Of a stretch of DNA of 64,000 nt, positions 1 through 64,000 are shown one piece after another. The position numbers and the translations under genes are program-made. The stretch's first letter is position 1, and each line of letters begins with the position of its first letter. The stretch lies in contig NZ_NWMW01000002.1 of NCBI RefSeq assembly GCF_002351485.1, positions 806,001 through 870,000 of the forward strand, written 5' to 3'. The notes below the pieces were generated by a model. It was not told where the DNA came from and did not search any database. It saw only the letters and a program-made list of their open reading frames with translations. This DNA comes from Sphingomonas spermidinifaciens. Lineage in GTDB: Bacteria > Pseudomonadota > Alphaproteobacteria > Sphingomonadales > Sphingomonadaceae.

Positions 1-1097
1 GGCTCGCGCCAGGCGAGCGCGACCGCGGCAGCGGCGAGAACGAGGTAGAAGGCCCAGCCAAGCGGCGAGAAATCGAGCGTCGGCGCGAGGACGAACAGCT
101 GCGCGAGGCCTACGCCAAGCGGAGCGAGGCGCAGCCAGCGCGACCGCGCGCCGCTGGCGGGAAGCGCGAGCGCGGCGCCGATCGACAGCAGGACGACGAA
201 GCCGCCGACGATCGGTCGCGCCTCGGCCCCCAGCATCAGCGCGAGGAAGCCGGTCCAGCCAAACCCCGCCGCGGCACTCGCGACCGCCAGCCAGCCCCAG
301 CCGCGGCGCACCGACAGCACGAACAATGCCGCGAGCAGCAGCGCGAGATAGACGAGCAGCGGCGCGGTGCCCGCCGCGTCGTAGCCGGCGACCAGCGGCG
401 CGAGGAACCCGCCCGCCAGCGCCATGATCGCGGTCGGCGGCCCCTGCCGGAGCGACAGCGCAAGGCCCGCGCCGGTGATCAGGAGCAGCAGCACGAAGGC
501 GGGCAGCGGCGCGACCAGGTGATAGAGCGCGGCGGCGAGATAGAGCGTCGCATAGAGGCTCGCCACGCCCGCGCCCGCCAGCGCCTGGCCGATGCGCGGA
601 TCGTCGCGCGTGGCGGGCAGGCGACGCGCGGCCTCGCTCGCGGCGATGAGGACAAAGGCGAGCAGACAGGCGAGCAGCGTCCGCGCGCCCGGCCCGAACC
701 AGCCGCTGTCGATCGCCGCGCGGACGAGGAAGAAGCCCGCGAGCACCAGCGCCGCGCCGCCGATCCAGACGGGCAGCCGCCCGCCGATCAGGCTCTCGAG
801 ATCGAAGCCCGCCTTCGCTTGTCCGACACCGGGTGCTTCCGCGGCGGCTCCGGCGGATGCCACGGGTTCGGACGCCGGCGCCGAAAGCGCGGGTTTAGGC
901 CGTGTTGCAGCGTGAGGCGCGGGACGCGGCGCGAAGGGCGGCGGCGCCCGGCGGACGACGACCTCGAACTCCCTTGGCTCGGGTGCGGCCGCGTCGGCGA
1001 GGTCCTGCAGTCGCGCCTCGGCGCGGGCGAGGCGGCGGCGCGTGTCGGCGAGGACGATCCCCAGCGCGATGACGGCGGCCAGCAGCAACGGCTCCAA
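1..1097 (-). CDS. DUF2339 family multi-pass membrane protein (3' end outside window)
   Basis: This is the first ~365 codons of a reverse-strand gene that runs off the left edge. It opens with a hydrophobic segment, then a charged heptad-like stretch (RRRLARAEARLQDLADA) and a Pro/Ala-rich linker. Next comes a motif like FDLESLIGGRLPVWIGGAAL, followed by closely spaced membrane helices. This order is typical of DUF2339 proteins, usually about 900 residues long and of unknown function. The start is read as TTG at 1097-1095, because GGACGGAG lies 7 bases upstream and no ATG occurs in frame before it. The gene diverges from the DapF-like gene. Family assignment is from sequence character; function is unknown. 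Confidence 0.72.
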   Translation of the reverse strand, partial: MEPLLLAAVIALGIVLADTRRRLARAEARLQDLADAAAPEPREFEVVVRRAPPPFAPRPAPHAATRPKPALSAPASEPVASAGAAAEAPGVGQAKAGFDLESLIGGRLPVWIGGAALVLAGFFLVRAAIDSGWFGPGARTLLACLLAFVLIAASEAARRLPATRDDPRIGQALAGAGVASLYATLYLAAALYHLVAPLPAFVLLLLITGAGLALSLRQGPPTAIMALAGGFLAPLVAGYDAAGTAPLLVYLALLLAALFVLSVRRGWGWLAVASAAAGFGWTGFLALMLGAEARPIVGGFVVLLSIGAALALPASGARSRWLRLAPLGVGLAQLFVLAPTLDFSPLGWAFYLVLAAAAVALAWRE

Positions 1098-1235
1098 CGA
1101 TACGCTCCGTCCATCGCGCCCCGCGGCGCCCGGATGGCAGCCATAGCGGGGGTACGGCGAAAGTCGAACCTTTCGGACGGTGCGTGCGCACATCGCCCGC
1201 TGGCGCCGCGACCCATGATCCCCTACCTCCGCGGC

Positions 1236-2186
1236 ATGCAATTCGACTTCATCCATTGCCACGGTTCGGGCAACGACTTCCCGCTGATCGATGCGCGCGC
1301 GCTGATGCTGACCGATGGCGAGTGGGCGACGGTGGCGCGCCTGCTCGCCGATCGCGGCGGGCCGGTCGGCGGCGATGGCCTGCTCCTCCTCGTCCCCGGT
1401 CGCGGCGAGACGGCGTTCGGGCAGCGCATGTTCAACCCGGACGGGAGCGAGGCCGAGACCTGCCTCAACGGCCTGCGCTGCGTCGCGCGGGCGGGGTTCG
1501 AAGCGACGGGCCTCGACCGCGCCCGTGTCGGCCTGCCCAAGAGCGATGCGCTCGCCGCGCGCGTGGCCGATATCGCGCCGGGCGTCGTCAGCATCGAGAC
1601 GCGCATCACCTCGATCGACGATACGCCCACCGGCGTCGGCCTGACGGTCGGCGACGCGCCCTTCGTCGAGGCGACGATCCCCGGCTTGCCCAGCAACCGC
1701 CGCTTCACCGCGCTCGCCATGCCGAACCCGCACCTCGTCACCTTCGTCGACGCGATTGACGAGCGCGAGCTGATCGAGCTTGGCGACTGGTGCGAGGCAG
1801 CGCCGCCGCTGATTCCCGGCCGCGCCAATGTCAGCTTCGTGACCGCCGGTCCCGCCGGCTTGTTCGTGCGCACTTATGAACGCGGCGTCGGGCTCACCGA
1901 CAGCTGCGGCAGTGCGATGGCCGCCTCGACCGTGGCGGCGGCGCGGACGGGGCGGATCGGCTGGGGCGAGGCGGTCGTCGTGCGCAATCGCGGCGGCATG
2001 GTGCGCGCCCGCACCGAACGCGCGGCGGACGGGTACGATGCGGTGGCGATCGCGGGCAACGCGACCTTTACAGCAGGCGGCGTCGCCGAGATCGACCTGG
2101 CCGCCGGGCGGCTGATTTCCGCGCGGATCACCGCGACACGGGATGCCGAGATCGCCGCGTGGGACGCGCTGATCGCCGGGTTGTAA
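1236..2186 (+). CDS. Diaminopimelate epimerase-like protein (DapF fold, divergent)
   Basis: A 316-residue member of the PLP-independent DapF epimerase/racemase family. The N-terminal HGSGNDFPLID (residues 9-19) matches the DapF MHGLGNDF block, and the two catalytic cysteines are present: C76 in ETCLNGLRC and C224 in LTDSCGSAMA. MPNPHLVTF and NVSFV match the other substrate-binding blocks. It is longer than usual DapF (about 275), and the motifs differ: CLNGLRC instead of CGNGxRC, and SCGSA instead of ACGTGA. It may therefore be a paralogue acting on another amino acid rather than the essential lysine/peptidoglycan enzyme. ATG 1236 (MQFDFIH) fits family N-termini best; ATG 1215 is also possible. 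The much longer in-frame extension upstream lies over the divergent DUF2339 gene and is not coding. Confidence 0.8.
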   Translation: MQFDFIHCHGSGNDFPLIDARALMLTDGEWATVARLLADRGGPVGGDGLLLLVPGRGETAFGQRMFNPDGSEAETCLNGLRCVARAGFEATGLDRARVGLPKSDALAARVADIAPGVVSIETRITSIDDTPTGVGLTVGDAPFVEATIPGLPSNRRFTALAMPNPHLVTFVDAIDERELIELGDWCEAAPPLIPGRANVSFVTAGPAGLFVRTYERGVGLTDSCGSAMAASTVAAARTGRIGWGEAVVVRNRGGMVRARTERAADGYDAVAIAGNATFTAGGVAEIDLAAGRLISARITATRDAEIAAWDALIAGL

Positions 2187-2223
2187 AAAGGTCCGTTAAC
2201 CTCGCCCTGCTACGCCCCCCTGC

Positions 2224-4017
2224 ATGGCGCGTAGCGATGTTCGTTCACTGACGGGTTCCAAGGCTCTGCTGGTCTTCGGCGCGGTCTATGCTGCCGCCAT
2301 CGGCTTTTCGCTGCTGACGCGATTCGGCGGCGGCGTGGCATGCATGTGGCTGGCGACGGGCGTGCTCGCGCCACTGCTTGCCAAGTTGCCGCCGCGTCTT
2401 TGGTGGCGGGTGGGCGTCGCGGCGATGAGCGTCAGCGGGATCCTGACCGCGACCGCCGGCCTCGGTCCCATCGCGGCGCTGCCGCTCGCGCCGCTCAATT
2501 TCGCCGAGGCGGCGATCGTCGCGCTCGCGCTGCGCCGCTTCGCGCCGGTCAACGATGGCGCGTTGCGCAGCATCGGACAGGTTGCGGTGGTGATCGGCGG
2601 TGGCGTCCTGGCGGCGGGCGTCAGCGGCCTTCCCGCCGCATTCGTCGCCGCACAGGTCACGCCCACCGACGTCTGGTCCAACTGGTTCAACTGGACGACG
2701 GGTCACTCGCTTGGCACGATCGCCCTGGCGCCGATCGGCCTTTTGCTGCTGAGCGGCGACCTGGGCCGCTGGTGGGCGGAGGCGGCGGCGAAGGAGCGTC
2801 TCGAGGCCGCGATCCTTGCGGCCGTCGTCACCTTGGTGGCAATGGTCACCTTTACCCAGTCGTCGCGGCCATTGCTGTTCCTGCCGCTGCTGCCGGTGGT
2901 GCTGACAACCTTTCGGCTCGGCCGGGTGGGGGCAGCGGTATCGACGCTGATCCTGTCGGCGATCGCGATCCTGTTTACGCTTCGCGGAGCCGGTCCGATC
3001 GCGCTGATGCCGCCGGATCCGGCGATGCGGGTGCATTTCGTTCAGTTCTATCTCGCCACCGTCGTCCTGACGGTGCTCCCTGCCGCCGCCGACCTTCGCC
3101 GGCGCAAGGACGTGCTTCGCCGGCTTGAGGCAAGCGAGGCGCGCTATCGCCTCGTCACCGAGAATGCGTCGGACGTGGTGCTGACGCTCGATCCGGACGG
3201 CCTGATCCGTTTCGTGTCGCCCTCGATCGAGGGGCTGGGCGACTATCGCGTGGCCGCGCTGGTCGGCACGCCGGCGGTGCATCTGCTGGCTCCCGAATAT
3301 CGCGCCGCCGCCGCGCGTGCGCATCTCGATGCGCTGCGCCATCCCGGCACGTCGCAGGTGGTCGAGGTCGAGACACGTCCCGATGCCGAGGGAGTGCAGC
3401 GCTGGATCGAGATGCGCATGCGCGCGATCGAGAGCGGCGCGGCGCACGATCCGCTCGAGCTGGTCTGCGCCATCCGCGACGTCTCGAAGCGCAAGTCGGT
3501 CGAGGCCGAGCTGCAGCGCGCCGCGCGCACCGATCCGCTGACGGGGCTCGCCAACCGGCGCCTGTTCAACGACGCGCTCGACCTCGTGCTCGACCGGGTG
3601 CGGCGCGACAATCAGGCGATGGCGTGCATCGCCATCTTCGACATCGATCACTTCAAGCGCGTCAACGATGCCTTTGGCCACGATGCGGGCGACCGCGTCC
3701 TTGCCCGCTTTGCCGAGGTGGCCGCGCGGGTCACGCGCGCCAAGGACCTGGTGGCGCGGCTGGGCGGTGAGGAGTTCGGGCTGGTGCTGCCCGGCGCCGG
3801 CCGCGAGGAGGCACATGCGATCTGCGACCGGCTGCGGACCGAATTTGCGGGCGCGGCGATGGTGCTCGACGACGGCAGCTATGTCTGGTCGACGGTCAGC
3901 GCGGGCATCGCTGCACTGGGTCCCGACGATACGCGCGCTGACGCGATGCGCGTCGCCGATGCCGCGCTCTATGCTGCCAAGCGGGCGGGGCGCGACCGGC
4001 TGGTTCTGGCGGCTTGA
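2224..4017 (+). CDS. Membrane diguanylate cyclase with MASE1, PAS and GGDEF domains
   Basis: A 597-residue signalling enzyme expected to make cyclic di-GMP from two GTP. Residues ~10-290 form about eight hydrophobic segments of MASE1 type, a membrane-embedded sensor of unknown ligand. Residues ~300-420 are a PAS domain (YRLVTENASDVVLTLDPDG), ending in a short linker. The C-terminal ~170 residues are GGDEF, with the active-site loop GGEEF at 514-518. An inhibitory I-site R-A-K-D at 505-508 lies the canonical five residues before it, so product feedback is likely. There is no EAL domain. It starts 37 bases after the DapF-like gene and ends before a strong hairpin. Confidence 0.92.
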   Translation: MARSDVRSLTGSKALLVFGAVYAAAIGFSLLTRFGGGVACMWLATGVLAPLLAKLPPRLWWRVGVAAMSVSGILTATAGLGPIAALPLAPLNFAEAAIVALALRRFAPVNDGALRSIGQVAVVIGGGVLAAGVSGLPAAFVAAQVTPTDVWSNWFNWTTGHSLGTIALAPIGLLLLSGDLGRWWAEAAAKERLEAAILAAVVTLVAMVTFTQSSRPLLFLPLLPVVLTTFRLGRVGAAVSTLILSAIAILFTLRGAGPIALMPPDPAMRVHFVQFYLATVVLTVLPAAADLRRRKDVLRRLEASEARYRLVTENASDVVLTLDPDGLIRFVSPSIEGLGDYRVAALVGTPAVHLLAPEYRAAAARAHLDALRHPGTSQVVEVETRPDAEGVQRWIEMRMRAIESGAAHDPLELVCAIRDVSKRKSVEAELQRAARTDPLTGLANRRLFNDALDLVLDRVRRDNQAMACIAIFDIDHFKRVNDAFGHDAGDRVLARFAEVAARVTRAKDLVARLGGEEFGLVLPGAGREEAHAICDRLRTEFAGAAMVLDDGSYVWSTVSAGIAALGPDDTRADAMRVADAALYAAKRAGRDRLVLAA

Positions 4018-4046
4018 CCGCGCGCGGCAAGCGCCGAACGACGAGA

Positions 4047-4072
4047 AGCGGCGCGCCTGTAGGCGCGCCGCT
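4047..4072. terminator. Convergent-gene hairpin (11-bp perfect stem)
   Basis: AGCGGCGCGCC at 4047-4057 pairs with GGCGCGCCGCT at 4062-4072 around a TGTA loop. It lies between two converging genes (stops at 4017 and 4109). There is no T-run, so termination is inferred from stem strength and position; it could serve both strands. Confidence 0.6.
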
Positions 4073-4108
4073 GCAATCCGGTCGATGCCGGGATACGTGT
4101 CGAAACGG

Positions 4109-4399
4109 TTAGTTGGCGCGGCCGGTCTGGAGCCAGGCGCGCGCGGCCTTCTGCGCGGCGGCGATTTCGGCCGCGCTCATGTCCTCGGCCACTTCGGCGC
4201 GGCACGCCTGGGCAGCGCTGCTGCCCGACATGGCGGCAAGGTTGAACCATTTGTGCGCCTCGATCAGATCGACGACGGTGCCCTGTGCGCCGCTCGCATA
4301 GACCATGCCGAGATCGTAGAGCGCGTCGGCATCGCCGCACGCGGCTTCGCGCAGCCTGCTCTCGATCAGGAACTGCGCGCTCTTGAGACTGTTGCCCAT
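4109..4399 (-). CDS. Small Sel1-like repeat protein
   Basis: A 96-residue protein with one recognisable Sel1/TPR-like repeat: GDADALYDLGMVYASGA, then DLIEAHKWFNLAAMSG. This helix-turn-helix pattern builds protein-binding solenoids. No signal peptide or membrane segment is visible, so it is probably cytoplasmic. AAGGGG upstream of ATG 4399 is a suitable ribosome-binding site. The partner is unknown; such short Sel1 proteins are common in sphingomonads. Confidence 0.75.
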   Translation of the reverse strand: MGNSLKSAQFLIESRLREAACGDADALYDLGMVYASGAQGTVVDLIEAHKWFNLAAMSGSSAAQACRAEVAEDMSAAEIAAAQKAARAWLQTGRAN

Positions 4400-4465
4400 G
4401 TCGCATTCACCCCTTTTGCCCCCTTTTCGGGCGGCTTGAGGATGGATGGTGAATCGCCAATAAAT

Positions 4466-4482
4466 GGTTAACGCGGTTAACC
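4466..4482. repeat. Perfect short palindrome at the panC stop codon
   Basis: GGTTAAC at 4466-4472 and GTTAACC at 4476-4482 form a 7-bp perfect inverted repeat with a GCG loop. The panC stop codon sits inside it. It may be a weak transcription end or mRNA 3' stabiliser for panC, or a protein site; nothing decides between these. Confidence 0.45.
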
Positions 4483-5325
4483 TTGGCGGACCTGAACCTC
4501 GACATTGTCGATCAGGCGGGTGGCACCCAGCCTAGCGGCTGCGAGCAGACGCATCGGGCGGCCTGTCTCGACGGCCTCGGACAGCGTTTCGGCATCAACC
4601 AGCGCGACGTAGTCGACCGCGAAACCCGCGGCCGACAGCGCCTCGCGCGTTTGGGCAACCGCCGCTACCGGATCGCCGCCCCGCTCGATGACCTGGGCCG
4701 CGACGCCGAGCGCCCGCGGCAGCGCCGTCGCCGCGGCGCGCTCCTCGGGGGCAAGATAAAGGTTGCGCGAGGAGAGGGCGAGCCCGTCATCGTCGCGCTG
4801 CGTCGGCACCCCGACGATCTCGATGGCCATATCGAGGTCGGCGGCCATTCGGCGGATGACCGCGAGCTGCTGGAAATCCTTTTCGCCGAACAGCGCGATG
4901 TCGGCGCGAAGTTGGTTGAAGAGCTTTGCGACGACGGTGGCGACGCCGTCGAAATGCCCCGGTCGCGCCGCACCGTCGAGGCCGTCGCTGACTCCCGTCA
5001 CCGATACCGTGGTCGCAAAGCCCGCCGGATACATCGCCTCAACGGGCGGCAACCACAGGAGATCGACCCCCGCCTCGGCCAGCATGCGCGCATCGGCCTG
5101 TTCGCGTCGCGGATAGCGGTCAAGGTCCTCGCCCACCCCGAACTGCATCGGATTGACGAAGATCGACACTGCGACTCGGGCGGCGCGGCGGCGCGCCTCG
5201 GTCACCAGCGCCATGTGGCCGGCGTGCAATGCGCCCATCGTGGGAACGAGCGCGATCCGATCGCCCGCCGCTTTCCACGAGTCGATAATCGCGGTGAGCG
5301 CCGCCTTGTCACGAATGGTTTTCAC
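4477..5325 (-). CDS. panC: Pantoate--beta-alanine ligase
   Basis: A 282-residue pantothenate synthetase that joins pantoate and beta-alanine using ATP, the last step of vitamin B5 synthesis. The nucleotidyltransferase HxGH signature is in PTMGALHAGHM (H34, H37). VSIFVNPMQF, GEKDFQQLAVIRRM and SSRN are the other conserved ATP and pantoate contacts. Length matches the family. It is cytoplasmic. It is divergent from mipZ, and panB is not in the window. Confidence 0.97.
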   Translation of the reverse strand: MKTIRDKAALTAIIDSWKAAGDRIALVPTMGALHAGHMALVTEARRRAARVAVSIFVNPMQFGVGEDLDRYPRREQADARMLAEAGVDLLWLPPVEAMYPAGFATTVSVTGVSDGLDGAARPGHFDGVATVVAKLFNQLRADIALFGEKDFQQLAVIRRMAADLDMAIEIVGVPTQRDDDGLALSSRNLYLAPEERAAATALPRALGVAAQVIERGGDPVAAVAQTREALSAAGFAVDYVALVDAETLSEAVETGRPMRLLAAARLGATRLIDNVEVQVRQG

Positions 5326-5407
5326 GGTCGGCCCCTTGCGATAATGACCCTTGGGGCGCGCGTTCTATGAGGGGGGGCGTGGCCGATCAACAAAGGAAGT
5401 TTGCGTC

Positions 5408-6205
5408 TTGGCCAGCCACGCCGACGGTTTGCACGTCATTGTCTTTGCGAACGAAAAGGGCGGCACGGGCAAGTCGACCACCGCCGTTCACGTCGCCATC
5501 GCGCTCGCGGCCAAGGGCGCGCGGGTGGCCGCGCTGGACCTCGACCATCGCCAGCGGACCCTCGGGCGCTATCTCGACAACCGGGCCGCGACGATCAAGC
5601 GCACCGGCCGCGACCTGCCGATTCCGCGCCACGCGACGCATGACGGCGAGAGCCACGACCGCTTCAACGAACTGCTCGGCGAGCTGAGCATCGGCGCCGA
5701 CTTCCTCGTCATCGACACGCCCGGCCGCGATGATCCCTTTGCCCGCATCGCCGTCACCAACGCCGACACGCTCGTCACCCCCATGAACGACAGTTTCGTC
5801 GATTTCGACCTGATCGGGCAGGTCGATCCCGACGATTTCAAGGTGACGCGGCCGAGCTTCTATTCGGAGCTCATCTGGGAATCGCGCAAGAAGCGCGCGC
5901 GCGCGGACGGTGCGACAATCGACTGGGTGGTGCTTCGCAACCGCCTCCAGCATATCGAGGCGCGCAACATGCGCCGCGTGTCCGACGCGATCCAGCAGCT
6001 GTCGCGCCGCGTGGGCTTCCGCGTCGTGCCCGGGCTGTCCGAGCGCGTCATCTATCGCGAGCTGTTCCCGCAGGGCCTGACGATGCTCGATTCGCGCGAG
6101 TTCGGCGAGATGGCGTTGAGCCACGTCGCCGCGCGGCAGGAACTGCGCGAGATGATGGCGGGGCTGGCGCTGCCCGACGCGGCGGCGCTGCCGATCCCCG
6201 CCTGA
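5408..6205 (+). CDS. mipZ: MipZ-type ParA-family ATPase positioning the division plane
   Basis: A ParA/MinD-superfamily ATPase with a deviant Walker A, EKGGTGKST at residues 16-24, and IDTPGRDDPFARIA as Walker B region. VTPMNDSFVDFD, DWVVLRNRL and RVIYRELFPQGLTMLD are hallmark blocks of Caulobacter MipZ. That protein forms gradients from ParB-bound origins and inhibits FtsZ away from midcell. The start is read as TTG 5408, because AGGAAG sits 8-12 bases upstream and the encoded ASHADGLHVIVFANEKGG matches family length. An ATG at 5351 in frame is possible but lacks a good site. The stop overlaps the next ATG, so a two-gene operon is likely. Confidence 0.93.
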   Translation: MASHADGLHVIVFANEKGGTGKSTTAVHVAIALAAKGARVAALDLDHRQRTLGRYLDNRAATIKRTGRDLPIPRHATHDGESHDRFNELLGELSIGADFLVIDTPGRDDPFARIAVTNADTLVTPMNDSFVDFDLIGQVDPDDFKVTRPSFYSELIWESRKKRARADGATIDWVVLRNRLQHIEARNMRRVSDAIQQLSRRVGFRVVPGLSERVIYRELFPQGLTMLDSREFGEMALSHVAARQELREMMAGLALPDAAALPIPA

Positions 6206-6459
6206 TGGGCAAGGTCCTTTTCGCGCTCGCGCTGATGGCGGCGATCTGGTGGTTGCTCAATCGCGCCAAGCGGCCGCGCATCAGCCTGTCCGAGGACGAG
6301 GCGCGCGCGGTGCTGGGCGTCGATGCCCGCGCCGATGCGGAGGCGATCCGCGCCGCGCACCGCCGGTTGGTGAGCGCGGTCCATCCCGACAAGGGCGGCT
6401 CGGCCGATCTCACACGGCGGATCAATGCCGCGCGCGACGTGCTGCTGCGTGCACGCTGA
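6205..6459 (+). CDS. Membrane-anchored J-domain (DnaJ-like) protein
   Basis: An 84-residue protein with one N-terminal membrane helix (residues ~4-18) and a compact J-domain carrying the HPD motif at 60-62, followed by KGGSADLTRRINAARD. The architecture is that of Tim14/Pam18-type J-proteins, which stimulate an Hsp70 at a membrane. It overlaps the mipZ stop codon (TGATG), so the two are probably translationally coupled. The Hsp70 partner is not in the window. Confidence 0.85.
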   Translation: MGKVLFALALMAAIWWLLNRAKRPRISLSEDEARAVLGVDARADAEAIRAAHRRLVSAVHPDKGGSADLTRRINAARDVLLRAR

Positions 6460-6476
6460 ACGATTGTTGTTGCAGG

Positions 6477-6499
6477 TGCGAAAGAATGCAACTTTCGCA
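6477..6499. repeat. 8-bp inverted repeat upstream of the phosphomannomutase gene
   Basis: TGCGAAAG (6477-6484) and CTTTCGCA (6492-6499) are perfect inverted copies around AATGCAA. It lies 46 bases before the next gene, without a T-run. An operator or the end of the mipZ transcript are both possible. Confidence 0.4.
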
Positions 6500-6544
6500 T
6501 CGTAGGGGAATTATCGGCGCTACGCCTGAATCCTTGGGGGAACC

Positions 6545-7927
6545 ATGACGCACGCTTTCGATCCGACTTCGCTACGTGAATATGACATCCGCGGGATCGT
6601 CGGAAAGACCCTGCACCCTGCCGACGCCGAGGCGATCGGCCGCGGCTTCGCCACGCGCGTGCGCCGTGCGGGCGGCACCCGCGTGGTGGTCGGGCGCGAC
6701 GGGCGGATGAGCTCGGTCGAGATGGAGGCGGCGCTGGTGAAGGGGCTTACGGCCTCCGGCGTCGATGTGGTGCGCATCGGCCTGGGGCCGACGCCGATGC
6801 TCTATTATGCCGAGGCAACGCTAGAGGTGGATGGCGGCATCCAGATAACCGGCAGCCACAATCCCGCCGATTACAACGGCTTCAAGATGGTGCTTCAGCA
6901 CAAGCCCTTTTTCGGCGCCGACATTCAGGACATCGGCAATCTGGCGGCGACAGGCGACTGGGAGGAAGGCGAGGGCACGGCCAGCGATCACGACATCGTC
7001 GAGGATTATGTCGGCCGGCTGATGGCCGGCTATTCGGGCGGGACCTATCGCGTCGGCTGGGACGCAGGGAACGGCGCGGCCGGCCCGATCATCGAGAAGC
7101 TGGTGAAGCTGATTCCGGGTGAGCATCATACGCTCTACACCGATGTGGACGGCAATTTTCCCAACCATCATCCCGATCCCACCGAGGAGAAGAACCTCGT
7201 CGATCTGAAGCGCCTCGTCGCGGAGAAGCAGCTCGATTTCGGACTGGCCTTCGACGGCGACGGCGACCGGATCGGCGCGATCGACGGCCAGGGCCGCGTG
7301 ATCTGGGGCGATCAGCTTCTGTCCATTCTGGCCGAGCCTGTGCTGCGCGAGGTACCGGGCGCCACGATCATCGCCGATGTGAAGGCCAGCCAGGCGCTGT
7401 ACGACCGCATTGCCGAGCTGGGCGGTCATCCGCTGATGTGGAAGACCGGCCACAGCCTCATCAAGACCAAGATGAAGGAAACCGGCTCGCCGCTCGCGGG
7501 CGAAATGTCGGGGCACATCTTCTTCGCGCACAACTATTACGGGTTTGACGACGCGCTCTATGCCGCGATCCAGCTGATCCGTTCGGCGCACGTCATCGGC
7601 AAGTCGATCACCGACCTGCGCAGCGAAATGCCGGCGATGGTCAACACGCCGGAGATGCGCTTCCAGGTGGACGAGAGCCGCAAGTTCGCGGTCATCACCG
7701 AGGTGCTCGAGCGGCTGAAGGCCGAGGGGGCCGAGGTCAACGACACCGACGGTGCCCGCGTCAACACCCCCGACGGCTGGTGGCTGCTGCGTGCGTCGAA
7801 CACGCAGGACGTGCTGGTCGCCCGCGCCGAGGCGAAGGACGAGGCGGGTCTCGACCGGCTGATGGGCATGATCGACGCGCAGCTGGCGGCGAGCGGGCTG
7901 GAGCGCGGGCCGCAGGCGGGCCACTGA
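6545..7927 (+). CDS. Phosphomannomutase/phosphoglucomutase
   Basis: A 460-residue alpha-D-phosphohexomutase of the AlgC/ManB type. It interconverts hexose 6- and 1-phosphates for sugar nucleotides used in exopolysaccharide and glycolipid synthesis. The phosphoserine loop is TGSHNP with S104, the metal site is DGDGD at 237-241, and the sugar-specificity loop is GEMSGHIFF. The C-terminal phosphate-binding region includes [15 protein letters not shown]. Whether it prefers mannose or glucose cannot be read from the sequence. Confidence 0.95.
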
Positions 7928-7935
7928 CGATCTCG

Positions 7936-8046
7936 TGCTCCCGCGCAGGCGGGCGCCCCGGGCCGCAAGCGCTTCGTTCGTGGCTCTGGGCTTTCGCTTT
8001 CGCGGGAGCAGGTTTCAGCTATCATCCTCGCAATTCGCGGCTGAAA
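7936..8046. repeat. Two nested inverted repeats between pgm and exonuclease genes
   Basis: TGCTCCCGCG at 7936-7945 and CGCGGGAGCA at 8001-8010 are a perfect 10-bp inverted pair 55 bases apart. A second pair, TTTCAGC (from 8013) and GCTGAAA (ending near 8046), follows at once. Both could fold in RNA. They resemble dispersed intergenic palindromes and may end the pgm transcript. Confidence 0.5.
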
Positions 8047-8063
8047 TCGCCACATAGGCGATC

Positions 8064-8828
8064 ATGCCTCCCAAGCCGCAGCCCAGCATCGTTCGCGTCA
8101 TCGACCTCGAAACCACCGGCAACGCCCCGCCCGCCCATGCGGTGGTCGAGATCGGCTGGCAGGACGTGGCGCTTGGCGAGGACGGGCGCTGGGAGCTGAT
8201 GGGCGAGGGCGGCGCCCGCTTTGTCAATCCCGGTCGCCCGATCCCTCCGATCACCCAGGCGGTCCACCACATCCTCGAAGAGCAGGTGGCGGACGCCCCC
8301 TGGTTCCACGACGTCGCCCGCCCAATCCTCGACCCCTGGCCGCGCCGCGTGGCGCTGGCCGCGCACCGGGCAAGCTTCGAGCAGCAATTCTGCACCTCCG
8401 CACTGACGCGCGGTGCCGACTGGATCTGCACGTGGAAATGCGCGCTCAGGCTCTGGCCCGACTCGCCGAGCTTCTCGAACCAGTCGCTGCGTTACTGGCG
8501 CAAGCCCCATGGCCTGATCCACGAACGCGGCCTGCCCGCCCATCGCGCCTTCCCCGACAGCTATGTCACCGCGCATCACCTGCGCGACATGCTCAACGAG
8601 GCGAGTGTTGCGCAGCTCGTCCAGTGGTCGAACGAGCCGGGCCTCTTGCCGCGCGTCCGCTACGGCCCCGATCGCGGCAAGGAATGGCGCGAGATCGACA
8701 ATGAATCGCTGGCGAAGTTCCTGACTGACCGCGACGAGGATGTGCGGTTCACTGCCCAGACCGAGCTTGCCCGGCGGCGGGGCGGCGGCGCCGTGGGGCG
8801 CGACGCGGCGGACTGGCTGTTGCTCTGA
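8064..8828 (+). CDS. DEDDh 3'-5' exonuclease with ExoX-like C-terminal domain
   Basis: A 254-residue DnaQ-superfamily nuclease. ExoI motif IDLETTG gives D14 and E16; HRAFPDSYVT near residue 160 supplies the His and Asp of the DEDDh type. The C-terminal ~60 residues (LPRVRYGPDRGKEWREID) resemble the ExoX-like C-terminal domain, suggesting single-strand DNA degradation in repair rather than polymerase proofreading. The ribosome-binding site is weak. It is transcribed alone between palindromes and a small secreted protein. Confidence 0.85.
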   Translation: MPPKPQPSIVRVIDLETTGNAPPAHAVVEIGWQDVALGEDGRWELMGEGGARFVNPGRPIPPITQAVHHILEEQVADAPWFHDVARPILDPWPRRVALAAHRASFEQQFCTSALTRGADWICTWKCALRLWPDSPSFSNQSLRYWRKPHGLIHERGLPAHRAFPDSYVTAHHLRDMLNEASVAQLVQWSNEPGLLPRVRYGPDRGKEWREIDNESLAKFLTDRDEDVRFTAQTELARRRGGGAVGRDAADWLLL

Positions 8829-8871
8829 CCCGATGATACGCTAGCTTCGCCTCGAGCGTGGGAGGTGAGCG

Positions 8872-9228
8872 ATGCGGATGGTGTTGGCACTGGCGTTGAT
8901 CGGCATGCCGGCGGCGGCACAGGTGTCCAACCCGCTCGCGGGACGCTGGACCGTCGATTTGTCGAGCGAGCCGGGCACGCCCTACACCAAGACGATGGAA
9001 TTGACCCTCGCACCCGATGGCGGGGTGACCGGCAGCTTCTACGACAGCGAGATACAGGCGGGAAAGTGGAAGACTGATCGCGGGCGGACCTGTGTCAGCT
9101 TCAGGACGAGCGACGGCAAGGGGCCTTATCACACCGCCGCGTGCCTGCGCGGCGACCGCGTCGAGGGGCAGACCTGGGCCGAGCACCGCAACTTCCTGTT
9201 CAACTGGAACGCGGTGCGCGGCGACTGA
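8872..9228 (+). CDS. Small secreted hypothetical protein
   Basis: A 118-residue protein with an N-terminal signal peptide (MRMVLALALIGMPAAAQ, cleavage likely after AAA-Q). The beta-rich mature part contains paired strands such as GRWTVDLSS, GGVTGSFYDSE and KTDRGRTCVSF, plus two cysteines. GGAGGTGAGCG directly precedes ATG 8872. I do not recognise the family; a small periplasmic beta-barrel or lipocalin-like fold is a guess. The downstream gene also codes for an exported protein. Confidence 0.7.
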   Translation: MRMVLALALIGMPAAAQVSNPLAGRWTVDLSSEPGTPYTKTMELTLAPDGGVTGSFYDSEIQAGKWKTDRGRTCVSFRTSDGKGPYHTAACLRGDRVEGQTWAEHRNFLFNWNAVRGD

Positions 9229-9302
9229 CCGACCCTTGCGGTGATTTGCACCGCTGCTACACCTTGTTACCGACGACACTTCTTCTCGGGACTTCACGAC
9301 AC

Positions 9303-10937
9303 ATGCGCACGACCTTCGCCGCGACGATCGCGGCCGCGTTGCTTTCGACCTCGGCCTTCGCGCAGACCGCTGCCGACTTCTCGGCCGATCGGGTGAAGGC
9401 CGACGTGACCTGGCTGGCGGACGATGCGCGGCAGGGGCGTGATGCGGGCAAGCCGGGTTACGACGCGGCGGCGAAGTACGTCGCCGACCGCTTCGCCGCG
9501 CTTGGCCTGACGCCCGCCAACAACGGTGAGTGGTATCAGCAGGTGCCCTTCGTCACCGTGACCGCCGACACCAAGGCGCCGCGCGGCCTGACGATCGGCG
9601 GCAGGACGTTCGCGCACAAGGGCGATGCGATGGCAACGCTCTACGGCACCGGCGCGCAGGCGCTCGAGACCGAAGCGGTGTTCGTCGGGCGCGGCGTCGT
9701 CGACAAGGCGCGCGGGCTCGACGACTATGCCGGCATCGACGTCAAGGGGAAGACCGTCGTCCTCTTCTATGGCGTGCCGAAGAACCTGCCGAGCGACGTC
9801 GCCGCGGCGATCAACAACCGCAAGGCCAAGATCGCCGAGGAGCATGGGGCGATCGGTGTCATCACCGTGCTCGACAGCGAGACGGCGAAGCGCTTTCCCT
9901 GGAAGGAGATCGCCGACCACGGCGACGAGCCCTATATGAGCTGGGCGACCGAGACGGGCGACCCCTATCGCACCGCCGCAGGGGTCAAGGCATCAGGCCT
10001 CGTTCGCGGCGCGGCGGCCGAGGCACTGTTTGCGGGCGCCCCGCAAAGCTATGCGCAGGTGCTGGCGGCGATCGACAAGGGCGCGGAGGTAAAGCCTTTC
10101 GCGCTGAAGCCGCAGGTGAGGTTCAACGCGACTTCCGCCGCCGAGCGCTTCACCAGCCCCAACGTCGTGGCGATGATCCCCGGCAGCGATCCGACGCTGA
10201 AGGGCGAGGCGGTGCTCCTGATGGCGCATCTCGACCATGTCGGCGTCGATCCGAACGTGAAGGGCGAGGACAAGATCTTCAACGGTGCGATGGACAATGC
10301 CGCCGGTATCGCGACGATGCTTGAGGCGGCGCGCGCCTTTACGAAGAGCAACCCCAAGCCCAAGCGCACGGTCATCTTCGCCGCGGTGACGGCGGAGGAG
10401 GACGGGCTGCTCGGCTCGCAATATCTCGCCAAGCACCCACTGCCGGGCGCGAAGGTGACGAGCGTCGTCAACCTCGACATGCCGGTGCTGCTCTACGACT
10501 TCACCGATGTGGTGGCGTTCGGCGCCGAACATTCGACGATGGGACCGATCGTTGCCAAGGCGGCGGGCGACATGGGGATCAAGCTGTCCCCCGATCCTAT
10601 GCCGGAGGAGGGGCTGTTCACCCGCTCCGACCACTATCGCTTCGTGACCGAAGGGGTGCCGTCGGTGTTCCTCGTCACCGGCTTCGCCAATGGCGGGGAA
10701 AAGGCGTTCAAGGACTTTCTCGCCACCCATTACCACAAGCCGAGCGACCAGGTGACGCTGCCCTTCGACTGGACCGCCGGGGCCAAGTTCGCGAGGGTGA
10801 ACTACAACATCGCCCGCGCCCTAGCCGACGCGCCCGAGGCGCCGCGCTGGTACAAGGATTCGAGCTTCGGACAGCTGTTCGCGGCCGATGCGCCAAAGGC
10901 CGACCGGCCCGCGGGCGAGGCGGCGCCGGCGAAGTAA
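9303..10937 (+). CDS. Secreted M28-family zinc aminopeptidase
   Basis: A 544-residue exported metallopeptidase: signal peptide at 1-~21 (ending SAFAQ), a protease-associated (PA) insert around 120-280, and an M28 catalytic core. Zinc ligands are visible in order: HLDHVG, MDNAAG (bridging Asp), TAEEDGLLGS (Glu pair), NLDMPV, and RSDHYRF (His). It probably removes N-terminal residues from peptides in the periplasm, perhaps feeding peptide uptake. The start is ATG 9303 because the signal peptide begins there; upstream in-frame codons overlap the previous gene. Confidence 0.92.
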   Translation: MRTTFAATIAAALLSTSAFAQTAADFSADRVKADVTWLADDARQGRDAGKPGYDAAAKYVADRFAALGLTPANNGEWYQQVPFVTVTADTKAPRGLTIGGRTFAHKGDAMATLYGTGAQALETEAVFVGRGVVDKARGLDDYAGIDVKGKTVVLFYGVPKNLPSDVAAAINNRKAKIAEEHGAIGVITVLDSETAKRFPWKEIADHGDEPYMSWATETGDPYRTAAGVKASGLVRGAAAEALFAGAPQSYAQVLAAIDKGAEVKPFALKPQVRFNATSAAERFTSPNVVAMIPGSDPTLKGEAVLLMAHLDHVGVDPNVKGEDKIFNGAMDNAAGIATMLEAARAFTKSNPKPKRTVIFAAVTAEEDGLLGSQYLAKHPLPGAKVTSVVNLDMPVLLYDFTDVVAFGAEHSTMGPIVAKAAGDMGIKLSPDPMPEEGLFTRSDHYRFVTEGVPSVFLVTGFANGGEKAFKDFLATHYHKPSDQVTLPFDWTAGAKFARVNYNIARALADAPEAPRWYKDSSFGQLFAADAPKADRPAGEAAPAK

Positions 10938-10952
10938 GGCACTAGAAGCGCG

Positions 10953-11008
10953 ACCCCGGATCAGGTCCGGGGTGCCGGGAAAGAGACCGGCCCCGCGCAA
11001 GCGGGGCC
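10953..11008. repeat. Tandem REP-like palindrome between converging genes
   Basis: ACCCCGGA (10953-10960) pairs with TCCGGGGT (10966-10973); GGCCCCGC (10989-10996) pairs with GCGGGGCC (11001-11008) around GCAA. The first unit is nearly identical to one at 48774-48794, and shares its flank AGAAGCGCGACCC with 31011. It is likely a dispersed sphingomonad repeat that also separates converging transcripts. Confidence 0.7.
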
Positions 11009-11014
11009 GAACCG

Positions 11015-13315
11015 TCAGAACCCTGTCTTCAGCGTCACGAAGACCTGCTGCGGCGCACCCGCCAGCAGCGTCTGGTTGTCGCCGCGATTGCCAAAGCCGT
11101 TCGAGCCGATCGTCGCGACATATTCCTCGTCGAACAGGTTGGTCGCATTGCCCTGGATCTCGAAGCCACGGTCGCCCTCCAGTCGGATACGCACGCCGAT
11201 CGACGCATCGACCAGCACGCGGCCATCGACGAACTGGTCGTTCTCGTACGTGAAATAGCGCCGCGACATATAATTGGCGCCGAGCCTGCCGAAGAACAGC
11301 TCGCCGTCATAGGTGACCTCACCCTTGACGAGGTGCTTGGGCGTGTCGACCACCTGCTTGTCGGCGGTTCGCGCGATCAGCGTGCCCGCGCGGTCGAACA
11401 CGTCGTCCTGATAGGTGGAGTCGGTATAGCTGTACGAGGCGAAGGCGCCGAAGCCCATCGGCAGCCGGACCTCGGCCGCCGCCTCGAACCCCAGCGAGCG
11501 GACCGAACCGACATTCTGGAGGATCGCCGGATTGCCCTGGATGCCCGCGCCCACCGACTGCGCGATCAGTCTGTTGCGGAAATCGACCAGATAGCCCGCC
11601 AGGCTGAGGTTGAAGCCGCGACCACGAAGCCGTCCACCGACCTCATAGGTGTCCGATTCCTCGGGCCGCAGGCCGCCCAGATTGTCGAAGCCGGCCTGCG
11701 TCGTTGCGAACGGGCCGGTGGTGGCCGACGAGGTAAAGGCGCGCTTGACCTGGGTGAAGCCGCCGAACAGCTCCGCATCGTCGGTCAGCTGGAAGGCGAC
11801 GCCCGCATGCGGCTGGAACCAGTCGCGTACCTTGATCGTGCCCGAGGCGAGGCCGCCGCCGATGATGGGGTCGGCCTCGTTGGTGACCTCGAACCCCTTC
11901 CAGCCCAGATTGATGGTCAGCGCGCCGAGCGTGATCTTGTCGCGCACATAATATTGCACCGTCTCGGTCTGATAGTCGAAGTCCCACTGCGTCGCGAAGG
12001 GAAGCGCCTGGAAATCGAGGCTGTCGCGCGTGGGGAACAGCCGACTGCCGAGCGCATAGAAGCGGCGCGCCTGGCGGAAGTCGTTCAGCTCGTACCAGCC
12101 GCCCACCGTCAATTCGTTGAAGCCCAGATTGCCGGTGACCGACCCGAACGCGCCCTTACGCTTGATGTCGTATTCGGTCGTGCGGATTGAGATCGGCACG
12201 CCCGTCGGCGCCGAGAAGACATAGGGCGTGTACCAGATGCCCTGGCCGCGATTATTGTGGTAATAGGCGCTAAGGTTGAAGCGCACCGGTGCGTTGGTGG
12301 TGCTGCGCACGCCCATTGCAGCGAGATAGTCGGTGCGCAGCCCCGCGGCGTTGAAATAGGCGTCGTCGACCGAGGCGATCGGCGCGGGATAGGTCGTCCC
12401 CGCACCGGGGTTGAAGCGCGGCGCGCCGGTGTCGCCGCGATTGGCGCCGATATCGGCCAGCCGGATCGCGAGCGGATAGTCGCCCGACACATTGTCCCAG
12501 TCATAGCCCAGCCGGTCGATCATGCCGAGCGACAGGTCCTGATAGTCGTTCTCGCGCCGGTCGGAGAAGTTGAAGGTGCCATAGAGCTCGACCGCCGGGG
12601 TGAGCGGCGCCACCGCCTTGAAATTGGCCTGGTGCTGGCGCTGCGAGCCAACGCCCTTCCACTTGTCCATGTCGAGATAGCCATAGGAGAAATAGGCGCG
12701 CGGCCCGTTGTCGCCCAGCATCCCGGTGTCGAACCGGAAGAACCCGCGCACCGTGTTCTCGCTGCCATAGGTGCCGTTGGCGGTGACGAGCGGCGTGTCG
12801 GAGGGATCGCGCGAGAAGAATTCGATCGTGCCGCCCAGGTTGTTGGTCGCCTGCGTCCCGATCGATCCCGCGCCCTGCGATACCTGCGTCACGCCAATAT
12901 TCTCCGACGAGATCGCGCGGCTGATGTGCAGGCCGTTGGTGTTGCCATAGCTGCCGTCGCCCAGCGGAATGCCGTCGAGCGTGAAGCCGATCTGGTTCTG
13001 GTTGAACCCACGGATCGAGACGCGCTGCGACCATTCATAGGCACCAAAGGGATCGGCCGCCTGGAAATTGACGCCCGGCAGCTTCTCGATCGCCTTCAAG
13101 GGGCTGGTGCCCGGCGTCAGCAGCGCGAAGTCGCGCTCGGACAACTCCTGCACCTGTCGCGTCTCGCCCCGGCCGATGATGATGATGTCGTCCTCGGGCT
13201 CGGCGGCAGGGGTGCTGTCGACCGCCGGCTGTTCGGCGGGCACGCGGTCTTCGGCAAAGGCGGCAGCGGGCAGCGCAAGGGCGGTGCCGGCGAGCAGGGC
13301 GGCGCAAAGCTTCAT
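11015..13315 (-). CDS. TonB-dependent outer-membrane receptor
   Basis: A 766-residue receptor: signal peptide (LLAGTALALPAAAFAED), a TonB-box-like stretch near DDIIIIGRGETRQV, and a plug domain containing RVSIRGFNQNQIGFTLDGIP and LGGTIEFFSRD. About 600 residues of alternating aromatic beta-strands then form the 22-strand barrel, ending in the typical terminal Phe (VTLKTGF). It imports a ligand using TonB energy. The substrate is not evident; no transporter or regulator for it lies alongside. It is transcribed away from clpB. Confidence 0.93.
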   Translation of the reverse strand: MKLCAALLAGTALALPAAAFAEDRVPAEQPAVDSTPAAEPEDDIIIIGRGETRQVQELSERDFALLTPGTSPLKAIEKLPGVNFQAADPFGAYEWSQRVSIRGFNQNQIGFTLDGIPLGDGSYGNTNGLHISRAISSENIGVTQVSQGAGSIGTQATNNLGGTIEFFSRDPSDTPLVTANGTYGSENTVRGFFRFDTGMLGDNGPRAYFSYGYLDMDKWKGVGSQRQHQANFKAVAPLTPAVELYGTFNFSDRRENDYQDLSLGMIDRLGYDWDNVSGDYPLAIRLADIGANRGDTGAPRFNPGAGTTYPAPIASVDDAYFNAAGLRTDYLAAMGVRSTTNAPVRFNLSAYYHNNRGQGIWYTPYVFSAPTGVPISIRTTEYDIKRKGAFGSVTGNLGFNELTVGGWYELNDFRQARRFYALGSRLFPTRDSLDFQALPFATQWDFDYQTETVQYYVRDKITLGALTINLGWKGFEVTNEADPIIGGGLASGTIKVRDWFQPHAGVAFQLTDDAELFGGFTQVKRAFTSSATTGPFATTQAGFDNLGGLRPEESDTYEVGGRLRGRGFNLSLAGYLVDFRNRLIAQSVGAGIQGNPAILQNVGSVRSLGFEAAAEVRLPMGFGAFASYSYTDSTYQDDVFDRAGTLIARTADKQVVDTPKHLVKGEVTYDGELFFGRLGANYMSRRYFTYENDQFVDGRVLVDASIGVRIRLEGDRGFEIQGNATNLFDEEYVATIGSNGFGNRGDNQTLLAGAPQQVFVTLKTGF

Positions 13316-13442
13316 GATGGTTTCCCCTCGGCCGCGCGCTACAAGGGCGGTCGGCTCGATCCGGGCGGCTAGCGCGGCTGCGTGTCGGTGCGGTGCCCGA
13401 GTGATGACGTTGCGATGACGAAACGGATTCTGATTATGACGG

Positions 13443-13472
13443 CCCTTGTGTTGCCTGTTTGCAACACTATCT
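13443..13472 (+). promoter_or_regulatory. Inverted repeat and possible heat-shock promoter of clpB
   Basis: GTGTTGC (13448-13454) and GCAACAC (13461-13467) are a perfect 7-bp inverted repeat about 35 bases before clpB. CCCTTG at 13443-13448 and CTATCT at 13467-13472 could be -35 and -10 elements, with the repeat lying between. The repeat is not CIRCE. Regulation by sigma-32 is expected for clpB but is not proved by these bases. Confidence 0.35.
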
Positions 13473-13500
13473 CGCGGCGCATCATATGGCAGGGGATGGC

Positions 13501-16080
<2,580 letters not shown>

Positions 16081-16087
16081 AGAAAAG

Positions 16088-16120
16088 GGAGGCGGGCGTT
16101 CAGGGCGCCCGCCTCCTTCG
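16088..16120 (+). terminator. Terminator after clpB
   Basis: GGAGGCGGGCG (16088-16098) pairs perfectly with CGCCCGCCTCC (16106-16116), loop TTCAGGG, followed by TTCGT. The stem is very stable and sits just after the clpB stop, facing the converging TonB receptor gene. Confidence 0.75.
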
Positions 16121-16129
16121 TCAGAAGCG

Positions 16130-19100
16130 TCAGAAGCCGACGCGCAGCTGGATGCGGGCCGAACGCGGCGTCTGGAAGCCGAGCGGCGAGCGATATTGCG
16201 GGTTGGGCGTCCCGTTCCCCGCTTCCCCGAACTCGTCGAAATCGAGCGCCGATTTGGAATTGAAGACGTTGAACAGGTCGAACCGGAGCGAAGCGTCGAA
16301 CGTATCGACGGGCACGCGGACCTGCGCCGTCAGGTTGATCTCCTTGCGCCAGTCGCTCTGGAAGGCGGTGCCGCGCTCGACGATCTGCCCGCCGCAGAAA
16401 TTGCCCGCCGCGCCGTAGAGTGCCGCGACCGGATCAACGTCTTCCGGCACCACGCCGATGCAGCCGAACTTGCGCGGCGACTGGATGAAGGCGTTGGCAC
16501 CCAGCGTGATCGCGTCGTTGAGCGTGTAGCTGCCGAACAGCTTGAAGGTGTGGCGACGATGGCCCGGCAGGAAGCCATAGGAGCCGACGGTGAGGCCGGG
16601 GCTGTCGAAGTCCTGGGTCAGGCCGCTATCGACCTGACCGATGTCGGACTTCACGCCGCCCTCGATATTCCCCTTGAGGTTGGCCCAGGTGTACGAACCC
16701 TGGAGCGACCAGACGCCGTCGTATTCACGCTCGAATTCGAACGTGACCGCATCGTAGGTGCGCCGCGCCCCCGGATAGCCGAGCTGGTCGGCGGTCAGGG
16801 TGACGGTGCGCAGCTCGGTCTCGCCGGGCAGCGGGGTGTCGAGCAGGATCTGCGCGTCCTCACCCGGATTGAGCAGGACATACTGGTGGAAGCCGATCCA
16901 AATGTCCTCGCAGCCCGAAATCCCCTCAGCCGCACACAGGTCGCGGACGGCGAGGTCGATCGCGCTGTCCTCGAGCGAACGGTTGAGCTTGCGGTGGGTG
17001 TAGTTGAGGCCCACGCGCCAGCGGTCGCCCAGCCGCTGCTCGACACCGATGATGTACTCGTCGAGGCTCTGCGGCTTGAGGTTCTGCGAGATCACGGTCG
17101 AGGGGTCGGCCGCGGTGCCGTCGGCGATCAGCGTGCAGTTGTTGCCGCTGCCATCGGGACAGGCGACGGCATTATCAACGCCGTTCACCGGTGCGCCGGC
17201 GATCGGCACGCCGTTGTTGATGCCGGCCAGCACGAAGTACGAGCTATAGTCGAGCTCGGCACCCGCGAGGCGGATGTTGGTGTTGGTCGGGACCGGCAGG
17301 AAGTAGCGGCCAAAATTGCCGTAGAGCTTGGTCCGCTTGTCGCCGAACACGTCGAACGCGAAGCCGAGGCGCGGTCCCCACTGGTCGCCCGATTCATAGA
17401 ATCGCGTCCCGTCCGCCGTGCTGTTGACGAAGCGATCGTTGCGGAGGCCGAGCTGGAGGTTGAGGCGGTCGTTGAACAGCGTCCAGTTGTCCTGGATGTA
17501 GAACGCCTCGTTCACCGTCTCGAACGTGCCGCCATTCTCGAAGAAGCGGCGCTGAAAATACTGCGTACCTGCCGCCAGGTTGCTGATGTCGTCGGCGCCG
17601 GTCGAGGTGAACAGTTGGTACTGCCCATCGCCGGTCGGCGTCGAGAGCTGAATCGAGGTCAGCTTCTCGCGGTCGTAGCCGCCGCGGATGTGGTGCGAGC
17701 CGAGCAGGTCGAAGTAAAGGTCGGCATCGACGCGATAGAATTCGCGCTCGTCCTCGTTGGTCGTGACCGACGAGGCCGGGTTAGTGCCCGGGAAGGCCGA
17801 GGATACGCCGCTGCGGCTGTCAATGACGCGCGGGCGGGTCGTGTCGGCGGGCAGCGTCGAGTTCTGGTTCTTGTTGACGCCGTAAGCGGCCGACAGCGTG
17901 AACCAGTCGGTGAAGGTGCCGGTATAGCGCGCAACATAATTCTCGCCGCCCTGAAGGCTGCGCGACTCACCAGTGTAGGCGCCGATCTCGTTGGTGTCGG
18001 AGTTGTACTGATACTGCCGGATCAGATTCTCACGGGTGCTATTGAAATAGGTGAACTCGAGCCGCTGGCCGTCGATCGGCACGGCATCGACCTTGAAGGC
18101 GTAGAAGGGATCGTCGCTGCTCTGGAAAGTGCCCGTATTGTCGGCGGCGTTGGGCGCGTCGGCGGTGCCGTCGAACTGCGTCACCTTGCGATTGTTGTAG
18201 AGCGCGAAGAAAAACAGCTTGTCCTTGATGATCGGTCCCGACAGCGTCGCAACCATGTCGAGCCGCTCCAGCCGGTCGCTTTCATTGTCGTCGGCATAGC
18301 TGTTGGGGGCGTTCGAGCGCAGGTCATCGGGTTCCCAGTTGAACAGGACGCTGCCCGAAAATTCGTTGCCGCCCGACTTGGTGATGGCGTTGACGACGCC
18401 GCCGGTCGCGCGGCCGAATTCGGCTTGGAAGCCGCCGGTCTTGACCTCGATCGTCTGGTAGAAATCGAACGGCACGTCCGAGGGCGAGAAGCCCTGGCGG
18501 AATTCGGTGACGTTCAGGCCGTTGATGTAATAGGCGTTCTCGCTGAACGACGAGCCGCCGATCTGCGCCTGGTTGGCGAAGCGGGCATTGGACGCCGATG
18601 CGCCTTGGGTCGTGCCGGGCGCGAGCAGGATGACGTCGCGAAGATTGCGCTGGACGGGGACGCGGGTCGCGAGATCGCCGATATCGATGACCGCGCCCGT
18701 CGTGGTCCGCTCGAAATCGGCCACTTTCACGCGGCCGGCGGTGACGACGATCTCGGCATCACCGGTCGCTTCGGCGGTGGTGTTGCCGGTCGGACCGCCG
18801 CTGCCCGCGGGCGACAGCGCGAACTGGTTGCCCGCGGCGTCGGTCGATAGGACGACGCTCTCGTCGGTGAACGTGTCGAAGCCGTCGGCGGTAATGGTGA
18901 AGGTATAAGGGCCGGTCGGCACCTGCGGAATGCGATACGCGCCCGACGCGTTGGTCGTCGCGGTGCGAGAGAAGCCTTGCTCGTTCGAGCGGATCGTCAC
19001 CGTCGCGCCGGCCACGGGTTGGCCGTTGGTCGACAGGATGCGGCCCGAGGCCGTGACGTTCTGATAATCCTGCGCATGGGCAGGGGCGGCGATGGCGGCG

Positions 19101-19183
19101 GCCGCGACGATCGCGGCGCCGGTCAGGGGAAGGGCGCTCCCGGAATGCAGCAACGCCCGCGCAATTCGGCTCATCGTTCGCAT
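16130..19183 (-). CDS. Large TonB-dependent receptor with N-terminal carboxypeptidase-regulatory-like domain (Oar-like)
   Basis: A 1017-residue outer-membrane protein. After a signal peptide (ending APAHAQD) comes a CarboxypepD_reg-like beta-sandwich at ~25-115 (GRILSTNGQPVAGATVTIRS, TNASGAYRIPQVPTG). A plug follows (YYINGLNVTEF, GRATGGVVNAITKSGGNEF), then the barrel ending in RIQLRVGF. This is the Oar/OmpA-related class common in sphingomonads and xanthomonads; the substrate is unknown, perhaps peptides or glycans. ATG 19183 (MRTMSRIARA) is preceded by AGAGGG; the longer start at 19213 is less likely. The opposite strand carries a spurious long reading frame. Confidence 0.92.
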   Translation of the reverse strand: MRTMSRIARALLHSGSALPLTGAAIVAAAAIAAPAHAQDYQNVTASGRILSTNGQPVAGATVTIRSNEQGFSRTATTNASGAYRIPQVPTGPYTFTITADGFDTFTDESVVLSTDAAGNQFALSPAGSGGPTGNTTAEATGDAEIVVTAGRVKVADFERTTTGAVIDIGDLATRVPVQRNLRDVILLAPGTTQGASASNARFANQAQIGGSSFSENAYYINGLNVTEFRQGFSPSDVPFDFYQTIEVKTGGFQAEFGRATGGVVNAITKSGGNEFSGSVLFNWEPDDLRSNAPNSYADDNESDRLERLDMVATLSGPIIKDKLFFFALYNNRKVTQFDGTADAPNAADNTGTFQSSDDPFYAFKVDAVPIDGQRLEFTYFNSTRENLIRQYQYNSDTNEIGAYTGESRSLQGGENYVARYTGTFTDWFTLSAAYGVNKNQNSTLPADTTRPRVIDSRSGVSSAFPGTNPASSVTTNEDEREFYRVDADLYFDLLGSHHIRGGYDREKLTSIQLSTPTGDGQYQLFTSTGADDISNLAAGTQYFQRRFFENGGTFETVNEAFYIQDNWTLFNDRLNLQLGLRNDRFVNSTADGTRFYESGDQWGPRLGFAFDVFGDKRTKLYGNFGRYFLPVPTNTNIRLAGAELDYSSYFVLAGINNGVPIAGAPVNGVDNAVACPDGSGNNCTLIADGTAADPSTVISQNLKPQSLDEYIIGVEQRLGDRWRVGLNYTHRKLNRSLEDSAIDLAVRDLCAAEGISGCEDIWIGFHQYVLLNPGEDAQILLDTPLPGETELRTVTLTADQLGYPGARRTYDAVTFEFEREYDGVWSLQGSYTWANLKGNIEGGVKSDIGQVDSGLTQDFDSPGLTVGSYGFLPGHRRHTFKLFGSYTLNDAITLGANAFIQSPRKFGCIGVVPEDVDPVAALYGAAGNFCGGQIVERGTAFQSDWRKEINLTAQVRVPVDTFDASLRFDLFNVFNSKSALDFDEFGEAGNGTPNPQYRSPLGFQTPRSARIQLRVGF

Positions 19184-19359
19184 GTATGTTCCCTCTTTTC
19201 GACGTGGCCGCACTGATGGCGGCCTTGGCGACCGGGTCGAAAAGTGCCCGGTTGGAACAGGTTGCGAAGTGAGGATGCGTTTGTAACTAGTTTTTTGACC
19301 CTTTCGGGTGATTGGTTGCCGCGTGTCTCATTTATGTCACGATGGTTACGATCTGTTGC

Positions 19360-20646
19360 TCAAGGCAGGATCAACCCCGCCAGCGCCGCGGACATGAGGT
19401 TGGCAAGACTCCCCGCCAGCAGCGCGCGCACGCCCAGCCGGGCGATCATCGGCCGCTGGTTGGGGGCGAGGCTGCCGGTCGCGGCCATCTGGATCGCGAT
19501 CGAGCTGAAATTGGCGAAGCCGCACAGCGCGAAGGTGATGATCGCTTGCGTGCGGACGCTCAGCGTGTCGCCCAGCTTGCCCAGTTCGATGAACGCGACG
19601 AACTCGTTGAGGACGAGCTTGGTGCCGAACAGGCCGCCGGCGCGTCCCGCCTCTTCCCACGGAATGTTGAGGAGGAACATGACCGGCTGGAACACAGTGC
19701 CGATCACCTGCTGGAAGCTGAGCGCCGGATAGCCGAGCCAGCCGCCGACCACGCCGAGCAGCCCGTTGGCCATCGCCACCAACGCGACGAAGGCGAGTAC
19801 CATCGCGCCGACCGCGACGGCGATCTTGACGCCGGTCTGCGCGCCCATCGCCGCGGCCATGATGATGTTGGCGGCGCGCTCGTCCTCGGGATCGGGCTCG
19901 GCGACGGCGAGGACGGCGGCTTCCTCGACCCCCTCGGCCTGGAGCACGGGCTCGGGCGCGACGTCGGGCATGATGATCTTGGCCATCAGAATGCCGCCGG
20001 GCGCCGCCATGAAGCTGGCGGCGAGCAGATAGGGCAGCGACTGGGGGCCGAGGAACGAGGCATAGGCGGCAAGGATCGTGCCCGCGACGCCCGCCATGCC
20101 GACCGACATGACCGCGAACAGCTGGCTGGGGGTGAGGCTTGCCAGATAGGGGCGGATGACCAGCGGCGATTCTGACTGGCCGACGAAGATGTTGGCCGCC
20201 GCGCACAGCGACTCGACCTTGCTCACGCCGATCACCCGCTCGATCGCGCCGCCGACCCAGCGGATCACGAACTGCATGATTCGCAGATGATAGAGCACCG
20301 CGACGAGGCTGGCGAAGAAGATGATGACCGGCAGCGCCGAGATGGCGAAGCTCTGTCCCCCCATTTCGGGCGTCGCCAGCGGGCCGAAGATGAAGTCGGT
20401 CCCCGCCTTGGCATAGCCGAGGAGCGCCGACACCCCCGTCGCCAGCCCGCGGATCGCCGCCTGTCCCGCGGGGACATAGAGGACGAGGAAGGCGATGCCC
20501 GCCTGCAGCGCGAAGGCGGCACCGACGACGCGCAGCCGGATTGCGCGGCGATCGGTCGACAGCGCGAAGGCGAGGCCGAGGATGACGGCGATACCGGCCA
20601 AGCCGATCAGGAAACGGGATAGCAAGGGGCGGGCTCCGAAAGGCAC
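19360..20646 (-). CDS. NupC-family concentrative nucleoside transporter
   Basis: A 428-residue inner-membrane symporter of the CNT family, importing nucleosides with H+ or Na+. Segments in order are the N-terminal helices, then FAISALPVIIFFASLVAVLYH, the CNT signature GQSESPLVIRPYL, and LTPSQLFAVMSVGMAGVAGTI with its conserved polar residues. ALCGFANFSSIAIQM comes near the C-terminus. Length fits bacterial NupC. No nucleoside-processing gene is adjacent. It diverges closely from the CPBP remnant. Confidence 0.93.
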   Translation of the reverse strand: MPFGARPLLSRFLIGLAGIAVILGLAFALSTDRRAIRLRVVGAAFALQAGIAFLVLYVPAGQAAIRGLATGVSALLGYAKAGTDFIFGPLATPEMGGQSFAISALPVIIFFASLVAVLYHLRIMQFVIRWVGGAIERVIGVSKVESLCAAANIFVGQSESPLVIRPYLASLTPSQLFAVMSVGMAGVAGTILAAYASFLGPQSLPYLLAASFMAAPGGILMAKIIMPDVAPEPVLQAEGVEEAAVLAVAEPDPEDERAANIIMAAAMGAQTGVKIAVAVGAMVLAFVALVAMANGLLGVVGGWLGYPALSFQQVIGTVFQPVMFLLNIPWEEAGRAGGLFGTKLVLNEFVAFIELGKLGDTLSVRTQAIITFALCGFANFSSIAIQMAATGSLAPNQRPMIARLGVRALLAGSLANLMSAALAGLILP

Positions 20647-20690
20647 AAACCCCGCGTGCGTGGCATAGCGGCGCGCGCGGGGGAAGGGGC

Positions 20691-20978
20691 GTGTCGACGC
20701 TTTGTCGCGGCGCCGGTCTCTGGCGCGGCGTCCTGTTCGACTGGCTCCGCGGATTTATGGGGCCGGTCGCTGCCATCCTCGTTCAGGCCGCGTCGTTCGG
20801 CGCCGCGCATTATTCGGGCGTGCCCAGCGGATGGGCGGGGGTAGGCCTGGCCACGCTTTACGGGGTCATGCTCGGCTGGCTGTCGTGGCGTGCCGAGGGT
20901 CTGCTCGCCGCCATCGTTGCGCATGTCGCCGCCGATCTTGTCATCTTTTCGCTCGCGGCGGTCGCGCTCCGCGGCTGA
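20691..20978 (+). pseudogene. CPBP/CAAX-protease-like fragment lacking the N-terminal half
   Basis: A 95-codon frame resembling only the C-terminal part of CPBP intramembrane metalloproteases. [11 protein letters not shown] supplies the His of motif 2 and [14 protein letters not shown] resembles the final His motif, with two or three membrane helices between. WRGVLFDWL aligns with what follows the EExxxR motif, but the catalytic Glu pair is absent and nupC begins 45 bases upstream. I read it as a 5'-truncated gene, though translation of the remnant from ATG 20691 is possible. Confidence 0.6.
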
Positions 20979-21023
20979 CACCGGGCACTTTCGCCGCGCC
21001 CCGCCATCCGCTAACCGCCGCCG

Positions 21024-21668
21024 ATGGATTCGCCCGCGCCCGTTTCCCGCTCGCTGTTCGCGCTCGCCATCTTCTATGGCGGCATGGTCTGCATTGCCGG
21101 AGTGCTCGGCAACAAGCAGGTGGCGTTGGGGCCGCTTGCGGTGGAGGCAGGGATCTTCGCCTTCCTGCTGCTCGTCGTCGTTTCATCGGCAGTGGCCGAG
21201 CTCCATGGGCGCGGGGTCGCGAACCGGCTGGTGCTGATCGGCTTCGTGCCCTTGCTCGCCTCGATGGCGCTCTCCTGGATCGTCGTCCAGCTTCCCCCCG
21301 CCGCCAGCATGGAGCCTGCGCGGGTCGAGGCGTTCACGCTGATGATGAGCAGCACCTGGCGCATCTGGGCGGGCGGGATCGCCGCCTATGGCCTGTCGCA
21401 GATCCTCAACGTCACGCTGTTCGACGCGCTCAAGCGCGCGGGCGGCCGCCTCCTGTGGCTGCGCGCCGGGGTGGCGAGCGTGCTCAGCCAGATCCTCGAC
21501 ACCTTCATCTTCGTCACCGTCGCATTCTACGGCGTGTTCCCGATCGGCCAGCTGATCGTGGGCCAGATGCTGGCCAAGGTCGTGTTGTCGATCGTGCTGG
21601 TCCCGCCGCTCATCTATCTCTTCGTCGGGCTCGGCCGCCGGCTCGACGCCACGGAAGTCCGCGCATGA
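21024..21668 (+). CDS. yhhQ: Queuosine-precursor transporter YhhQ (VUT family)
   Basis: A 214-residue integral membrane protein of the vitamin-uptake-transporter family; E. coli YhhQ imports the queuosine precursors preQ0/preQ1 for tRNA modification. Family blocks are [41 protein letters not shown] and [19 protein letters not shown], the last with the family-typical SQxxDT. About six helices. Its stop overlaps the argB start (ATGA), so they are co-translated. No riboswitch was seen before it. Confidence 0.9.
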
Positions 21669-22564
21669 CCGATCACCGCCCCGACCCCGCTCTGCTCGCC
21701 AAGGCCGAGACGCTGACCGAGGCGCTCCCTTATCTCCAGCGTTATGCCGGCAAGACCTTCGTCATCAAATATGGCGGCCACGCGATGGGCGATCCCGAGC
21801 TCGCGCGCGACTTCGCCGAGGATGTGGTGTTGCTGAAGGCGGTGGGCATCAACCCCGTCGTCGTCCATGGCGGCGGACCGCAGATCGGCGCGATGCTCAA
21901 GCGGCTGGGGGTCGAATCGCGATTTGTCGGCGGGCTGCGCGTGACCGACGCGGCGACCGCTGAGGTCGCCGAGATGGTCCTCGCGGGCAAGATCAACAAG
22001 GAGATCGTCGGCTGGATCGACGCCGCCGGCGGCCGCGCGATCGGCATCTCGGGCAAGGACGCCCGCCTCGTCGTCGCCGAGAAGGTACAGCGCACCGAAC
22101 CTGACCGCAATTCGGGGATCGAGCGGCACGTGGACCTGGGCTTCGTCGGCGATCCCGTCGCGGTCGATCCGTCGATCCTGACGATGCTCGCCAGCCAGAA
22201 CGTCATCCCGGTCGTCGCGCCGGTCGCGTTGGGCGTGGACGGCCACACCTACAACATCAACGCCGATACGATGGCAGGCGCGATCGCCGGCGCGCTGGGG
22301 GCGGCGCGCTTCTTCCTCCTGACCGACGTGGCGGGGGTTCTCGACAAGTCGGGCGAGCTGCAGACCGACCTTGATCCCGCGGGCATCGCCGCGCTGATGG
22401 CCGACGGCACGATCTCCGGCGGCATGATCCCCAAGGTCGAGACCTGCGTCGCCGCGGTCGAGGCGGGGGTGGACGCCGCCGTCATCCTCGACGGGCGCGT
22501 TCCGCATGCGATGCTGCTGGAGATCTTTACCCGGCGCGGCGCGGGGACGCTGGTGCGGCGGTAG
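21665..22564 (+). CDS. argB: Acetylglutamate kinase
   Basis: A 299-residue enzyme phosphorylating N-acetylglutamate, the second step of arginine synthesis, in the cytoplasm. [42 protein letters not shown] and [10 protein letters not shown] are the substrate, ATP and catalytic-lysine blocks of the amino-acid kinase family. The N-terminal extra helix ([20 protein letters not shown]) is typical of the arginine-sensitive hexameric form, so feedback inhibition is likely. ATG 21665 overlaps the yhhQ stop; a strong terminator follows. Confidence 0.97.
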
Positions 22565-22572
22565 GTTATCGT

Positions 22573-22605
22573 CACCGGGCTCGCCTCGGGAGCCCGGTGC
22601 CTTTT
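22573..22605 (+). terminator. Intrinsic terminator after argB
   Basis: CACCGGGCTC (22573-22582) pairs with GAGCCCGGTG (22590-22599) around a 7-base loop, followed by CCTTTTCC. It sits directly after the argB stop and ends the yhhQ-argB operon. Confidence 0.85.
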
Positions 22606-22660
22606 CCGGCGCTAGAGGAAAATGCGGGGCATCGGGTCAACCTCGGGGTGTCGAAGAAGG

Positions 22661-22837
22661 TTAGGCCCCGCTGATCTTCTGCCCGGCATGCTCGCCCTTC
22701 TCCGACTTCTTCGTCGCGGTCTTCTTGTTGCCCGCGTCCGACCCGCCGCCGCGGCCGGTGCCGAGGCTGCCGCGCGCGCCGTCGCCGCCCTTGGCGGTGA
22801 TTGCGCCTGGATTTCCGCCGGTGCCCTTCTGTGCCAT
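22661..22837 (-). CDS. Small Gly/Lys-rich protein of unknown function
   Basis: A 58-residue hydrophilic, probably disordered protein rich in Gly, Lys, Ala and Thr (TAKGGDGARGS, GNKKTATKKSEKGEHAG). It lacks cysteine and hydrophobic segments. ATG 22837 has an excellent GGAGGCGAGCG site directly upstream; the frame runs on upstream to 22867, but without such a site. Composition recalls KGG-type stress-induced small proteins without matching their repeat. A promoter match of EcfG type lies 29 bases upstream. Function is not known. Confidence 0.62.
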   Translation of the reverse strand: MAQKGTGGNPGAITAKGGDGARGSLGTGRGGGSDAGNKKTATKKSEKGEHAGQKISGA

Positions 22838-22865
22838 CGCTCGCCTCCGTTCGTGAGAGGAGGTC

Positions 22866-22890
22866 AACGCGACCTTGAGGCGGCAGTTTC
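22866..22890 (-). promoter_or_regulatory. Candidate EcfG (general stress) promoter, one mismatch
   Basis: On the reverse strand GAAAC (22890-22886), 16 bases, then CGTT (22869-22866). The alphaproteobacterial EcfG consensus is GGAAC-N16/17-CGTT, so one -35 base differs. It is well placed for the 58-residue gene starting at 22837. Confidence 0.45.
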
Positions 22891-22942
22891 TAAGAAATAA
22901 TAGAGGTTTATGACTTGCCGGTTCAATCCCGGGATGACGGGC

Positions 22943-23728
22943 TCAAAGGTGGAATGTGCCGTCGATCACCGTCACGCACCTGCCTCGCAGCACCACGCGG
23001 TCGCCGGCAAGCTCGCAATCGACATGACCGCCACGCGCGCTTGCCTGGAAGGCGGCGAAGCGCGGGCGGCCGAGGCGAGCCGCCCAATAGGGGGTGAGAA
23101 CGCAGTGCGCCGAGCCCGTTACCGGATCCTCGTCGATGCCCGCTGCGGGAGCAAAAACGCGGCTGACGACGTCGGTGTCGCGGCCGGGCGCGGTGACGAT
23201 GTTGAGCGTGTCGCCGAGCGCTGCGAGCGCGCGATAATCGGGCGTCAGCGCACGAACGGCGGCCTCGTCGGCGAGCACCACAAGGTCGTAGCCGTAAGGG
23301 TGGCGCAGCACCTCGCCCTTACCGACGCCGAGCGCTTCAAGCAGGCCCGGCACTTCGGCGGGTTCGGGCGGATAGGCGGGCAGGGCCATCGCGTAGCCCT
23401 CGCCCTCGCGCGCCACCTCGAGCACACCGGCGCGGCGCGTGCGAAAGATCACGCGCTCACCGCCATCACCGAGCAGATAATGCCCGCTTGCCAGCGTCGC
23501 ATGGCCGCACAGCGCCACCTCTACCGTGGGAGTGAACCAGCGCAGCTCGTAGTCGGCCGCGCCGCTCGCGTCGGGCACGAGGAAGGCGGTCTCGGCGAGG
23601 TTGTTCTCCGCCGCGATCGCCTGAAGCACCTCGTCCTCGGGCCAGGCACCAAGCGGCATCACCGCCGCCGGATTGCCCTCGAAAGGTCGTCCGGCAAAGG
23701 CGTCGATCTGCACAATGGGGAGTTTCAC
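22943..23728 (-). CDS. PhzF-family isomerase/epimerase
   Basis: A 261-residue protein of the PhzF (PhzC/PhzF) family, which has a two-domain fold like DapF and uses an N-terminal catalytic Glu. QIDAFAGRPFEGNPAAV, AENNLAETAFLV (the Glu) and RWFTPTVEVALCGHATLASG are signature blocks, and GIDEDPVTGSAHC is the second-domain counterpart. The substrate is unknown; most such housekeeping copies are not in phenazine pathways. Its ATG overlaps the stop of the CDF gene. Confidence 0.93.
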   Translation of the reverse strand: MKLPIVQIDAFAGRPFEGNPAAVMPLGAWPEDEVLQAIAAENNLAETAFLVPDASGAADYELRWFTPTVEVALCGHATLASGHYLLGDGGERVIFRTRRAGVLEVAREGEGYAMALPAYPPEPAEVPGLLEALGVGKGEVLRHPYGYDLVVLADEAAVRALTPDYRALAALGDTLNIVTAPGRDTDVVSRVFAPAAGIDEDPVTGSAHCVLTPYWAARLGRPRFAAFQASARGGHVDCELAGDRVVLRGRCVTVIDGTFHL

Positions 23729-24678
23729 GCGCGCTTCCTGAACCAGTGGGGGGTCACGTCCTCCTCGACCAAAGGATCGTCGGTGTCGCTATGCCCCTCG
23801 GGATCGAGGTGGATGAGCACCTCGACGCGGGGAAAGGCGCGGTGTAGCGCGTCCTCCACCGCCTCGACCACATCGTGCGCGGCGGCGACGGTCATGTCGC
23901 GGTCGACGTTCATGTGGAACTGCGCGAAGTCGCGCGTGCCCGAGCGGCGGGTGCGGAAGTCGTGGATGCCGCGCACGTCGGGATTGGAGACCGCGACCGC
24001 GATATAGCGCTGGCGGTCGTCCTCGGGCCACTCCTTGTCCATCAACTGGTCGATCGCCTGCGCCGAGGCCTTGAACGCGCCGAAGCCGAGCCAGCCGGCA
24101 ATGGCGATGCCAAACAGTGCGTCGGCGCCGGGGAGCCCGACATAGCGGTCGAGGACAAGGGCCACGATCACCGACAGGTTGAGCAGGATATCGCCCTGGT
24201 AGTGGAGGCTGTCCGCCTGCACCGCCAGTGATCCGGTCGCGGCGATGATCCGCTTCTGATAGGCGACGAGCGCGACCGTCGCGGCGATCGCCGCCACCGA
24301 CACCGCGATGCCGAGCTCGGCATCGGCGACCGGCGCCGGGTCGCCGAGCGCGCTGAACCCACGCCAGCCGATCGCGAGGGCGGAGGCGGTGACGAGCGCC
24401 ACCTGGAACAAGGCGGCCAGCGCCTCCGCCTTGCCATGACCGAAACGGTGGTCGTGGTCGGCGGGCGTCGCCGCCAGACGCACGCCGTAGAGGGTGACGA
24501 GCGAGGCGAGCAGATCGAGGCCCGAATCGGCCAGGCTGCCGAGCAGTGCGACCGAGTTGGTCGTCAGCGCCGCATAGCCCTTGAGGCAGAGGAGGAAGAT
24601 CGCCGTCGCGACGCTGGCCAGCGCGGCGCGCGCGGCGACGCTGTTGAGGAGGATGCGGCGCTTCTCGGTCTCGGTCAC
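23725..24678 (-). CDS. Cation diffusion facilitator (FieF/YiiP-like metal exporter)
   Basis: A 317-residue inner-membrane metal/proton antiporter. Six helices carry the CDF motifs [37 protein letters not shown] and [15 protein letters not shown]. The first and last hold the transmembrane metal site (D/D and H/D). A cytoplasmic C-terminal domain of ferredoxin-like fold follows ([23 protein letters not shown]). It probably exports Zn2+ or Fe2+. The start is GTG 24678, overlapping the pdxH stop as GTGA; its own stop overlaps the phzF ATG. Confidence 0.92.
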
Positions 24679-25256
24679 GGGAACAGCAGCCCCTCGGTCC
24701 AGCCTCCGCCGGTCAGCGTGAACAGGCGCCGTTCGTGCAGGCGGTGGGCACGGTCCTGCCAGAACTCGATCGCGCGAGGGGTGACGCGATAGCCGCCCCA
24801 GTGCGGCGGGCGGGGTACGTCGCCGCCCTCGAACCGCGCCTTCATTTCCTCGAACCGCGTCTCGAACGTCGCGCGGGTGTCGAGCGGACGCGACTGGTCG
24901 CTCGCCCAGGCGCCGAGCTGCGAATCGCGGCTGCGGCTGGCGAAATAGGCGTCGCTCTCGACATCGGTCGCGGGGGCGACGCTGCCCTCGATGCGGATCT
25001 GGCGGCGGAGCGACTTCCAGTGAAAGAGCAGCGCGACGTTGGCGTTTGCGGCGAGGTCGCCGGCCTTTCGGCTCTCGCGGTTGGTGTAGAAGACGAAGCC
25101 ATCGGGGCAGTGCCCCTTGAGCAGCACCATCCGCACCGACGGGCGCCCGGCGCCATCGACGGTGGCGAGCGCCATCGCGTTGGGATCGTTGATTTCCTGT
25201 TGGCGCGCCTCGGCGAACCAGGCGTCGAACAGGGCGAAGGGGTCCTCGGCGGCCAT
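24675..25256 (-). CDS. pdxH: Pyridoxamine 5'-phosphate oxidase
   Basis: A 193-residue FMN enzyme that oxidises pyridoxine or pyridoxamine 5'-phosphate to [64 protein letters not shown] and the C-terminal [10 protein letters not shown] are the FMN and substrate blocks. Length is slightly short of E. coli PdxH (218) at the N-terminus only. First gene of the overlapping pdxH-CDF-phzF operon, divergent from ku. Confidence 0.95.
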
Positions 25257-25291
25257 CTGCGCGACATAAGGCCGGCACGCTTTACTGTCGA

Positions 25292-25316
25292 GGAACGAGT
25301 CCCCGCCTCATGCTTT
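25292..25316 (+). promoter_or_regulatory. Candidate EcfG-type promoter of ku
   Basis: GGAAC (25292-25296), 16 bases, then CTTT (25313-25316). The -35 is perfect and the -10 differs from CGTT at one base. It lies 30 bases before ku. In Sinorhizobium a ku-ligD pair depends on the general stress sigma factor, which makes the match plausible. Confidence 0.45.
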
Positions 25317-25345
25317 GAATCGGCTCCGCAACGAGGGGAATGGCG

Positions 25346-26251
25346 ATGGCCGCGCGCGCCTATTGGCAGGGACAGATCAGGCTGGCGCTGGTGTCGATCC
25401 CGGTCGAAATATACTCGGCGACGCGCAGCGGCGCGAGCGTCAGCTTCCGCCAGATCCACGAGCCCACCGGCAAGCCCATCCATTACGAGAAGGTCGTGAC
25501 CGGCGTCGGTCCCGTCGATGCCGACGAGATCATGAAGGGGTACGAGGTCGAGAAGGGCAATTACATCCTGCTCGATCAGGAAGAGATCGAGGCGGTGAAG
25601 CTCGAGTCGAAGAAGACGCTCGAGCTCACCCAGTTCGTCGATGCGGACGAGATCGACGTGCTCTATTACGAGAAACCCTATTTCGTCGTGCCGGCGGACG
25701 ACCTTGCCGAGGAAGCGTTCATCGTGCTGCGCGAAGCGCTCAGGCGGACGAAGAAGGTAGGGCTGGGGCAGCTCGCGATGCGCGGTCGCGAATATGTCGT
25801 GAGCCTCAAGCCGTGCGGCCGCGGCATGGTTCTCGAGACGCTGCGCTATGCCGACGAGGTGCACAAGGCGCAGGGCTATTTTCGCGACATTCCCGATGCC
25901 GAGCCCGACGCCGACCTGCTCGACCTCGCCGAAACGCTGATCGAGAAGAAGGCGGGCAAGTTCGATCCCAAGGTGTTCCATGACCGCTATGTCGACGCGC
26001 TCAAGGGGCTGATCGAGCGCAAGAAGAAGGCCAAGGGCGGCGGGCGGATCATCGAGGACGACGGCGCGGCGCCCGAGCGGCGCGGATCGAACGTCGTCGA
26101 TTTGATGGCGGCACTGAAGAAGAGTCTCGAAAAGCCCGGCGAGGGCGGGGCAGCGAAGAAGCCTGCGGCGGCGAAGAAGGCGCCGGCAAAGAAGGCGACC
26201 CCGACGAAGGCCGCGCCCGCGAGGAAGCCCGCCGCGAGGAAGCGGGCGTGA
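25346..26251 (+). CDS. ku: Non-homologous end-joining protein Ku
   Basis: A 301-residue bacterial Ku, a homodimer that threads onto double-strand DNA ends and recruits LigD. WQGQIRLALVSIPVEIYSAT, FRQIHEPTGKPIHYEKVV, FVDADEIDVLYYEKPYFV and GREYVVSLKPCGRGMVLETLRY are the conserved bridge-and-ring blocks. From about residue 265 the tail is a run of Lys/Ala/Pro repeats (AAKKAPAKKATPTK), a DNA-binding C-terminus known in many Ku proteins. GAGGGG is 7 bases before ATG 25346; ATG 25340 is the alternative. ligD follows. Confidence 0.96.
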   Translation: MAARAYWQGQIRLALVSIPVEIYSATRSGASVSFRQIHEPTGKPIHYEKVVTGVGPVDADEIMKGYEVEKGNYILLDQEEIEAVKLESKKTLELTQFVDADEIDVLYYEKPYFVVPADDLAEEAFIVLREALRRTKKVGLGQLAMRGREYVVSLKPCGRGMVLETLRYADEVHKAQGYFRDIPDAEPDADLLDLAETLIEKKAGKFDPKVFHDRYVDALKGLIERKKKAKGGGRIIEDDGAAPERRGSNVVDLMAALKKSLEKPGEGGAAKKPAAAKKAPAKKATPTKAAPARKPAARKRA

Positions 26252-26257
26252 CTGGCC

Positions 26258-26336
26258 GTCATCCCAGCGAACGCTGGGATCGCCGGGCGCGAGGGCGGCG
26301 ATTTTTGAAGGCGATCCCTGCCTCCGCTGGGATGAC
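26258..26336. repeat. REP-like palindromic element between ku and ligD
   Basis: ATCCCAGCG-AA-CGCTGGGAT at 26261-26280 is a perfect hairpin. A further copy, CGCTGGGATGAC at 26325-26336, is an exact 12-bp inverted match to GTCATCCCAGCG at 26258-26269. This is the usual form of a dispersed sphingomonad intergenic repeat; it may lower ligD expression relative to ku. Confidence 0.7.
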
Positions 26337-26359
26337 AGTAAAGGGGTTAGGCGTCCCTG

Positions 26360-28780
26360 ATGGCTAAGCACCCTGACCCGCTCGCCACCTATAATGCCAA
26401 GCGCGATTTCGCGCGCACCGCCGAACCCGCGGGCACGCTTGCGGCCGGCAACGGCAACAGCTTCGTTGTCCAGAAACACGATGCCACCCGCCTCCACTGG
26501 GACTTCCGCCTCGAAGTGGACGGCGTGCTCAAAAGCTGGGCGGTCACGCGCGGACCCAGCCTCGACCCTGCTGAGAAGCGTCTCGCGGTGCGCACCGAAG
26601 ATCATCCGCTCGATTATGCGACGTTCGAGGGGACGATTCCCGCCAAGGCATATGGCGGCGGTACGGTGATGCTGTGGGACCGCGGCACCTGGGCGCCGAT
26701 CAAGGGCAAGTCGGCGAAGGACCTCGAAAAGGGCCATCTCCATTTTGTTCTCGACGGCGAGCGAATGCAGGGCGAGTGGCTGCTGATCCGTCTGAAACCG
26801 CGGGGCAAGGAAAAGCGCGAGAACTGGCTGCTGCGCAAGATCGACGATCCTCACGCGGGCGGTGCCGACACGCTTGTCGAGACCGCGCTGACGAGCATCG
26901 AGACCGGCCGGACAATGGACGAGATCGCCGAGGGCAAAAAGCCCGCGAGCAAAGCCTCACCCAAGCCCCGGCGAGCGACGAAAGGTTCGCGCCCAAAGCC
27001 ACAGGACGTGCAACTCGCCACGCTTGTCGACGCCGTCCCGACCGGAAGCGGCTGGCTGCACGAGGTGAAGTATGACGGCTATCGCGCGTTGGTCACGGTC
27101 GGCGGCGGTGAGGCCAAGGTCTATACCCGCTCCGGCCTCGACTGGACCGACAAGTTCCCCGGCATCGCCGAAGCCGCCGCCGCAATCGACAGCCCTGCAC
27201 TGATCGATGGCGAGATCGTCGCGATGAAGGACGGCAAGCCCGATTTCTCGACGCTGCAGGATGCGATCTCGAACGGGGGCGAGATGATACTTTTCGCCTT
27301 CGACATGCTGGAGGCGGGCAGCGAAGACCTTCGCCAATTGCCGCTGGTCGAGCGCAAGCAGCGGCTCGCCGCGCTGCTGCCGCCGGGCGAGCCTCGACTC
27401 CAGTTCGCCGAGCATGTCGTGGGCGCCGGCGAGAAGCTGTTCGAGGCGATGTGTGCCGAGGGGCTGGAGGGCATCGTCTCGAAGCGGATCGATGCGCCCT
27501 ATCGCGCCGGCCGGGGCAAGGCATGGCTCAAGGTCAAATGCACGCACCGGCAGGAGTTCGTGGTTGTCGGCTGGCTGCCCTCGTCGGCGAGGGGCCGGGG
27601 CCTGCGCTCGCTGCTCCTCGGCCTCAACGAGGGTGGCAAGCTGCGCTATGCGGGCAAGGTCGGCACGGGCTTCGACGCCGATACGCAGGACATGCTTGTG
27701 GCCAGACTGGAGAAGCTTGCCCGCGAGACCGCGCCTGTCGAGGTGCCGCGCGCAGCGGCAAAGGGCGCGATCTGGGTGCGGCCCAGCCTTGTCGCCGAGG
27801 TCGCCTTCGCCGAGTTCACCGCCGAGAATGTCGTGCGGCATGCGAGCTTCATCGGCCTGCGCGGCGACAAGCCCGCCGAGGCAGTGGTCGCGGAGAAGGC
27901 TGCTCCGACGCCGCCCGCCTCGACCATCAAGATCAGCAGCCGCGAGCGCGTGATCTTCCCCGAGGACGGCATCACCAAGGGCGCGCTCGGCGACTATTAT
28001 ACGGCCATGGCAGGGGTCATGCTTCCCTGGCTCGCGCATCGGCCGATCAGCCTGGTGCGCTGTCCGCAGGGGCGCGCCAAGCAATGCTTCTTCCAGAAGC
28101 ATGACGCCGGCAGTTTCGGCGAGCAGGTCCATCACGTCGACATTCGCGAAAAGGATGGCGGCACCGAACCCTATCTCTATGTCGAGAATGCCGACGGCAT
28201 GCTCGCTTGCGTCCAGATGGGGACGATCGAGTTCCATGGTTGGGGATCGCGCGTCGAGGATGTGGAGAAGCCCGATCGCCTCGTCTTCGACCTCGACCCC
28301 GACGAGGGCCTCGACTTCGACGACGTCAAGCGCGCGGCCGAGCATATCAAGTCGGTGCTCGCCGATATGGGGCTGACCAGCTTTCCGATGCTGTCGGGGG
28401 GGAAGGGGGTGCATGTCGTCGTGCCGCTGAGCCCCCGAGCCGAATGGCCGGCGGTCAAGTCCTTCGCCGATCGCTTCGCCCGCGCACTCGCCGCCGACCA
28501 GCCCGAGCGCTTCACCGCGACGATGAGCAAGGCCAAGCGCAAGGGCCGCATCTTCATCGACTGGCTGCGCAACCAACGTGGCAGCACTGCCGTGCTCCCC
28601 TATGTCGTGCGCGCGCGGCCGGGCGCGCCGGTCGCAGCGCCGGTCGCGTGGAGCGAGTTCAAGGCGCTGGACACGGCGGCGCGCTGGACCTTGAAGGATG
28701 CGGGTGAACTGATCGAGCGGGCAGGGAGCCGGTTGCTCCAGGGCTGGGGCGTTGCGGATCAGGTGCTGCCGGAAGTCTGA
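26360..28780 (+). CDS. ligD: Multifunctional DNA ligase D (PE-LIG-POL)
   Basis: An 806-residue end-joining enzyme with three domains in the Pseudomonas order. Residues ~1-190 are the 3'-phosphoesterase (VQKHDATRLHWDFRLE, YGGGTVMLWDRGTW). Residues ~205-500 are the ATP-dependent ligase with nucleophile K237 in HEVKYDGYR. From ~515 to the end is the primase-like polymerase (FPEDGITKGALGDYY, and DLDPDEGLDF with metal-binding Asp). It trims, fills and seals ends held by Ku. It lies 108 bases after ku. Confidence 0.97.
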   Translation: MAKHPDPLATYNAKRDFARTAEPAGTLAAGNGNSFVVQKHDATRLHWDFRLEVDGVLKSWAVTRGPSLDPAEKRLAVRTEDHPLDYATFEGTIPAKAYGGGTVMLWDRGTWAPIKGKSAKDLEKGHLHFVLDGERMQGEWLLIRLKPRGKEKRENWLLRKIDDPHAGGADTLVETALTSIETGRTMDEIAEGKKPASKASPKPRRATKGSRPKPQDVQLATLVDAVPTGSGWLHEVKYDGYRALVTVGGGEAKVYTRSGLDWTDKFPGIAEAAAAIDSPALIDGEIVAMKDGKPDFSTLQDAISNGGEMILFAFDMLEAGSEDLRQLPLVERKQRLAALLPPGEPRLQFAEHVVGAGEKLFEAMCAEGLEGIVSKRIDAPYRAGRGKAWLKVKCTHRQEFVVVGWLPSSARGRGLRSLLLGLNEGGKLRYAGKVGTGFDADTQDMLVARLEKLARETAPVEVPRAAAKGAIWVRPSLVAEVAFAEFTAENVVRHASFIGLRGDKPAEAVVAEKAAPTPPASTIKISSRERVIFPEDGITKGALGDYYTAMAGVMLPWLAHRPISLVRCPQGRAKQCFFQKHDAGSFGEQVHHVDIREKDGGTEPYLYVENADGMLACVQMGTIEFHGWGSRVEDVEKPDRLVFDLDPDEGLDFDDVKRAAEHIKSVLADMGLTSFPMLSGGKGVHVVVPLSPRAEWPAVKSFADRFARALAADQPERFTATMSKAKRKGRIFIDWLRNQRGSTAVLPYVVRARPGAPVAAPVAWSEFKALDTAARWTLKDAGELIERAGSRLLQGWGVADQVLPEV

Positions 28781-28791
28781 GGTTGAGCAAA

Positions 28792-29256
28792 GTGACGAAC
28801 CGGCACGACTTTACCGCCCGCATCGAGTGGACGGGCAATCGCGGCACCGGGACCAGCGGCTATCGCGCCTATGACCGCACCTGGCGCGTGACGACACCGG
28901 GCAAGCCTCCGATCGACTGCTCCAACGACCCCGCGCTCGGCGGCGATCCGGCGCGGCACAATCCCGAGGATATGCTACTTTCGGCACTGTCGGCATGCCA
29001 CATGCTCTGGTTCCTGCATCTGGCGAGCGATGCGGGAATCACCGTCACCGCCTATCGCGACGAGCCGCTCGGCGTCGGCGAGAGCGAGGCGTCGGGGGCG
29101 GGGCGCTTCACTGCGGCGGTGCTGCGGCCCGAGATCGTGCTCGCCGATCCGGCGGACGCAGCGCGCGTCGACGCGATCCACGGCGAGATCCACAAGGTCT
29201 GCTTCATCGCGCGGTCGGTGGCGTTCCCGGTGCGGGTGGAGGCGACTTACCTCTAG
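28792..29256 (+). CDS. OsmC-family protein
   Basis: A 154-residue protein of the OsmC/Ohr fold, small dimeric peroxidases using two cysteines. NPEDMLLSALSACHMLWFLHLASDAG holds the first Cys and the second lies in IHKVCFIARSVAFPVRVE. Positions match the OsmC subgroup rather than canonical Ohr. GAGG at 28779-28782 favours GTG 28792 (9-base spacing); TTG 28783 in frame is possible. Following ligD by about ten bases, it may share its transcript, which would link peroxide defence with DNA repair. Confidence 0.85.
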   Translation: MTNRHDFTARIEWTGNRGTGTSGYRAYDRTWRVTTPGKPPIDCSNDPALGGDPARHNPEDMLLSALSACHMLWFLHLASDAGITVTAYRDEPLGVGESEASGAGRFTAAVLRPEIVLADPADAARVDAIHGEIHKVCFIARSVAFPVRVEATYL

Positions 29257-29310
29257 GCCATACTGCCGCGAAGACAGGCTCTCAGCTTCGGAAGCGCTGC
29301 CGGGCTGTGC

Positions 29311-30063
29311 CTAGGTGCCCGCGATCGCTGGAGCGCTGGCCTGCTGCGCCAGCAGCCGTATCACTGCATCGGGGCTGTCGAAGCCGTAATCGGGCGCGAG
29401 TTCGTCCAGCGCCTCGCGGTGCGCATAGCCCCAATGGACCGCCCCCGATCGGATGCCGCAGCGGCGTGCCGCCTCGATATCGCGGGTCTCGTCGCCGATC
29501 GCCACCGCCTCGGCCGGGCTCACCCCCGCAGCCTTCAGCACTCGCCGGAAGCGCGGCGCCTTGCCGTAGAGCGACGATGCGCATTCCCAGATCGCGAAGC
29601 GTGCCGCATTCTCCGGCCCCAGGATGCGCCGCGCGTTGATCTCGGCGTTCGAGGTGACGAGCGCGAGGCGGACCTCCGCCGCCTCGAGCGCCGCCAGCAT
29701 CTCGCTCACGCCGTCGAACAGCTGAACCTCGTGGGTGTGGAGCGCGAAGAGGGTGCGGACATAGCGCGCGATGAAGGGCAGCTTCCACGCCGGGATGCGC
29801 AGGTGGCGAATGACCTCGCGCGTGGGGAGCGCGCGCAGCCGCTCGACCTCGCCGGCTTCCACGGTGCGAAAGCGATAGCGCTGGGCGAGATGGTCGACGA
29901 TGCCGAGGAACCAGTGGCCGCTGTCGGCCAGCGTCCCGTCGAAGTCGAAGATGACAAGGCGGATCGGGGGATCGGCAGGCGGAACGAGCGGCGGCACCGG
30001 AGCAGCTTGGCCGAGGGGCGATGCGGTGGCAACCCGCCCGGCGCAGGCCGGAAACTCGAGCAT
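29311..30063 (-). CDS. HAD-superfamily hydrolase (phosphoglycolate-phosphatase-like)
   Basis: A HAD phosphatase with the nucleophile motif LVIFDFDGTLADSG, a helical cap, LVTSNAEINARR (motif II), GKAPRFRRVLKAAG (motif III Lys) and AIGDETRDIEAARRCG (motif IV). Substrate is not evident. The first ~34 residues are Pro/Ala-rich and precede the normal beta-strand, and ATG 30063 lacks a ribosome-binding site. The real start may therefore be a downstream GTG (VPPLVPPADPPIR). Confidence 0.82.
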   Translation of the reverse strand: MLEFPACAGRVATASPLGQAAPVPPLVPPADPPIRLVIFDFDGTLADSGHWFLGIVDHLAQRYRFRTVEAGEVERLRALPTREVIRHLRIPAWKLPFIARYVRTLFALHTHEVQLFDGVSEMLAALEAAEVRLALVTSNAEINARRILGPENAARFAIWECASSLYGKAPRFRRVLKAAGVSPAEAVAIGDETRDIEAARRCGIRSGAVHWGYAHREALDELAPDYGFDSPDAVIRLLAQQASAPAIAGT

Positions 30064-30090
30064 CGTAAAATCGAAGTGTGATTACAAGAC

Positions 30091-30120
30091 TTGTTCTGCG
30101 CGTGCGCATGACTCATGTAT
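30091..30120 (+). promoter_or_regulatory. Possible promoter of the small transcription unit
   Basis: TTGTTC (30091-30096), 18 bases, then ATGTAT (30115-30120) resemble -35 and -10 elements. A hairpin GCGTGGC-agac-GCCACGC at 30124-30141 follows at once. It would transcribe the 18-codon reading frame and its terminator. The match is weak. Confidence 0.3.
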
Positions 30121-30173
30121 CGGGCGTGGCAGACGCCACGCTCGTTCTTCAACCAGCGAAAGGAGGTGATCCG

Positions 30174-30230
30174 ATGTCTCATGGTTCAGCAGTGAGGTCG
30201 GTTCAGTTCGTTCGGGAGACGCGCCGCTAA
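30174..30230 (+). CDS. 18-residue small ORF with near-ideal Shine-Dalgarno
   Basis: ATG 30174 to TAA 30230 reads MSHGSAVRSVQFVRETRR. It is preceded by AAAGGAGGTGATCC at 30159-30172, complementary over 14 bases to the 3' tail of 16S rRNA (GGATCACCTCCTTT), with 7 bases between GGAGG and ATG. Such an extended match is rare and strongly suggests translation. The peptide is basic with no hydrophobic segment. It lies between a 7-bp hairpin (30124-30141) and a 17-bp terminator (30346-30383), in its own unit. I do not recognise the peptide; it could be a small protein, or a leader whose translation controls the RNA. Confidence 0.6.
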   Translation: MSHGSAVRSVQFVRETRR

Positions 30231-30345
30231 ACGCTTGTTTGGCGTGAAGGCGGGGAATATTCCTTCCCAATCAACGCCTTCAATGCTGCAAGCGCGCGGC
30301 CCGCATGGTCTCCCGCGTCGGAACGTCCGGCCGCTGACCATGTCG

Positions 30346-30392
30346 GAGGCTGCCGGGCCCTTGGGAAAGGGCTCGGCAGCCTCTTTCATTTC
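30346..30392 (+). terminator. Strong intrinsic terminator (17-bp stem)
   Basis: GAGGCTGCCGGGCCCTT (30346-30362) pairs with AAGGGCTCGGCAGCCTC (30367-30383), with one G-T pair and a GGGA loop. TTTCATTTCT follows. It ends the small unit starting near 30120 and lies just before the flavin-reductase ribosome-binding site. Confidence 0.85.
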
Positions 30393-30404
30393 TGGAGAAG
30401 GGCG

Positions 30405-30992
30405 ATGGCGCGACTGCTGGTCTTTTACGGTTCTTATCGGCGCGACCGGATGGGCATCCGGCTGGCCGATTATCTGGTCGCCGGGTTCGCGAGCCGCGGG
30501 CACGATGCCGAGCTGATCGATGCGAAGGCGGTCGGGCTGCCGATGCTCGATCGCATGTACAAGGAATATCCCGCCGGCGAGGCGCCGGCGGCGATGCAGG
30601 CGCTGGCGGACAAGATCGTTGCCGCCGACGGCTTCGTCTTCGTGACGGGCGAGTACAATTGGGGCGTGCAGCCGGGCCTCAAGAACCTGACCGACCATTT
30701 CCTCGAGGAGTGGTTCTGGCGGCCGGCGGCGATTGCCAGCTATTCGGCGGGACGGCTGGGCGGCGCGCGGGCGGCGACGGCGTGGCACGGCACGCTGTCG
30801 GAAATGGGAATGGTGGTGACGTCGAGCACGATCGGCGTCGGTCAGATCGGCCACGCGCTCGATGCCGACGCCCGGCCGCTGGGCGAGGGCGGGGCGGCGC
30901 TCGAGCGAAGCTTCTCGCGCTTCGCGGCGGATCTCGAATGGTGGGTGGAGGCGGCGGCGGCGCAGCGGGCGCGGGTGAAGCCGCCTTATTGA
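30405..30992 (+). CDS. NADPH-dependent FMN reductase-family protein
   Basis: A 195-residue flavodoxin-like protein. FYGSYRRDRMGIRLADYL is the FMN phosphate-binding loop and FVTGEYNWGVQPGLKNLTDHF the isoalloxazine loop typical of the family (SsuE, ArsH, azoreductases). It probably reduces FMN, quinones or other acceptors with NADPH. GGAG precedes ATG 30405 by about 8 bases. It stands alone; no partner mono-oxygenase is nearby. Confidence 0.88.
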   Translation: MARLLVFYGSYRRDRMGIRLADYLVAGFASRGHDAELIDAKAVGLPMLDRMYKEYPAGEAPAAMQALADKIVAADGFVFVTGEYNWGVQPGLKNLTDHFLEEWFWRPAAIASYSAGRLGGARAATAWHGTLSEMGMVVTSSTIGVGQIGHALDADARPLGEGGAALERSFSRFAADLEWWVEAAAAQRARVKPPY

Positions 30993-31010
30993 TCGTCCGG
31001 GAAGCAGGCA

Positions 31011-31045
31011 GAAGCGCGACCCGGGCTCGGACCGGGGTCCGGGGA
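31011..31045. repeat. Degenerate REP-like element
   Basis: Begins AGAAGCGCGACCC, as at 10944, and continues with CCCGG/CCGGG inverted segments and GGGGTCCGGGG. It appears to be a diverged member of the palindrome family at 10953 and 48774. It lies between converging genes. Confidence 0.5.
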
Positions 31046-31112
31046 TCGGGGAGTGTTACCCCTTCCGAAGCATCCGTCTTCAGGCCGCCGAGCCCAGGTC
31101 CCGCCTCTTCTC

Positions 31113-32825
31113 CTAACGCCGCGCAGCCTCCACCAGAACCCGCCCCTCGCGGCGCGGGTCATAGCCGCCATCGATGCGGCCCGCCCGGACCAGCACGCCG
31201 TGAACGCCCGAATCCTCGCCCTGGCCGGGGCGCACCGTCATGCCGCGCGCCGCCAGTCCCTCGACCACACCAGGTGCGAATTTGCCTGCCTCGCCGCTGA
31301 TCGAGCGTCCGCGCGCGACGAGGTTGGGAAGGGCGAGTGCCTGCTGCATCGGCAGCTTCCACCAGACTGCGGCGACCAGCGACTTGCCGACGTAGGGCAG
31401 GATCGCATTTCCTCCCGCCGAGCCGATCGCGCCCGCGAACCGGCCCTCGGCATCGAGCAGGATGATCGGCGTCATGGACGACCGCGGCCGCTTGCCCGGC
31501 GCCACGGCATTGGCGGCGGGGGCGCCGTCGGCCTCGGTCGGCGAGAAGCTGAAGTCGGTGAGCTGGTTGTTGAGGAAAAAGCCGTCGACCATCCGCCCGG
31601 TGCCGAAGATCGATTCAACCGTAGTCGTCATCGACACGACATTGCCGTCGCGATCGCCGACGATGAAGTGGCTGGTCCCCGCCGGCTCCTTCGTCGCGTC
31701 GGCGCCGCGCGCGGGGGCGCCCGCGGGGCTGCCGAAGGTCGGGTTGCCTGCCTGGCTGCCGATCAGTTTCGCGCGCGCGTCGAGATAGGCCGGGTCGAGC
31801 AGCCCCTTGACGGGCACCGACACGAAGGCCGGATCGCCGACATAGCGGTCGCGGTCGGCGAACATCACCCGGCTCGCCTCGGCAAAGGTGAACCACGCCT
31901 GCGGATCGGTCGGCCCGCGCCGCGCGATGTCGGTGCGCTCGAGGAGTTTGAGCAGCATCAGCATGCCCACGCCCGAGGAGGGCGGCGGCGGAACACAGGC
32001 GCGATAGCCCGCCCACGCCTCGCACAGCGCCTCGCGCTCGACCGGCTTGTAGGCGGCGAGATCGGCCATCGTCATCATGCCCTCGAGCGGCGCGGTGCGC
32101 GTCTTCTGGACGATGCGGGCGGCGGTCTGGCCCTTGTAGAGCGCGTCGGGGCCTTGGGCGGCGAGGCGGGTCAGGAACTCGGCATAGGCGGGGTTCTGCA
32201 GCCGGTCGCCCGGCCCGACGAGCCCGCCGCCGGGCTTGCCGAAATAGGCGCGTGCGTCGGGCGACTGAAGCTGCGGGAAGCCGCCCGCCAGGAACCGGCC
32301 GAGGCGCGGCGACACGATGAACCCCTCGCGTGCGGTGCGCTCGGCATCGCCGAACAGCGTCGCCCAGGGGAGGCGGCCATGCGCGCGGTGGGCAAGACCA
32401 AGCATCGCGACCGCGCCCGGCACACCCGTTGCGCGGCCCGATACGACCGCCTCGCGAAAGGGTAGCGGCTTGCCCTCGGATCCCAGAAACATCGACGGCG
32501 TGGCGCCTGCGGGCGCGATCTCCCGCCCGTCATAGACGCGGACCTTGCCGCTCGCGCCGTCGAGATAGGTCATGAACGCGCCGCCACCCATGCCCGAGCT
32601 CTGCGGCTCGACCAGCGACAGCATCGCCTGCACGGCGATGGCCGCATCGACCGCGCTGCCGCCGCGGCGCAGCACCGCCATCCCTGCCTCGGCGGCGAGC
32701 GGATTGGCGGCGACAACGAACATCTCGCGCGCGGCGGGTGTCGTCGCCGGCGCAGGCGCGGCGGCGCGCGGCGCGGGGGCGCAGGCCGACAGCATGGCGG
32801 CGGCGATCAGGGCGGCGATACGCAT
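31113..32825 (-). CDS. ggt: Gamma-glutamyltransferase (lipoprotein)
   Basis: A 570-residue Ntn-hydrolase precursor that cleaves gamma-glutamyl bonds such as glutathione. The N-terminus is a lipoprotein signal with lipobox LSAC (C15), so it is probably anchored in the periplasm. The autocatalytic nucleophile is T384 in PAGTSHFIVGDRDG; cleavage there gives ~383- and ~187-residue subunits. MVDGFFLNNQLTDF and the GSAGG oxyanion segment are conserved. ATG 32825 was chosen because the signal peptide begins there; in-frame codons to 33368 upstream overlie another gene. Confidence 0.94.
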   Translation of the reverse strand: MRIAALIAAAMLSACAPAPRAAAPAPATTPAAREMFVVAANPLAAEAGMAVLRRGGSAVDAAIAVQAMLSLVEPQSSGMGGGAFMTYLDGASGKVRVYDGREIAPAGATPSMFLGSEGKPLPFREAVVSGRATGVPGAVAMLGLAHRAHGRLPWATLFGDAERTAREGFIVSPRLGRFLAGGFPQLQSPDARAYFGKPGGGLVGPGDRLQNPAYAEFLTRLAAQGPDALYKGQTAARIVQKTRTAPLEGMMTMADLAAYKPVEREALCEAWAGYRACVPPPPSSGVGMLMLLKLLERTDIARRGPTDPQAWFTFAEASRVMFADRDRYVGDPAFVSVPVKGLLDPAYLDARAKLIGSQAGNPTFGSPAGAPARGADATKEPAGTSHFIVGDRDGNVVSMTTTVESIFGTGRMVDGFFLNNQLTDFSFSPTEADGAPAANAVAPGKRPRSSMTPIILLDAEGRFAGAIGSAGGNAILPYVGKSLVAAVWWKLPMQQALALPNLVARGRSISGEAGKFAPGVVEGLAARGMTVRPGQGEDSGVHGVLVRAGRIDGGYDPRREGRVLVEAARR

Positions 32826-33099
32826 CGTGGGGGCAGGCTCCGGAACCATTGGCGTTTCGCGATAGCCGAGCGCCTCCGCCTGTCCAACCGCTGCGGCGAA
32901 AGCGCATGTATTCCCACGACGGCGGTAGTCCCGGGGTACCGAGCGAGCCGCCCTTTGCTCTCCTTGGCTGTGAGCTTCCGCTTTGGGGAGACTATGGCGC
33001 AGCATCCGGGCTTTGCCGCCGGCCATTGTCGGACTAGAAACCACCGCCAACGCTACGGCACGCGCCACGTCGCGGGTGCGGGCAGGAGAAGGACGGCGG

Positions 33100-34896
33100 A
33101 TGGCGCGCAAGCTCGAACATTTCCCCAATCTGGTCACGATGTTCTTCGTGCGCGCCAAGGAGCGCGGCGACCGCCCGTTCCTGTGGGCCAAGGCGAACGG
33201 GAAATGGGTATCGACGAGTTGGGCCGAGGCGGCGCGCCAGGTTGCGTCGCTGGCGATTGCGCTCAAGGCGCTCGGCCTCCAGCCCGGCGACCGGGTGATG
33301 CTGGTGAGCGAGAACCGGCCCGAATGGTGCCTCAGCGACCTCGCGATCATGGCGGCGGGCTGTGTCACGGTGCCGACCTACACCACCAATACCGAGCGCG
33401 ATCACCAGCACATCATTGAAAATTCGGGCGCGCGGGCGATCATCGTGTCGAATGCGCGGCTGGCCAAGACGCTGCTGCCCGCCGCGATCCGCACCGGCAC
33501 CGCGCAGATCGTGATCGGCATCGACGAGCTGCGCGGCGGCCAGCAGGGTGCGCTCGAATATTACCAGTATCATGCGCTGATCGCCGCGCATCCCACCGAT
33601 CCCGACAGCATGGCGGCGCAGGCCTTCTTCAAGCGCGAGGACCTGGCCTGCATTATTTATACCAGCGGGACGGGCGGCAGTCCGCGCGGGGTGATGCAGC
33701 ATCACGGCGCGATCCTCCACAATGTCGAGGGGTGCTGCACCGTCATCAGCGAGGATTTCGGCTGGGGCGAGGAAGTGTTCCTGTCTTTTCTGCCGCTTTC
33801 CCACGCCTATGAGCACACCGGCGGCCAGCATTTCCCGATCGGGCTGGGGGCGGAGATCTATTACAGCGAGGGCCTCGACAAGCTCGCCTCGAACATCGAG
33901 GAGACGCGGCCAACGATCATGGTCGTCGTGCCCCGCCTGTTCGAGGTGCTGCGCCAGCGCATCTCCAAGGCGATCGAGAAACAGGGCAAGGTGCCGAACT
34001 GGCTGCTCGACCGCGCGGTCGCGATCGAGGGGCGGCGTGCCGCCACCGGCCGGACGGCGCTGACCGACCTGCCCGCCAGCCTCGCGGTCGGACGGCTTTT
34101 GAAGCCCAAGATCGCCAAGCGCTTCGGCGGGCGGATGAAGGCGATGGTGTCGGGCGGCGCGCCGCTCAATCCGGAGGTCGGCAATTTCTTCCAGGCGCTT
34201 GGACTTACCTTCCTGCAAGGCTATGGCCAGACCGAGGCGGCGCCGGTCATCTCGTGCAACCGTCCCTCGGCCGGGCTCAAGATGGATACCGTCGGCCCGC
34301 CGCTTCCCAACACCGAGGTCCGGATCGCCGAGGATGGCGAGATCCTGGTCCGCGGCGAGCTGGTCATGCACGGCTATTGGCGCAACGATGCCGAGACTGC
34401 GCGCGTCCTGAAGGCCGGGTGGCTGCACACGGGCGATATCGGCCTCATCGACGACAAGGGCCGGATCAAGATCACCGACCGCAAGAAGGACATCATCGTC
34501 AACGACAAGGGCGACAATGTCGCACCGCAGAAGATCGAGGGGATGCTGACGCTCCAGTCGGAGATCGTGCAGGCAATGGTTTACGGCGACCGCAAGCCGT
34601 ACATGGTCGCGGTGCTCGTCCCCGACCCCGAATGGACGCAGGAGTTCTGCGCCAAGGGCGGCGCGAGCTGCGACTTCGCGGCGCTGTCGCGCAATCCCGA
34701 GTATCGCGCGGCGCTGTCGGCGGCGGTCGAGCGGGTGAACAAGGACCTGTCGCAGATCGAGCGCGTGCGCCGCTTCATTATCGCCGACGCCCCCTTCGGA
34801 ATCGAGAACGAACAACTGACGCCGAGCATGAAGATCCGCCGCCATGTGCTCAAGCAGGCCTATGGCGAGCGGCTGGACGCGCTGTACAAGGGGTAA
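33100..34896 (+). CDS. Long-chain acyl-CoA synthetase (AMP-forming)
   Basis: A 598-residue adenylate-forming ligase activating fatty acids to acyl-CoA. The P-loop is YTSGTGGSPRGV (Arg instead of the usual Lys, a variant seen in this subgroup); GYGQTEAAPVISCN and GWLHTGDIGLID, KITDRKKDIIVNDKGDNVAPQKIE are the hinge and AMP sites. The catalytic Lys lies near the C-terminal PSMKIRRHVLK. AGGAGAAGGA precedes ATG 33100. It is probably soluble or membrane-peripheral. The exact chain length is unknown. Confidence 0.93.
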   Translation: MARKLEHFPNLVTMFFVRAKERGDRPFLWAKANGKWVSTSWAEAARQVASLAIALKALGLQPGDRVMLVSENRPEWCLSDLAIMAAGCVTVPTYTTNTERDHQHIIENSGARAIIVSNARLAKTLLPAAIRTGTAQIVIGIDELRGGQQGALEYYQYHALIAAHPTDPDSMAAQAFFKREDLACIIYTSGTGGSPRGVMQHHGAILHNVEGCCTVISEDFGWGEEVFLSFLPLSHAYEHTGGQHFPIGLGAEIYYSEGLDKLASNIEETRPTIMVVVPRLFEVLRQRISKAIEKQGKVPNWLLDRAVAIEGRRAATGRTALTDLPASLAVGRLLKPKIAKRFGGRMKAMVSGGAPLNPEVGNFFQALGLTFLQGYGQTEAAPVISCNRPSAGLKMDTVGPPLPNTEVRIAEDGEILVRGELVMHGYWRNDAETARVLKAGWLHTGDIGLIDDKGRIKITDRKKDIIVNDKGDNVAPQKIEGMLTLQSEIVQAMVYGDRKPYMVAVLVPDPEWTQEFCAKGGASCDFAALSRNPEYRAALSAAVERVNKDLSQIERVRRFIIADAPFGIENEQLTPSMKIRRHVLKQAYGERLDALYKG

Positions 34897-35164
34897 GAAG
34901 GTCCGTTTTCGTCTGGTCGGACGAGCTCCGGCATCGACCGTGTCCAGTCGTGGCAGCCTTCACCCTCGTCGCGGTCGACCCCGGAACAAGGCCGAGGTGA
35001 CGACGGAGGATGGACGCCGCATTCATTCCATCGCCATCATCGCACGGGCGATCGCAGCTAACAGATGCGGCGGCGTGTCGATGAGGCTCGCCTAAGCCAT
35101 GGTTCCTCAACGATTAGTTCGCACAAACGACGCCGTTTCGCCGCCCACCTGAACCCCCGATAAA
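34897..35164. other. Intergenic stretch with a repeat remnant
   Basis: No convincing gene. It includes TCGTCTGGTCGGACGA, which can fold, and CCCCGGAACAAGGCCGAGGTGA (about 34979-35000), a diverged version of the palindromic repeat at 48774. The end of this gap holds the stress promoter listed next. Confidence 0.5.
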
Positions 35165-35190
35165 GGAACGTCGTCCCGGCGCATTCCGTT
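35165..35190 (+). promoter_or_regulatory. EcfG-type general stress promoter (exact consensus)
   Basis: GGAAC (35165-35169), exactly 17 bases, then CGTT (35187-35190). This is the full alphaproteobacterial EcfG consensus. It ends 34 bases before the start of the exported 118-residue protein gene. Confidence 0.8.
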
Positions 35191-35224
35191 CTTGTCTTCG
35201 GAACCGAAAAGAGGAGCCGAGACG

Positions 35225-35584
35225 ATGTTCAAGCCGATCTTTGCCGCCACGGTCGCGATTGCCGCGATTACCGCTGCCCCCGCCGCGTTTGCGAGCGACG
35301 ATATTGCCCGCGACAAATATGCGGGCGTGTTCGACGACAGCAATTCGCATTATCTCGACTACAAGACCGATCTGTCGGAGGCACGCCGCGAGCTCAAGAA
35401 CGACCTTGCGGGCGCCGACAGCGATGCCGACCGCGCCGAGGTCATCTCCGAGTTCGAGCGCGAGGTCGCCGATGCCGAGAGTGACTTCATCAAGGAGATG
35501 GCCGAGGACGGTGTCGTCCTTCGCCGCGGCCGGGTGACGGTCGAGGACGAGATCGCCGCGCTGGTGGCGGTGCCGCGCTACTGA
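35225..35584 (+). CDS. Exported acidic helical protein, general-stress candidate
   Basis: A 119-codon gene (about 118 residues) with a signal peptide (FKPIFAATVAIAAITAAPAAFASD). The acidic, highly charged mature part is predicted as helix or coiled coil (YKTDLSEARRELKNDLAGAD, SEFEREVADAESDFIKEMAED). GAGGAG precedes ATG 35225. It has its own EcfG promoter and terminator, so it is a single-gene stress unit. No known domain was recognised; a periplasmic protective or scaffold role is only a guess. Confidence 0.8.
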   Translation: MFKPIFAATVAIAAITAAPAAFASDDIARDKYAGVFDDSNSHYLDYKTDLSEARRELKNDLAGADSDADRAEVISEFEREVADAESDFIKEMAEDGVVLRRGRVTVEDEIAALVAVPRY

Positions 35585-35606
35585 GGTCCGAACGGGCAAC
35601 AGGGCT

Positions 35607-35638
35607 GGGGAGGTCGCATGCGCGGCCTCCCCTTTTTT
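35607..35638 (+). terminator. Classic intrinsic terminator
   Basis: GGGGAGGTCGC (35607-35617) pairs with GCGGCCTCCCC (35622-35632), with one G-T pair and loop ATGC, and is followed by six T (35633-35638). It ends the stress-gene transcript. Confidence 0.92.
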
Positions 35639-35686
35639 GCTTGTCCGCAGTGGCCCTTTGCGCATCCAATGTGGCAAGGGACGAGC

Positions 35687-36109
35687 ATGAGCCTGCGTCC
35701 CTTCCACCTCGCCTTTCCCGTCCACGATCTCACCGCTGCGCGCGCCTTCTACGGCGAGTTGCTGGGCTGCCGAGAGGGGCGGTCGAGCGATCACTGGATC
35801 GACTTCGACTTTTACGGCCATCAGATCGTCGCGCATCTCGATCCCGCCGCCGGTCCCGCCGGGACGACCAACCCCGTCGATGGCCACGACGTGCCGGTGC
35901 CGCATTTCGGCCTGGTGCTGACGATGGACGACTGGCACGCGCTGGCAGCGCGGGTCGAGGCGGCGGGCATCGCCTTCGGCATCGCACCGCACATCCGCTT
36001 CAAGGGACTGCCGGGCGAACAGGCGACGATGTTCTTTCGCGATCCCAGCGGCAACGCGCTCGAGTTCAAGGCGTTCGCCAACGACGCGCAGCTGTTTGCC
36101 ACGGAGTAG
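35687..36109 (+). CDS. VOC/glyoxalase-family protein
   Basis: A 140-residue vicinal-oxygen-chelate protein. [22 protein letters not shown] gives the first metal-binding His, [13 protein letters not shown] the second, and [15 protein letters not shown] the Glu. The fold is that of small dioxygenase, glyoxalase or resistance proteins; the substrate is unknown. AAGGGACGAGC precedes ATG 35687. It is followed 4 bases later by a PHA-system gene, so an operon is likely. Confidence 0.88.
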
Positions 36110-36113
36110 GATC

Positions 36114-36419
36114 ATGAGTGAACCCGTCACCGTCGAGGTGCCCCACAACCTGTCCAACGAGGACCTGCACCGCCGTATCGACGCCGGTATCGGCAAGCTG
36201 GGTGCGATGATTCCCGGTGGCGAGGTGTGCGAGCATCACTGGGAGAACGACCGCCTGATGACCTTTACGCTACAGGCAATGGGCCAGCGCGTGGGCGCGA
36301 AGATCGAGCTGCTCGAAGGGCGTGTCCGCGCTGAACTGGCGCTGCCCCCGATGCTCGCGATGTTCGCCGGCAAGATCAAGGCGAAGCTTGCCGAGACGGC
36401 GCCGACGCTCCTCAAGTAA
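36114..36419 (+). CDS. Polyhydroxyalkanoic-acid system family protein
   Basis: A 101-residue protein of the PHA_gran_rgn type. VEVPHNLSNEDLHRRIDAGI at the start and AMGQRVGAKIELLEGRVRAELALPPMLAMFAG are characteristic, and the C-terminus is amphipathic. Members occur near polyhydroxyalkanoate granule genes, but the biochemical role is undefined; no PHA synthase is in the window. It starts 4 bases after the VOC gene. Confidence 0.82.
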   Translation: MSEPVTVEVPHNLSNEDLHRRIDAGIGKLGAMIPGGEVCEHHWENDRLMTFTLQAMGQRVGAKIELLEGRVRAELALPPMLAMFAGKIKAKLAETAPTLLK

Positions 36420-36426
36420 TCACCGT

Positions 36427-36451
36427 GGAACCGGTACGGTAGCGGACGGTT
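36427..36451 (+). promoter_or_regulatory. EcfG-like promoter, one mismatch
   Basis: GGAAC (36427-36431), 16 bases, then GGTT (36448-36451). The -35 is perfect; the first -10 base is G instead of C. It lies 26 bases before the small membrane-protein gene at 36478. Confidence 0.45.
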
Positions 36452-36477
36452 GAAGCGGCGGAGAGGGAGATCACCGT

Positions 36478-36726
36478 ATGATCCGCACGCTTCGCCTGCT
36501 GTTGCTCATCATCGTGCCGGCGATCGCGGTCGGCGTGCCGCTGGGCCTGATGCTCGGCAGCTATGCCAAGGGCGAGTCGCTTCGCACCTATTACGCTGGC
36601 AACATGCTGCCCGAGGAGGGCGCGAACCTGCGTTCCGCCGCGAGCGCTGATGCGGTGCAGCCTGCCGCGGTGGCCTATAGCCGGCCGGACCGCTATTCGG
36701 ATGCGGCAGCGCACTGGATCAACTGA
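36478..36726 (+). CDS. Small single-span membrane protein
   Basis: An 82-residue protein with one N-terminal hydrophobic segment (residues ~5-30, RLLLLIIVPAIAVGVPLGLMLG). It is either an uncleaved anchor or a signal peptide. The ~50-residue tail has no recognisable domain. GAGGGAGAT precedes the ATG. The EcfG-like site upstream suggests stress expression. Function unknown. Confidence 0.72.
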   Translation: MIRTLRLLLLIIVPAIAVGVPLGLMLGSYAKGESLRTYYAGNMLPEEGANLRSAASADAVQPAAVAYSRPDRYSDAAAHWIN

Positions 36727-36765
36727 CGCTTTCGCCAAGGCCCCCCGCCGCCTATCTGGCGGGGC

Positions 36766-37251
36766 ATGTATGACTTCAACATCGCCGCCGGCACCAAACC
36801 CGAGCTGTACCGTGACCTCCACGCCGCGCTCGACGCGCTGACCGCGGGCGAGCCCGACGCGATTGCCAACATGGCCAATGCCGCGGCCCTGATCGGGCAG
36901 TATCTGCCCGATCTCAACTGGTCGGGCTTCTACCGATTCGTTGGCGACGAGCTCGTCCTCGGGCCGTTCCAGGGCAAGGCGGCGTGCATCCGCATTCCGC
37001 TCGGCAAGGGCGTGTGCGGCACCGCCGCGGCATCACATGAGACGCAACTGGTTGAGGACGTCCACGCCTTTCCCGGCCATATCGCTTGCGACGCGGCGAG
37101 CCGGTCCGAGCTGGTCGTGCCCATTGTCGTCGAAGGGCGATTGATCGGCGTACTCGACCTCGACAGCCCCAGGCCTGCGCGCTTCGATGCCGAGGATGCG
37201 GCCGGATGCGAGGCGCTGATGGCGCTGCTAGGCCCGCGTATCGCCGGCTGA
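36766..37251 (+). CDS. msrC: Free methionine-(R)-sulfoxide reductase (GAF domain)
   Basis: A 161-residue single-GAF enzyme that repairs free Met-R-sulfoxide. The three cysteines of the E. coli enzyme are conserved: C74 (AACIRI), C84 (GKGVCG) and C108 (HIACD), the last catalytic. NWSGFYRF and LIGVLDLDSP complete the family pattern. It is cytoplasmic, probably using thioredoxin. It lies among stress-type genes, 39 bases after the small membrane protein. Confidence 0.93.
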   Translation: MYDFNIAAGTKPELYRDLHAALDALTAGEPDAIANMANAAALIGQYLPDLNWSGFYRFVGDELVLGPFQGKAACIRIPLGKGVCGTAAASHETQLVEDVHAFPGHIACDAASRSELVVPIVVEGRLIGVLDLDSPRPARFDAEDAAGCEALMALLGPRIAG

Positions 37252-37384
37252 CCTGACCCGCAGCGGGACAGTTTGCCGCGCCCCACGGATTCGCGACTCG
37301 TTCCGCGATCGGTTAAGAAACCATGAACCATCTGCGCCGTTCAGCGCAGGCACATGGGCTTTTGACAGGGAGGCCGCGGGGCCG

Positions 37385-38527
37385 ATGCGAACGATGCTGA
37401 TCCTGGCGCTGGCAGCGACCACTGCCGCCACGCCGCTTACGATGGCTGAGGCGCAGGTCGCCGGCGCGCGGATGGGCGGCGGGATGCAGCGCCCAACGGC
37501 CCGGCCTGGCGGGTGGCAGCGGCCGATGGTGCGGCCGGGCGGCTGGCAACGCCCGATCGTTCGGCCCGGCGGCCACTGGAACAACGGCAAGCGCTGGGGC
37601 TGGCGTTTCAACAATCGCTGGGTCGGCGGCTGGCGGGCGCCGGGCGGCTGGGCTGCCTATCGCCCGGCGGTGCGCGGCTGGGTACTGCCGCGCTACTGGA
37701 TCGCGCCGAGCTTCTTCATTTCGGACTTCGGCGCCTATGGCCTTGCCGCGCCGCAGCCGGGTTATGGCTGGTATCGCTATTATGACGATGCGGTGATGAT
37801 CGACAATTACGGGCGCGTTGAAGACAGCGTGCGCGGGGTCGACTGGAACCGCGGCGGTGACGCCTATTACGATTATGACGAGGACTACCGGCCTGATCTT
37901 TACGACCAGGGTTATTACGACCGCGAGTATGCCGAGCGCGACCGCCGCAGCGACACCGACGTCGTGTCGCGTGACCGCGACGGGGGTGTCGGGGGTGCGG
38001 TGATCGGCGGCGCGGCGGGCGCGGTGGCTGGCGCGGCGATTGCCGGGCGCGGCAACCGCCTGCCCGGCGCGCTGATCGGCGGCGGCGTCGGTGCCGTCGC
38101 GGGCGCCGCGATCGACCGGGCCGAGGATGGTCGGCGCGGCCCGCCGCCTCCGCCGCCGCCTGGCTATGACGGCCGCGGTGCGCCGTTCGCCCCGCCGCGC
38201 GAGGTGGTTCAGCCGTTGCCAGGCGACGAGCACTATGCCGAGCATTATGAGGATGATCGCGGCGGAGGCGCACGCGAGGTCCGCACTGTCCATCATGGCG
38301 GCGGACATACGACCTATCATCCGGGCGGCACGACGGTGACGACGAGCGGCGGTGGCTATATCGCGGGCGGCTGGTATTATCCGCCCACGACGACGACCGT
38401 CGTGACGGTCAGCTCGGCCCCTGTCACGACCACGACGGTGACAGAGGAATATGTCAGCTACCACGCACCGACGCGGAAGGTGGTGAAGCGCCGGTGGCAT
38501 CGCGGCAAGCGGTGCTATTGCCGGTGA
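37385..38527 (+). CDS. Exported RcnB-family protein with glycine-zipper region
   Basis: A 380-residue exported protein: signal peptide (ending MAEAQ); N-terminal tandem RPGGWQRP repeats at ~38-62; an RcnB-like segment (WVLPRYWIAPSFFISDFGAYGL, GYGWYRYYDDAVMID); and a Tyr/Asp-rich linker. Two glycine-zipper helices follow at ~200-238 (GGAVIGGAAGAVAGAAIAG, GALIGGGVGAVAGAAI). The tail is His/Thr-rich, ending with CYCR. RcnB proteins are periplasmic with a link to nickel/cobalt homeostasis. The zipper suggests membrane association, so this looks like an envelope protein. Confidence 0.8.
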   Translation: MRTMLILALAATTAATPLTMAEAQVAGARMGGGMQRPTARPGGWQRPMVRPGGWQRPIVRPGGHWNNGKRWGWRFNNRWVGGWRAPGGWAAYRPAVRGWVLPRYWIAPSFFISDFGAYGLAAPQPGYGWYRYYDDAVMIDNYGRVEDSVRGVDWNRGGDAYYDYDEDYRPDLYDQGYYDREYAERDRRSDTDVVSRDRDGGVGGAVIGGAAGAVAGAAIAGRGNRLPGALIGGGVGAVAGAAIDRAEDGRRGPPPPPPPGYDGRGAPFAPPREVVQPLPGDEHYAEHYEDDRGGGAREVRTVHHGGGHTTYHPGGTTVTTSGGGYIAGGWYYPPTTTTVVTVSSAPVTTTTVTEEYVSYHAPTRKVVKRRWHRGKRCYCR

Positions 38528-38665
38528 GGTGAACGGGCGGTCGCGCGCTGTCGCCGGTCGCCCCAGCGAGGCCGCAGCCGCTGCTCACGTGGGCACTGTG
38601 CCCGCCACCAACCGGTCCCAGCCTACGCTCGGATGCCGAGCGACCCGGAAGCCACGCCGCCCTCG

Positions 38666-39469
38666 CTACCCGTTCAGCGCCGCCAGCAGCTTCGCTTCCA
38701 GCCACGCTTTGTCCTCTGGCCGGTGGAAGCTGTGGCTGTCGGTATCCAGTACCTGCAGCTCGATGCGGTCGCGCAGCGCCGCGTAGGCGGGCGTCTGCCA
38801 TGCCTCGACAAAGGCGATGGCGGTGTTGTCGCGACGGGCGATCAGGATCGTCGCGTGCTTGTTTGCCAGCCCCGCCGCTACGCGTGCGGCGAGCCCCTCT
38901 GGCGCCGCCGCCTCGCCGCTGCTGAGCTTGGCAAGCCCGCCAGCGAGCTTCCTGAGGTTCACGCCGCCTGTCAGCAGCCGGCCCCATGCCCTCGGATCGC
39001 GCAGCCGCTCGGCATAGCGCGCGCGGATCGCCGAGGCAGGCGGGAGCGCATCGGCGGTCGGCTCGATCACCCAGGGATTGGCGAGGACGAGCGCGTCGAT
39101 GCCGCTCGTGTCATGGAGCGCGAGCGCACTCGCCGCATCGCAATTGCCGAAAGCGACGATGCGCGTCAGGCCGGGCACCGCCGCCCGAAACGCGGTGATG
39201 GCGGCGGCGATGTCGGGGCCGCTTGCCTCGAAGCCGCGGTTGATGCCGGTGGAATCGCCGATGCCGCGCCGGTCGAAGCGGAAGACCGGATGACCTGCCG
39301 CCGTCAGCCTTTGTGCCATCAGCGCCATGCCCCGATGCGCGCCGATGCGAAGCTCGTTGCCGCCCGACACGATCAGGAGGCCGCGTGTGGAGGCGGCGCG
39401 ATCGAGTGTGCCGACCAGCGCGTCGCCGGCACAGGCGAAGGTGATCAGCTCGCGCACTGCTTCACCCAT
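38666..39469 (-). CDS. Exosortase-A-system-associated hydrolase 1
   Basis: A 267-residue alpha/beta hydrolase like TIGR03100, part of the exosortase A/PEP-CTERM polysaccharide region in many proteobacteria. GLLIVSGGNELRIGAHRGM, FRFDRRGIGDSTG and a late His (DTDSHSFHRP) match the fold. The nucleophile elbow is AFGNCDAASA, so C110 stands where Ser normally is, as in dienelactone hydrolases. ATG 39469 overlaps the end of hydrolase 2 by 25 bases. The natural substrate is unknown. Terminal gene of the reverse-strand operon. Confidence 0.85.
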   Translation of the reverse strand: MGEAVRELITFACAGDALVGTLDRAASTRGLLIVSGGNELRIGAHRGMALMAQRLTAAGHPVFRFDRRGIGDSTGINRGFEASGPDIAAAITAFRAAVPGLTRIVAFGNCDAASALALHDTSGIDALVLANPWVIEPTADALPPASAIRARYAERLRDPRAWGRLLTGGVNLRKLAGGLAKLSSGEAAAPEGLAARVAAGLANKHATILIARRDNTAIAFVEAWQTPAYAALRDRIELQVLDTDSHSFHRPEDKAWLEAKLLAALNG

Positions 39470-40113
39470 TCGGCCAGGTCGGCGGCCAGTTCGCGCGCCA
39501 TCGCCGGATTGTTGTCGGGCTCCGCCCGGCGCCACAACGGTCGGGCGATGATCTTGCGGTCGGCGGGCGCCGCGTCGGTGTCCAGGCGCAGCGTGCGTAA
39601 GGCAGGCCCGGCATAGGGCACCGCGCCCTGCAACTCAGCGAGCATCGCGCGCGAGAGGAGGTTGCCGGCGAGTTCGACCGGCGGGCCGTCGCCGGCGATT
39701 GCCTTGGCATCGAACGCCTCGCCCGAGTCCTTCGCCGCCGCCTGTCGCGCGCGGACCATGTCGCGAACGAGCGCCGCGCCGGTGACGGGGGCGAAATGCC
39801 AGCGTGACTGGCAATTGGCGCGCCCGTCGTAAAGCGTGCCGCCGCGCATCGCGGCGATGTGGACGCGCAGCCCCTCGCGCGTCAGCTTCTCCTCTGCCGC
39901 TGCGAGGGCATCGCGCCAGTCGTCAAGCGAGGCGGCCTCGGTGGCGATCAGGCTCTCGCCCTGGCCGGGCATGTCAGGCAGCGCCGCGCCGATGCCGTGG
40001 TCGCCGAGCGCGCGAAGCAGCGTGACGAAGAAGGCGCGGAGGCGATTGGCTTCCTCGAACGGGGGCATCGCCGCGAGCACGACCTCGCGGGTCCGCGGGC
40101 CGAAGCGCAGCAT
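39445..40113 (-). CDS. Exosortase-A-system-associated hydrolase 2-like protein
   Basis: A 222-residue protein placed where TIGR03101-type hydrolase 2 usually lies. VVLAAMPPFEEANRLRAFFVTLLRALGDHG and ALPDMPGQGES match its fold. The elbow reads HIAAMRGGT (85-93), with no Ser or Cys at the nucleophile position, so it may be inactive or use other chemistry. The reading frame continues upstream of ATG 40113 (LIDDYAWSGGREP) to the ACP stop. The true start may therefore be a CTG at about 40152, or the first ATG was lost. Confidence 0.72.
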   Translation of the reverse strand: MLRFGPRTREVVLAAMPPFEEANRLRAFFVTLLRALGDHGIGAALPDMPGQGESLIATEAASLDDWRDALAAAEEKLTREGLRVHIAAMRGGTLYDGRANCQSRWHFAPVTGAALVRDMVRARQAAAKDSGEAFDAKAIAGDGPPVELAGNLLSRAMLAELQGAVPYAGPALRTLRLDTDAAPADRKIIARPLWRRAEPDNNPAMARELAADLAEWVKQCAS

Positions 40114-40148
40114 CGGCTCGCGCCCGCCGCTCCAGGCATAATCGTCGA

Positions 40149-40421
40149 TCAGGCGGAAACCTTGCTGACGGCGAAGCGGGTGAGGGCGCCGAAGGTTTCG
40201 AGCGTGTCACCGTCGATGTCGTCGTCGTCGATGACGATGCCGAGGCGATCCTCGAGTTCGGTCAGCACGCCGGCGACCGCCATCGAATCGAGCTCCGGCA
40301 AGGCGCCGAACAGCGGCGTCGTCGCATCGAACCCCTCGACCTGTGCGTCCGACAAGCCGAGCACGTCGCGCAGGACCGCGCGGACGGTCGCCTCGATCTC
40401 GCCATGCTGTTCCGAAATCAT
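40149..40421 (-). CDS. Acyl carrier protein of the exosortase-associated module
   Basis: A 90-residue acidic four-helix carrier. The phosphopantetheine serine is S46 in PELDSMAVAGVL, and the C-terminal half (LEDRLGIVIDDDDIDGDTLETFGAL) is typical. GGGGATAGACG precedes the ATG. Encoded between hydrolase 2 and the GNAT gene, it probably carries the acyl group activated by the divergent AMP ligase. It is not the fatty-acid AcpP by context. Confidence 0.9.
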   Translation of the reverse strand: MISEQHGEIEATVRAVLRDVLGLSDAQVEGFDATTPLFGALPELDSMAVAGVLTELEDRLGIVIDDDDIDGDTLETFGALTRFAVSKVSA

Positions 40422-40451
40422 CGTCTATCCCCAAGATGTTTTGCCGCGCGC

Positions 40452-41465
40452 CTAGCGGCCCACCGCGCGCCGGACAAGCGTCGCGGCGATCATCGCGAGC
40501 CCGACGGGGTGGCGCGGGTTCGACGCCTCGATCCGCCAGAGCGTGTGCGCGGTGTCCATCCAGTCGGCCTTGTAGGGCTGGTCGCCGGTGCCATAGTCGA
40601 TGAGCGCGGGGCGATCGCGCTCGATCACATGCGCGAACATCGCGTGGCTCAGGATCGAGCCCGGCGACAGCGCCCTCGCATCCTCGCGATAGGCGAGCTT
40701 GTGGATCGTCGCGCGGCCATGCTCGACGGTCCAGAGCTGCGCGGCGAGCGGCTGGCCATTCTTCGATGCGATGCCGAGGCGCAGCGTGCCCGCTGCGCCC
40801 TCCGCCTCAGCCATGGCGCGCAGGAACGGCCAGCTGCCTTCCTCGCCCTTCCAGCTCGCGGCATAGATCGCCTCGTAAGCTTTCCAGGCTTCCGACGAGA
40901 ACGACCGGTGGATGGCGATGTCGAGCTTCGCCTTCTTGCCCTTGCGCTCGACGGTCGAGCGCAGCTTGCCGGGGCGCGCGGCCCAGAACGCGGCGAAGTC
41001 GGTGCCCGGGGCGATGCGCCAGTTGACGCTCATCGGCGTGACCGACACGCGCCAGCCCGCGGCGCGAAAGGCATCGGCCAGCGCCTCGGGCTCCTCGACG
41101 GGGGAGAGTTCGACATGGCCGATTGCGCCCAGGCAATCGGGCAGCGCGGCGAGTGGGGCGTCCCCGATCGTTACTGCGTCGAAGGCCAGCGTATACCAGT
41201 TCGCCAGCGCGCGTGCCCGCGCGCCGCGGCGCATCAGGAACAGCCACGCGGTCCCACCACCGCGCCGGGCACGGGCAATCAGCGGGCGCCCCGACGGGGG
41301 GCAATTGCCGAGCGTCCGCTCGAACCATTCGAGCCGGTCGTAAAGCCGCGGTTGGCGCGCCCGGTCGAGCGCACCCGCAGCATCGCGCGCGACCGCGTCC
41401 AGATCGGTGAAAAGAGCGCAATCGGCGCGCACAAGGGCCTCGTAATCGGCTTGTTTACCGTGCAC
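40452..41465 (-). CDS. GNAT/BioF2-like acetyltransferase (FemAB-related)
   Basis: A 337-residue protein of the acetyltransferase group of FemAB/BioF2 type. The conserved half is WRIAPGTDFAAFWAARPGKLRSTVERKGKK, AYEAIYAASWKGEEGSW and LRLGIASKNGQPLAAQLWTVEHGRATIHKLAYRED, followed by IDYGTGDQPYKADW. It likely transfers an acyl or aminoacyl group to an amine. GTG 41465 is the start taken because the divergent ligase gene begins at 41483; no strong site helps. The frame further upstream overlaps that gene. It is next to the ACP gene. Confidence 0.8.
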   Translation of the reverse strand: MHGKQADYEALVRADCALFTDLDAVARDAAGALDRARQPRLYDRLEWFERTLGNCPPSGRPLIARARRGGGTAWLFLMRRGARARALANWYTLAFDAVTIGDAPLAALPDCLGAIGHVELSPVEEPEALADAFRAAGWRVSVTPMSVNWRIAPGTDFAAFWAARPGKLRSTVERKGKKAKLDIAIHRSFSSEAWKAYEAIYAASWKGEEGSWPFLRAMAEAEGAAGTLRLGIASKNGQPLAAQLWTVEHGRATIHKLAYREDARALSPGSILSHAMFAHVIERDRPALIDYGTGDQPYKADWMDTAHTLWRIEASNPRHPVGLAMIAATLVRRAVGR

Positions 41466-41482
41466 GCTTATGGCCGGCAGCG

Positions 41483-42997
41483 ATGAGCATCCCGTTAAAT
41501 CCCGATCCGCGACCGCTCGACCATCTGACGACGATGGGTGCGGCCGATGCACCCGCGCTGCACGACAAGGGCGGCAGCTGGACCTATGCCGAGCTGGAGG
41601 GTGCGGTCGGATCGGCAGCGGCGTGGCTGGCGGAACAGGGACTCAAGCCCGGCGATCGGGTGGCGAGCTGGCTTGCCAAGACGCGAGCGGCCTGCGTGCT
41701 GCCGTTGGCGGCAGTGCGCGCGGGGCTGGTGCATGTGCCGGTCAACCCGCTGCTCAAGCGCGGGCAGGTGGCGCATATCCTTGCCGACAGCGGCGCGCGC
41801 CTCCTGATCGCGGGCGGGCCGCGGCTGGCGACGCTGGAGGCGGGCGATGTGCCGGGCGGATGCCGGACGGTCGAGGAGGGCGAGTTGTCGCTGGTGGGCG
41901 GCGGACTGCCGCCGTCCGATGCCGATCCGCAATCGCTGGCGGCGATCCTCTATACCTCGGGCTCTACCGGGCGGCCCAAGGGGGTTATGCTGAGCCACGC
42001 GAACCTGTGGCTCGGTGCGATCAGCGTGGCGCATTATCTGGACGTGACGCCCGCCGACCGCGTGCTCGGCGTGCTGCCGCTGAGCTTCGACTATGGCCAG
42101 AACCAGCTGCTTTCGACCTGGGCGGCGGGAGCGAGCGTGGTGCCGCTCGACTATCTGACCGCGCGCGACGTCATCAAGGCGGTCGAGCGGTTCGGCGCGA
42201 CCAGCCTTGCCGGGGTGCCGCCGCTCTGGGTCCAGCTGCTCGATGTCGAGTGGCCGGCGGAGACCGCCGCGCGATTGAGGCGGCTGACCAACTCGGGCGG
42301 TGCGCTGACGCCGCGACTGGTGCGCGCGCTCCGCGAGCGCTTTCCGGCCGCGCGGCTGTTCCCGATGTACGGCCTGACCGAGGCGTTCCGGTCGACCTAT
42401 CTCGACCCCGATCTGGTCGATGCGCATCCCGATTCGATCGGCCGCGCCATTCCCTTCGCCGAAATCTCGGTCGTGCGCCCCGATGGCAGCCGCGCCGATG
42501 CGGACGAGCCGGGCGAGCTGGTCCATGCCGGGCCGCTCGTTGCGCAGGGCTATTGGCAGGACCCCGAGCGCACCGCGATCCGCTTCAAGCCTGCACCTTC
42601 CTTCTCCGCCTATCCCGGCATGGCGGTATGGTCGGGCGATACCGTCGTGGCGGATGCCGAAGGGCTGCTGCGCTTCGTCGGGCGCGACGACGAGATGATC
42701 AAGTCGAGCGGCAACCGCATCAGCCCGACCGAGGTCGAGGAAGTGGTGCTCGCCGGCGGCGAGGCGGGCGAGGCGGTGGCGCTGGGCGTGCCCGACGAGC
42801 GGCTGGGGCAGGCGATCGTCGTCGTCGCCAGCACGAAGGGCGATGCGGCGAATGCGGAGGCGCGGCTTCGCGAGCGGCTGAAGCGCGACCTGCCCGGCTT
42901 CATGCAGCCGCACCGCTATGTCTGGCGCGAGGCGCTGCCGCGCAACGCCAATGGGAAGCTCGATCGCTCTGGGCTGAAAGCGGAGGTGCTGTCGTGA
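41483..42997 (+). CDS. Exosortase-A-associated acyl-CoA/ACP ligase (AMP-forming)
   Basis: A 504-residue adenylating enzyme resembling TIGR03098. The ATP loop YTSGSTGRPKGV is at 157-168, FPMYGLTEAFRSTYL holds the acidic motif, and the catalytic lysine is K492 in NANGKLDRS. It activates a carboxylic acid with ATP, probably loading the adjacent ACP. It diverges from the GNAT gene by 17 bases and shares a four-base stop/start overlap with the decarboxylase. Confidence 0.93.
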   Translation: MSIPLNPDPRPLDHLTTMGAADAPALHDKGGSWTYAELEGAVGSAAAWLAEQGLKPGDRVASWLAKTRAACVLPLAAVRAGLVHVPVNPLLKRGQVAHILADSGARLLIAGGPRLATLEAGDVPGGCRTVEEGELSLVGGGLPPSDADPQSLAAILYTSGSTGRPKGVMLSHANLWLGAISVAHYLDVTPADRVLGVLPLSFDYGQNQLLSTWAAGASVVPLDYLTARDVIKAVERFGATSLAGVPPLWVQLLDVEWPAETAARLRRLTNSGGALTPRLVRALRERFPAARLFPMYGLTEAFRSTYLDPDLVDAHPDSIGRAIPFAEISVVRPDGSRADADEPGELVHAGPLVAQGYWQDPERTAIRFKPAPSFSAYPGMAVWSGDTVVADAEGLLRFVGRDDEMIKSSGNRISPTEVEEVVLAGGEAGEAVALGVPDERLGQAIVVVASTKGDAANAEARLRERLKRDLPGFMQPHRYVWREALPRNANGKLDRSGLKAEVLS

Positions 42998-44208
42998 AGC
43001 CGATGGGACCGATTCCGCCGCATTTCGCTGGGAGCGAGAAGCTGACGATCGCCGGGCACGACGCCGAGCATTGGATCGAACAGGCCGGCGACACGCCGCT
43101 GTTCGTCTACGACATGGGCGAGGTGCGCGCGCGGCTGGCGCGACTGCGTGCGGCGATGCCAGCGCGGCTCGACATCCATTACGCGATCAAGGCCAATCCG
43201 CACCCGCAAGTGCTCGCGGCGATCGCGCCGCTGGTCGACGGGCTCGACGTCGCGTCGGGGGGCGAGTTGGTCAAGGCGCTCGCAGTCAAGGACGAGAGAG
43301 TCATCAGCTTCGCCGGACCCGGCAAGCGCGACGACGAACTGGAACTCGGGATCCGTGAAGGCGCGACGCTCAACCTCGAATCGGAGGGGGAGGGTATCCG
43401 TGCGCTGGCGATCGGCGAGCGGCTGGGGCTGCGGCCGCGGCTGGCAATCCGGGTCAATCCCGATTTCGACCTCAAGGGATCGGGGATGAAGATGGGCGGG
43501 CGACCCTCGCCCTTCGGCATCGACGCCGTGCGCGTGCCGGCGTTGGTGCGCGAGTTGCTGGCCGCCGGCGCCGACTGGCGCGGCTTCCACATCTATGCCG
43601 GGTCGCAGGCGCTGTCGGCGGCGGCGATCATCGAGACGCAGGCGGCGACAGTGGCGCTCGCCCGGCGGCTGGCGGACGAGGCGGGAGCCGAGGCGCCGCA
43701 CGTCAATCTCGGCGGCGGGTTCGGCATCCCCTATTTCGCGGGCGACGAAGCCCTCGATATCGAGGCGGTCGGCGGCGCGCTGGCCGAGACGCTCGATCGC
43801 GACGGGGCAGCGGAGACGCAGTACGCGATCGAACTCGGCCGCTGGATGGTCGGCGAGTGCGGCGTCTACCTGACCCGTGTGATCGACTTGAAGGAAAGCC
43901 AGGGCGAGCGCTTCGTCGTCGTCGATGGCGGCATGCATCACCAGCTGGCCGCGAGCGGCAATTTCGGGACGGTGGTGCGGCGCAATTATCCGATCGCGGT
44001 CGCCGGGCGGATGACGGGCGAACTCAGCGAGGTGTCGGTGGTCGGCAGCCTTTGCACCCCGCTCGACCGGCTGGGCGACAAGGTGGGCCTGCCCGAGGTG
44101 GCGGTGGGCGACGTAATCGCGGTGTTCCTGGCGGGCGCCTATGGGTTCACCGCAAGTCCGGGGCTGTTCCTGGGGCACCCGGCAGCGCGGGAGATCGTGG
44201 TGGGTTGA
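42994..44208 (+). CDS. PLP-dependent decarboxylase, exosortase-A-associated
   Basis: A 404-residue fold-III decarboxylase resembling TIGR03099, related to diaminopimelate and ornithine decarboxylases. The PLP lysine is K66 in HYAIKANPHP; GGGFGIPYF is the phosphate loop and VGSLCTPLDRLG holds the catalytic Cys. The start is GTG 42994, with GGAGG 7 bases upstream, overlapping the ligase stop. It produces an amine from an unknown amino acid. The substrate-specificity helix differs from LysA, so it is not taken for lysine synthesis. Confidence 0.93.
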   Translation: MKPMGPIPPHFAGSEKLTIAGHDAEHWIEQAGDTPLFVYDMGEVRARLARLRAAMPARLDIHYAIKANPHPQVLAAIAPLVDGLDVASGGELVKALAVKDERVISFAGPGKRDDELELGIREGATLNLESEGEGIRALAIGERLGLRPRLAIRVNPDFDLKGSGMKMGGRPSPFGIDAVRVPALVRELLAAGADWRGFHIYAGSQALSAAAIIETQAATVALARRLADEAGAEAPHVNLGGGFGIPYFAGDEALDIEAVGGALAETLDRDGAAETQYAIELGRWMVGECGVYLTRVIDLKESQGERFVVVDGGMHHQLAASGNFGTVVRRNYPIAVAGRMTGELSEVSVVGSLCTPLDRLGDKVGLPEVAVGDVIAVFLAGAYGFTASPGLFLGHPAAREIVVG

Positions 44209-44239
44209 AGGCCGCTGTCGACAAAAGGGCCTTGTCACT

Positions 44240-44290
44240 CCGTTTGTCCTAAGTAGCGATCGAGCAGCTGCGAAGCGGCGTATCAAAGAA
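44240..44290. repeat. Diverged dispersed-repeat copy
   Basis: GTCCTAAGTAGCGATCGAGCA and GGCGTATCAAAGAATG resemble CGTCCTGAGTAGCGACTGAG and GCGTATCGAAGGAAGG at 59220-59268. The remaining bases to 44425 hold no gene or clear structure. Confidence 0.5.
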
Positions 44291-44425
44291 TGTGGGAGTC
44301 CGTGGTGATTTCTCGATGCACGGCTTTCGCCGCTACTCAGTCTCTACTCAGCATGAAGCGGGGGAGGCGAAGCGCCACGGATAGTCATCGGTCACGGAAC
44401 ACTCCGCGGGTGACGGACACCGACT

Positions 44426-46303
44426 TCACCCTTTCCCCTGCGCCCGCCGCCACGCCGCCTGCACCCGGCCGTTGAAACCCATCACCGCGTTGCCGCCGAT
44501 CAGCCGCAGCCGCGGTTCGGGCTTGTTGTTGAGCTCCAGCCCCTGCGCCTGCAGCATCCAGAGGCGGCGGAACTCGCCGTCCTCGCGCATCAGCAGGTGC
44601 TGTGGCGCGCCGTCCTCGACGATACGGCCGCGCTCGACCACCAGCACACGGTCGAAATCGGCGATCGTCGATAGTCGGTGCGCGATGGCGAGCACGGTGC
44701 GCCCGACCATCAGCCGCTCGAGCCCCGCCTGCACCGCCAGCTCCGACTCGGTGTCGAGCGCCGACGTCGCTTCGTCGAGGAGTACGATCCGCGCGTCTTT
44801 AAGGAAGGCGCGCGCGATGCCGATCCGCTGGCGCTGGCCCCCGGACAGCGAGGTGCCGCGCTCGCCGACGATGCTGTCATATCCCTCCGGCAGTTCGGCG
44901 ATGAAGTCGGCGCAGCCCGCCGCCTCGGCCGCGCGGCGCACGTCCTCGTCGCTCGCATCGGGGCGGGCGAAGCGGATATTGTCCATCACGCTGCGGTGAA
45001 AGAGGAGCACTTCCTGCGGCACCATCGCGATCGCCTGGTTGAGGCTTTCCTGCGTCACCCCTGCCGCTGGCTGCCCGTCGATCAGCACGCGGCCGGCGTC
45101 GGCGTCATAGAAGCGCTGAACGAGCTGGAGGATCGACGACTTGCCCGCGCCCGAGGGGCCGACAATGCCCACCTTCTGCCCCGCGGGCACGTCGAAGCTC
45201 AGGTCGCGCAGGATCGGCCGCGCGGGGTCGTAGCCGAAGCTGACCCCCTCGAACCGCACCGTCCCCGCGCCCGGCACCAGCGCGGGCGCATCGGGTGCAT
45301 CGGTCAGCGTATGCGGCACGCCGACGATCTCCAGCGTCTCGTCGAGATAGCTGAACTGCTGGCTGGTATCGATCAGCGCCATCGCCAGGTCGCGCGCGCC
45401 GTGGAGCATCCGGAAGGTAAGCGTCGTAATGACGACTACATCGCCCGTCGTCACCGCGCCTGCCGACCAGCGGCCGATCGCCCAGATGAGCGTGCCCGCG
45501 ACCATCGCCGCCATCGCGATGTCGTAGAGGCCGCGGACACGCTCGACGAAGAACCAGCCCTTTCGCTGCGCCTTCGCCTCGTCCTCGAGAATGTCGCCCA
45601 GCCGGTCGAGCTCGCGCCGGCGCGCGGCGAACGCCTTTAGCACCCAGATATTCCCGATCAGATCGACCAGCTCGCCGCCGACGACGCCGGCCTTCTGCGC
45701 GAACGCCCGGTGATGGACATGGCCCTTGAGCCCGTGGCGCACCAGAATTGCGGTGACGATCAGGAACACCGCGCCCAGCACCGCCGCCATCCGCGCATCA
45801 ATCGTGAAGAAGATGACGAGGGCACCCGCAAAGGCGACGATCGGCGGCGTCACCTCCATCACCAGCCGGTGGACGAGCGCGCCGAAATTGCCGGCGAGCG
45901 AGCCGATCCGGTGGCCCAGCGAACCGGCACGCTGCTGCTGAAAGAAGGGCATCTGGTGCCCGGTCAGATAATCGAACATGTCGAGCCGGATCTGGATGCC
46001 CGACCTGACGGTAAGATGGCCGAGCAGGAAGGCGGCGGCGCGCTGAGCCAGGCTCTCGGCGACAACGAGGCCGATGAACAGCGCGAGGCTGGCATAGACC
46101 GCGCTCAAGGCCCCACGCATCGTCATCGCATCGACGAGCAGCTTCATCGCATATTGCGTGCCGATCGACCCTGCGCTGCCTGCGACGACGATCAGCCCGA
46201 GAAGCAGGAAGCTCCACGGCCGCTCGGCCACATAATGAAACAGGAAGCGGGCTGGACTGCGCAGAAATCGCAACGGATCCGGTCCTTGTTTGATCTGCAT
46301 CAT
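44426..46303 (-). CDS. ABC exporter, fused permease-ATPase
   Basis: A 625-residue half-transporter of the MsbA/lipid-exporter type. Six membrane helices span ~25-330, with a Walker A GPSGAGKSS at about 380-388, ABC signature LSGGQRQRIG and Walker B IVLLDEATS. It would work as a homodimer, moving a lipid, polysaccharide precursor or peptide outward. It lies directly after the exosortase-associated module and converges with it. A role exporting that module's product is possible but not shown. Confidence 0.93.
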   Translation of the reverse strand: MMQIKQGPDPLRFLRSPARFLFHYVAERPWSFLLLGLIVVAGSAGSIGTQYAMKLLVDAMTMRGALSAVYASLALFIGLVVAESLAQRAAAFLLGHLTVRSGIQIRLDMFDYLTGHQMPFFQQQRAGSLGHRIGSLAGNFGALVHRLVMEVTPPIVAFAGALVIFFTIDARMAAVLGAVFLIVTAILVRHGLKGHVHHRAFAQKAGVVGGELVDLIGNIWVLKAFAARRRELDRLGDILEDEAKAQRKGWFFVERVRGLYDIAMAAMVAGTLIWAIGRWSAGAVTTGDVVVITTLTFRMLHGARDLAMALIDTSQQFSYLDETLEIVGVPHTLTDAPDAPALVPGAGTVRFEGVSFGYDPARPILRDLSFDVPAGQKVGIVGPSGAGKSSILQLVQRFYDADAGRVLIDGQPAAGVTQESLNQAIAMVPQEVLLFHRSVMDNIRFARPDASDEDVRRAAEAAGCADFIAELPEGYDSIVGERGTSLSGGQRQRIGIARAFLKDARIVLLDEATSALDTESELAVQAGLERLMVGRTVLAIAHRLSTIADFDRVLVVERGRIVEDGAPQHLLMREDGEFRRLWMLQAQGLELNNKPEPRLRLIGGNAVMGFNGRVQAAWRRAQGKG

Positions 46304-46307
46304 GCTG

Positions 46308-46352
46308 CGATGCAGCGATTCCTAACTCGCAAAAGCGGTTTTGGCTGCATCG
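46308..46352. repeat. 9-bp inverted repeat between ABC exporter and recA
   Basis: CGATGCAGC (46308-46316) and GCTGCATCG (46344-46352) are perfect inverted copies, 27 bases apart, just upstream of the ABC gene start (46303). It may fold in the exporter leader or bind a regulator. Confidence 0.4.
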
Positions 46353-46399
46353 GGGCGAAACTGCGGGGAAGCGTTCGAGCCGCCGCGACTATCCACGAA

Positions 46400-46437
46400 G
46401 TTCGCGTCTTGTTCTCATCGAACGAATCGGGTACATG
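46400..46437 (+). promoter_or_regulatory. LexA SOS box and promoter of recA
   Basis: GTTC (46400-46403), 7 bases, GTTC (46411-46414) is the exact alphaproteobacterial LexA box. TTGTTC (46409-46414) serves as a -35 overlapping it, 17 bases from TACATG (46432-46437) as -10. Repression by LexA would block polymerase. Confidence 0.85.
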
Positions 46438-46489
46438 ATCGGTGCGCGTTGAACGCCGCGCGCGGTTGCTCTAGCGAGGAAAGCGGAAA

Positions 46490-47563
46490 ATGGCAGCGCA
46501 GCTCAAGGTGATCGGGAACGACATGGCAACCGCGAACGCAGATCGTCAAAAGGCGCTCGACGCCGCCCTGGCACAGATCGACCGTGCCTTCGGCAAGGGG
46601 TCGGCGATGCGGCTGGGCCAGAAGGAGGCGATGCAGGTCGAGGCGATCTCGACCGGCTCGCTCGGCCTCGACATTGCGCTCGGTGTCGGCGGGTTGCCGC
46701 GCGGCCGCGTGATCGAGGTCTATGGCCCCGAAAGCTCGGGCAAGACGACGCTGGCGCTCCACTGCATTGCCGAGGCGCAGAAGATGGGCGGTACCGCCGC
46801 CTTCGTCGATGCCGAGCATGCGCTTGACCCGGTCTATGCCAAGAAGCTGGGCGTCAACATCGACGAGCTGATCGTGTCGCAGCCCGACACCGGCGAGCAG
46901 GCGCTGGAGATCGTCGACACGCTCGTGCGGTCGAACGCCATCGACGTGCTGGTGGTCGATTCGGTCGCCGCGCTGGTGCCGCGTGCCGAGATCGAGGGCG
47001 AGATGGGCGACAGCCATGTCGGCCTGCAGGCGCGCCTTATGTCGCAGAGCCTGCGCAAGCTGACCGGCTCGATCAGCCGCTCGCGCTGCATGGTGATCTT
47101 CATCAACCAGCTGCGCATGAAGATCGGCGTGATGTACGGCAACCCCGAGACGACGACGGGCGGCAATGCGCTCAAATTCTATGCCTCGGTCCGTCTCGAC
47201 ATCCGCCGCACCGGCCAGATCAAGGACCGCGACGAGATCATCGGGAACGCGACTCGCGTGAAGGTGGTCAAGAACAAGGTTGCGCCGCCCTTCAAGCAGG
47301 TCGAGTTCGACATCATGTACGGCGAGGGCATCTCGAAGATCGGCGAGATCCTCGACCTTGGCGTCAAGGCGGGCCTCGTCGAGAAGGCGGGCGCGTGGTT
47401 CAGCTACGACAGCGTCCGCATCGGTCAGGGGCGCGAGAACTCGAAGAACTTCCTGCGCGACAATCCCGAGATCACCGCCCGCCTGGAAGCCGCGATCCGC
47501 GCGCGCACGGCGGAGGTCGCCGAGGAGCTGATGGTCGGCGAGGGGCCGGACGACGACGTCTGA
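46490..47563 (+). CDS. recA: Recombinase RecA
   Basis: A 357-residue RecA that forms filaments on single-stranded DNA for strand exchange and triggers LexA self-cleavage. [13 protein letters not shown] (79-91) is Walker [14 protein letters not shown] Walker B, and [15 protein letters not shown] and [22 protein letters not shown] the DNA loops L1 and L2. ATG 46490 follows GAGGAAAG; MATANAD twelve codons later is an alternative start. It is controlled by the SOS box about 90 bases upstream and closed by a hairpin. Confidence 0.98.
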
Positions 47564-47591
47564 TCGGCGATCCGCACCGGGCATGAACAAG

Positions 47592-47625
47592 ACCCCGCTG
47601 CGAGCGATCACGGCGGGGTTTCCCG
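47592..47625 (+). terminator. Terminator after recA
   Basis: ACCCCGC (47592-47598) pairs with GCGGGGT (47613-47619), followed by TTCCCGTT. The loop is 14 bases with room for two more pairs. Confidence 0.75.
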
Positions 47626-47639
47626 TTGGGGGATGTTCG

Positions 47640-48053
47640 GTGGTGATCCGCAGCAGGAAAGATCAGGCGCCCCTGATTGTTGTCTGTAATCGTGAGCAAG
47701 TTTTTACCCCGGCGGGGAAGGGAAGGGACTGTCGAAGGCGACAAACGGGTGTTGCCCTCTCGCGTGAAACCGGAGCCAGGCCGCGCCCCACGGCTTTGTG
47801 ATCCGAGTGGCTACACCTTCGATCCGAAGGGTCTCAGGCGCCGGCGAGCCCTCGCGGGCTCGTCCCTTGGCACCCACAATCTCGCGCGAAGCGCCGCGCT
47901 GGATGAGATCGCGCGGCAAGTTTTCTTGGCGCTTGCCGATCGCATCCGCTGGGTGCGCTCAGCGACCTCGACTGATTCCTCGACCCACCCCATCATCACC
48001 TTTGCCCTCGCGTACCCTTCAGCTTCGCGCAACAAGCGCCTAGATCGGCAGTC
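47640..48053. other. Unassigned 400-base gap with several hairpins
   Basis: No coding frame looks real. Visible foldings are TGTCG-aagg-CGACA (about 47728-47741), CCTTCG-atc-CGAAGG (47816-47830) and CGAGCCC-tcgc-GGGCTCG (47845-47862). It could hold a non-coding RNA, the leader of the DUF1275 gene, or nothing. I looked for features of tmRNA, 6S RNA, SRP RNA and RNase P RNA and found no decisive one. Confidence 0.4.
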
Positions 48054-48725
48054 ATGCAGCCGCCCCCTTTTCCGTTTCTGCCGCTCGCCGCGGCGATCGC
48101 CGCGCTCGCGGGGTTTGTCGATGCCTATGCGTTCGTCCGGCTCGGCAACTTCTTCGTCTCGTTCATGAGCGGAAATGCGACCCGGGGCGGCGTTGCGCTG
48201 GGTGGCGGCTATGGCGGAGGCGGGGTGCTCGCGCTGTCGCTGGTGCTGGCATTCCTCGCCGGCGTGATGCTCGCGGCGGTGGCGGCGCGCCGCTTCGAGC
48301 GCGTGGGCGCGGCGGCGGCAATGGGGCTCGCGACACTGCTCATGATCGGCGCCGCGGTCGCGGCGGGCGCGTCGGCTGCCCTGTCGATGCCGCTGCTCGC
48401 GGCGGCGACGGGCGCGATGAACGGCGTTCGAGCGCCGGACGGCGGGCTGTCAGCCGGCCTCACCTACATGACCGGTAATCTGGTGCGGCTGGGTCAGTCG
48501 CTTGCCGACGCCCTCATGGGTGGAGCGTCGCGCTGGGCTTGGCTGCCCTATCTCCTGCTCTGGTTGACCTTCGTCGGCGGTGCGGTCGCGGGGACGATCG
48601 TCGAGCGGGCGCTGGGTGACTTCACGCTCTGGTACGCGGCCCTGATCGCCGCGTGGCTCGCGCTGCTGCTGGCAGGCCGAATGGGCCGCGGTGCCGAGAA
48701 CGCCGCACCATCATCCCGAATTTGA
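48054..48725 (+). CDS. YoaK/DUF1275 family membrane protein
   Basis: A 223-residue protein with about six hydrophobic helices. AALAGFVDAYAFVRLGNFFVSFMSGNATR is the family signature, and TYMTGNLVRLGQSLADAL the second conserved block. Function unknown; some members are annotated as transporters without evidence. The last codons run into the dispersed repeat at 48711, so the natural C-terminus may have been altered by it. Confidence 0.88.
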   Translation: MQPPPFPFLPLAAAIAALAGFVDAYAFVRLGNFFVSFMSGNATRGGVALGGGYGGGGVLALSLVLAFLAGVMLAAVAARRFERVGAAAAMGLATLLMIGAAVAAGASAALSMPLLAAATGAMNGVRAPDGGLSAGLTYMTGNLVRLGQSLADALMGGASRWAWLPYLLLWLTFVGGAVAGTIVERALGDFTLWYAALIAAWLALLLAGRMGRGAENAAPSSRI

Positions 48726-48800
48726 CCGGGGATCCCGTTCACTTCCCACGGGTCGGCAGCAAGAACAAGCCGGACCCCGGATCAAATCCGGGGTGACGAT
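48711..48800. repeat. REP-like palindromes between converging genes
   Basis: ACCCCGGAT (48774-48782) pairs with ATCCGGGGT (48786-48794) around CAA, followed by GACGATGACA. CATCATCCCGAATTTGACC at its left edge and a further GGGGATCCCG add a second unit. Nearly the same stem is at 10953-10973. Confidence 0.75.
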
Positions 48801-48826
48801 GACATGGCGGCCCGCACGCCCCCCGG

Positions 48827-50221
48827 TCAGACGTGGATCGGCTTGCCCCGCACCGCCATCGCGGCTTCCTTCAGGGCCTCCGAATGCGTCGGATGCGCAT
48901 GGCAGGTATAGGCGATGTCCTCTGCCGTCGCGCCGAACTCCATCGCCTGCGTCGCCTGTGCGATCATCGTGCCGGCAAGCGAGGTGATGATCCAGACACC
49001 CAGCACGCGGTCGGTTTCGGCGTCCGAGATGACCTTCACGAAGCCGTCCGGCTCGTGATTGGTCTTGGCGCGGCTGTTGCCGGCCATCGGGAACTTGCCG
49101 ACCTTGACCTCGCCCTTTTCGCGCGCGGCCTCTTCGGTGAGGCCGATGCCCGCGATCTCGGGCATCGTGTAGACGACGCTCGGGATAAGGTCGTGGTTCA
49201 CGATCCCCGTGTGGCCGGCGATGTTCTCGGCAACCGCAATCCCCTCGTCCTCCGCCTTGTGCGCGAGCATCGGGCCGGGGGTCACGTCGCCGATCGCCCA
49301 AATGCCGTCAACCTTGGTCGCGAAATCATGATCGACCTCGATCTGGCCGCGCCCATTGAGCGCGACGCCGGCGGCTTCAAGATTCAGCCCCTCGGTATTC
49401 GGACGGCGGCCGATCGCGACCAGGACGTTGTCCGCCTCGATCGTCTCGGCCGCGCCGCCGGCTGCGGGCTCGACAGTGATCGTCGCCTTGTCGCCATTCA
49501 CCGCGACACCCGTGACCTTGGTACCGGTCCTGAATTCGATGCCCTGCTTCTTGAAGAGCTTGGCGCTTTCCTTGCGCACGTCGCCGTCAAAGCCCGGCAG
49601 GATCTGGTCGAGATACTCGATCACCGTCACCTTCGCGCCGAGCCGCTTCCAGACGCTGCCGAGTTCCAGGCCGATCACACCACCGCCGATGACGACGAGA
49701 TGGCCGGGCACGCGGTCGAGCTCGAGCGCGCCGGTCGAATCGACGACGACCTTCTGGTCGACCTCGACACCGGGCAGCGGCGTGACCGACGACCCCGTCG
49801 CGATGACGATGTCGCGCGCGGTGACGGTGCGGTCGCCGACCTTGACCGTGCCCGAATCGACGAAGCTCGCGCGGCCCTTCAGCCACTCGACCTTGTTCTT
49901 CCTGAACAGATATTCGATGCCGCCTGTCAGGCCCTTCACCGCGTCGATCCGCTGCGCGTGCATCGCGTCGAGGTCCAGGCTGACGCTGTCGAACTTGACG
50001 CCGAGCTTCGCGAGGGCGCCACCGGCAGCTTCGGCATAAAGCTCGGAGGCGTGGAGCAGCGCCTTGGACGGAATGCAGCCGACATTGAGACAGGTGCCGC
50101 CCAGCGTCTCGCGCGCTTCGGCACAGGCGACGCGCTGGCCCAGCTGCGCCGCGCGGATCGCCGCGACGTAGCCGCCCGGACCGGCACCGATCACCAGCAC
50201 GTCGAAGTCGTAGTCAGCCAT
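48827..50221 (-). CDS. lpdA: Dihydrolipoyl dehydrogenase (E3)
   Basis: A 464-residue FAD disulfide oxidoreductase that reoxidises dihydrolipoamide of the 2-oxoglutarate dehydrogenase complex. VIGAGPGGYVAAIRAAQLG binds FAD, GGTCLNVGCIPSKALL has the redox disulfide, VIGGGVIGLELGSVW binds NAD, and the C-terminal HAHPTHSEALKEA holds the His-Glu active pair. It follows sucB after a repeat and about 124 bases; the reverse-strand order sucA-sucB-lpd is typical. Confidence 0.97.
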   Translation of the reverse strand: MADYDFDVLVIGAGPGGYVAAIRAAQLGQRVACAEARETLGGTCLNVGCIPSKALLHASELYAEAAGGALAKLGVKFDSVSLDLDAMHAQRIDAVKGLTGGIEYLFRKNKVEWLKGRASFVDSGTVKVGDRTVTARDIVIATGSSVTPLPGVEVDQKVVVDSTGALELDRVPGHLVVIGGGVIGLELGSVWKRLGAKVTVIEYLDQILPGFDGDVRKESAKLFKKQGIEFRTGTKVTGVAVNGDKATITVEPAAGGAAETIEADNVLVAIGRRPNTEGLNLEAAGVALNGRGQIEVDHDFATKVDGIWAIGDVTPGPMLAHKAEDEGIAVAENIAGHTGIVNHDLIPSVVYTMPEIAGIGLTEEAAREKGEVKVGKFPMAGNSRAKTNHEPDGFVKVISDAETDRVLGVWIITSLAGTMIAQATQAMEFGATAEDIAYTCHAHPTHSEALKEAAMAVRGKPIHV

Positions 50222-50231
50222 TATCCAAACT

Positions 50232-50321
50232 CCGTTCGCCCCGAGCCTGTCGAAGGGCCGTACTTTACGCTCATCCGTTCGATGAAGAAGGGTGGTGCTT
50301 CGACAAGCTCAGCACGAACGG
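50232..50321. repeat. Inverted dispersed repeat between lpd and sucB
   Basis: The 24 bases at 50232-50255 (CCGTTCGCCCCGAGCC...) and 50298-50321 (CTTCGACAAGCTCAGC...) are inverted copies with 20 of 24 positions paired. The core TTCGACAAGCTCA recurs at 59165. A common alphaproteobacterial palindromic repeat, forming a long hairpin in the operon mRNA. Confidence 0.75.
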
Positions 50322-50345
50322 AAATTGGGGTTGTCTCGCTGAAAC

Positions 50346-51602
50346 TTAAAGATCGATCAGCAGGCGCGTCGGGTCCTCGATCGCATTCTTGAGCGCGACG
50401 AGGAAGGTCACCGCCTCGCGGCCGTCGATCAGGCGATGATCATAGCTGAGCGCCAGATACATCATCGGGCGGACGACGACCTGGCCGTCGCGGACGACCG
50501 GACGGTCCTCGATCCGGTGGAGACCGAGCACCGCCGACTGCGGCGGGTTGATGATCGGGGTCGACATGAGCGAGCCGAACACACCGCCGTTGGAAATGGT
50601 GAAGGTGCCGCCCTTCATCTCTTCCATCTTGAGCGTGCCGTCCTTGGCGCGCTTGCCGAAATCGCCGATCGTCTTCTCGATCCCGGCGACCGACAGGCTC
50701 TCGGCATTGCGGATGACGGGGACGACGAGGCCCTGCGGCGCGGAGACGGCGACCGAGATGTCGGCATAGTCGCGATAGACGATCTCGTCGCCCTCGATCG
50801 AGGCATTGACGGCGGGGATATCCTTCAACGCCATGCACGCGGCCTTCACGAAGAAGCCCATGAAGCCGAGGCGAACGCCGTGCTTCTTCTCGAACAGGTC
50901 CTTGTACTTGGTCCGCGCCTCGATCACCGCGGTCATGTCGACGTCATTGAACGTCGTGAGCAGCGCGGCGGTGTCCTGCGCGTCCTTCAGGCGCTTGGCG
51001 ATCGTCTGGCGCAGGCGCGTCATGCGGACGCGCTCCTCACGGCGATTGTCGCCGGCCGGGGCAGCAGCCGCAGCCGCGGGCGTGGGCACAGGCGCCGGCG
51101 CGGCGGGCGCGCTCGACTTGGCGGAAGCGGCGGCGACGACGTCCTCCTTGGTGATGCGGCCGTCCTTCCCCGAGCCCTTGATCGTCGCGGGATCGACGCC
51201 GTGCTCAAGGATAGCGCGGCGCACCGAAGGCGAGAGCGCGGCGGCGTCGACATGCTCGGCGGGAGCCGGTGCCTGCTGCGCCGCCTCGGCAGGCGCGGGG
51301 GCCGGGGCGGGCGTCGGTGCCGCCGCGGGAGCGGCCTCGGCCTTCGGCGCCGCCGCCGCACCGTCGCCGGCTTCGATCGTGCCGATCATCGCACCGACAT
51401 TGACGGTATCGCCGGGCTTCACCGCATGCTGGCCCATCACGCCGGCGGCGGGGGCAGGCACTTCGACCGAGACCTTGTCGGTCTCGAGGCTGGCGACGGG
51501 CTCGTCGGCGGCGACCGCCTCACCCGGCTGCTTCAGCCATTCGCCGAGCGTCGCTTCGGTGATCGATTCGCCCAGCACGGGGACGAGGATTTCGGTGGCC
51601 AT
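50346..51602 (-). CDS. sucB: Dihydrolipoyllysine succinyltransferase (E2 of 2-oxoglutarate dehydrogenase)
   Basis: A 418-residue E2 with one lipoyl domain (lipoyl-lysine K43 in [10 protein letters not shown]), an Ala/Pro-rich hinge (~80-120), and a peripheral-subunit-binding domain ([32 protein letters not shown]). A second hinge leads to the catalytic core, with [20 protein letters not shown] and the active-site [14 protein letters not shown]. It transfers succinyl to CoA and forms the 24-mer core. It lies 27 bases after sucA. Confidence 0.97.
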
Positions 51603-51629
51603 TTCGGTTCGTCCTTCTTCAGGCTTCGA

Positions 51630-54608
51630 TCACGACGCGGCCTTGCCGGTCGCATTGTTGCTGTCGGATTGGCGCGTGCGGCGGATTTCCTCGCGCACGC
51701 TGTGGCCGAGCGCGTCGGCGACGAGCGCGCCCTGCTCGGTCTGGTGCCGCTTCATCAGGCCCGTGGCGGGCGAGGCCGAGGCGGCACGGCCCGCGTAGCG
51801 CGCACGCTCGACCGGCGAGCCGGCGGCGGCGAGTGCCTCCTCGATCAGCGGCTCGACGAAGAACCACGAGCCGTTGTTCTTGGGCTCTTCCTGCGCCCAG
51901 ACCACGTCCTCGAGCTGCGGCATCCGCGACAGGCGCGCGGCCAGCGGCTCGCCGGGGAAGGGGTAGAGCTGTTCGACGCGGATGATCTGCGTGGCGGTGT
52001 CGCCGGCGGCGTCGCGCGCCTCGATCAGATCATAGGCGACCTTGCCCGAACAGAGCACGACGCGCTTCGTCGCCTCATCTGCCGGGGCCGAGGGGTCGGA
52101 CAGTAGCCGCTGGAAATGGCTGGTGCCGACGAAATCCTCGGCCTTCGACACCGCCATCTTGTGGCGGAGCAGCGACTTGGGCGTGAAGACGACCAGCGGC
52201 TTGCGGAAGTTACGGTGCATCTGCCGGCGCAGCAGGTGGAAATAGTTGGCCGGCGTGGTGCAGTTCGCGACCTGCATGTTGTCCTGTGCGCACAGCTGCA
52301 GGAAGCGTTCGAGACGCGCCGACGAATGCTCCGGCCCCTGGCCCTCATAGCCGTGCGGCAGCAGCAGGACGAGGCCGTTGGCGCGCAGCCACTTGGCCTC
52401 ACCCGACGCGATGAACTGGTCGATCATGATCTGCGCGCCGTTTGCGAAGTCGCCGAACTGCGCCTCCCACAGCACCAGCGTCTTGGGATCGGCGAGCGCA
52501 AAGCCGTATTCGAAACCCAGCACCCCATATTCAGACAGCGGGCTGTCGAGCACCTCGAACCGGCCGTGCGGGATTTCAGCGAGGGGCACGTAGCGCCGCT
52601 CGTCGTTCTGATCGACCCAGACGGCGTGCCGTTGGCTGAACGTGCCGCGGCCCGAATCCTGGCCCGACAGGCGGACGCCGTAACCCTCGGACAGGAGCGA
52701 GCCGAACGCCAGCGCCTCGCCCGTCGCCCAGTCGAAGCCGGAGCCCGAACGGAACATCTCGCGCTTCGCTTCGAGCACGCGGCCAAGCGTCTTGTGCAGC
52801 TCGTACCCCTCGGGCGTCTCGGTCAGCGTGCGGCCGAGCGAATCGAACAGCTTCTGCTCGATGCCGGTATCGACGCTCCGCCGCGCGGTTTCGGCATCGA
52901 CCGGCGCGTGGAGACCCGACCAGCGACCGGCGAACCAGTCGGCCTTGTTGGGCTTGTACCCCTTCGCGCCGTCGAACGACTCTTCGAGAACCGCGGTGAA
53001 CTCGTCGGTCTTGGCCTTGACGAAGCCGTCGTCGATCACGCCCTCGGCCACCAGCCGCTTGCCGTAGATCTCGCTGACCGGCGGGTGCTGGCGGATCGAC
53101 TTGTACATGATCGGCTGGGTGAAGCTCGGCTCGTCGCCCTCGTTGTGCCCGAAACGGCGATAGCACCACATGTCGATGACGACGTCGCGCTTGAACGTCT
53201 GGCGGAATTCGGTCGCGACCTTGCAGGCGAAGGTCACGGCCTCGGGATCGTCGCCGTTGACGTGCAGGATCGGCGCCTGGACGCCCTTGGCGACATCTGA
53301 CGGATAAGGCGACGAGCGCGCGAATTGCGGGCTGGTCGTGAAGCCGATCTGATTGTTGATGACGAAATGGACGCAGCCGCCGGTGTTGTAGCCGCGGATG
53401 CCCGAAAAGCCGAGGCATTCCCAGACGATGCCCTGGCCCGCGAACGCCGCGTCGCCGTGGATCAGCACGGGCAGCACCTGCTCATGCTTGTCGAGATCCT
53501 GGCGGAAGGTCTGCTGCGCGCGCACCTTGCCCAGGACGACGGGATTCACCGCCTCCAGGTGGCTGGGGTTGGCGACCAGCGACATGTGGACGTTGATCCC
53601 GTCGAACTCGCGGTCGGTCGAAGTGCCGAGGTGGTACTTCACGTCGCCCGACCCGCCGATGTCGTCGGGATTGGCCGATCCGCCCGCAAACTCGTGGAAG
53701 ATCACACGATAGGGCTTGGCCATGACGTTGGCGAGGACGTTCAGGCGGCCGCGATGCGCCATGCCGTAGACGATCTCGCGCACGCCGAGCTGGCCGCCGT
53801 ACTTGATGACCGCCTCCAGCGCGGGGATCATCGATTCGCCACCGTCGAGGCCGAAGCGCTTGGTGCCGACATACTTGCGGCCCAGGAACTTCTCCCACTG
53901 CTCGGCCTCGATCACCTTGGAAAGGATCGCCTTCTTGCCTTCGGTGGTGAACTCAATGGCCTTGTCCTGGCCTTCCATCCGATCCTGGAGGAAGCGGCGC
54001 TCCTCGACATCGGCGATGTGCATATATTCGAGGCCGACATTGCCGCAGTAGTTCTTCCGCAGCGTGTCGACGACCTGGCGGATCGTCGCGGTTTCGAAGC
54101 CGAGCGCGCCGCCGAGATAGACCGGGCGATCGATCTCGCTGTCGTGAAAGCCGTGATATTCGGTCTTCAGATCCTCGGGCATCTCACGCTTGGACAGGCC
54201 CAGCGGGTCGAGATTGGCGGCAAGATGCCCGCGCACACGATAGGTGCGGATGAGCATCATCGCGCGGATCGAATCCTGCGCCGCGCGCTGGATATCGGCG
54301 GTCGAGGGAACAGGGGTCGCGGCCTTGGGCGCGGGGGCCGGCGCGCCTGAGCCCTTGACCGGCTTGGGCGCAGGATCCATCTGCGTAGGGTCGAGCGCGG
54401 CGGTCAGCGCGTCGGTGTCGCTCAGGGGCCAGTTCTTGCGCGCCCAGCTGGGACCGCTAACGACATTCTCCAGCCCGTCGAAGAAGGCACGCCAGCCATC
54501 CTCGACCGAAGCCGGATCGGCCTTGTACCGGGCGTAGAGCGTGTCGATGAACGCGGGGCTCACGCCGCCCGCCACATCCGCGAAATCCTGACCTTCGTAA
54601 CCCATCAT
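51630..54608 (-). CDS. sucA: 2-Oxoglutarate dehydrogenase E1
   Basis: A 992-residue thiamin-diphosphate enzyme of the TCA cycle. The N-terminal segment FIDTLYARYKADPASVEDGWRAFF binds E2; a Pro/Ala linker at ~75-105 precedes the ThDP domain (YGMAHRGRLNVLANV, HGDAAFAGQGIVWE, FVINNQIGFTTSP). The pyrimidine-binding half follows (GRGTFSQRHAVWVDQ, LLPHGYEGQGPEHSSARLERFLQLC). It is slightly longer than the typical ~940 because of its linker. ATG 54608 or the adjacent ATG 54605. Confidence 0.97.
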   Translation of the reverse strand: MMGYEGQDFADVAGGVSPAFIDTLYARYKADPASVEDGWRAFFDGLENVVSGPSWARKNWPLSDTDALTAALDPTQMDPAPKPVKGSGAPAPAPKAATPVPSTADIQRAAQDSIRAMMLIRTYRVRGHLAANLDPLGLSKREMPEDLKTEYHGFHDSEIDRPVYLGGALGFETATIRQVVDTLRKNYCGNVGLEYMHIADVEERRFLQDRMEGQDKAIEFTTEGKKAILSKVIEAEQWEKFLGRKYVGTKRFGLDGGESMIPALEAVIKYGGQLGVREIVYGMAHRGRLNVLANVMAKPYRVIFHEFAGGSANPDDIGGSGDVKYHLGTSTDREFDGINVHMSLVANPSHLEAVNPVVLGKVRAQQTFRQDLDKHEQVLPVLIHGDAAFAGQGIVWECLGFSGIRGYNTGGCVHFVINNQIGFTTSPQFARSSPYPSDVAKGVQAPILHVNGDDPEAVTFACKVATEFRQTFKRDVVIDMWCYRRFGHNEGDEPSFTQPIMYKSIRQHPPVSEIYGKRLVAEGVIDDGFVKAKTDEFTAVLEESFDGAKGYKPNKADWFAGRWSGLHAPVDAETARRSVDTGIEQKLFDSLGRTLTETPEGYELHKTLGRVLEAKREMFRSGSGFDWATGEALAFGSLLSEGYGVRLSGQDSGRGTFSQRHAVWVDQNDERRYVPLAEIPHGRFEVLDSPLSEYGVLGFEYGFALADPKTLVLWEAQFGDFANGAQIMIDQFIASGEAKWLRANGLVLLLPHGYEGQGPEHSSARLERFLQLCAQDNMQVANCTTPANYFHLLRRQMHRNFRKPLVVFTPKSLLRHKMAVSKAEDFVGTSHFQRLLSDPSAPADEATKRVVLCSGKVAYDLIEARDAAGDTATQIIRVEQLYPFPGEPLAARLSRMPQLEDVVWAQEEPKNNGSWFFVEPLIEEALAAAGSPVERARYAGRAASASPATGLMKRHQTEQGALVADALGHSVREEIRRTRQSDSNNATGKAAS

Positions 54609-54706
54609 GCACCTCGACCCCGCTCGATCGAGACGGGACTGTCAGTGGCCAGCGTTGGCAACGCCGGCCATTCGCCGCTCCCGAACGCCGGGAGCGGCCG
54701 AAAGGA

Positions 54707-55591
54707 TCAACCCTTCAGAACCTCGACGAGCGTCTCGCCGAGCAGGCTGGGGCTGGCCGACACCTTGATGCCCGCCGCTTCCATCGCCGCGATCTTGCTC
54801 TCGGCGTCGCCCTTGCCGCCCGACACGATCGCGCCGGCATGGCCCATGCGGCGGCCCGGAGGCGCCGTGCGGCCCGCGATGAAGCCGGCCATCGGCTTCT
54901 TGCGACCACGCTTGGCCTCGTCGATCAGGAACTGCGCGGCCTGCTCCTCGGCGTCGCCGCCGATCTCGCCGATCATGATGATCGACTTGGTCTCGTCGTC
55001 GGCGAGGAACAACTCGAGCACGTCGATGAAGTTGGTACCGTTGACGGGATCGCCGCCAATGCCGACCGCGGTGGTCTGGCCAAGGCCCGCATTTGTCGTC
55101 TGGAACACCGCCTCATAGGTGAGGGTCCCCGAGCGCGAGACGACGCCGACCGACCCCTTGGAAAAGATCGAACCCGGCATGATGCCGATCTTGCACTCGC
55201 CCGGCGTCAGCACGCCGGGGCAGTTCGGGCCGATAAGCCGCGACTTCGAGCCCGACAGCGCGCGCTTGACCTTGACCATGTCGAGCACCGGGATGCCCTC
55301 GGTAATCGCGACGATCAGCGGGACCTCGGCGTCGATCGCCTCGAGGATGGAATCCGCGGCAAAGGCGGGCGGCACGTAGACGACGCTGGCGGTCGCGCCG
55401 GTCGTGTCCACCGCCTCGGCCACCGTGTTGAAGACGGGCAGGCCGATGTGCTCAGACCCGCCCTTGCCGGGCGTGACGCCGCCGACCATCTGCGTGCCGT
55501 AGGCCAGCGCCTGCTCGGTATGAAAGGTGCCGGTGGCGCCCGTCATGCCCTGAACGATGACCTTGGTGTTCTTGTCGACGAGGATGCTCAT
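54707..55591 (-). CDS. sucD: Succinyl-CoA synthetase alpha subunit
   Basis: A 294-residue subunit with the CoA-binding Rossmann domain ([23 protein letters not shown]), the ligase segment [23 protein letters not shown] and the phosphorylated histidine in [18 protein letters not shown]. It needs the beta subunit SucC, which is not beside it: mdh lies upstream across 75 bases and sucA downstream. Confidence 0.97.
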
Positions 55592-55666
55592 CGGAATTCC
55601 CTGAAAGTGGCGGCCGGAGGCCGAACGAAAACGAAAGCGGCGCCCGGCCTGGCCGGGCGCGCGGGA

Positions 55667-56638
<972 letters not shown>

Positions 56639-56773
56639 CTAGACGGACCAGAAGTGGCGGACGCACGCAGGAGCGCCCGCGAGAACCGGGGCGACTTAAG
56701 CCTTTTGGCTGGACGCGACAACCGCCTATCGACACCAGCGGCAAACTATCTTTGCGACTTGTTCGCAAGTGCA

Positions 56774-57592
56774 TTAAGGCGCGAGCGCGACCTTCGCGGC
56801 GGCCTCGACCTCGGCCTCGTCCGGCTGGACGCCGGTGTAGAGGACGAACTGCTCGCGCCCCTGCAGCACTAGCACGGCATCGCCGGTAATGACTTGGCGG
56901 CCCGAAGCGCGGGCGGCGCGGATGAGCGGCGTTTCGGGCGGAATGGCGACGACGTCGAAGACGAGCTCGGCTGCCGCGATCGCCTCCGGCGTGAAGGGCA
57001 GGGCGTCGGCCTCCGCCCCGCCGGCCATGCCGATCGGGGTGGCGTTGATGAGCATCTGCGTGTCCGCCGGCGCCTCGTCGGCGTCCGTGATTCCGAGCTT
57101 CTCGGCCAGCTCGCGGCGCTTTCCAGCATTTCGCGCGACGATGGCGCCATTCGCGTAGCCGTAATCAACAAGCGCCGAGGCGACCGCCTTCGCCATCCCG
57201 CCCGCGCCTGCCAGTGCCCAGCGCGTGTCGGTCGGCACCCGATGGCGCTGCATCAACTGGACGACCGCCAGATAGTCGGTGTTGTAGCCCTTCAGATGGC
57301 CGTCGGTGTTGACGATCGTATTGACCGCGCCGATCGACGCCGCGGACGGATCGAGTTCGTCGATCAGCGGGATCACCGCTTCCTTGAAGGGCATCGACAC
57401 CGCGCAGCCGCGGATGCCGAGCGCGCGGATCCCGCGCACCGCCCCCTCGATATCGGTGGTCGTGAACGCCTTGTAGACATAGTCGAGGCCCAGCGCCTCG
57501 TAGAGGTGGTTCTGGAACCGCGTGCCGAAATTGCCCGGACGCGCCGACAGCGACATGCAGAGCTGGGTATTGCGATTGATGCGCGCGGTCAT
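56774..57592 (-). CDS. Shikimate 5-dehydrogenase-like protein (AroE family, divergent)
   Basis: A 272-residue AroE-fold oxidoreductase. The substrate motifs are CMSLSARPGNFGTRFQNHLY (S-x-S in place of HSxSP), AVSMPFKEAVIPLIDEL (catalytic Lys), GAVNTIV and YNTDYLAV; ALAGAGGMAKAVASALVDYG is the nucleotide-binding loop. These differ enough from canonical AroE that it is probably an AroE-like paralogue for shikimate, quinate or a related acid. ATG 57592 overlaps the zapE stop (ATGA), so the two are co-translated. Confidence 0.85.
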   Translation of the reverse strand: MTARINRNTQLCMSLSARPGNFGTRFQNHLYEALGLDYVYKAFTTTDIEGAVRGIRALGIRGCAVSMPFKEAVIPLIDELDPSAASIGAVNTIVNTDGHLKGYNTDYLAVVQLMQRHRVPTDTRWALAGAGGMAKAVASALVDYGYANGAIVARNAGKRRELAEKLGITDADEAPADTQMLINATPIGMAGGAEADALPFTPEAIAAAELVFDVVAIPPETPLIRAARASGRQVITGDAVLVLQGREQFVLYTGVQPDEAEVEAAAKVALAP

Positions 57593-58707
57593 GCCGGCTC
57601 TCCTTTGCCATGACCGAGCGCCAGATAATCGTCGGACCGCATCTCGTTCAACCGACTGACCGTCCGCTCGAACTCGAATGCCCCGTCGCCGCGCTCGTAG
57701 AGCTGCTCGGGCACGGCGTCGGCGGCGGCGAGCAGCTTGACCTTGTGCTCGTAGAGCGCGTCGATCAGCGTGACGAAGCGCGCCGCCTCGTTGCGGTTGT
57801 CCGGCCCCAGCTTCGGAATGCCGACGAGGATCACGGTATGGAAGCGCCGGGCGACCGCCAGATAGTCGGGCGCCCCGCGCGCCTCGCCGCAGAGCCGCTT
57901 GAAGCTGAACACCGCGACGCCCTTCAGGCATTTGGGAACGTGCAGGCTGCGACCGCCCAGATCGAGGTCGCAGGTCGGCACATGCGCCTTGTCCTCGACC
58001 GGATAGTCGGTGAGGCGGAAAAAGGCGTCGGAGAGCTTTGCCGTCGCCTCCGGCCCGTTGGGGACGAGCCAGGTCTCCATGCTGCCCAGCCGGTCGCGGC
58101 GGTAATCGACCGGGCCGTTCAGCGACAGCACGTCCATCTTCTCGCGGATCAGGCTGATGAAGGGCAGGAAATGCTCGCGGTTGAGTCCGTCCTTGTAGAG
58201 GTCCTCGGGCACGCGGTTCGAGGTCGCGACGACGGTCAGGCCGTGCGCCATCATTGCCGTGAACAGCCGGGACAGGATCATCGCATCGGCCGAATTGTTG
58301 ATGACCATCTCGTCGAAGGCGAGCAGCCGCGTCTCGCCCACCATCGCCTCGGCCACTGGCGGGATGGGGTCGCCGCTTTCCTTCGCCCGTTCCTTGTGGA
58401 GGCGGGCATGAACCTCGATCATGAAGGCGTGAAAGTGGACGCGGCGCTTTCGCCGGATGGGCAGCTGGTCGAAGAACAGGTCCATCAGCATCGACTTGCC
58501 ACGCCCGACCCCGCCCCAGAGATAGACGCCCTTTGGCGGCGCTGGCGCGCGGCCGAGCATTTTCCAGAGCACGCTGCCGCGCTTGGGCACCGCGGTCAGT
58601 TCGGCGGCGAGAGTGTCGAGGCGGGCGGCGGCGGCTTCCTGATCGGCGTCGGGTTTCAGCTCGCCGCGCTGGACAAGGGCACGATAGGCGTCGAGCACTT
58701 CGGTCAT
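57589..58707 (-). CDS. zapE: AFG1-family ATPase, cell-division protein ZapE
   Basis: A 372-residue ATPase: Walker A GGVGRGKS (65-72), LLAFDEMVINNSADAMILSRL as Walker B, and the C-terminal blocks GKGVAVFSFKRLCGEARGAPDYLAV and FVTLIDALYEHKVKLLAAADA. ZapE helps destabilise FtsZ rings in E. coli, and its mitochondrial homologue AFG1/LACE1 acts in protein quality control. It overlaps both neighbours by four bases, forming a thioesterase-zapE-aroE-like operon. Confidence 0.95.
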   Translation of the reverse strand: MTEVLDAYRALVQRGELKPDADQEAAAARLDTLAAELTAVPKRGSVLWKMLGRAPAPPKGVYLWGGVGRGKSMLMDLFFDQLPIRRKRRVHFHAFMIEVHARLHKERAKESGDPIPPVAEAMVGETRLLAFDEMVINNSADAMILSRLFTAMMAHGLTVVATSNRVPEDLYKDGLNREHFLPFISLIREKMDVLSLNGPVDYRRDRLGSMETWLVPNGPEATAKLSDAFFRLTDYPVEDKAHVPTCDLDLGGRSLHVPKCLKGVAVFSFKRLCGEARGAPDYLAVARRFHTVILVGIPKLGPDNRNEAARFVTLIDALYEHKVKLLAAADAVPEQLYERGDGAFEFERTVSRLNEMRSDDYLALGHGKGEPA

Positions 58708-59144
58708 TTGCGCGCCGTCGCGGTGAAGCTGACGCAGCGGCGGTCGTCTTGCACGATCAGTCCGCGGACGAAGAAGAGGCGGCCGGTCTCGCGCAGCAGC
58801 TCGACCTCTGCCTCGATCGGGGCACTCGCATCGGCGCCGTCGATGAATTGCGCGGAAAGATCGACCGTCGAGGCACCGCCCTCGTTCATGATCCCCAGCG
58901 CCCGCGCCGCGGCGAAGATCGCCACGTCGGCGAAGCCGAGCAGCGCGCCGCCATGGACGTGATCTCGGATATTCGAGTGGATTCGCTGCGGCACCATCCG
59001 CACGCGCACGCGGCCTTCACCCTCGACGCGCACCGACAAGGGCGCAAGAAAGGCGTTATAGCGGGTGGGATCAGTCAGTTCCCAGCGATGCCAGCCGGGC
59101 AGGTCCGGGTCGGAGAAGAAGCGGAAGGGGGCAGGGGCGGTCAT
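58704..59144 (-). CDS. PaaI-type hotdog-fold thioesterase
   Basis: A 146-residue single-domain hotdog enzyme. HSNIRDHVHGGALLGFADVAIFAAARALG holds the active-site HGG with the acidic residue, and STVDLSAQFIDGA the substrate face. It is likely an acyl-CoA thioesterase, perhaps aromatic; substrate unknown. Its stop overlaps the zapE start. Repeat DNA separates it from sdhB. Confidence 0.88.
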   Translation of the reverse strand: MTAPAPFRFFSDPDLPGWHRWELTDPTRYNAFLAPLSVRVEGEGRVRVRMVPQRIHSNIRDHVHGGALLGFADVAIFAAARALGIMNEGGASTVDLSAQFIDGADASAPIEAEVELLRETGRLFFVRGLIVQDDRRCVSFTATARK

Positions 59145-59149
59145 CAGGT

Positions 59150-59264
59150 CCTTCGATACGCCATTTCGACAAGCTCAATGGCTACGCAAGACAAGCGGGG
59201 TGCAAAAGCTGCCGACCGTTCGTCCTGAGTAGCGACTGAGCGTAGGATAAGCGCGTATCGAAGG
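59150..59264. repeat. 115-bp element with 11-bp perfect inverted ends
   Basis: CCTTCGATACG (59150-59160) and CGTATCGAAGG (59254-59264) are exact inverted copies. TTCGACAAGCTCA (59165-59177) also occurs at 50299-50311, and CGTCCTGAGTAGCG resembles 44240. The form is that of a small non-autonomous palindromic element. Confidence 0.75.
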
Positions 59265-59279
59265 AAGGTCCGAGCGAAT

Positions 59280-60065
59280 TCAGACGATCCGCTCGACCTC
59301 CATCTTCTTGATCTCGGCGATCGCCTTGGCGGGGTTCAGGCCCTTGGGGCAGACGTTCGCGCAGTTCATGATGGTGTGGCAGCGGTAGAGGCGGAACGGA
59401 TCCTCGAGGTCGTCGAGCCGCTCGCCCGTCATCTCGTCGCGGCTGTCGGCAAGCCAGCGATACGCCTGGAGCAGGATCGCCGGGCCGAGGAACTTGTCGC
59501 TGTTCCACCAATAGCTGGGGCACGAGGTCGAGCAGCAGGCGCACAGGATGCACTCGTAGAGGCCGTCAAGCTTCGCCCGATCCTCCGGCGTCTGGAGCCG
59601 CTCCTTGCCCGAGGGCGGCGGCGTCACGGTCTGCAGCCACGGCTTGATCGAGGCGTACTGCGCATAGAAGTGCGTGAAGTCGGGGACGAGATCCTTGATC
59701 ACGTCCATGTGCGGCAGGGGCGTGATGCGGATATCGCCCTTGATGTCCTCGATCGCCGTCGTGCAGGCGAGGCCGTTCTTGCCCGCGATGTTCATCGAGC
59801 ACGATCCACAGATCCCCTCGCGGCACGAGCGGCGGAAGGTGAGCGAGGGATCCTGCTCCGACTTCATCTTGATGAGCGCGTCGAGCACCATCGGGCCGCA
59901 ATCGTCGAGGTCGATCTCGAACGTGTCGTAGCGCGGGTTCGCACCGGCGTCGGGATCGTAGCGATAGATTTTGAAGCGTTTGATCCGCTTGGCACCCGCG
60001 GGCGCGCGGTGGACGTGCCCTTCCTTCTTGATGACGCTGTTCTTGGGGAGAGTGAAGGTCGCCAT
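59280..60065 (-). CDS. sdhB: Succinate dehydrogenase iron-sulfur subunit
   Basis: A 261-residue subunit of complex II. The N-terminal 2Fe-2S ligands are in [21 protein letters not shown], and the 4Fe-4S and 3Fe-4S ligands in [17 protein letters not shown] and [18 protein letters not shown]. It carries electrons from SdhA to quinone. ATG 60065 is the second Met of a short frame; upstream MRRI is possible. sdhC, sdhD and sdhA are not next to it: kdgK lies upstream. Confidence 0.97.
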
Positions 60066-60169
60066 GATCCGTCTCAATCGCTGATGCCCACTGAGGTAGC
60101 GCCGCGGGCGCCGCCTTCAAGGCCGACCAAAGCCGATACAGGACCCGTGCTGCAATGCAACCCGCGGTC

Positions 60170-61159
60170 TCAGCGGCGAACGTCGCGCGCGCCCGACTGG
60201 AATGCGGCGAGGTCGGCGCGGGCGAAGCGCGAGAAGTCGCCGGGCAGGCTGTGCTTCAGCGCAGCAAGCGCGAGGCCCGCCTCGACCGTCGCCTGCGGGG
60301 ACAGGTCGGCGTGCAGGCCGTGGAGGATCCCTGCCGCGAACGCGTCGCCGCCGCCGATGCGATCGACGATGCCGGTGACGGCGATCTCGTCGGCTTCATG
60401 TGCCGACTCGCGCATATCGAGCCGCGCCGCGAGGCGGTGGTGGTCGGCGTCGATAACGGTGCGCGATGTCGAGGCGATCGCCGTGAGGTTGGGGAAGGCG
60501 GCGAATGCCGCCTCGGCCGCTTCGCGCCCCTTGCCGGCATCGCGGCCGGTCAGCAATGCTACGTCGCGGTGGTTGCCGAAGAACAGGTCGGCCTGCGCGA
60601 CCAGTTCGGTCAGGGTGGCACGTGGATCGCTGTCCCAGCTTTCCCAGAGGCGTGCGCGGTAATTGCCGTCGAACGACACGGGAACGCCGTCCGCGCGCGC
60701 GGCGCGTGCCGCTGCGATCGCATGCGCGGCGCTGGCGGGGCCGAGCGCCGGCGTGATGCCCGAGAGGTGGAGGCGCGCAGCGCCCTCCAGCAGCGTAGGC
60801 CAGTCGAAGGCGTTCGCCTGCACGAACGCCGATCCGGCGCGGTCATAGACGATATCGGCGGCGCGCACGCCGGCGCCGGGCGACAGGAAATAGAGGCCCA
60901 TCCGGCCCGGCCCCGTCGCCACGCGGCTGGTATCGACGCCCGCCGCGCGCATCGCCGCCACGGCGCCGCGGCCGAGGGCGTTGTCGGGGACCACGCTGAC
61001 GATCGCGGTCGGATGATCGAGCGCGGCGAGCCCCGCGGCGACGTTCGCCTCCGCTCCGCCCACCGCGATATCGAGCCGCGGCGACTGCATCAACAATTCG
61101 CGCCCCGGTGCCGACAGGCGCAGCAGCAGCTCGCCGAAGCAGATGATCGGTCCCGACAT
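60170..61159 (-). CDS. kdgK: 2-Keto-3-deoxygluconate kinase (PfkB family)
   Basis: A 329-residue ribokinase-fold kinase. ICFGELLLRLSAPGRE and VGGAEANVAAGLAALDH are substrate blocks; the anion hole and catalytic Asp lie in DRIGGGDAFAAGILHGL. It phosphorylates KDG to KDPG in hexuronate breakdown. ATG 61159 follows AGGAAGAGGG. It is divergent from uxaC across an 88-base region with a palindromic operator. Assignment as KDG kinase rests largely on that context. Confidence 0.9.
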   Translation of the reverse strand: MSGPIICFGELLLRLSAPGRELLMQSPRLDIAVGGAEANVAAGLAALDHPTAIVSVVPDNALGRGAVAAMRAAGVDTSRVATGPGRMGLYFLSPGAGVRAADIVYDRAGSAFVQANAFDWPTLLEGAARLHLSGITPALGPASAAHAIAAARAARADGVPVSFDGNYRARLWESWDSDPRATLTELVAQADLFFGNHRDVALLTGRDAGKGREAAEAAFAAFPNLTAIASTSRTVIDADHHRLAARLDMRESAHEADEIAVTGIVDRIGGGDAFAAGILHGLHADLSPQATVEAGLALAALKHSLPGDFSRFARADLAAFQSGARDVRR

Positions 61160-61200
61160 GCCCTCTTCCTACGCCGTGGCTGCGAACGGCGCTAGTACGT

Positions 61201-61214
61201 TGCCAGCGCTGGCA
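61201..61214. promoter_or_regulatory. LacI-type operator between kdgK and uxaC
   Basis: TGCCAGCGCTGGCA at 61201-61214 is a perfect 14-bp palindrome with the central CG typical of LacI/GalR sites. It lies between the divergent hexuronate genes and could control both. The regulator gene is not in the window. Confidence 0.7.
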
Positions 61215-61247
61215 CAAGCCGCTATCGCCACGCCCGAGGAGAGAAAG

Positions 61248-62669
61248 ATGCGCCCGCTTACGCTCGATCCCGATCGGCTGTTTCCCGCCGAGCCGCGCGC
61301 CCGCGAGATCGCCCGCGCGCTCTATGCGGAGGTGGCAGGGCTGCCGATCGTCAGTCCGCACGGGCACACCGATCCCGCTTGGTTCGCGACGGACGCGCCC
61401 TTCGCCAACGCGACCGAACTGCTGCTGGCGCCAGACCATTATATCTTCCGGATGCTCTATTCGCAGGGCGTGCCGCTCGAGGCGCTCGGCGTGCCGAGCC
61501 GCGCGGGCGCGCCGGCGACCGACCCGCGCGAGGCATGGCGGACCTTTGCCACGCGTTATTACCTGTTCCGCGGTACGCCGTCGCGGCTCTGGCTCGACCA
61601 CGTGTTCGCCGAGGTGTTCGGGATCGAGGTCGCGCTCGATGGCGAAAGCGCCGACCTCTATTTCGATGCGATCAACGAGGCGCTGGCGACTCCCGGCTTC
61701 CGCCCGCGCGCGCTGTTCGAGCGGTTCGGGATCGAGTTCCTCGCGACGACCGAGGGCGCGGACGATCCGCTGGCGCATCACCGCGCGATCCGCGCCTCGG
61801 GCTGGCGGGGGCGGGTGGTCAGCACCTATCGCCCCGACGCGGTGATCGATGCCGAGCATGAGGGGTTTCGACCCGCGCTCGAGCGGTTCGGCGACCTGAC
61901 CGGCGAGGATGTGATGCGCTGGGACGGCTATCTCGCCGCGCATCGCCGCCGCCGCGCCGACTTCCGGGCGCTGGGCGCGACCGCGACCGACCACGGCCAT
62001 GCCAGCGCGCGGACGGCGAACCTGTCAGCATCGGAAAGCGCGGCGCTGTTCGACCGGATCGTGTCGGGCCGGTTCGACCCCGCCGATGCCGAGCTGTTCC
62101 GCGCGCAGATGCTGACCGAGATGGCGAGGATGAGCGTCGAGGACGGTATGGTAATGCAGATCCATCCCGGCAGCTTCCGCAACCACAATGCCGCGCTGTT
62201 TGCCAGCCACGGGCGCGACAAGGGCGCCGACATCCCCGCGCGGGCCGGGTTCGTTGCGGAACTGAAGCCGATGCTCGACGTGGTGGGGAACGAGCGCGAC
62301 CTGACGGTCATCCTCTTCACCCTCGACGAATCGACCTATGCGCGCGAGCTGGCGCCGCTCGCGGGGCATTATCCCTGCCTGCGGCTCGGGCCGGCCTGGT
62401 GGTTCCACGACAGCCCCGAGGGAATGCGCCGGTTCCGCGAGATGACGACCGAGACGGCGGGCTTCTACAACACGGTCGGCTTCAACGACGACACGCGCGC
62501 CTTCCTGTCGATCCCCGCGCGGCACGATGTCGCGCGGCGGGTGGATTGCGCGTTCCTCGCCCGGCTGGTGGCGGAGGGGCGGCTCGCCGACTGGGAAGCG
62601 GCCGAGCTGGCCGAGGAACTGACGGTGGACCTCGTCCGGCGCGCCTATAAGCTGGGGGATGGGGCATGA
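61248..62669 (+). CDS. uxaC: Uronate (glucuronate/galacturonate) isomerase
   Basis: A 473-residue metal-dependent isomerase of the amidohydrolase fold, converting glucuronate to fructuronate or galacturonate to tagaturonate. SPHGHTDPAWF gives the metal-binding HxH region, and MVMQIHPGSFRNHN and WWFHDSPEGMRRF are later conserved blocks. ATG 61248 follows GAGGAGAG; an in-frame ATG at 61143 lies inside kdgK and is rejected. Its stop overlaps the next start. Confidence 0.95.
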   Translation: MRPLTLDPDRLFPAEPRAREIARALYAEVAGLPIVSPHGHTDPAWFATDAPFANATELLLAPDHYIFRMLYSQGVPLEALGVPSRAGAPATDPREAWRTFATRYYLFRGTPSRLWLDHVFAEVFGIEVALDGESADLYFDAINEALATPGFRPRALFERFGIEFLATTEGADDPLAHHRAIRASGWRGRVVSTYRPDAVIDAEHEGFRPALERFGDLTGEDVMRWDGYLAAHRRRRADFRALGATATDHGHASARTANLSASESAALFDRIVSGRFDPADAELFRAQMLTEMARMSVEDGMVMQIHPGSFRNHNAALFASHGRDKGADIPARAGFVAELKPMLDVVGNERDLTVILFTLDESTYARELAPLAGHYPCLRLGPAWWFHDSPEGMRRFREMTTETAGFYNTVGFNDDTRAFLSIPARHDVARRVDCAFLARLVAEGRLADWEAAELAEELTVDLVRRAYKLGDGA

Positions 62670-64000
62670 CGCGATTGACGGAAGCAGCGCTGGGATCACT
62701 GCCCGCAGCGGTCGGGCGGCCGCGCTATGACCGCGCGGCGCTTCGCACGGGGATCGTCCATTTCGGGCCGGGGGCGTTCCACCGCGCACACCAGCTGCCC
62801 GTCTATGACGCGCTCAACGCCGCCGAGCCGCGCTGGGGCGTAGTGGGCGTCAGCCTGAACTCGCGCTCGGTGGCCGAGGCGCTCAATCCGCAGGGCGGGC
62901 TCTACACGCTCGCGCTGCTCGACGCGGCGCCGAGCTTCGAGGTGGTGGGCGCGCTCCGCCGCGTGCTGGCCGCGGGGGAGGGAGCGGCGATCCTTGAGGC
63001 GATCGCGGCGGCGGACACCCGCATCGTCAGCTCGACGGTGACGGAGAAGGGCTATTGCCTCACCGCCGACGGCAGCCTCGACATGGGCCATCCCGCGATC
63101 GTCCACGACCGCGTGGGCGAGGGCGCGCCGCAGTCGCTGGTCGGCTGGCTCGTCGCGGGGCTGGCGGCGCGGCGCGCGGCGGGCGCGGGCGGGCTGACCG
63201 TGCTGTCGTGCGACAATCTGGCCGACAACGGTGCCAAGCTCGGCCGGGCGGTCGCGGCGCTGGCGGCGACGCGCGGCGACGATCTGGCCGCTTGGATCGA
63301 AGGCGAGGTACGCTTCCCCTCGACGATGGTCGATGCGATCACCCCCGCGACCGACGATGCGCTGCGCGAGCGGGTGCGCGAGGTCGCTGGCGTGGACGAT
63401 GCCTGGCCGATCCAGCGCGAGCGCTTCTGGCAGTGGGTGGTCGAGGACGATTTCGCCCCCGGCGCGCGCCCCGACCTGGCGGCGACGGGCGTCACCCTGA
63501 CCCATGACGTGCGGGGGTATGAGCTGGCCAAGCTCCGCCTGCTCAACGGCGCGCATTCGTCGCTCGCCTATCTCGGCATCGAGCGCGGGCACGGCGTGGT
63601 GGCGGAAGCGATGCGCGACGCGGCGCTCGCCGGTTTCGTCGAGCGGCTGATGCGCGAGGATATCGCGCCGCTGCTCACCGCGCCCGTCGGGCTCGATGTG
63701 AGCGGCTATATTGCCGCGATCCTCGAACGCTTTTCCAACCCCGCGATCCGCCACCAGCTGATCCAGATCGCCGCCGACGGGTCGCAGAAGCTACCCTATC
63801 GCCTGCTCGACACGGTGCGTGCGGCGCGGGCAGGCGGGCGGTCGATCGAGCGACTGGCGATGCCGATCGCCGCCTGGCTGCGTTTCGTCGAGCGCGGCGA
63901 GGGCGTGGCCGATCCGCTGGCGGCGAAGCTGGTCGGGCGACCGGCGCGCGAGGTGCTGGGCCTGCGCGAGGTGTTCGGCGAGCTGGTCGACGATGCGGTG
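62666..64000 (+). CDS. Fructuronate reductase/mannitol dehydrogenase family (3' end outside window)
   Basis: 445 codons of a polyol-dehydrogenase-family gene running off the right edge. VHFGPGAFHRAHQLPVYDAL starts the dinucleotide fold; the catalytic block is LAKLRLLNGAHSSLAYLG with the family K-x4-N-x2-H. FPSTMVDAITPATDD is also characteristic. Together with uxaC and kdgK it is most likely UxuB (D-fructuronate to D-mannonate); UxaB-type or mannitol dehydrogenase cannot be excluded. ATG 62666 overlaps the uxaC stop (ATGA). Confidence 0.9.
   Translation, partial: MTRLTEAALGSLPAAVGRPRYDRAALRTGIVHFGPGAFHRAHQLPVYDALNAAEPRWGVVGVSLNSRSVAEALNPQGGLYTLALLDAAPSFEVVGALRRVLAAGEGAAILEAIAAADTRIVSSTVTEKGYCLTADGSLDMGHPAIVHDRVGEGAPQSLVGWLVAGLAARRAAGAGGLTVLSCDNLADNGAKLGRAVAALAATRGDDLAAWIEGEVRFPSTMVDAITPATDDALRERVREVAGVDDAWPIQRERFWQWVVEDDFAPGARPDLAATGVTLTHDVRGYELAKLRLLNGAHSSLAYLGIERGHGVVAEAMRDAALAGFVERLMREDIAPLLTAPVGLDVSGYIAAILERFSNPAIRHQLIQIAADGSQKLPYRLLDTVRAARAGGRSIERLAMPIAAWLRFVERGEGVADPLAAKLVGRPAREVLGLREVFGELVDDAV

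Follow-up and report, generated by a model that had tools for sequence, protein, structure and literature searches.

The six closely packed genes at positions 38666-44208 of the window (the whole 64,000-nucleotide stretch of DNA that was analysed) may encode a carrier-protein route to beta-alanyl groups which would be able to make PanD dispensable, a reading to which we assign a probability of roughly 0.5 on the basis of sequence comparisons. The route would lead from aspartate by way of beta-aspartyl-ACP to beta-alanyl-ACP. An AMP-forming ligase with a VinN-like pocket would adenylate an aspartate-like amino acid at its beta-carboxylate and load it onto the acyl carrier protein (ACP), and a PLP enzyme would then remove the alpha-carboxylate from the ACP-bound amino acid to give beta-alanyl-S-ACP, in the manner of BtrK and VinO. 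The distribution of the genes suggests that beta-alanine would be released for PanC and coenzyme A, leaving PanD dispensable, and at xrtA/EPS or polysaccharide loci we speculate that the group may be transferred to a putative surface acceptor, perhaps by a FemX-like protein together with a Cys-triad hydrolase. Counting against this explanation, we know of no release enzyme for those loci which are without hydrolases. The broader proposal that many bacteria with panC and without panD, most sphingomonads among them, obtain the beta-alanine for coenzyme A through aspartate decarboxylation on a dedicated carrier, with TIGR03098, TIGR03099 and the ACP as the missing route and the beta-alanyl group possibly also decorating a surface polymer, is put forward more tentatively, at somewhat less than even odds. 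If true, hypothetical exosortase-associated families could be assigned a definite function, primary metabolism would lose one of its gaps, a carrier-protein step of antibiotic making would enter core metabolism and exosortase work would gain a testable chemical in the form of a beta-alanyl donor.

Checking of the gene calls confirmed the six tight genes of the initial annotation as a real block, which is arranged in two divergent arms. The plus arm carries the ligase (41483-42997) followed by the decarboxylase (42994-44208), the start of which is probably the GTG at 42994, overlapping the ligase stop codon. The minus arm carries, in order, a GNAT-like protein (40452 to about 41465, start codon uncertain), a stand-alone ACP (40149-40421), alpha/beta-hydrolase 2 (39445-40152) and alpha/beta-hydrolase 1 (38666-39469). 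An Rfam scan of the window returned 0 matches. When scored against the NCBIfam cut-offs, the ligase matched TIGR03098 with 645.5 bits (cut-off 592.35), the decarboxylase TIGR03099 with 506.0 bits (478.45) and hydrolase 1 TIGR03100 with 230.9 bits (168.45). Hydrolase 2 gave a weak match to TIGR03101 of 31.8 bits, below the cut-off of 202.75, so that, judged by cut-off, the resemblance to TIGR03098-03101 originally suggested held for the first three families and not for the fourth; relatives of hydrolase 2 scored 318.2 bits (locus L106) and 38.4 bits (S. parapaucimobilis) with TIGR03101. The ACP, which matched PF00550, belongs to a conserved family of 18 sequences, and its phosphopantetheine site Ser46 (ELDSMAV; 40284-40286, minus strand, codon verified) was invariant in 18/18. 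The GNAT matched PF13480 and no NCBIfam family. TIGR03098 and TIGR03099 have long been labelled 'exosortase A system-associated' because they adjoin xrtA in many genomes, and NCBIfam holds TIGR03098-03101 as the kind hypoth_equivalog with no function name. No experimental paper on these families was found in a literature search, and words such as ligase or decarboxylase are absent from the part of the founding PEP-CTERM paper (PMC1569441) that was available.

The best single-domain match of the ligase among solved structures was VinN (3wvn, 192.3 bits), and a fragment covering the pocket matched VinN at 3e-23, with the next different enzyme at 1.2e-14. The pocket alignment contained no gaps and the loop was of equal length. 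The features taken as VinN-type (Asp230, a bulky residue at 231, Ser299 and a shortened loop) were all found, the residues being D, Y and S: on the plus strand, Asp203-Tyr204 (42089-42094, numbering verified) correspond to VinN Asp230, the amino-group ligand, and the bulky Phe231, Ser271 (42293-42295) corresponds to Ser299, and Arg303 (42389-42391), with the shortened beta13-beta14 loop, corresponds to Arg331. The position of VinN Lys330 is occupied by Phe, which counts against the beta-alanyl reading. The pocket Asp and the pocket Arg were each present in 54/54 rows of the family alignment, 52 of them distinct; other pocket positions vary (Tyr/Ala, Ser/Thr), and in part of the family that of Ser299 is Thr and once Ala. 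The pocket resembles that of the beta-amino-acid (methylaspartate) ligase VinN, and the enzyme is predicted to be of the aspartate type, with activation of the beta-carboxylate and loading of the ACP. For the decarboxylase the closest solved structure was BtrK with 227.9 bits, followed by the next enzyme with 148.8 and by DAP decarboxylases with at most 136.3. A role as DAP decarboxylase was rejected, the TIGR01048 score of 212.6 bits being under the cut-off of 297.9. Lys70 (P0006 numbering, YAIKANP; 43189-43191, plus strand, codon verified) was invariant in 19/19 sequences and is presumably the PLP lysine of what is predicted to be a BtrK-like beta-aspartyl-ACP decarboxylase.

BtrK acts on glutamyl-S-BtrI, that is on an amino acid held by a carrier, and for vicenistatin thioester formation is required ahead of decarboxylation; VinN uses 3-methylaspartate and FlvN (fluvirucin) uses aspartate. 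Like VinN-VinL-VinO and FlvN, the block has a stand-alone AMP ligase, an ACP and a PLP decarboxylase, which would act in series, with the pocket residues and loop kept. It differs from them by the Lys330 to Phe change, by the lack of a recognised polyketide synthase, in its setting, which is that of xrtA/EPS loci and of small genomes, and in the depletion of panD. With BtrK-BtrI of butirosin it shares the nearest solved decarboxylase and a predicted carrier-bound amino acid substrate, but its ligase is AMP-forming, the butirosin ligase BtrJ being of another type, and it has no recognised aminoglycoside genes. The use of glutamate by BtrK and of 3-methylaspartate by VinN, together with the variation in pocket residues, would fit another carrier-bound amine, e.g. 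gamma-aminobutyryl-ACP from glutamate or 3-aminoisobutyryl-ACP from 3-methylaspartate, destined for a secondary metabolite. We consider this quite improbable, since the core is kept in small genomes with no other pathway genes recognised in the stretch and the depletion of panD would be left unexplained.

The initial annotation had proposed a different chemistry, in which the ACP receives an activated acid, a decarboxylation step supplies a free amine and the two are then joined by the GNAT to give a signal or lipid. The gene list is compatible in principle with such an N-acyl amine route, and Craig et al. are said to have linked N-acyl amino acid synthases to exosortases in 2011, but the decarboxylase is closest to a carrier-protein-dependent enzyme, the ligase pocket is of the amino-acid type and the GNAT was missing from the examined stretch in 9/9 same-genus loci. 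We therefore regard this chemistry as highly unlikely, and the GNAT was rejected as a core enzyme on account of the same nine stretches. The best PDB matches of the GNAT model (pLDDT 80.7) were FemX, streptothricin-type peptide synthases and MprF, a sequence search of solved structures was uninformative, and the protein is predicted to be an accessory FemX-like aminoacyltransferase. It shares its broad fold class with the XrtA-associated FemAB protein TIGR03019, but the reference xrtA locus contains a separate TIGR03019 gene, and the GNAT lies outside the NCBIfam families. In hydrolase 1 the nucleophile Cys132 (P0001 numbering; 39140-39142, minus strand) was Cys in 29/29 sequences including that of the window, and Asp236 and His268 were at least 90% conserved; a Cys-Asp-His thioesterase or acyltransferase is predicted. 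The model of hydrolase 2 has an alpha/beta-hydrolase fold (pLDDT 79.7) with Arg102 (P0002 numbering; 39844-39846, minus strand) where the nucleophile is expected, this residue being Arg in 31/31 sequences including that of the window, and the protein is probably non-catalytic.

The ligase, ACP and decarboxylase probably form a core which acts in series upon one molecule. Within the window's order, the three genes were grouped in 12/12 readable loci of genomes without an xrtA match over the cut-off (G023, with locus L082 on a 3.4-kb contig, was left out), and the GNAT was found in 1/12 of these loci and the hydrolases were mostly gone from the stretches; two of the 12 genomes retain a weaker exosortase match. 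Presence in loci was called with profiles that we built ourselves, applied to some 15-20 kb per locus and to shorter stretches at contig ends. Among 80 named loci from other groups the ligase was directly upstream of the decarboxylase (<400 bp) in 73, and in 48/50 of the subset tested for panD. Given this conserved grouping (12/12; 73/80) the clustering is not due to chance, and the earlier view that the genes belong together is borne out. An ACP was present within the examined stretch in 36/80 of the named loci, which counts against the beta-alanyl carrier route. On pSymB of Sinorhizobium meliloti a ligase and a decarboxylase over their cut-offs and an ACP occur amid glycosyltransferases and a polysaccharide deacetylase, with xrtA absent from the 17-kb stretch. 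The idea of a module able to act independently does not apply to the window genome, which has xrtA, and does hold for the trio elsewhere, where it persists without xrtA over the cut-off, the Sinorhizobium locus included.

Beta-alanine is needed for coenzyme A, and no match to panD was found in the window genome; panC, encoding the pantoate-beta-alanine ligase predicted to consume the product, is located at 4495-5325 of the window (minus strand; C2:810495-811325; TIGR00018, 301.2 bits). PanD has the same predicted end product as the carrier route, but is a pyruvoyl enzyme acting on free aspartate. Zymomonas is a pantothenate auxotroph through missing aspartate decarboxylase activity; a paper on this auxotrophy was not found in the literature search. 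In the window's order panD was found in 0/85 decarboxylase-positive versus 20/62 negative genomes, and in 0/72 versus 17/27 when only xrtA-positive genomes were counted. Among the panD-negative genomes panC was present (match at E <= 0.001; one of 130 was below the cut-off) in 83/85 decarboxylase-positive versus 27/42 negative genomes, so that in this order a decarboxylase over the cut-off went with absence of panD and presence of panC (0/85; 83/85). The genome lists behind these counts and the linkage counts given below were transcribed by hand. Across the phylum, panD was found in 0/26 genomes with an over-cut-off decarboxylase versus 137/299 overall. In a second order, among the matches listed for 14 mixed families, inferred counts gave panD in 17/39 positive versus 68/88 negative genomes. 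The latter comparison leaves out the families with only positives (f59, f81 and f105), its families and counts were hand-transcribed, and panD was inferred from match counts with at most 4 candidates scored per genome; decarboxylase-positive genomes use one of the 4 slots, which biases the count toward missing panD.

Several observations limit the panD-replacement reading. Strict mutual exclusion in all lineages is refuted by 12/50 module-bearing named genomes which also have panD (50 of the 80 loci were covered, isolates first), and a further listing showed panD in at least 8/55 module genomes. In the window's order panD is confined to one family, f5, and the exclusion there is therefore confounded by descent. 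The same order contains 27 genomes with panC and without panD or an over-cut-off decarboxylase, so absence of panD does not imply the core; in two of them (G006 and G088) there is a copy that scores below the cut-off or is split between contigs, and several are incomplete. Sub-cut-off relatives co-occurred with panD in 33/33 listed genomes of family f38 and in G156, with pocket D-Y-S-F-R. According to Table A2 of PMC7142369, 19 Sphingomonadales have no ADC (PanD) and no GAD, PYD3 in only 2 and yet the panC product in 18, a pattern that leaves the origin of their beta-alanine to be explained. The same table gives an ADC total of 35 for its 204 alphaproteobacteria, so that many members of this class do without it, and, counting against replacement of panD, aminotransferases (AAM) in 13/19 Sphingomonadales, GAD in 2/3 Erythrobacter and PYD3, an alternative route, in Sinorhizobium meliloti 1021.

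In most decarboxylase-positive genomes of the window's order the neighbourhood of the module is xrtA/EPS. In relatives some 9.6 kb separate the module from xrtA, 59/60 close pairs share one strand, and the two are linked within 20 kb in 60/72 genomes with both. This setting, with the contiguous EPS genes of the reference xrtA locus, would suit a module that serves for decoration only, in which beta-alanyl-ACP (or gamma-aminobutyryl-ACP) is the donor for an exopolysaccharide, a lipid or a PEP-CTERM protein and panD would have been lost by coincidence or as a secondary effect. The FemX/MprF-like transferase in some loci and the retention of panD in the 12/50 genomes point in the same direction, and the Sinorhizobium locus raises the odds of decoration only and lowers those of panD replacement. 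Against it stand the 12 loci that keep the core without over-cut-off xrtA, with the transferase and hydrolases mostly gone, and the depletion of panD within families, and on balance we judge it somewhat unlikely.

The module had been described as lacking an exosortase, which is true of the window only. XrtA is encoded at C1:867248-868024, on a contig other than that of the module, with 319.2 bits against a cut-off of 208 that was exceeded in 0/14 control genomes, and this rules out an exosortase-less module as a statement about the genome. EPS genes and a FemAB homologue accompany xrtA at this locus, and an XrtA-system O-ligase was found at C1:1892998 (193.5 bits, cut-off 188.1). The genome search for PEP-CTERM motifs, which had been suggested along with that for xrtA, gave one match over the cut-off (C3:213881, 23.4 bits), weak evidence because 2/14 controls were also over it, and nothing over the cut-off for PEPxxWA-CTERM. 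The module thus agrees with the exosortase A families TIGR03098-03101 in passing 3/4 cut-offs and in adjoining xrtA in relatives, but it is unlinked from xrtA in the window genome, and its core also occurs elsewhere without over-cut-off xrtA.

Given the spacing in relatives, module and xrtA have become separated in the window genome. The left-flank genes (36766-38527, plus strand) encode GAF-domain and RcnB-like proteins that are 81% and 44% identical to annotated neighbours in the xrtA-linked locus of Sphingomonas parapaucimobilis, the species which also has the closest ligase among plasmid records (67.8%). A tree places the window module beside a same-genus xrtA-linked copy with support of 100/99, and a recent horizontal gain was rejected on the strength of this placement and the shared left flank. 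Position, tree and synteny show that the module has descended vertically within the genus with its left neighbours kept, and that it parted from the xrtA locus at a point just beyond the decarboxylase.

The six-gene block proposed in the initial annotation was borne out at window positions 38666-44208, with the ligase and decarboxylase genes on the plus arm and the GNAT, ACP, hydrolase 2 and hydrolase 1 genes on the minus arm. Its suggested resemblance to the exosortase A-associated families TIGR03098-03101 held for the ligase (645.5 bits, TIGR03098 cut-off 592.35), the decarboxylase (506.0 bits, TIGR03099 cut-off 478.45) and hydrolase 1 (230.9 bits, TIGR03100 cut-off 168.45) in NCBIfam, but not for hydrolase 2, which at 31.8 bits fell below the TIGR03101 cut-off of 202.75. 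The ACP matched PF00550 and the GNAT matched PF13480, while no family was matched by the GNAT in the NCBIfam scan. One other genome (G705) carried two full-length copies of the decarboxylase.

The module had been described as lacking an exosortase, and this is incorrect at genome level since XrtA is encoded on another contig of the 3.6 Mb genome (C1:867248-868024, 319.2 bits; over cut-off in 0 control genomes). Around xrtA our own locus profiles identified export, chain-length, kinase, ATPase, deacetylase, FemAB, glycosyltransferase and asnB-like genes ("asnB" being our label). Most genes of this kind in a reference locus (L059) are named XrtA-system families by NCBIfam, the kinase and one outer-membrane protein falling below cut-off. 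A single PEP-CTERM match passed the cut-off in this genome (C3:213881), which is weak evidence because 2/14 controls also did so. The XrtA system is here split over at least three places: the EPS/xrtA locus, an O-ligase (C1:1892998) and the module on another contig.

Over-cut-off TIGR03099 and XrtA were counted in 147 genomes of the order Sphingomonadales and found in 85 and 99, respectively (both 72, decarboxylase only 13, XrtA only 27, neither 35). The two shared one contig in 64 of the 72 double-positive genomes, and 60 of these 64 pairs were <20 kb apart (median 9.6 kb, same strand in 59), with three more at about 25-26 kb and one at 420 kb. In the other eight genomes, several of them fragmented assemblies, the pair was on different contigs. 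The module is thus normally found beside xrtA. In the genome studied here the two are found within contigs of 2.1 and 1.1 Mb and, barring an assembly error, their split is real. In a tree of ligase and decarboxylase the window copy was placed beside an xrtA-linked copy of the same genus (support 100/99), and descent is vertical. The annotation of Sphingomonas parapaucimobilis places GAF-domain and RcnB-family genes on one flank of the module and XrtA-system export genes on the other. The former pair also flanks the module on the left in the window (81% and 44% identity), but to the right there is an ABC transporter, indicating a break directly after the decarboxylase.

Twelve readable loci (L070-L081) were obtained from the 13 decarboxylase-only genomes. 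Conservation of the neighbourhood was confirmed for ACP, ligase and decarboxylase, which occurred together in 12/12, but not for the GNAT (1/12) or both hydrolases (1/12), all of which were in L076; 10/12 stretches had no hydrolase, and L074 had a weaker match some kilobases off. The GNAT was also absent from 9/9 stretches of the same genus (L050-L058). Two of the 12 genomes (G030, G105) retained a sub-cut-off exosortase match. Because decarboxylase-only genomes of the window's family were scattered at up to seven separate tree positions, some poorly supported, repeated loss of xrtA with retention of the three-gene core is suggested within this family. Ten loci of other groups over the TIGR03099 cut-off (L106-L115) contained ligase in 9/10, ACP in 9/10 and xrtA in 0/10 of the stretches. 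Among 80 named loci the ligase was directly upstream of the decarboxylase in 73, with an ACP within the fetched stretch in 36. In two genomes without xrtA the core (L072 8096-10963; L074 8303-11299) lies among genes whose starts, on visual inspection only, resemble truA, fmt and def.

On pSymB of Sinorhizobium meliloti the ligase (740.0 bits) and decarboxylase (579.6 bits) form an unbroken run with a phosphopantetheine protein (L212 7917-11046). Their neighbours are glycosyltransferases and a polysaccharide deacetylase, and our own profiles found no xrtA, hydrolase or GNAT in this 17-kb stretch. This setting speaks for a role of the trio in polymer making. A tblastn search for the ligase matched 49 plasmid records, of which 26 are from Sinorhizobium.

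The second solved match of the decarboxylase was 6knh (148.8 bits), labelled diaminopimelate decarboxylase, which we take to be SbnH; diaminopimelate decarboxylases of solved structure reached at most 136.3 bits. The best solved relative was BtrK (227.9 bits), described as decarboxylating glutamyl-S-BtrI (PMC7857480). For the ligase, the top full-length scores were those of two-domain gramicidin synthases, each the sum of two matches, and the best single-domain solved chain was VinN (3wvn, 192.3 bits). VinN also came first for the 177-residue pocket region (3e-23; next different enzyme 1.2e-14), with a gap-free alignment through the specificity loop. VinN Asp230, Phe231, Ser299, Lys330 and Arg331 correspond to ligase Asp203, Tyr204, Ser271, Phe302 and Arg303 (numbering checked), so that pocket Asp, Ser and Arg are common to both while Phe231 and Lys330 are replaced by Tyr and Phe. 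In VinN, Asp230 is reported to bind the amino group, with Phe231, Ser299 and a shorter loop marking beta-amino acid activation (PMC11253843). Pocket Asp and Arg were present in 54/54 ligase rows (52 distinct), and the variable positions were Tyr/Ala (once Phe) and Ser/Thr (once Ala). In vicenistatin synthesis VinN loads 3-methylaspartate onto VinL and VinO decarboxylates it afterwards, thioester formation necessarily coming first, and Asp is given as the substrate of FlvN (PMC11284099). Given the VinN-like pocket, the BtrK-like decarboxylase and this order of steps, we infer that Asp would be converted to beta-aspartyl-ACP and decarboxylated on the carrier to beta-alanyl-ACP; substrate, carrier-bound step and product are all predictions from sequence.

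Beta-alanine is consumed by PanC, and panC is in the window (4495-5325, minus strand), about 33 kb from the module; a search of this genome for panD (TIGR00223) gave no match. Within the order panD was found in 20/147 genomes, every one in family f5, and in 0/85 decarboxylase-positive genomes. Among XrtA-positive genomes it occurred in 0/72 with the decarboxylase versus 17/27 without, and panD-negative genomes had panC in 83/85 with versus 27/42 without. Table A2 of PMC7142369 gives, for 19 Sphingomonadales, aspartate decarboxylase (ADC) in 0, GAD in 0, PYD3 in 2, aminotransferases (AAM) in 13 and the panC product in 18, so that the table records no decarboxylase route from a free amino acid, and routes from uracil are few in it. 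Of 299 genomes drawn from across the phylum, 26 from eight families passed the TIGR03099 cut-off, with panD in 0/26 versus 137/299 overall. In a second order of 299 genomes (55 decarboxylase-positive among the matches listed) panD was again depleted inside families: 14 mixed families had it in 17/39 decarboxylase-positive versus 68/88 negative genomes (odds ratio 0.02, p 3e-5). These states were deduced from numbers of matches, a procedure biased towards missing panD in decarboxylase-positives. There, all decarboxylase-positives of f74, f90, f95 and f110, 5/7 of f75 and 3/4 of f115 counted as panD-positive. Of 50 module-bearing genomes tested out of the 80 named, 12 had panD, among them Methylomonas, Methylovulum, Herbaspirillum, Rugamonas, Paucimonas and Accumulibacter, and the core is therefore no constant replacement of PanD. 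Sub-cut-off TIGR03099 relatives in family f38 accompanied a panD match in 33/33 genomes listed (two below cut-off) and are a sister subfamily; these genomes are small (1.6-3.1 Mb) and the relatives score about 280 bits. Twenty-seven genomes of the window's order have panC without panD or an over-cut-off decarboxylase: two (G006, G088) have a sub-cut-off or split copy, and the others must have another beta-alanine source, or are auxotrophs or incomplete. Four of family f1 (G083, G131, G121, G133) with this gene content are near-complete. In genus g42 (family f8), neither panC nor panD nor an over-cut-off decarboxylase was found in 12/13 genomes, which are possibly pantothenate auxotrophs.

Gene content and positions, their conservation, vertical descent, the presence of xrtA and the gene distributions are established directly by the analysis. 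These data are best fitted by a route to beta-alanyl groups on a carrier protein, which would often be used next to xrtA/EPS or other polysaccharide systems and would also permit loss of PanD. More tentatively, it may supply beta-alanine to PanC and pass beta-alanyl groups to a surface acceptor. The enzymes belong to known families to which no function has been assigned. Antibiotic pathways offer precedents for such chemistry on a carrier protein; that it should serve coenzyme A would, to us, be new, and our searches of open-access literature gave no paper stating so.

The GNAT model (pLDDT 80.7) matched FemX, streptothricin-type aminoacyl-tRNA-dependent peptide synthases and MprF (TM about 0.5-0.6), all aminoacyl transferases, and our guess is that it could transfer a beta-alanyl group to an acceptor. 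In hydrolase 1 the nucleophile position is Cys in 29/29 sequences and the Asp and His are conserved, giving a triad suited to thioester chemistry. Hydrolase 2, modelled as an alpha/beta-hydrolase (pLDDT 79.7), is probably a non-catalytic partner, with Arg at the turn following strand 96-102 (window 39844-39846). As Arg replaces the catalytic nucleophile in 31/31, the "hydrolase" name of TIGR03101 is probably misleading; these include the L106 protein (L106 16274-17077), a full TIGR03101 member at 318.2 bits.
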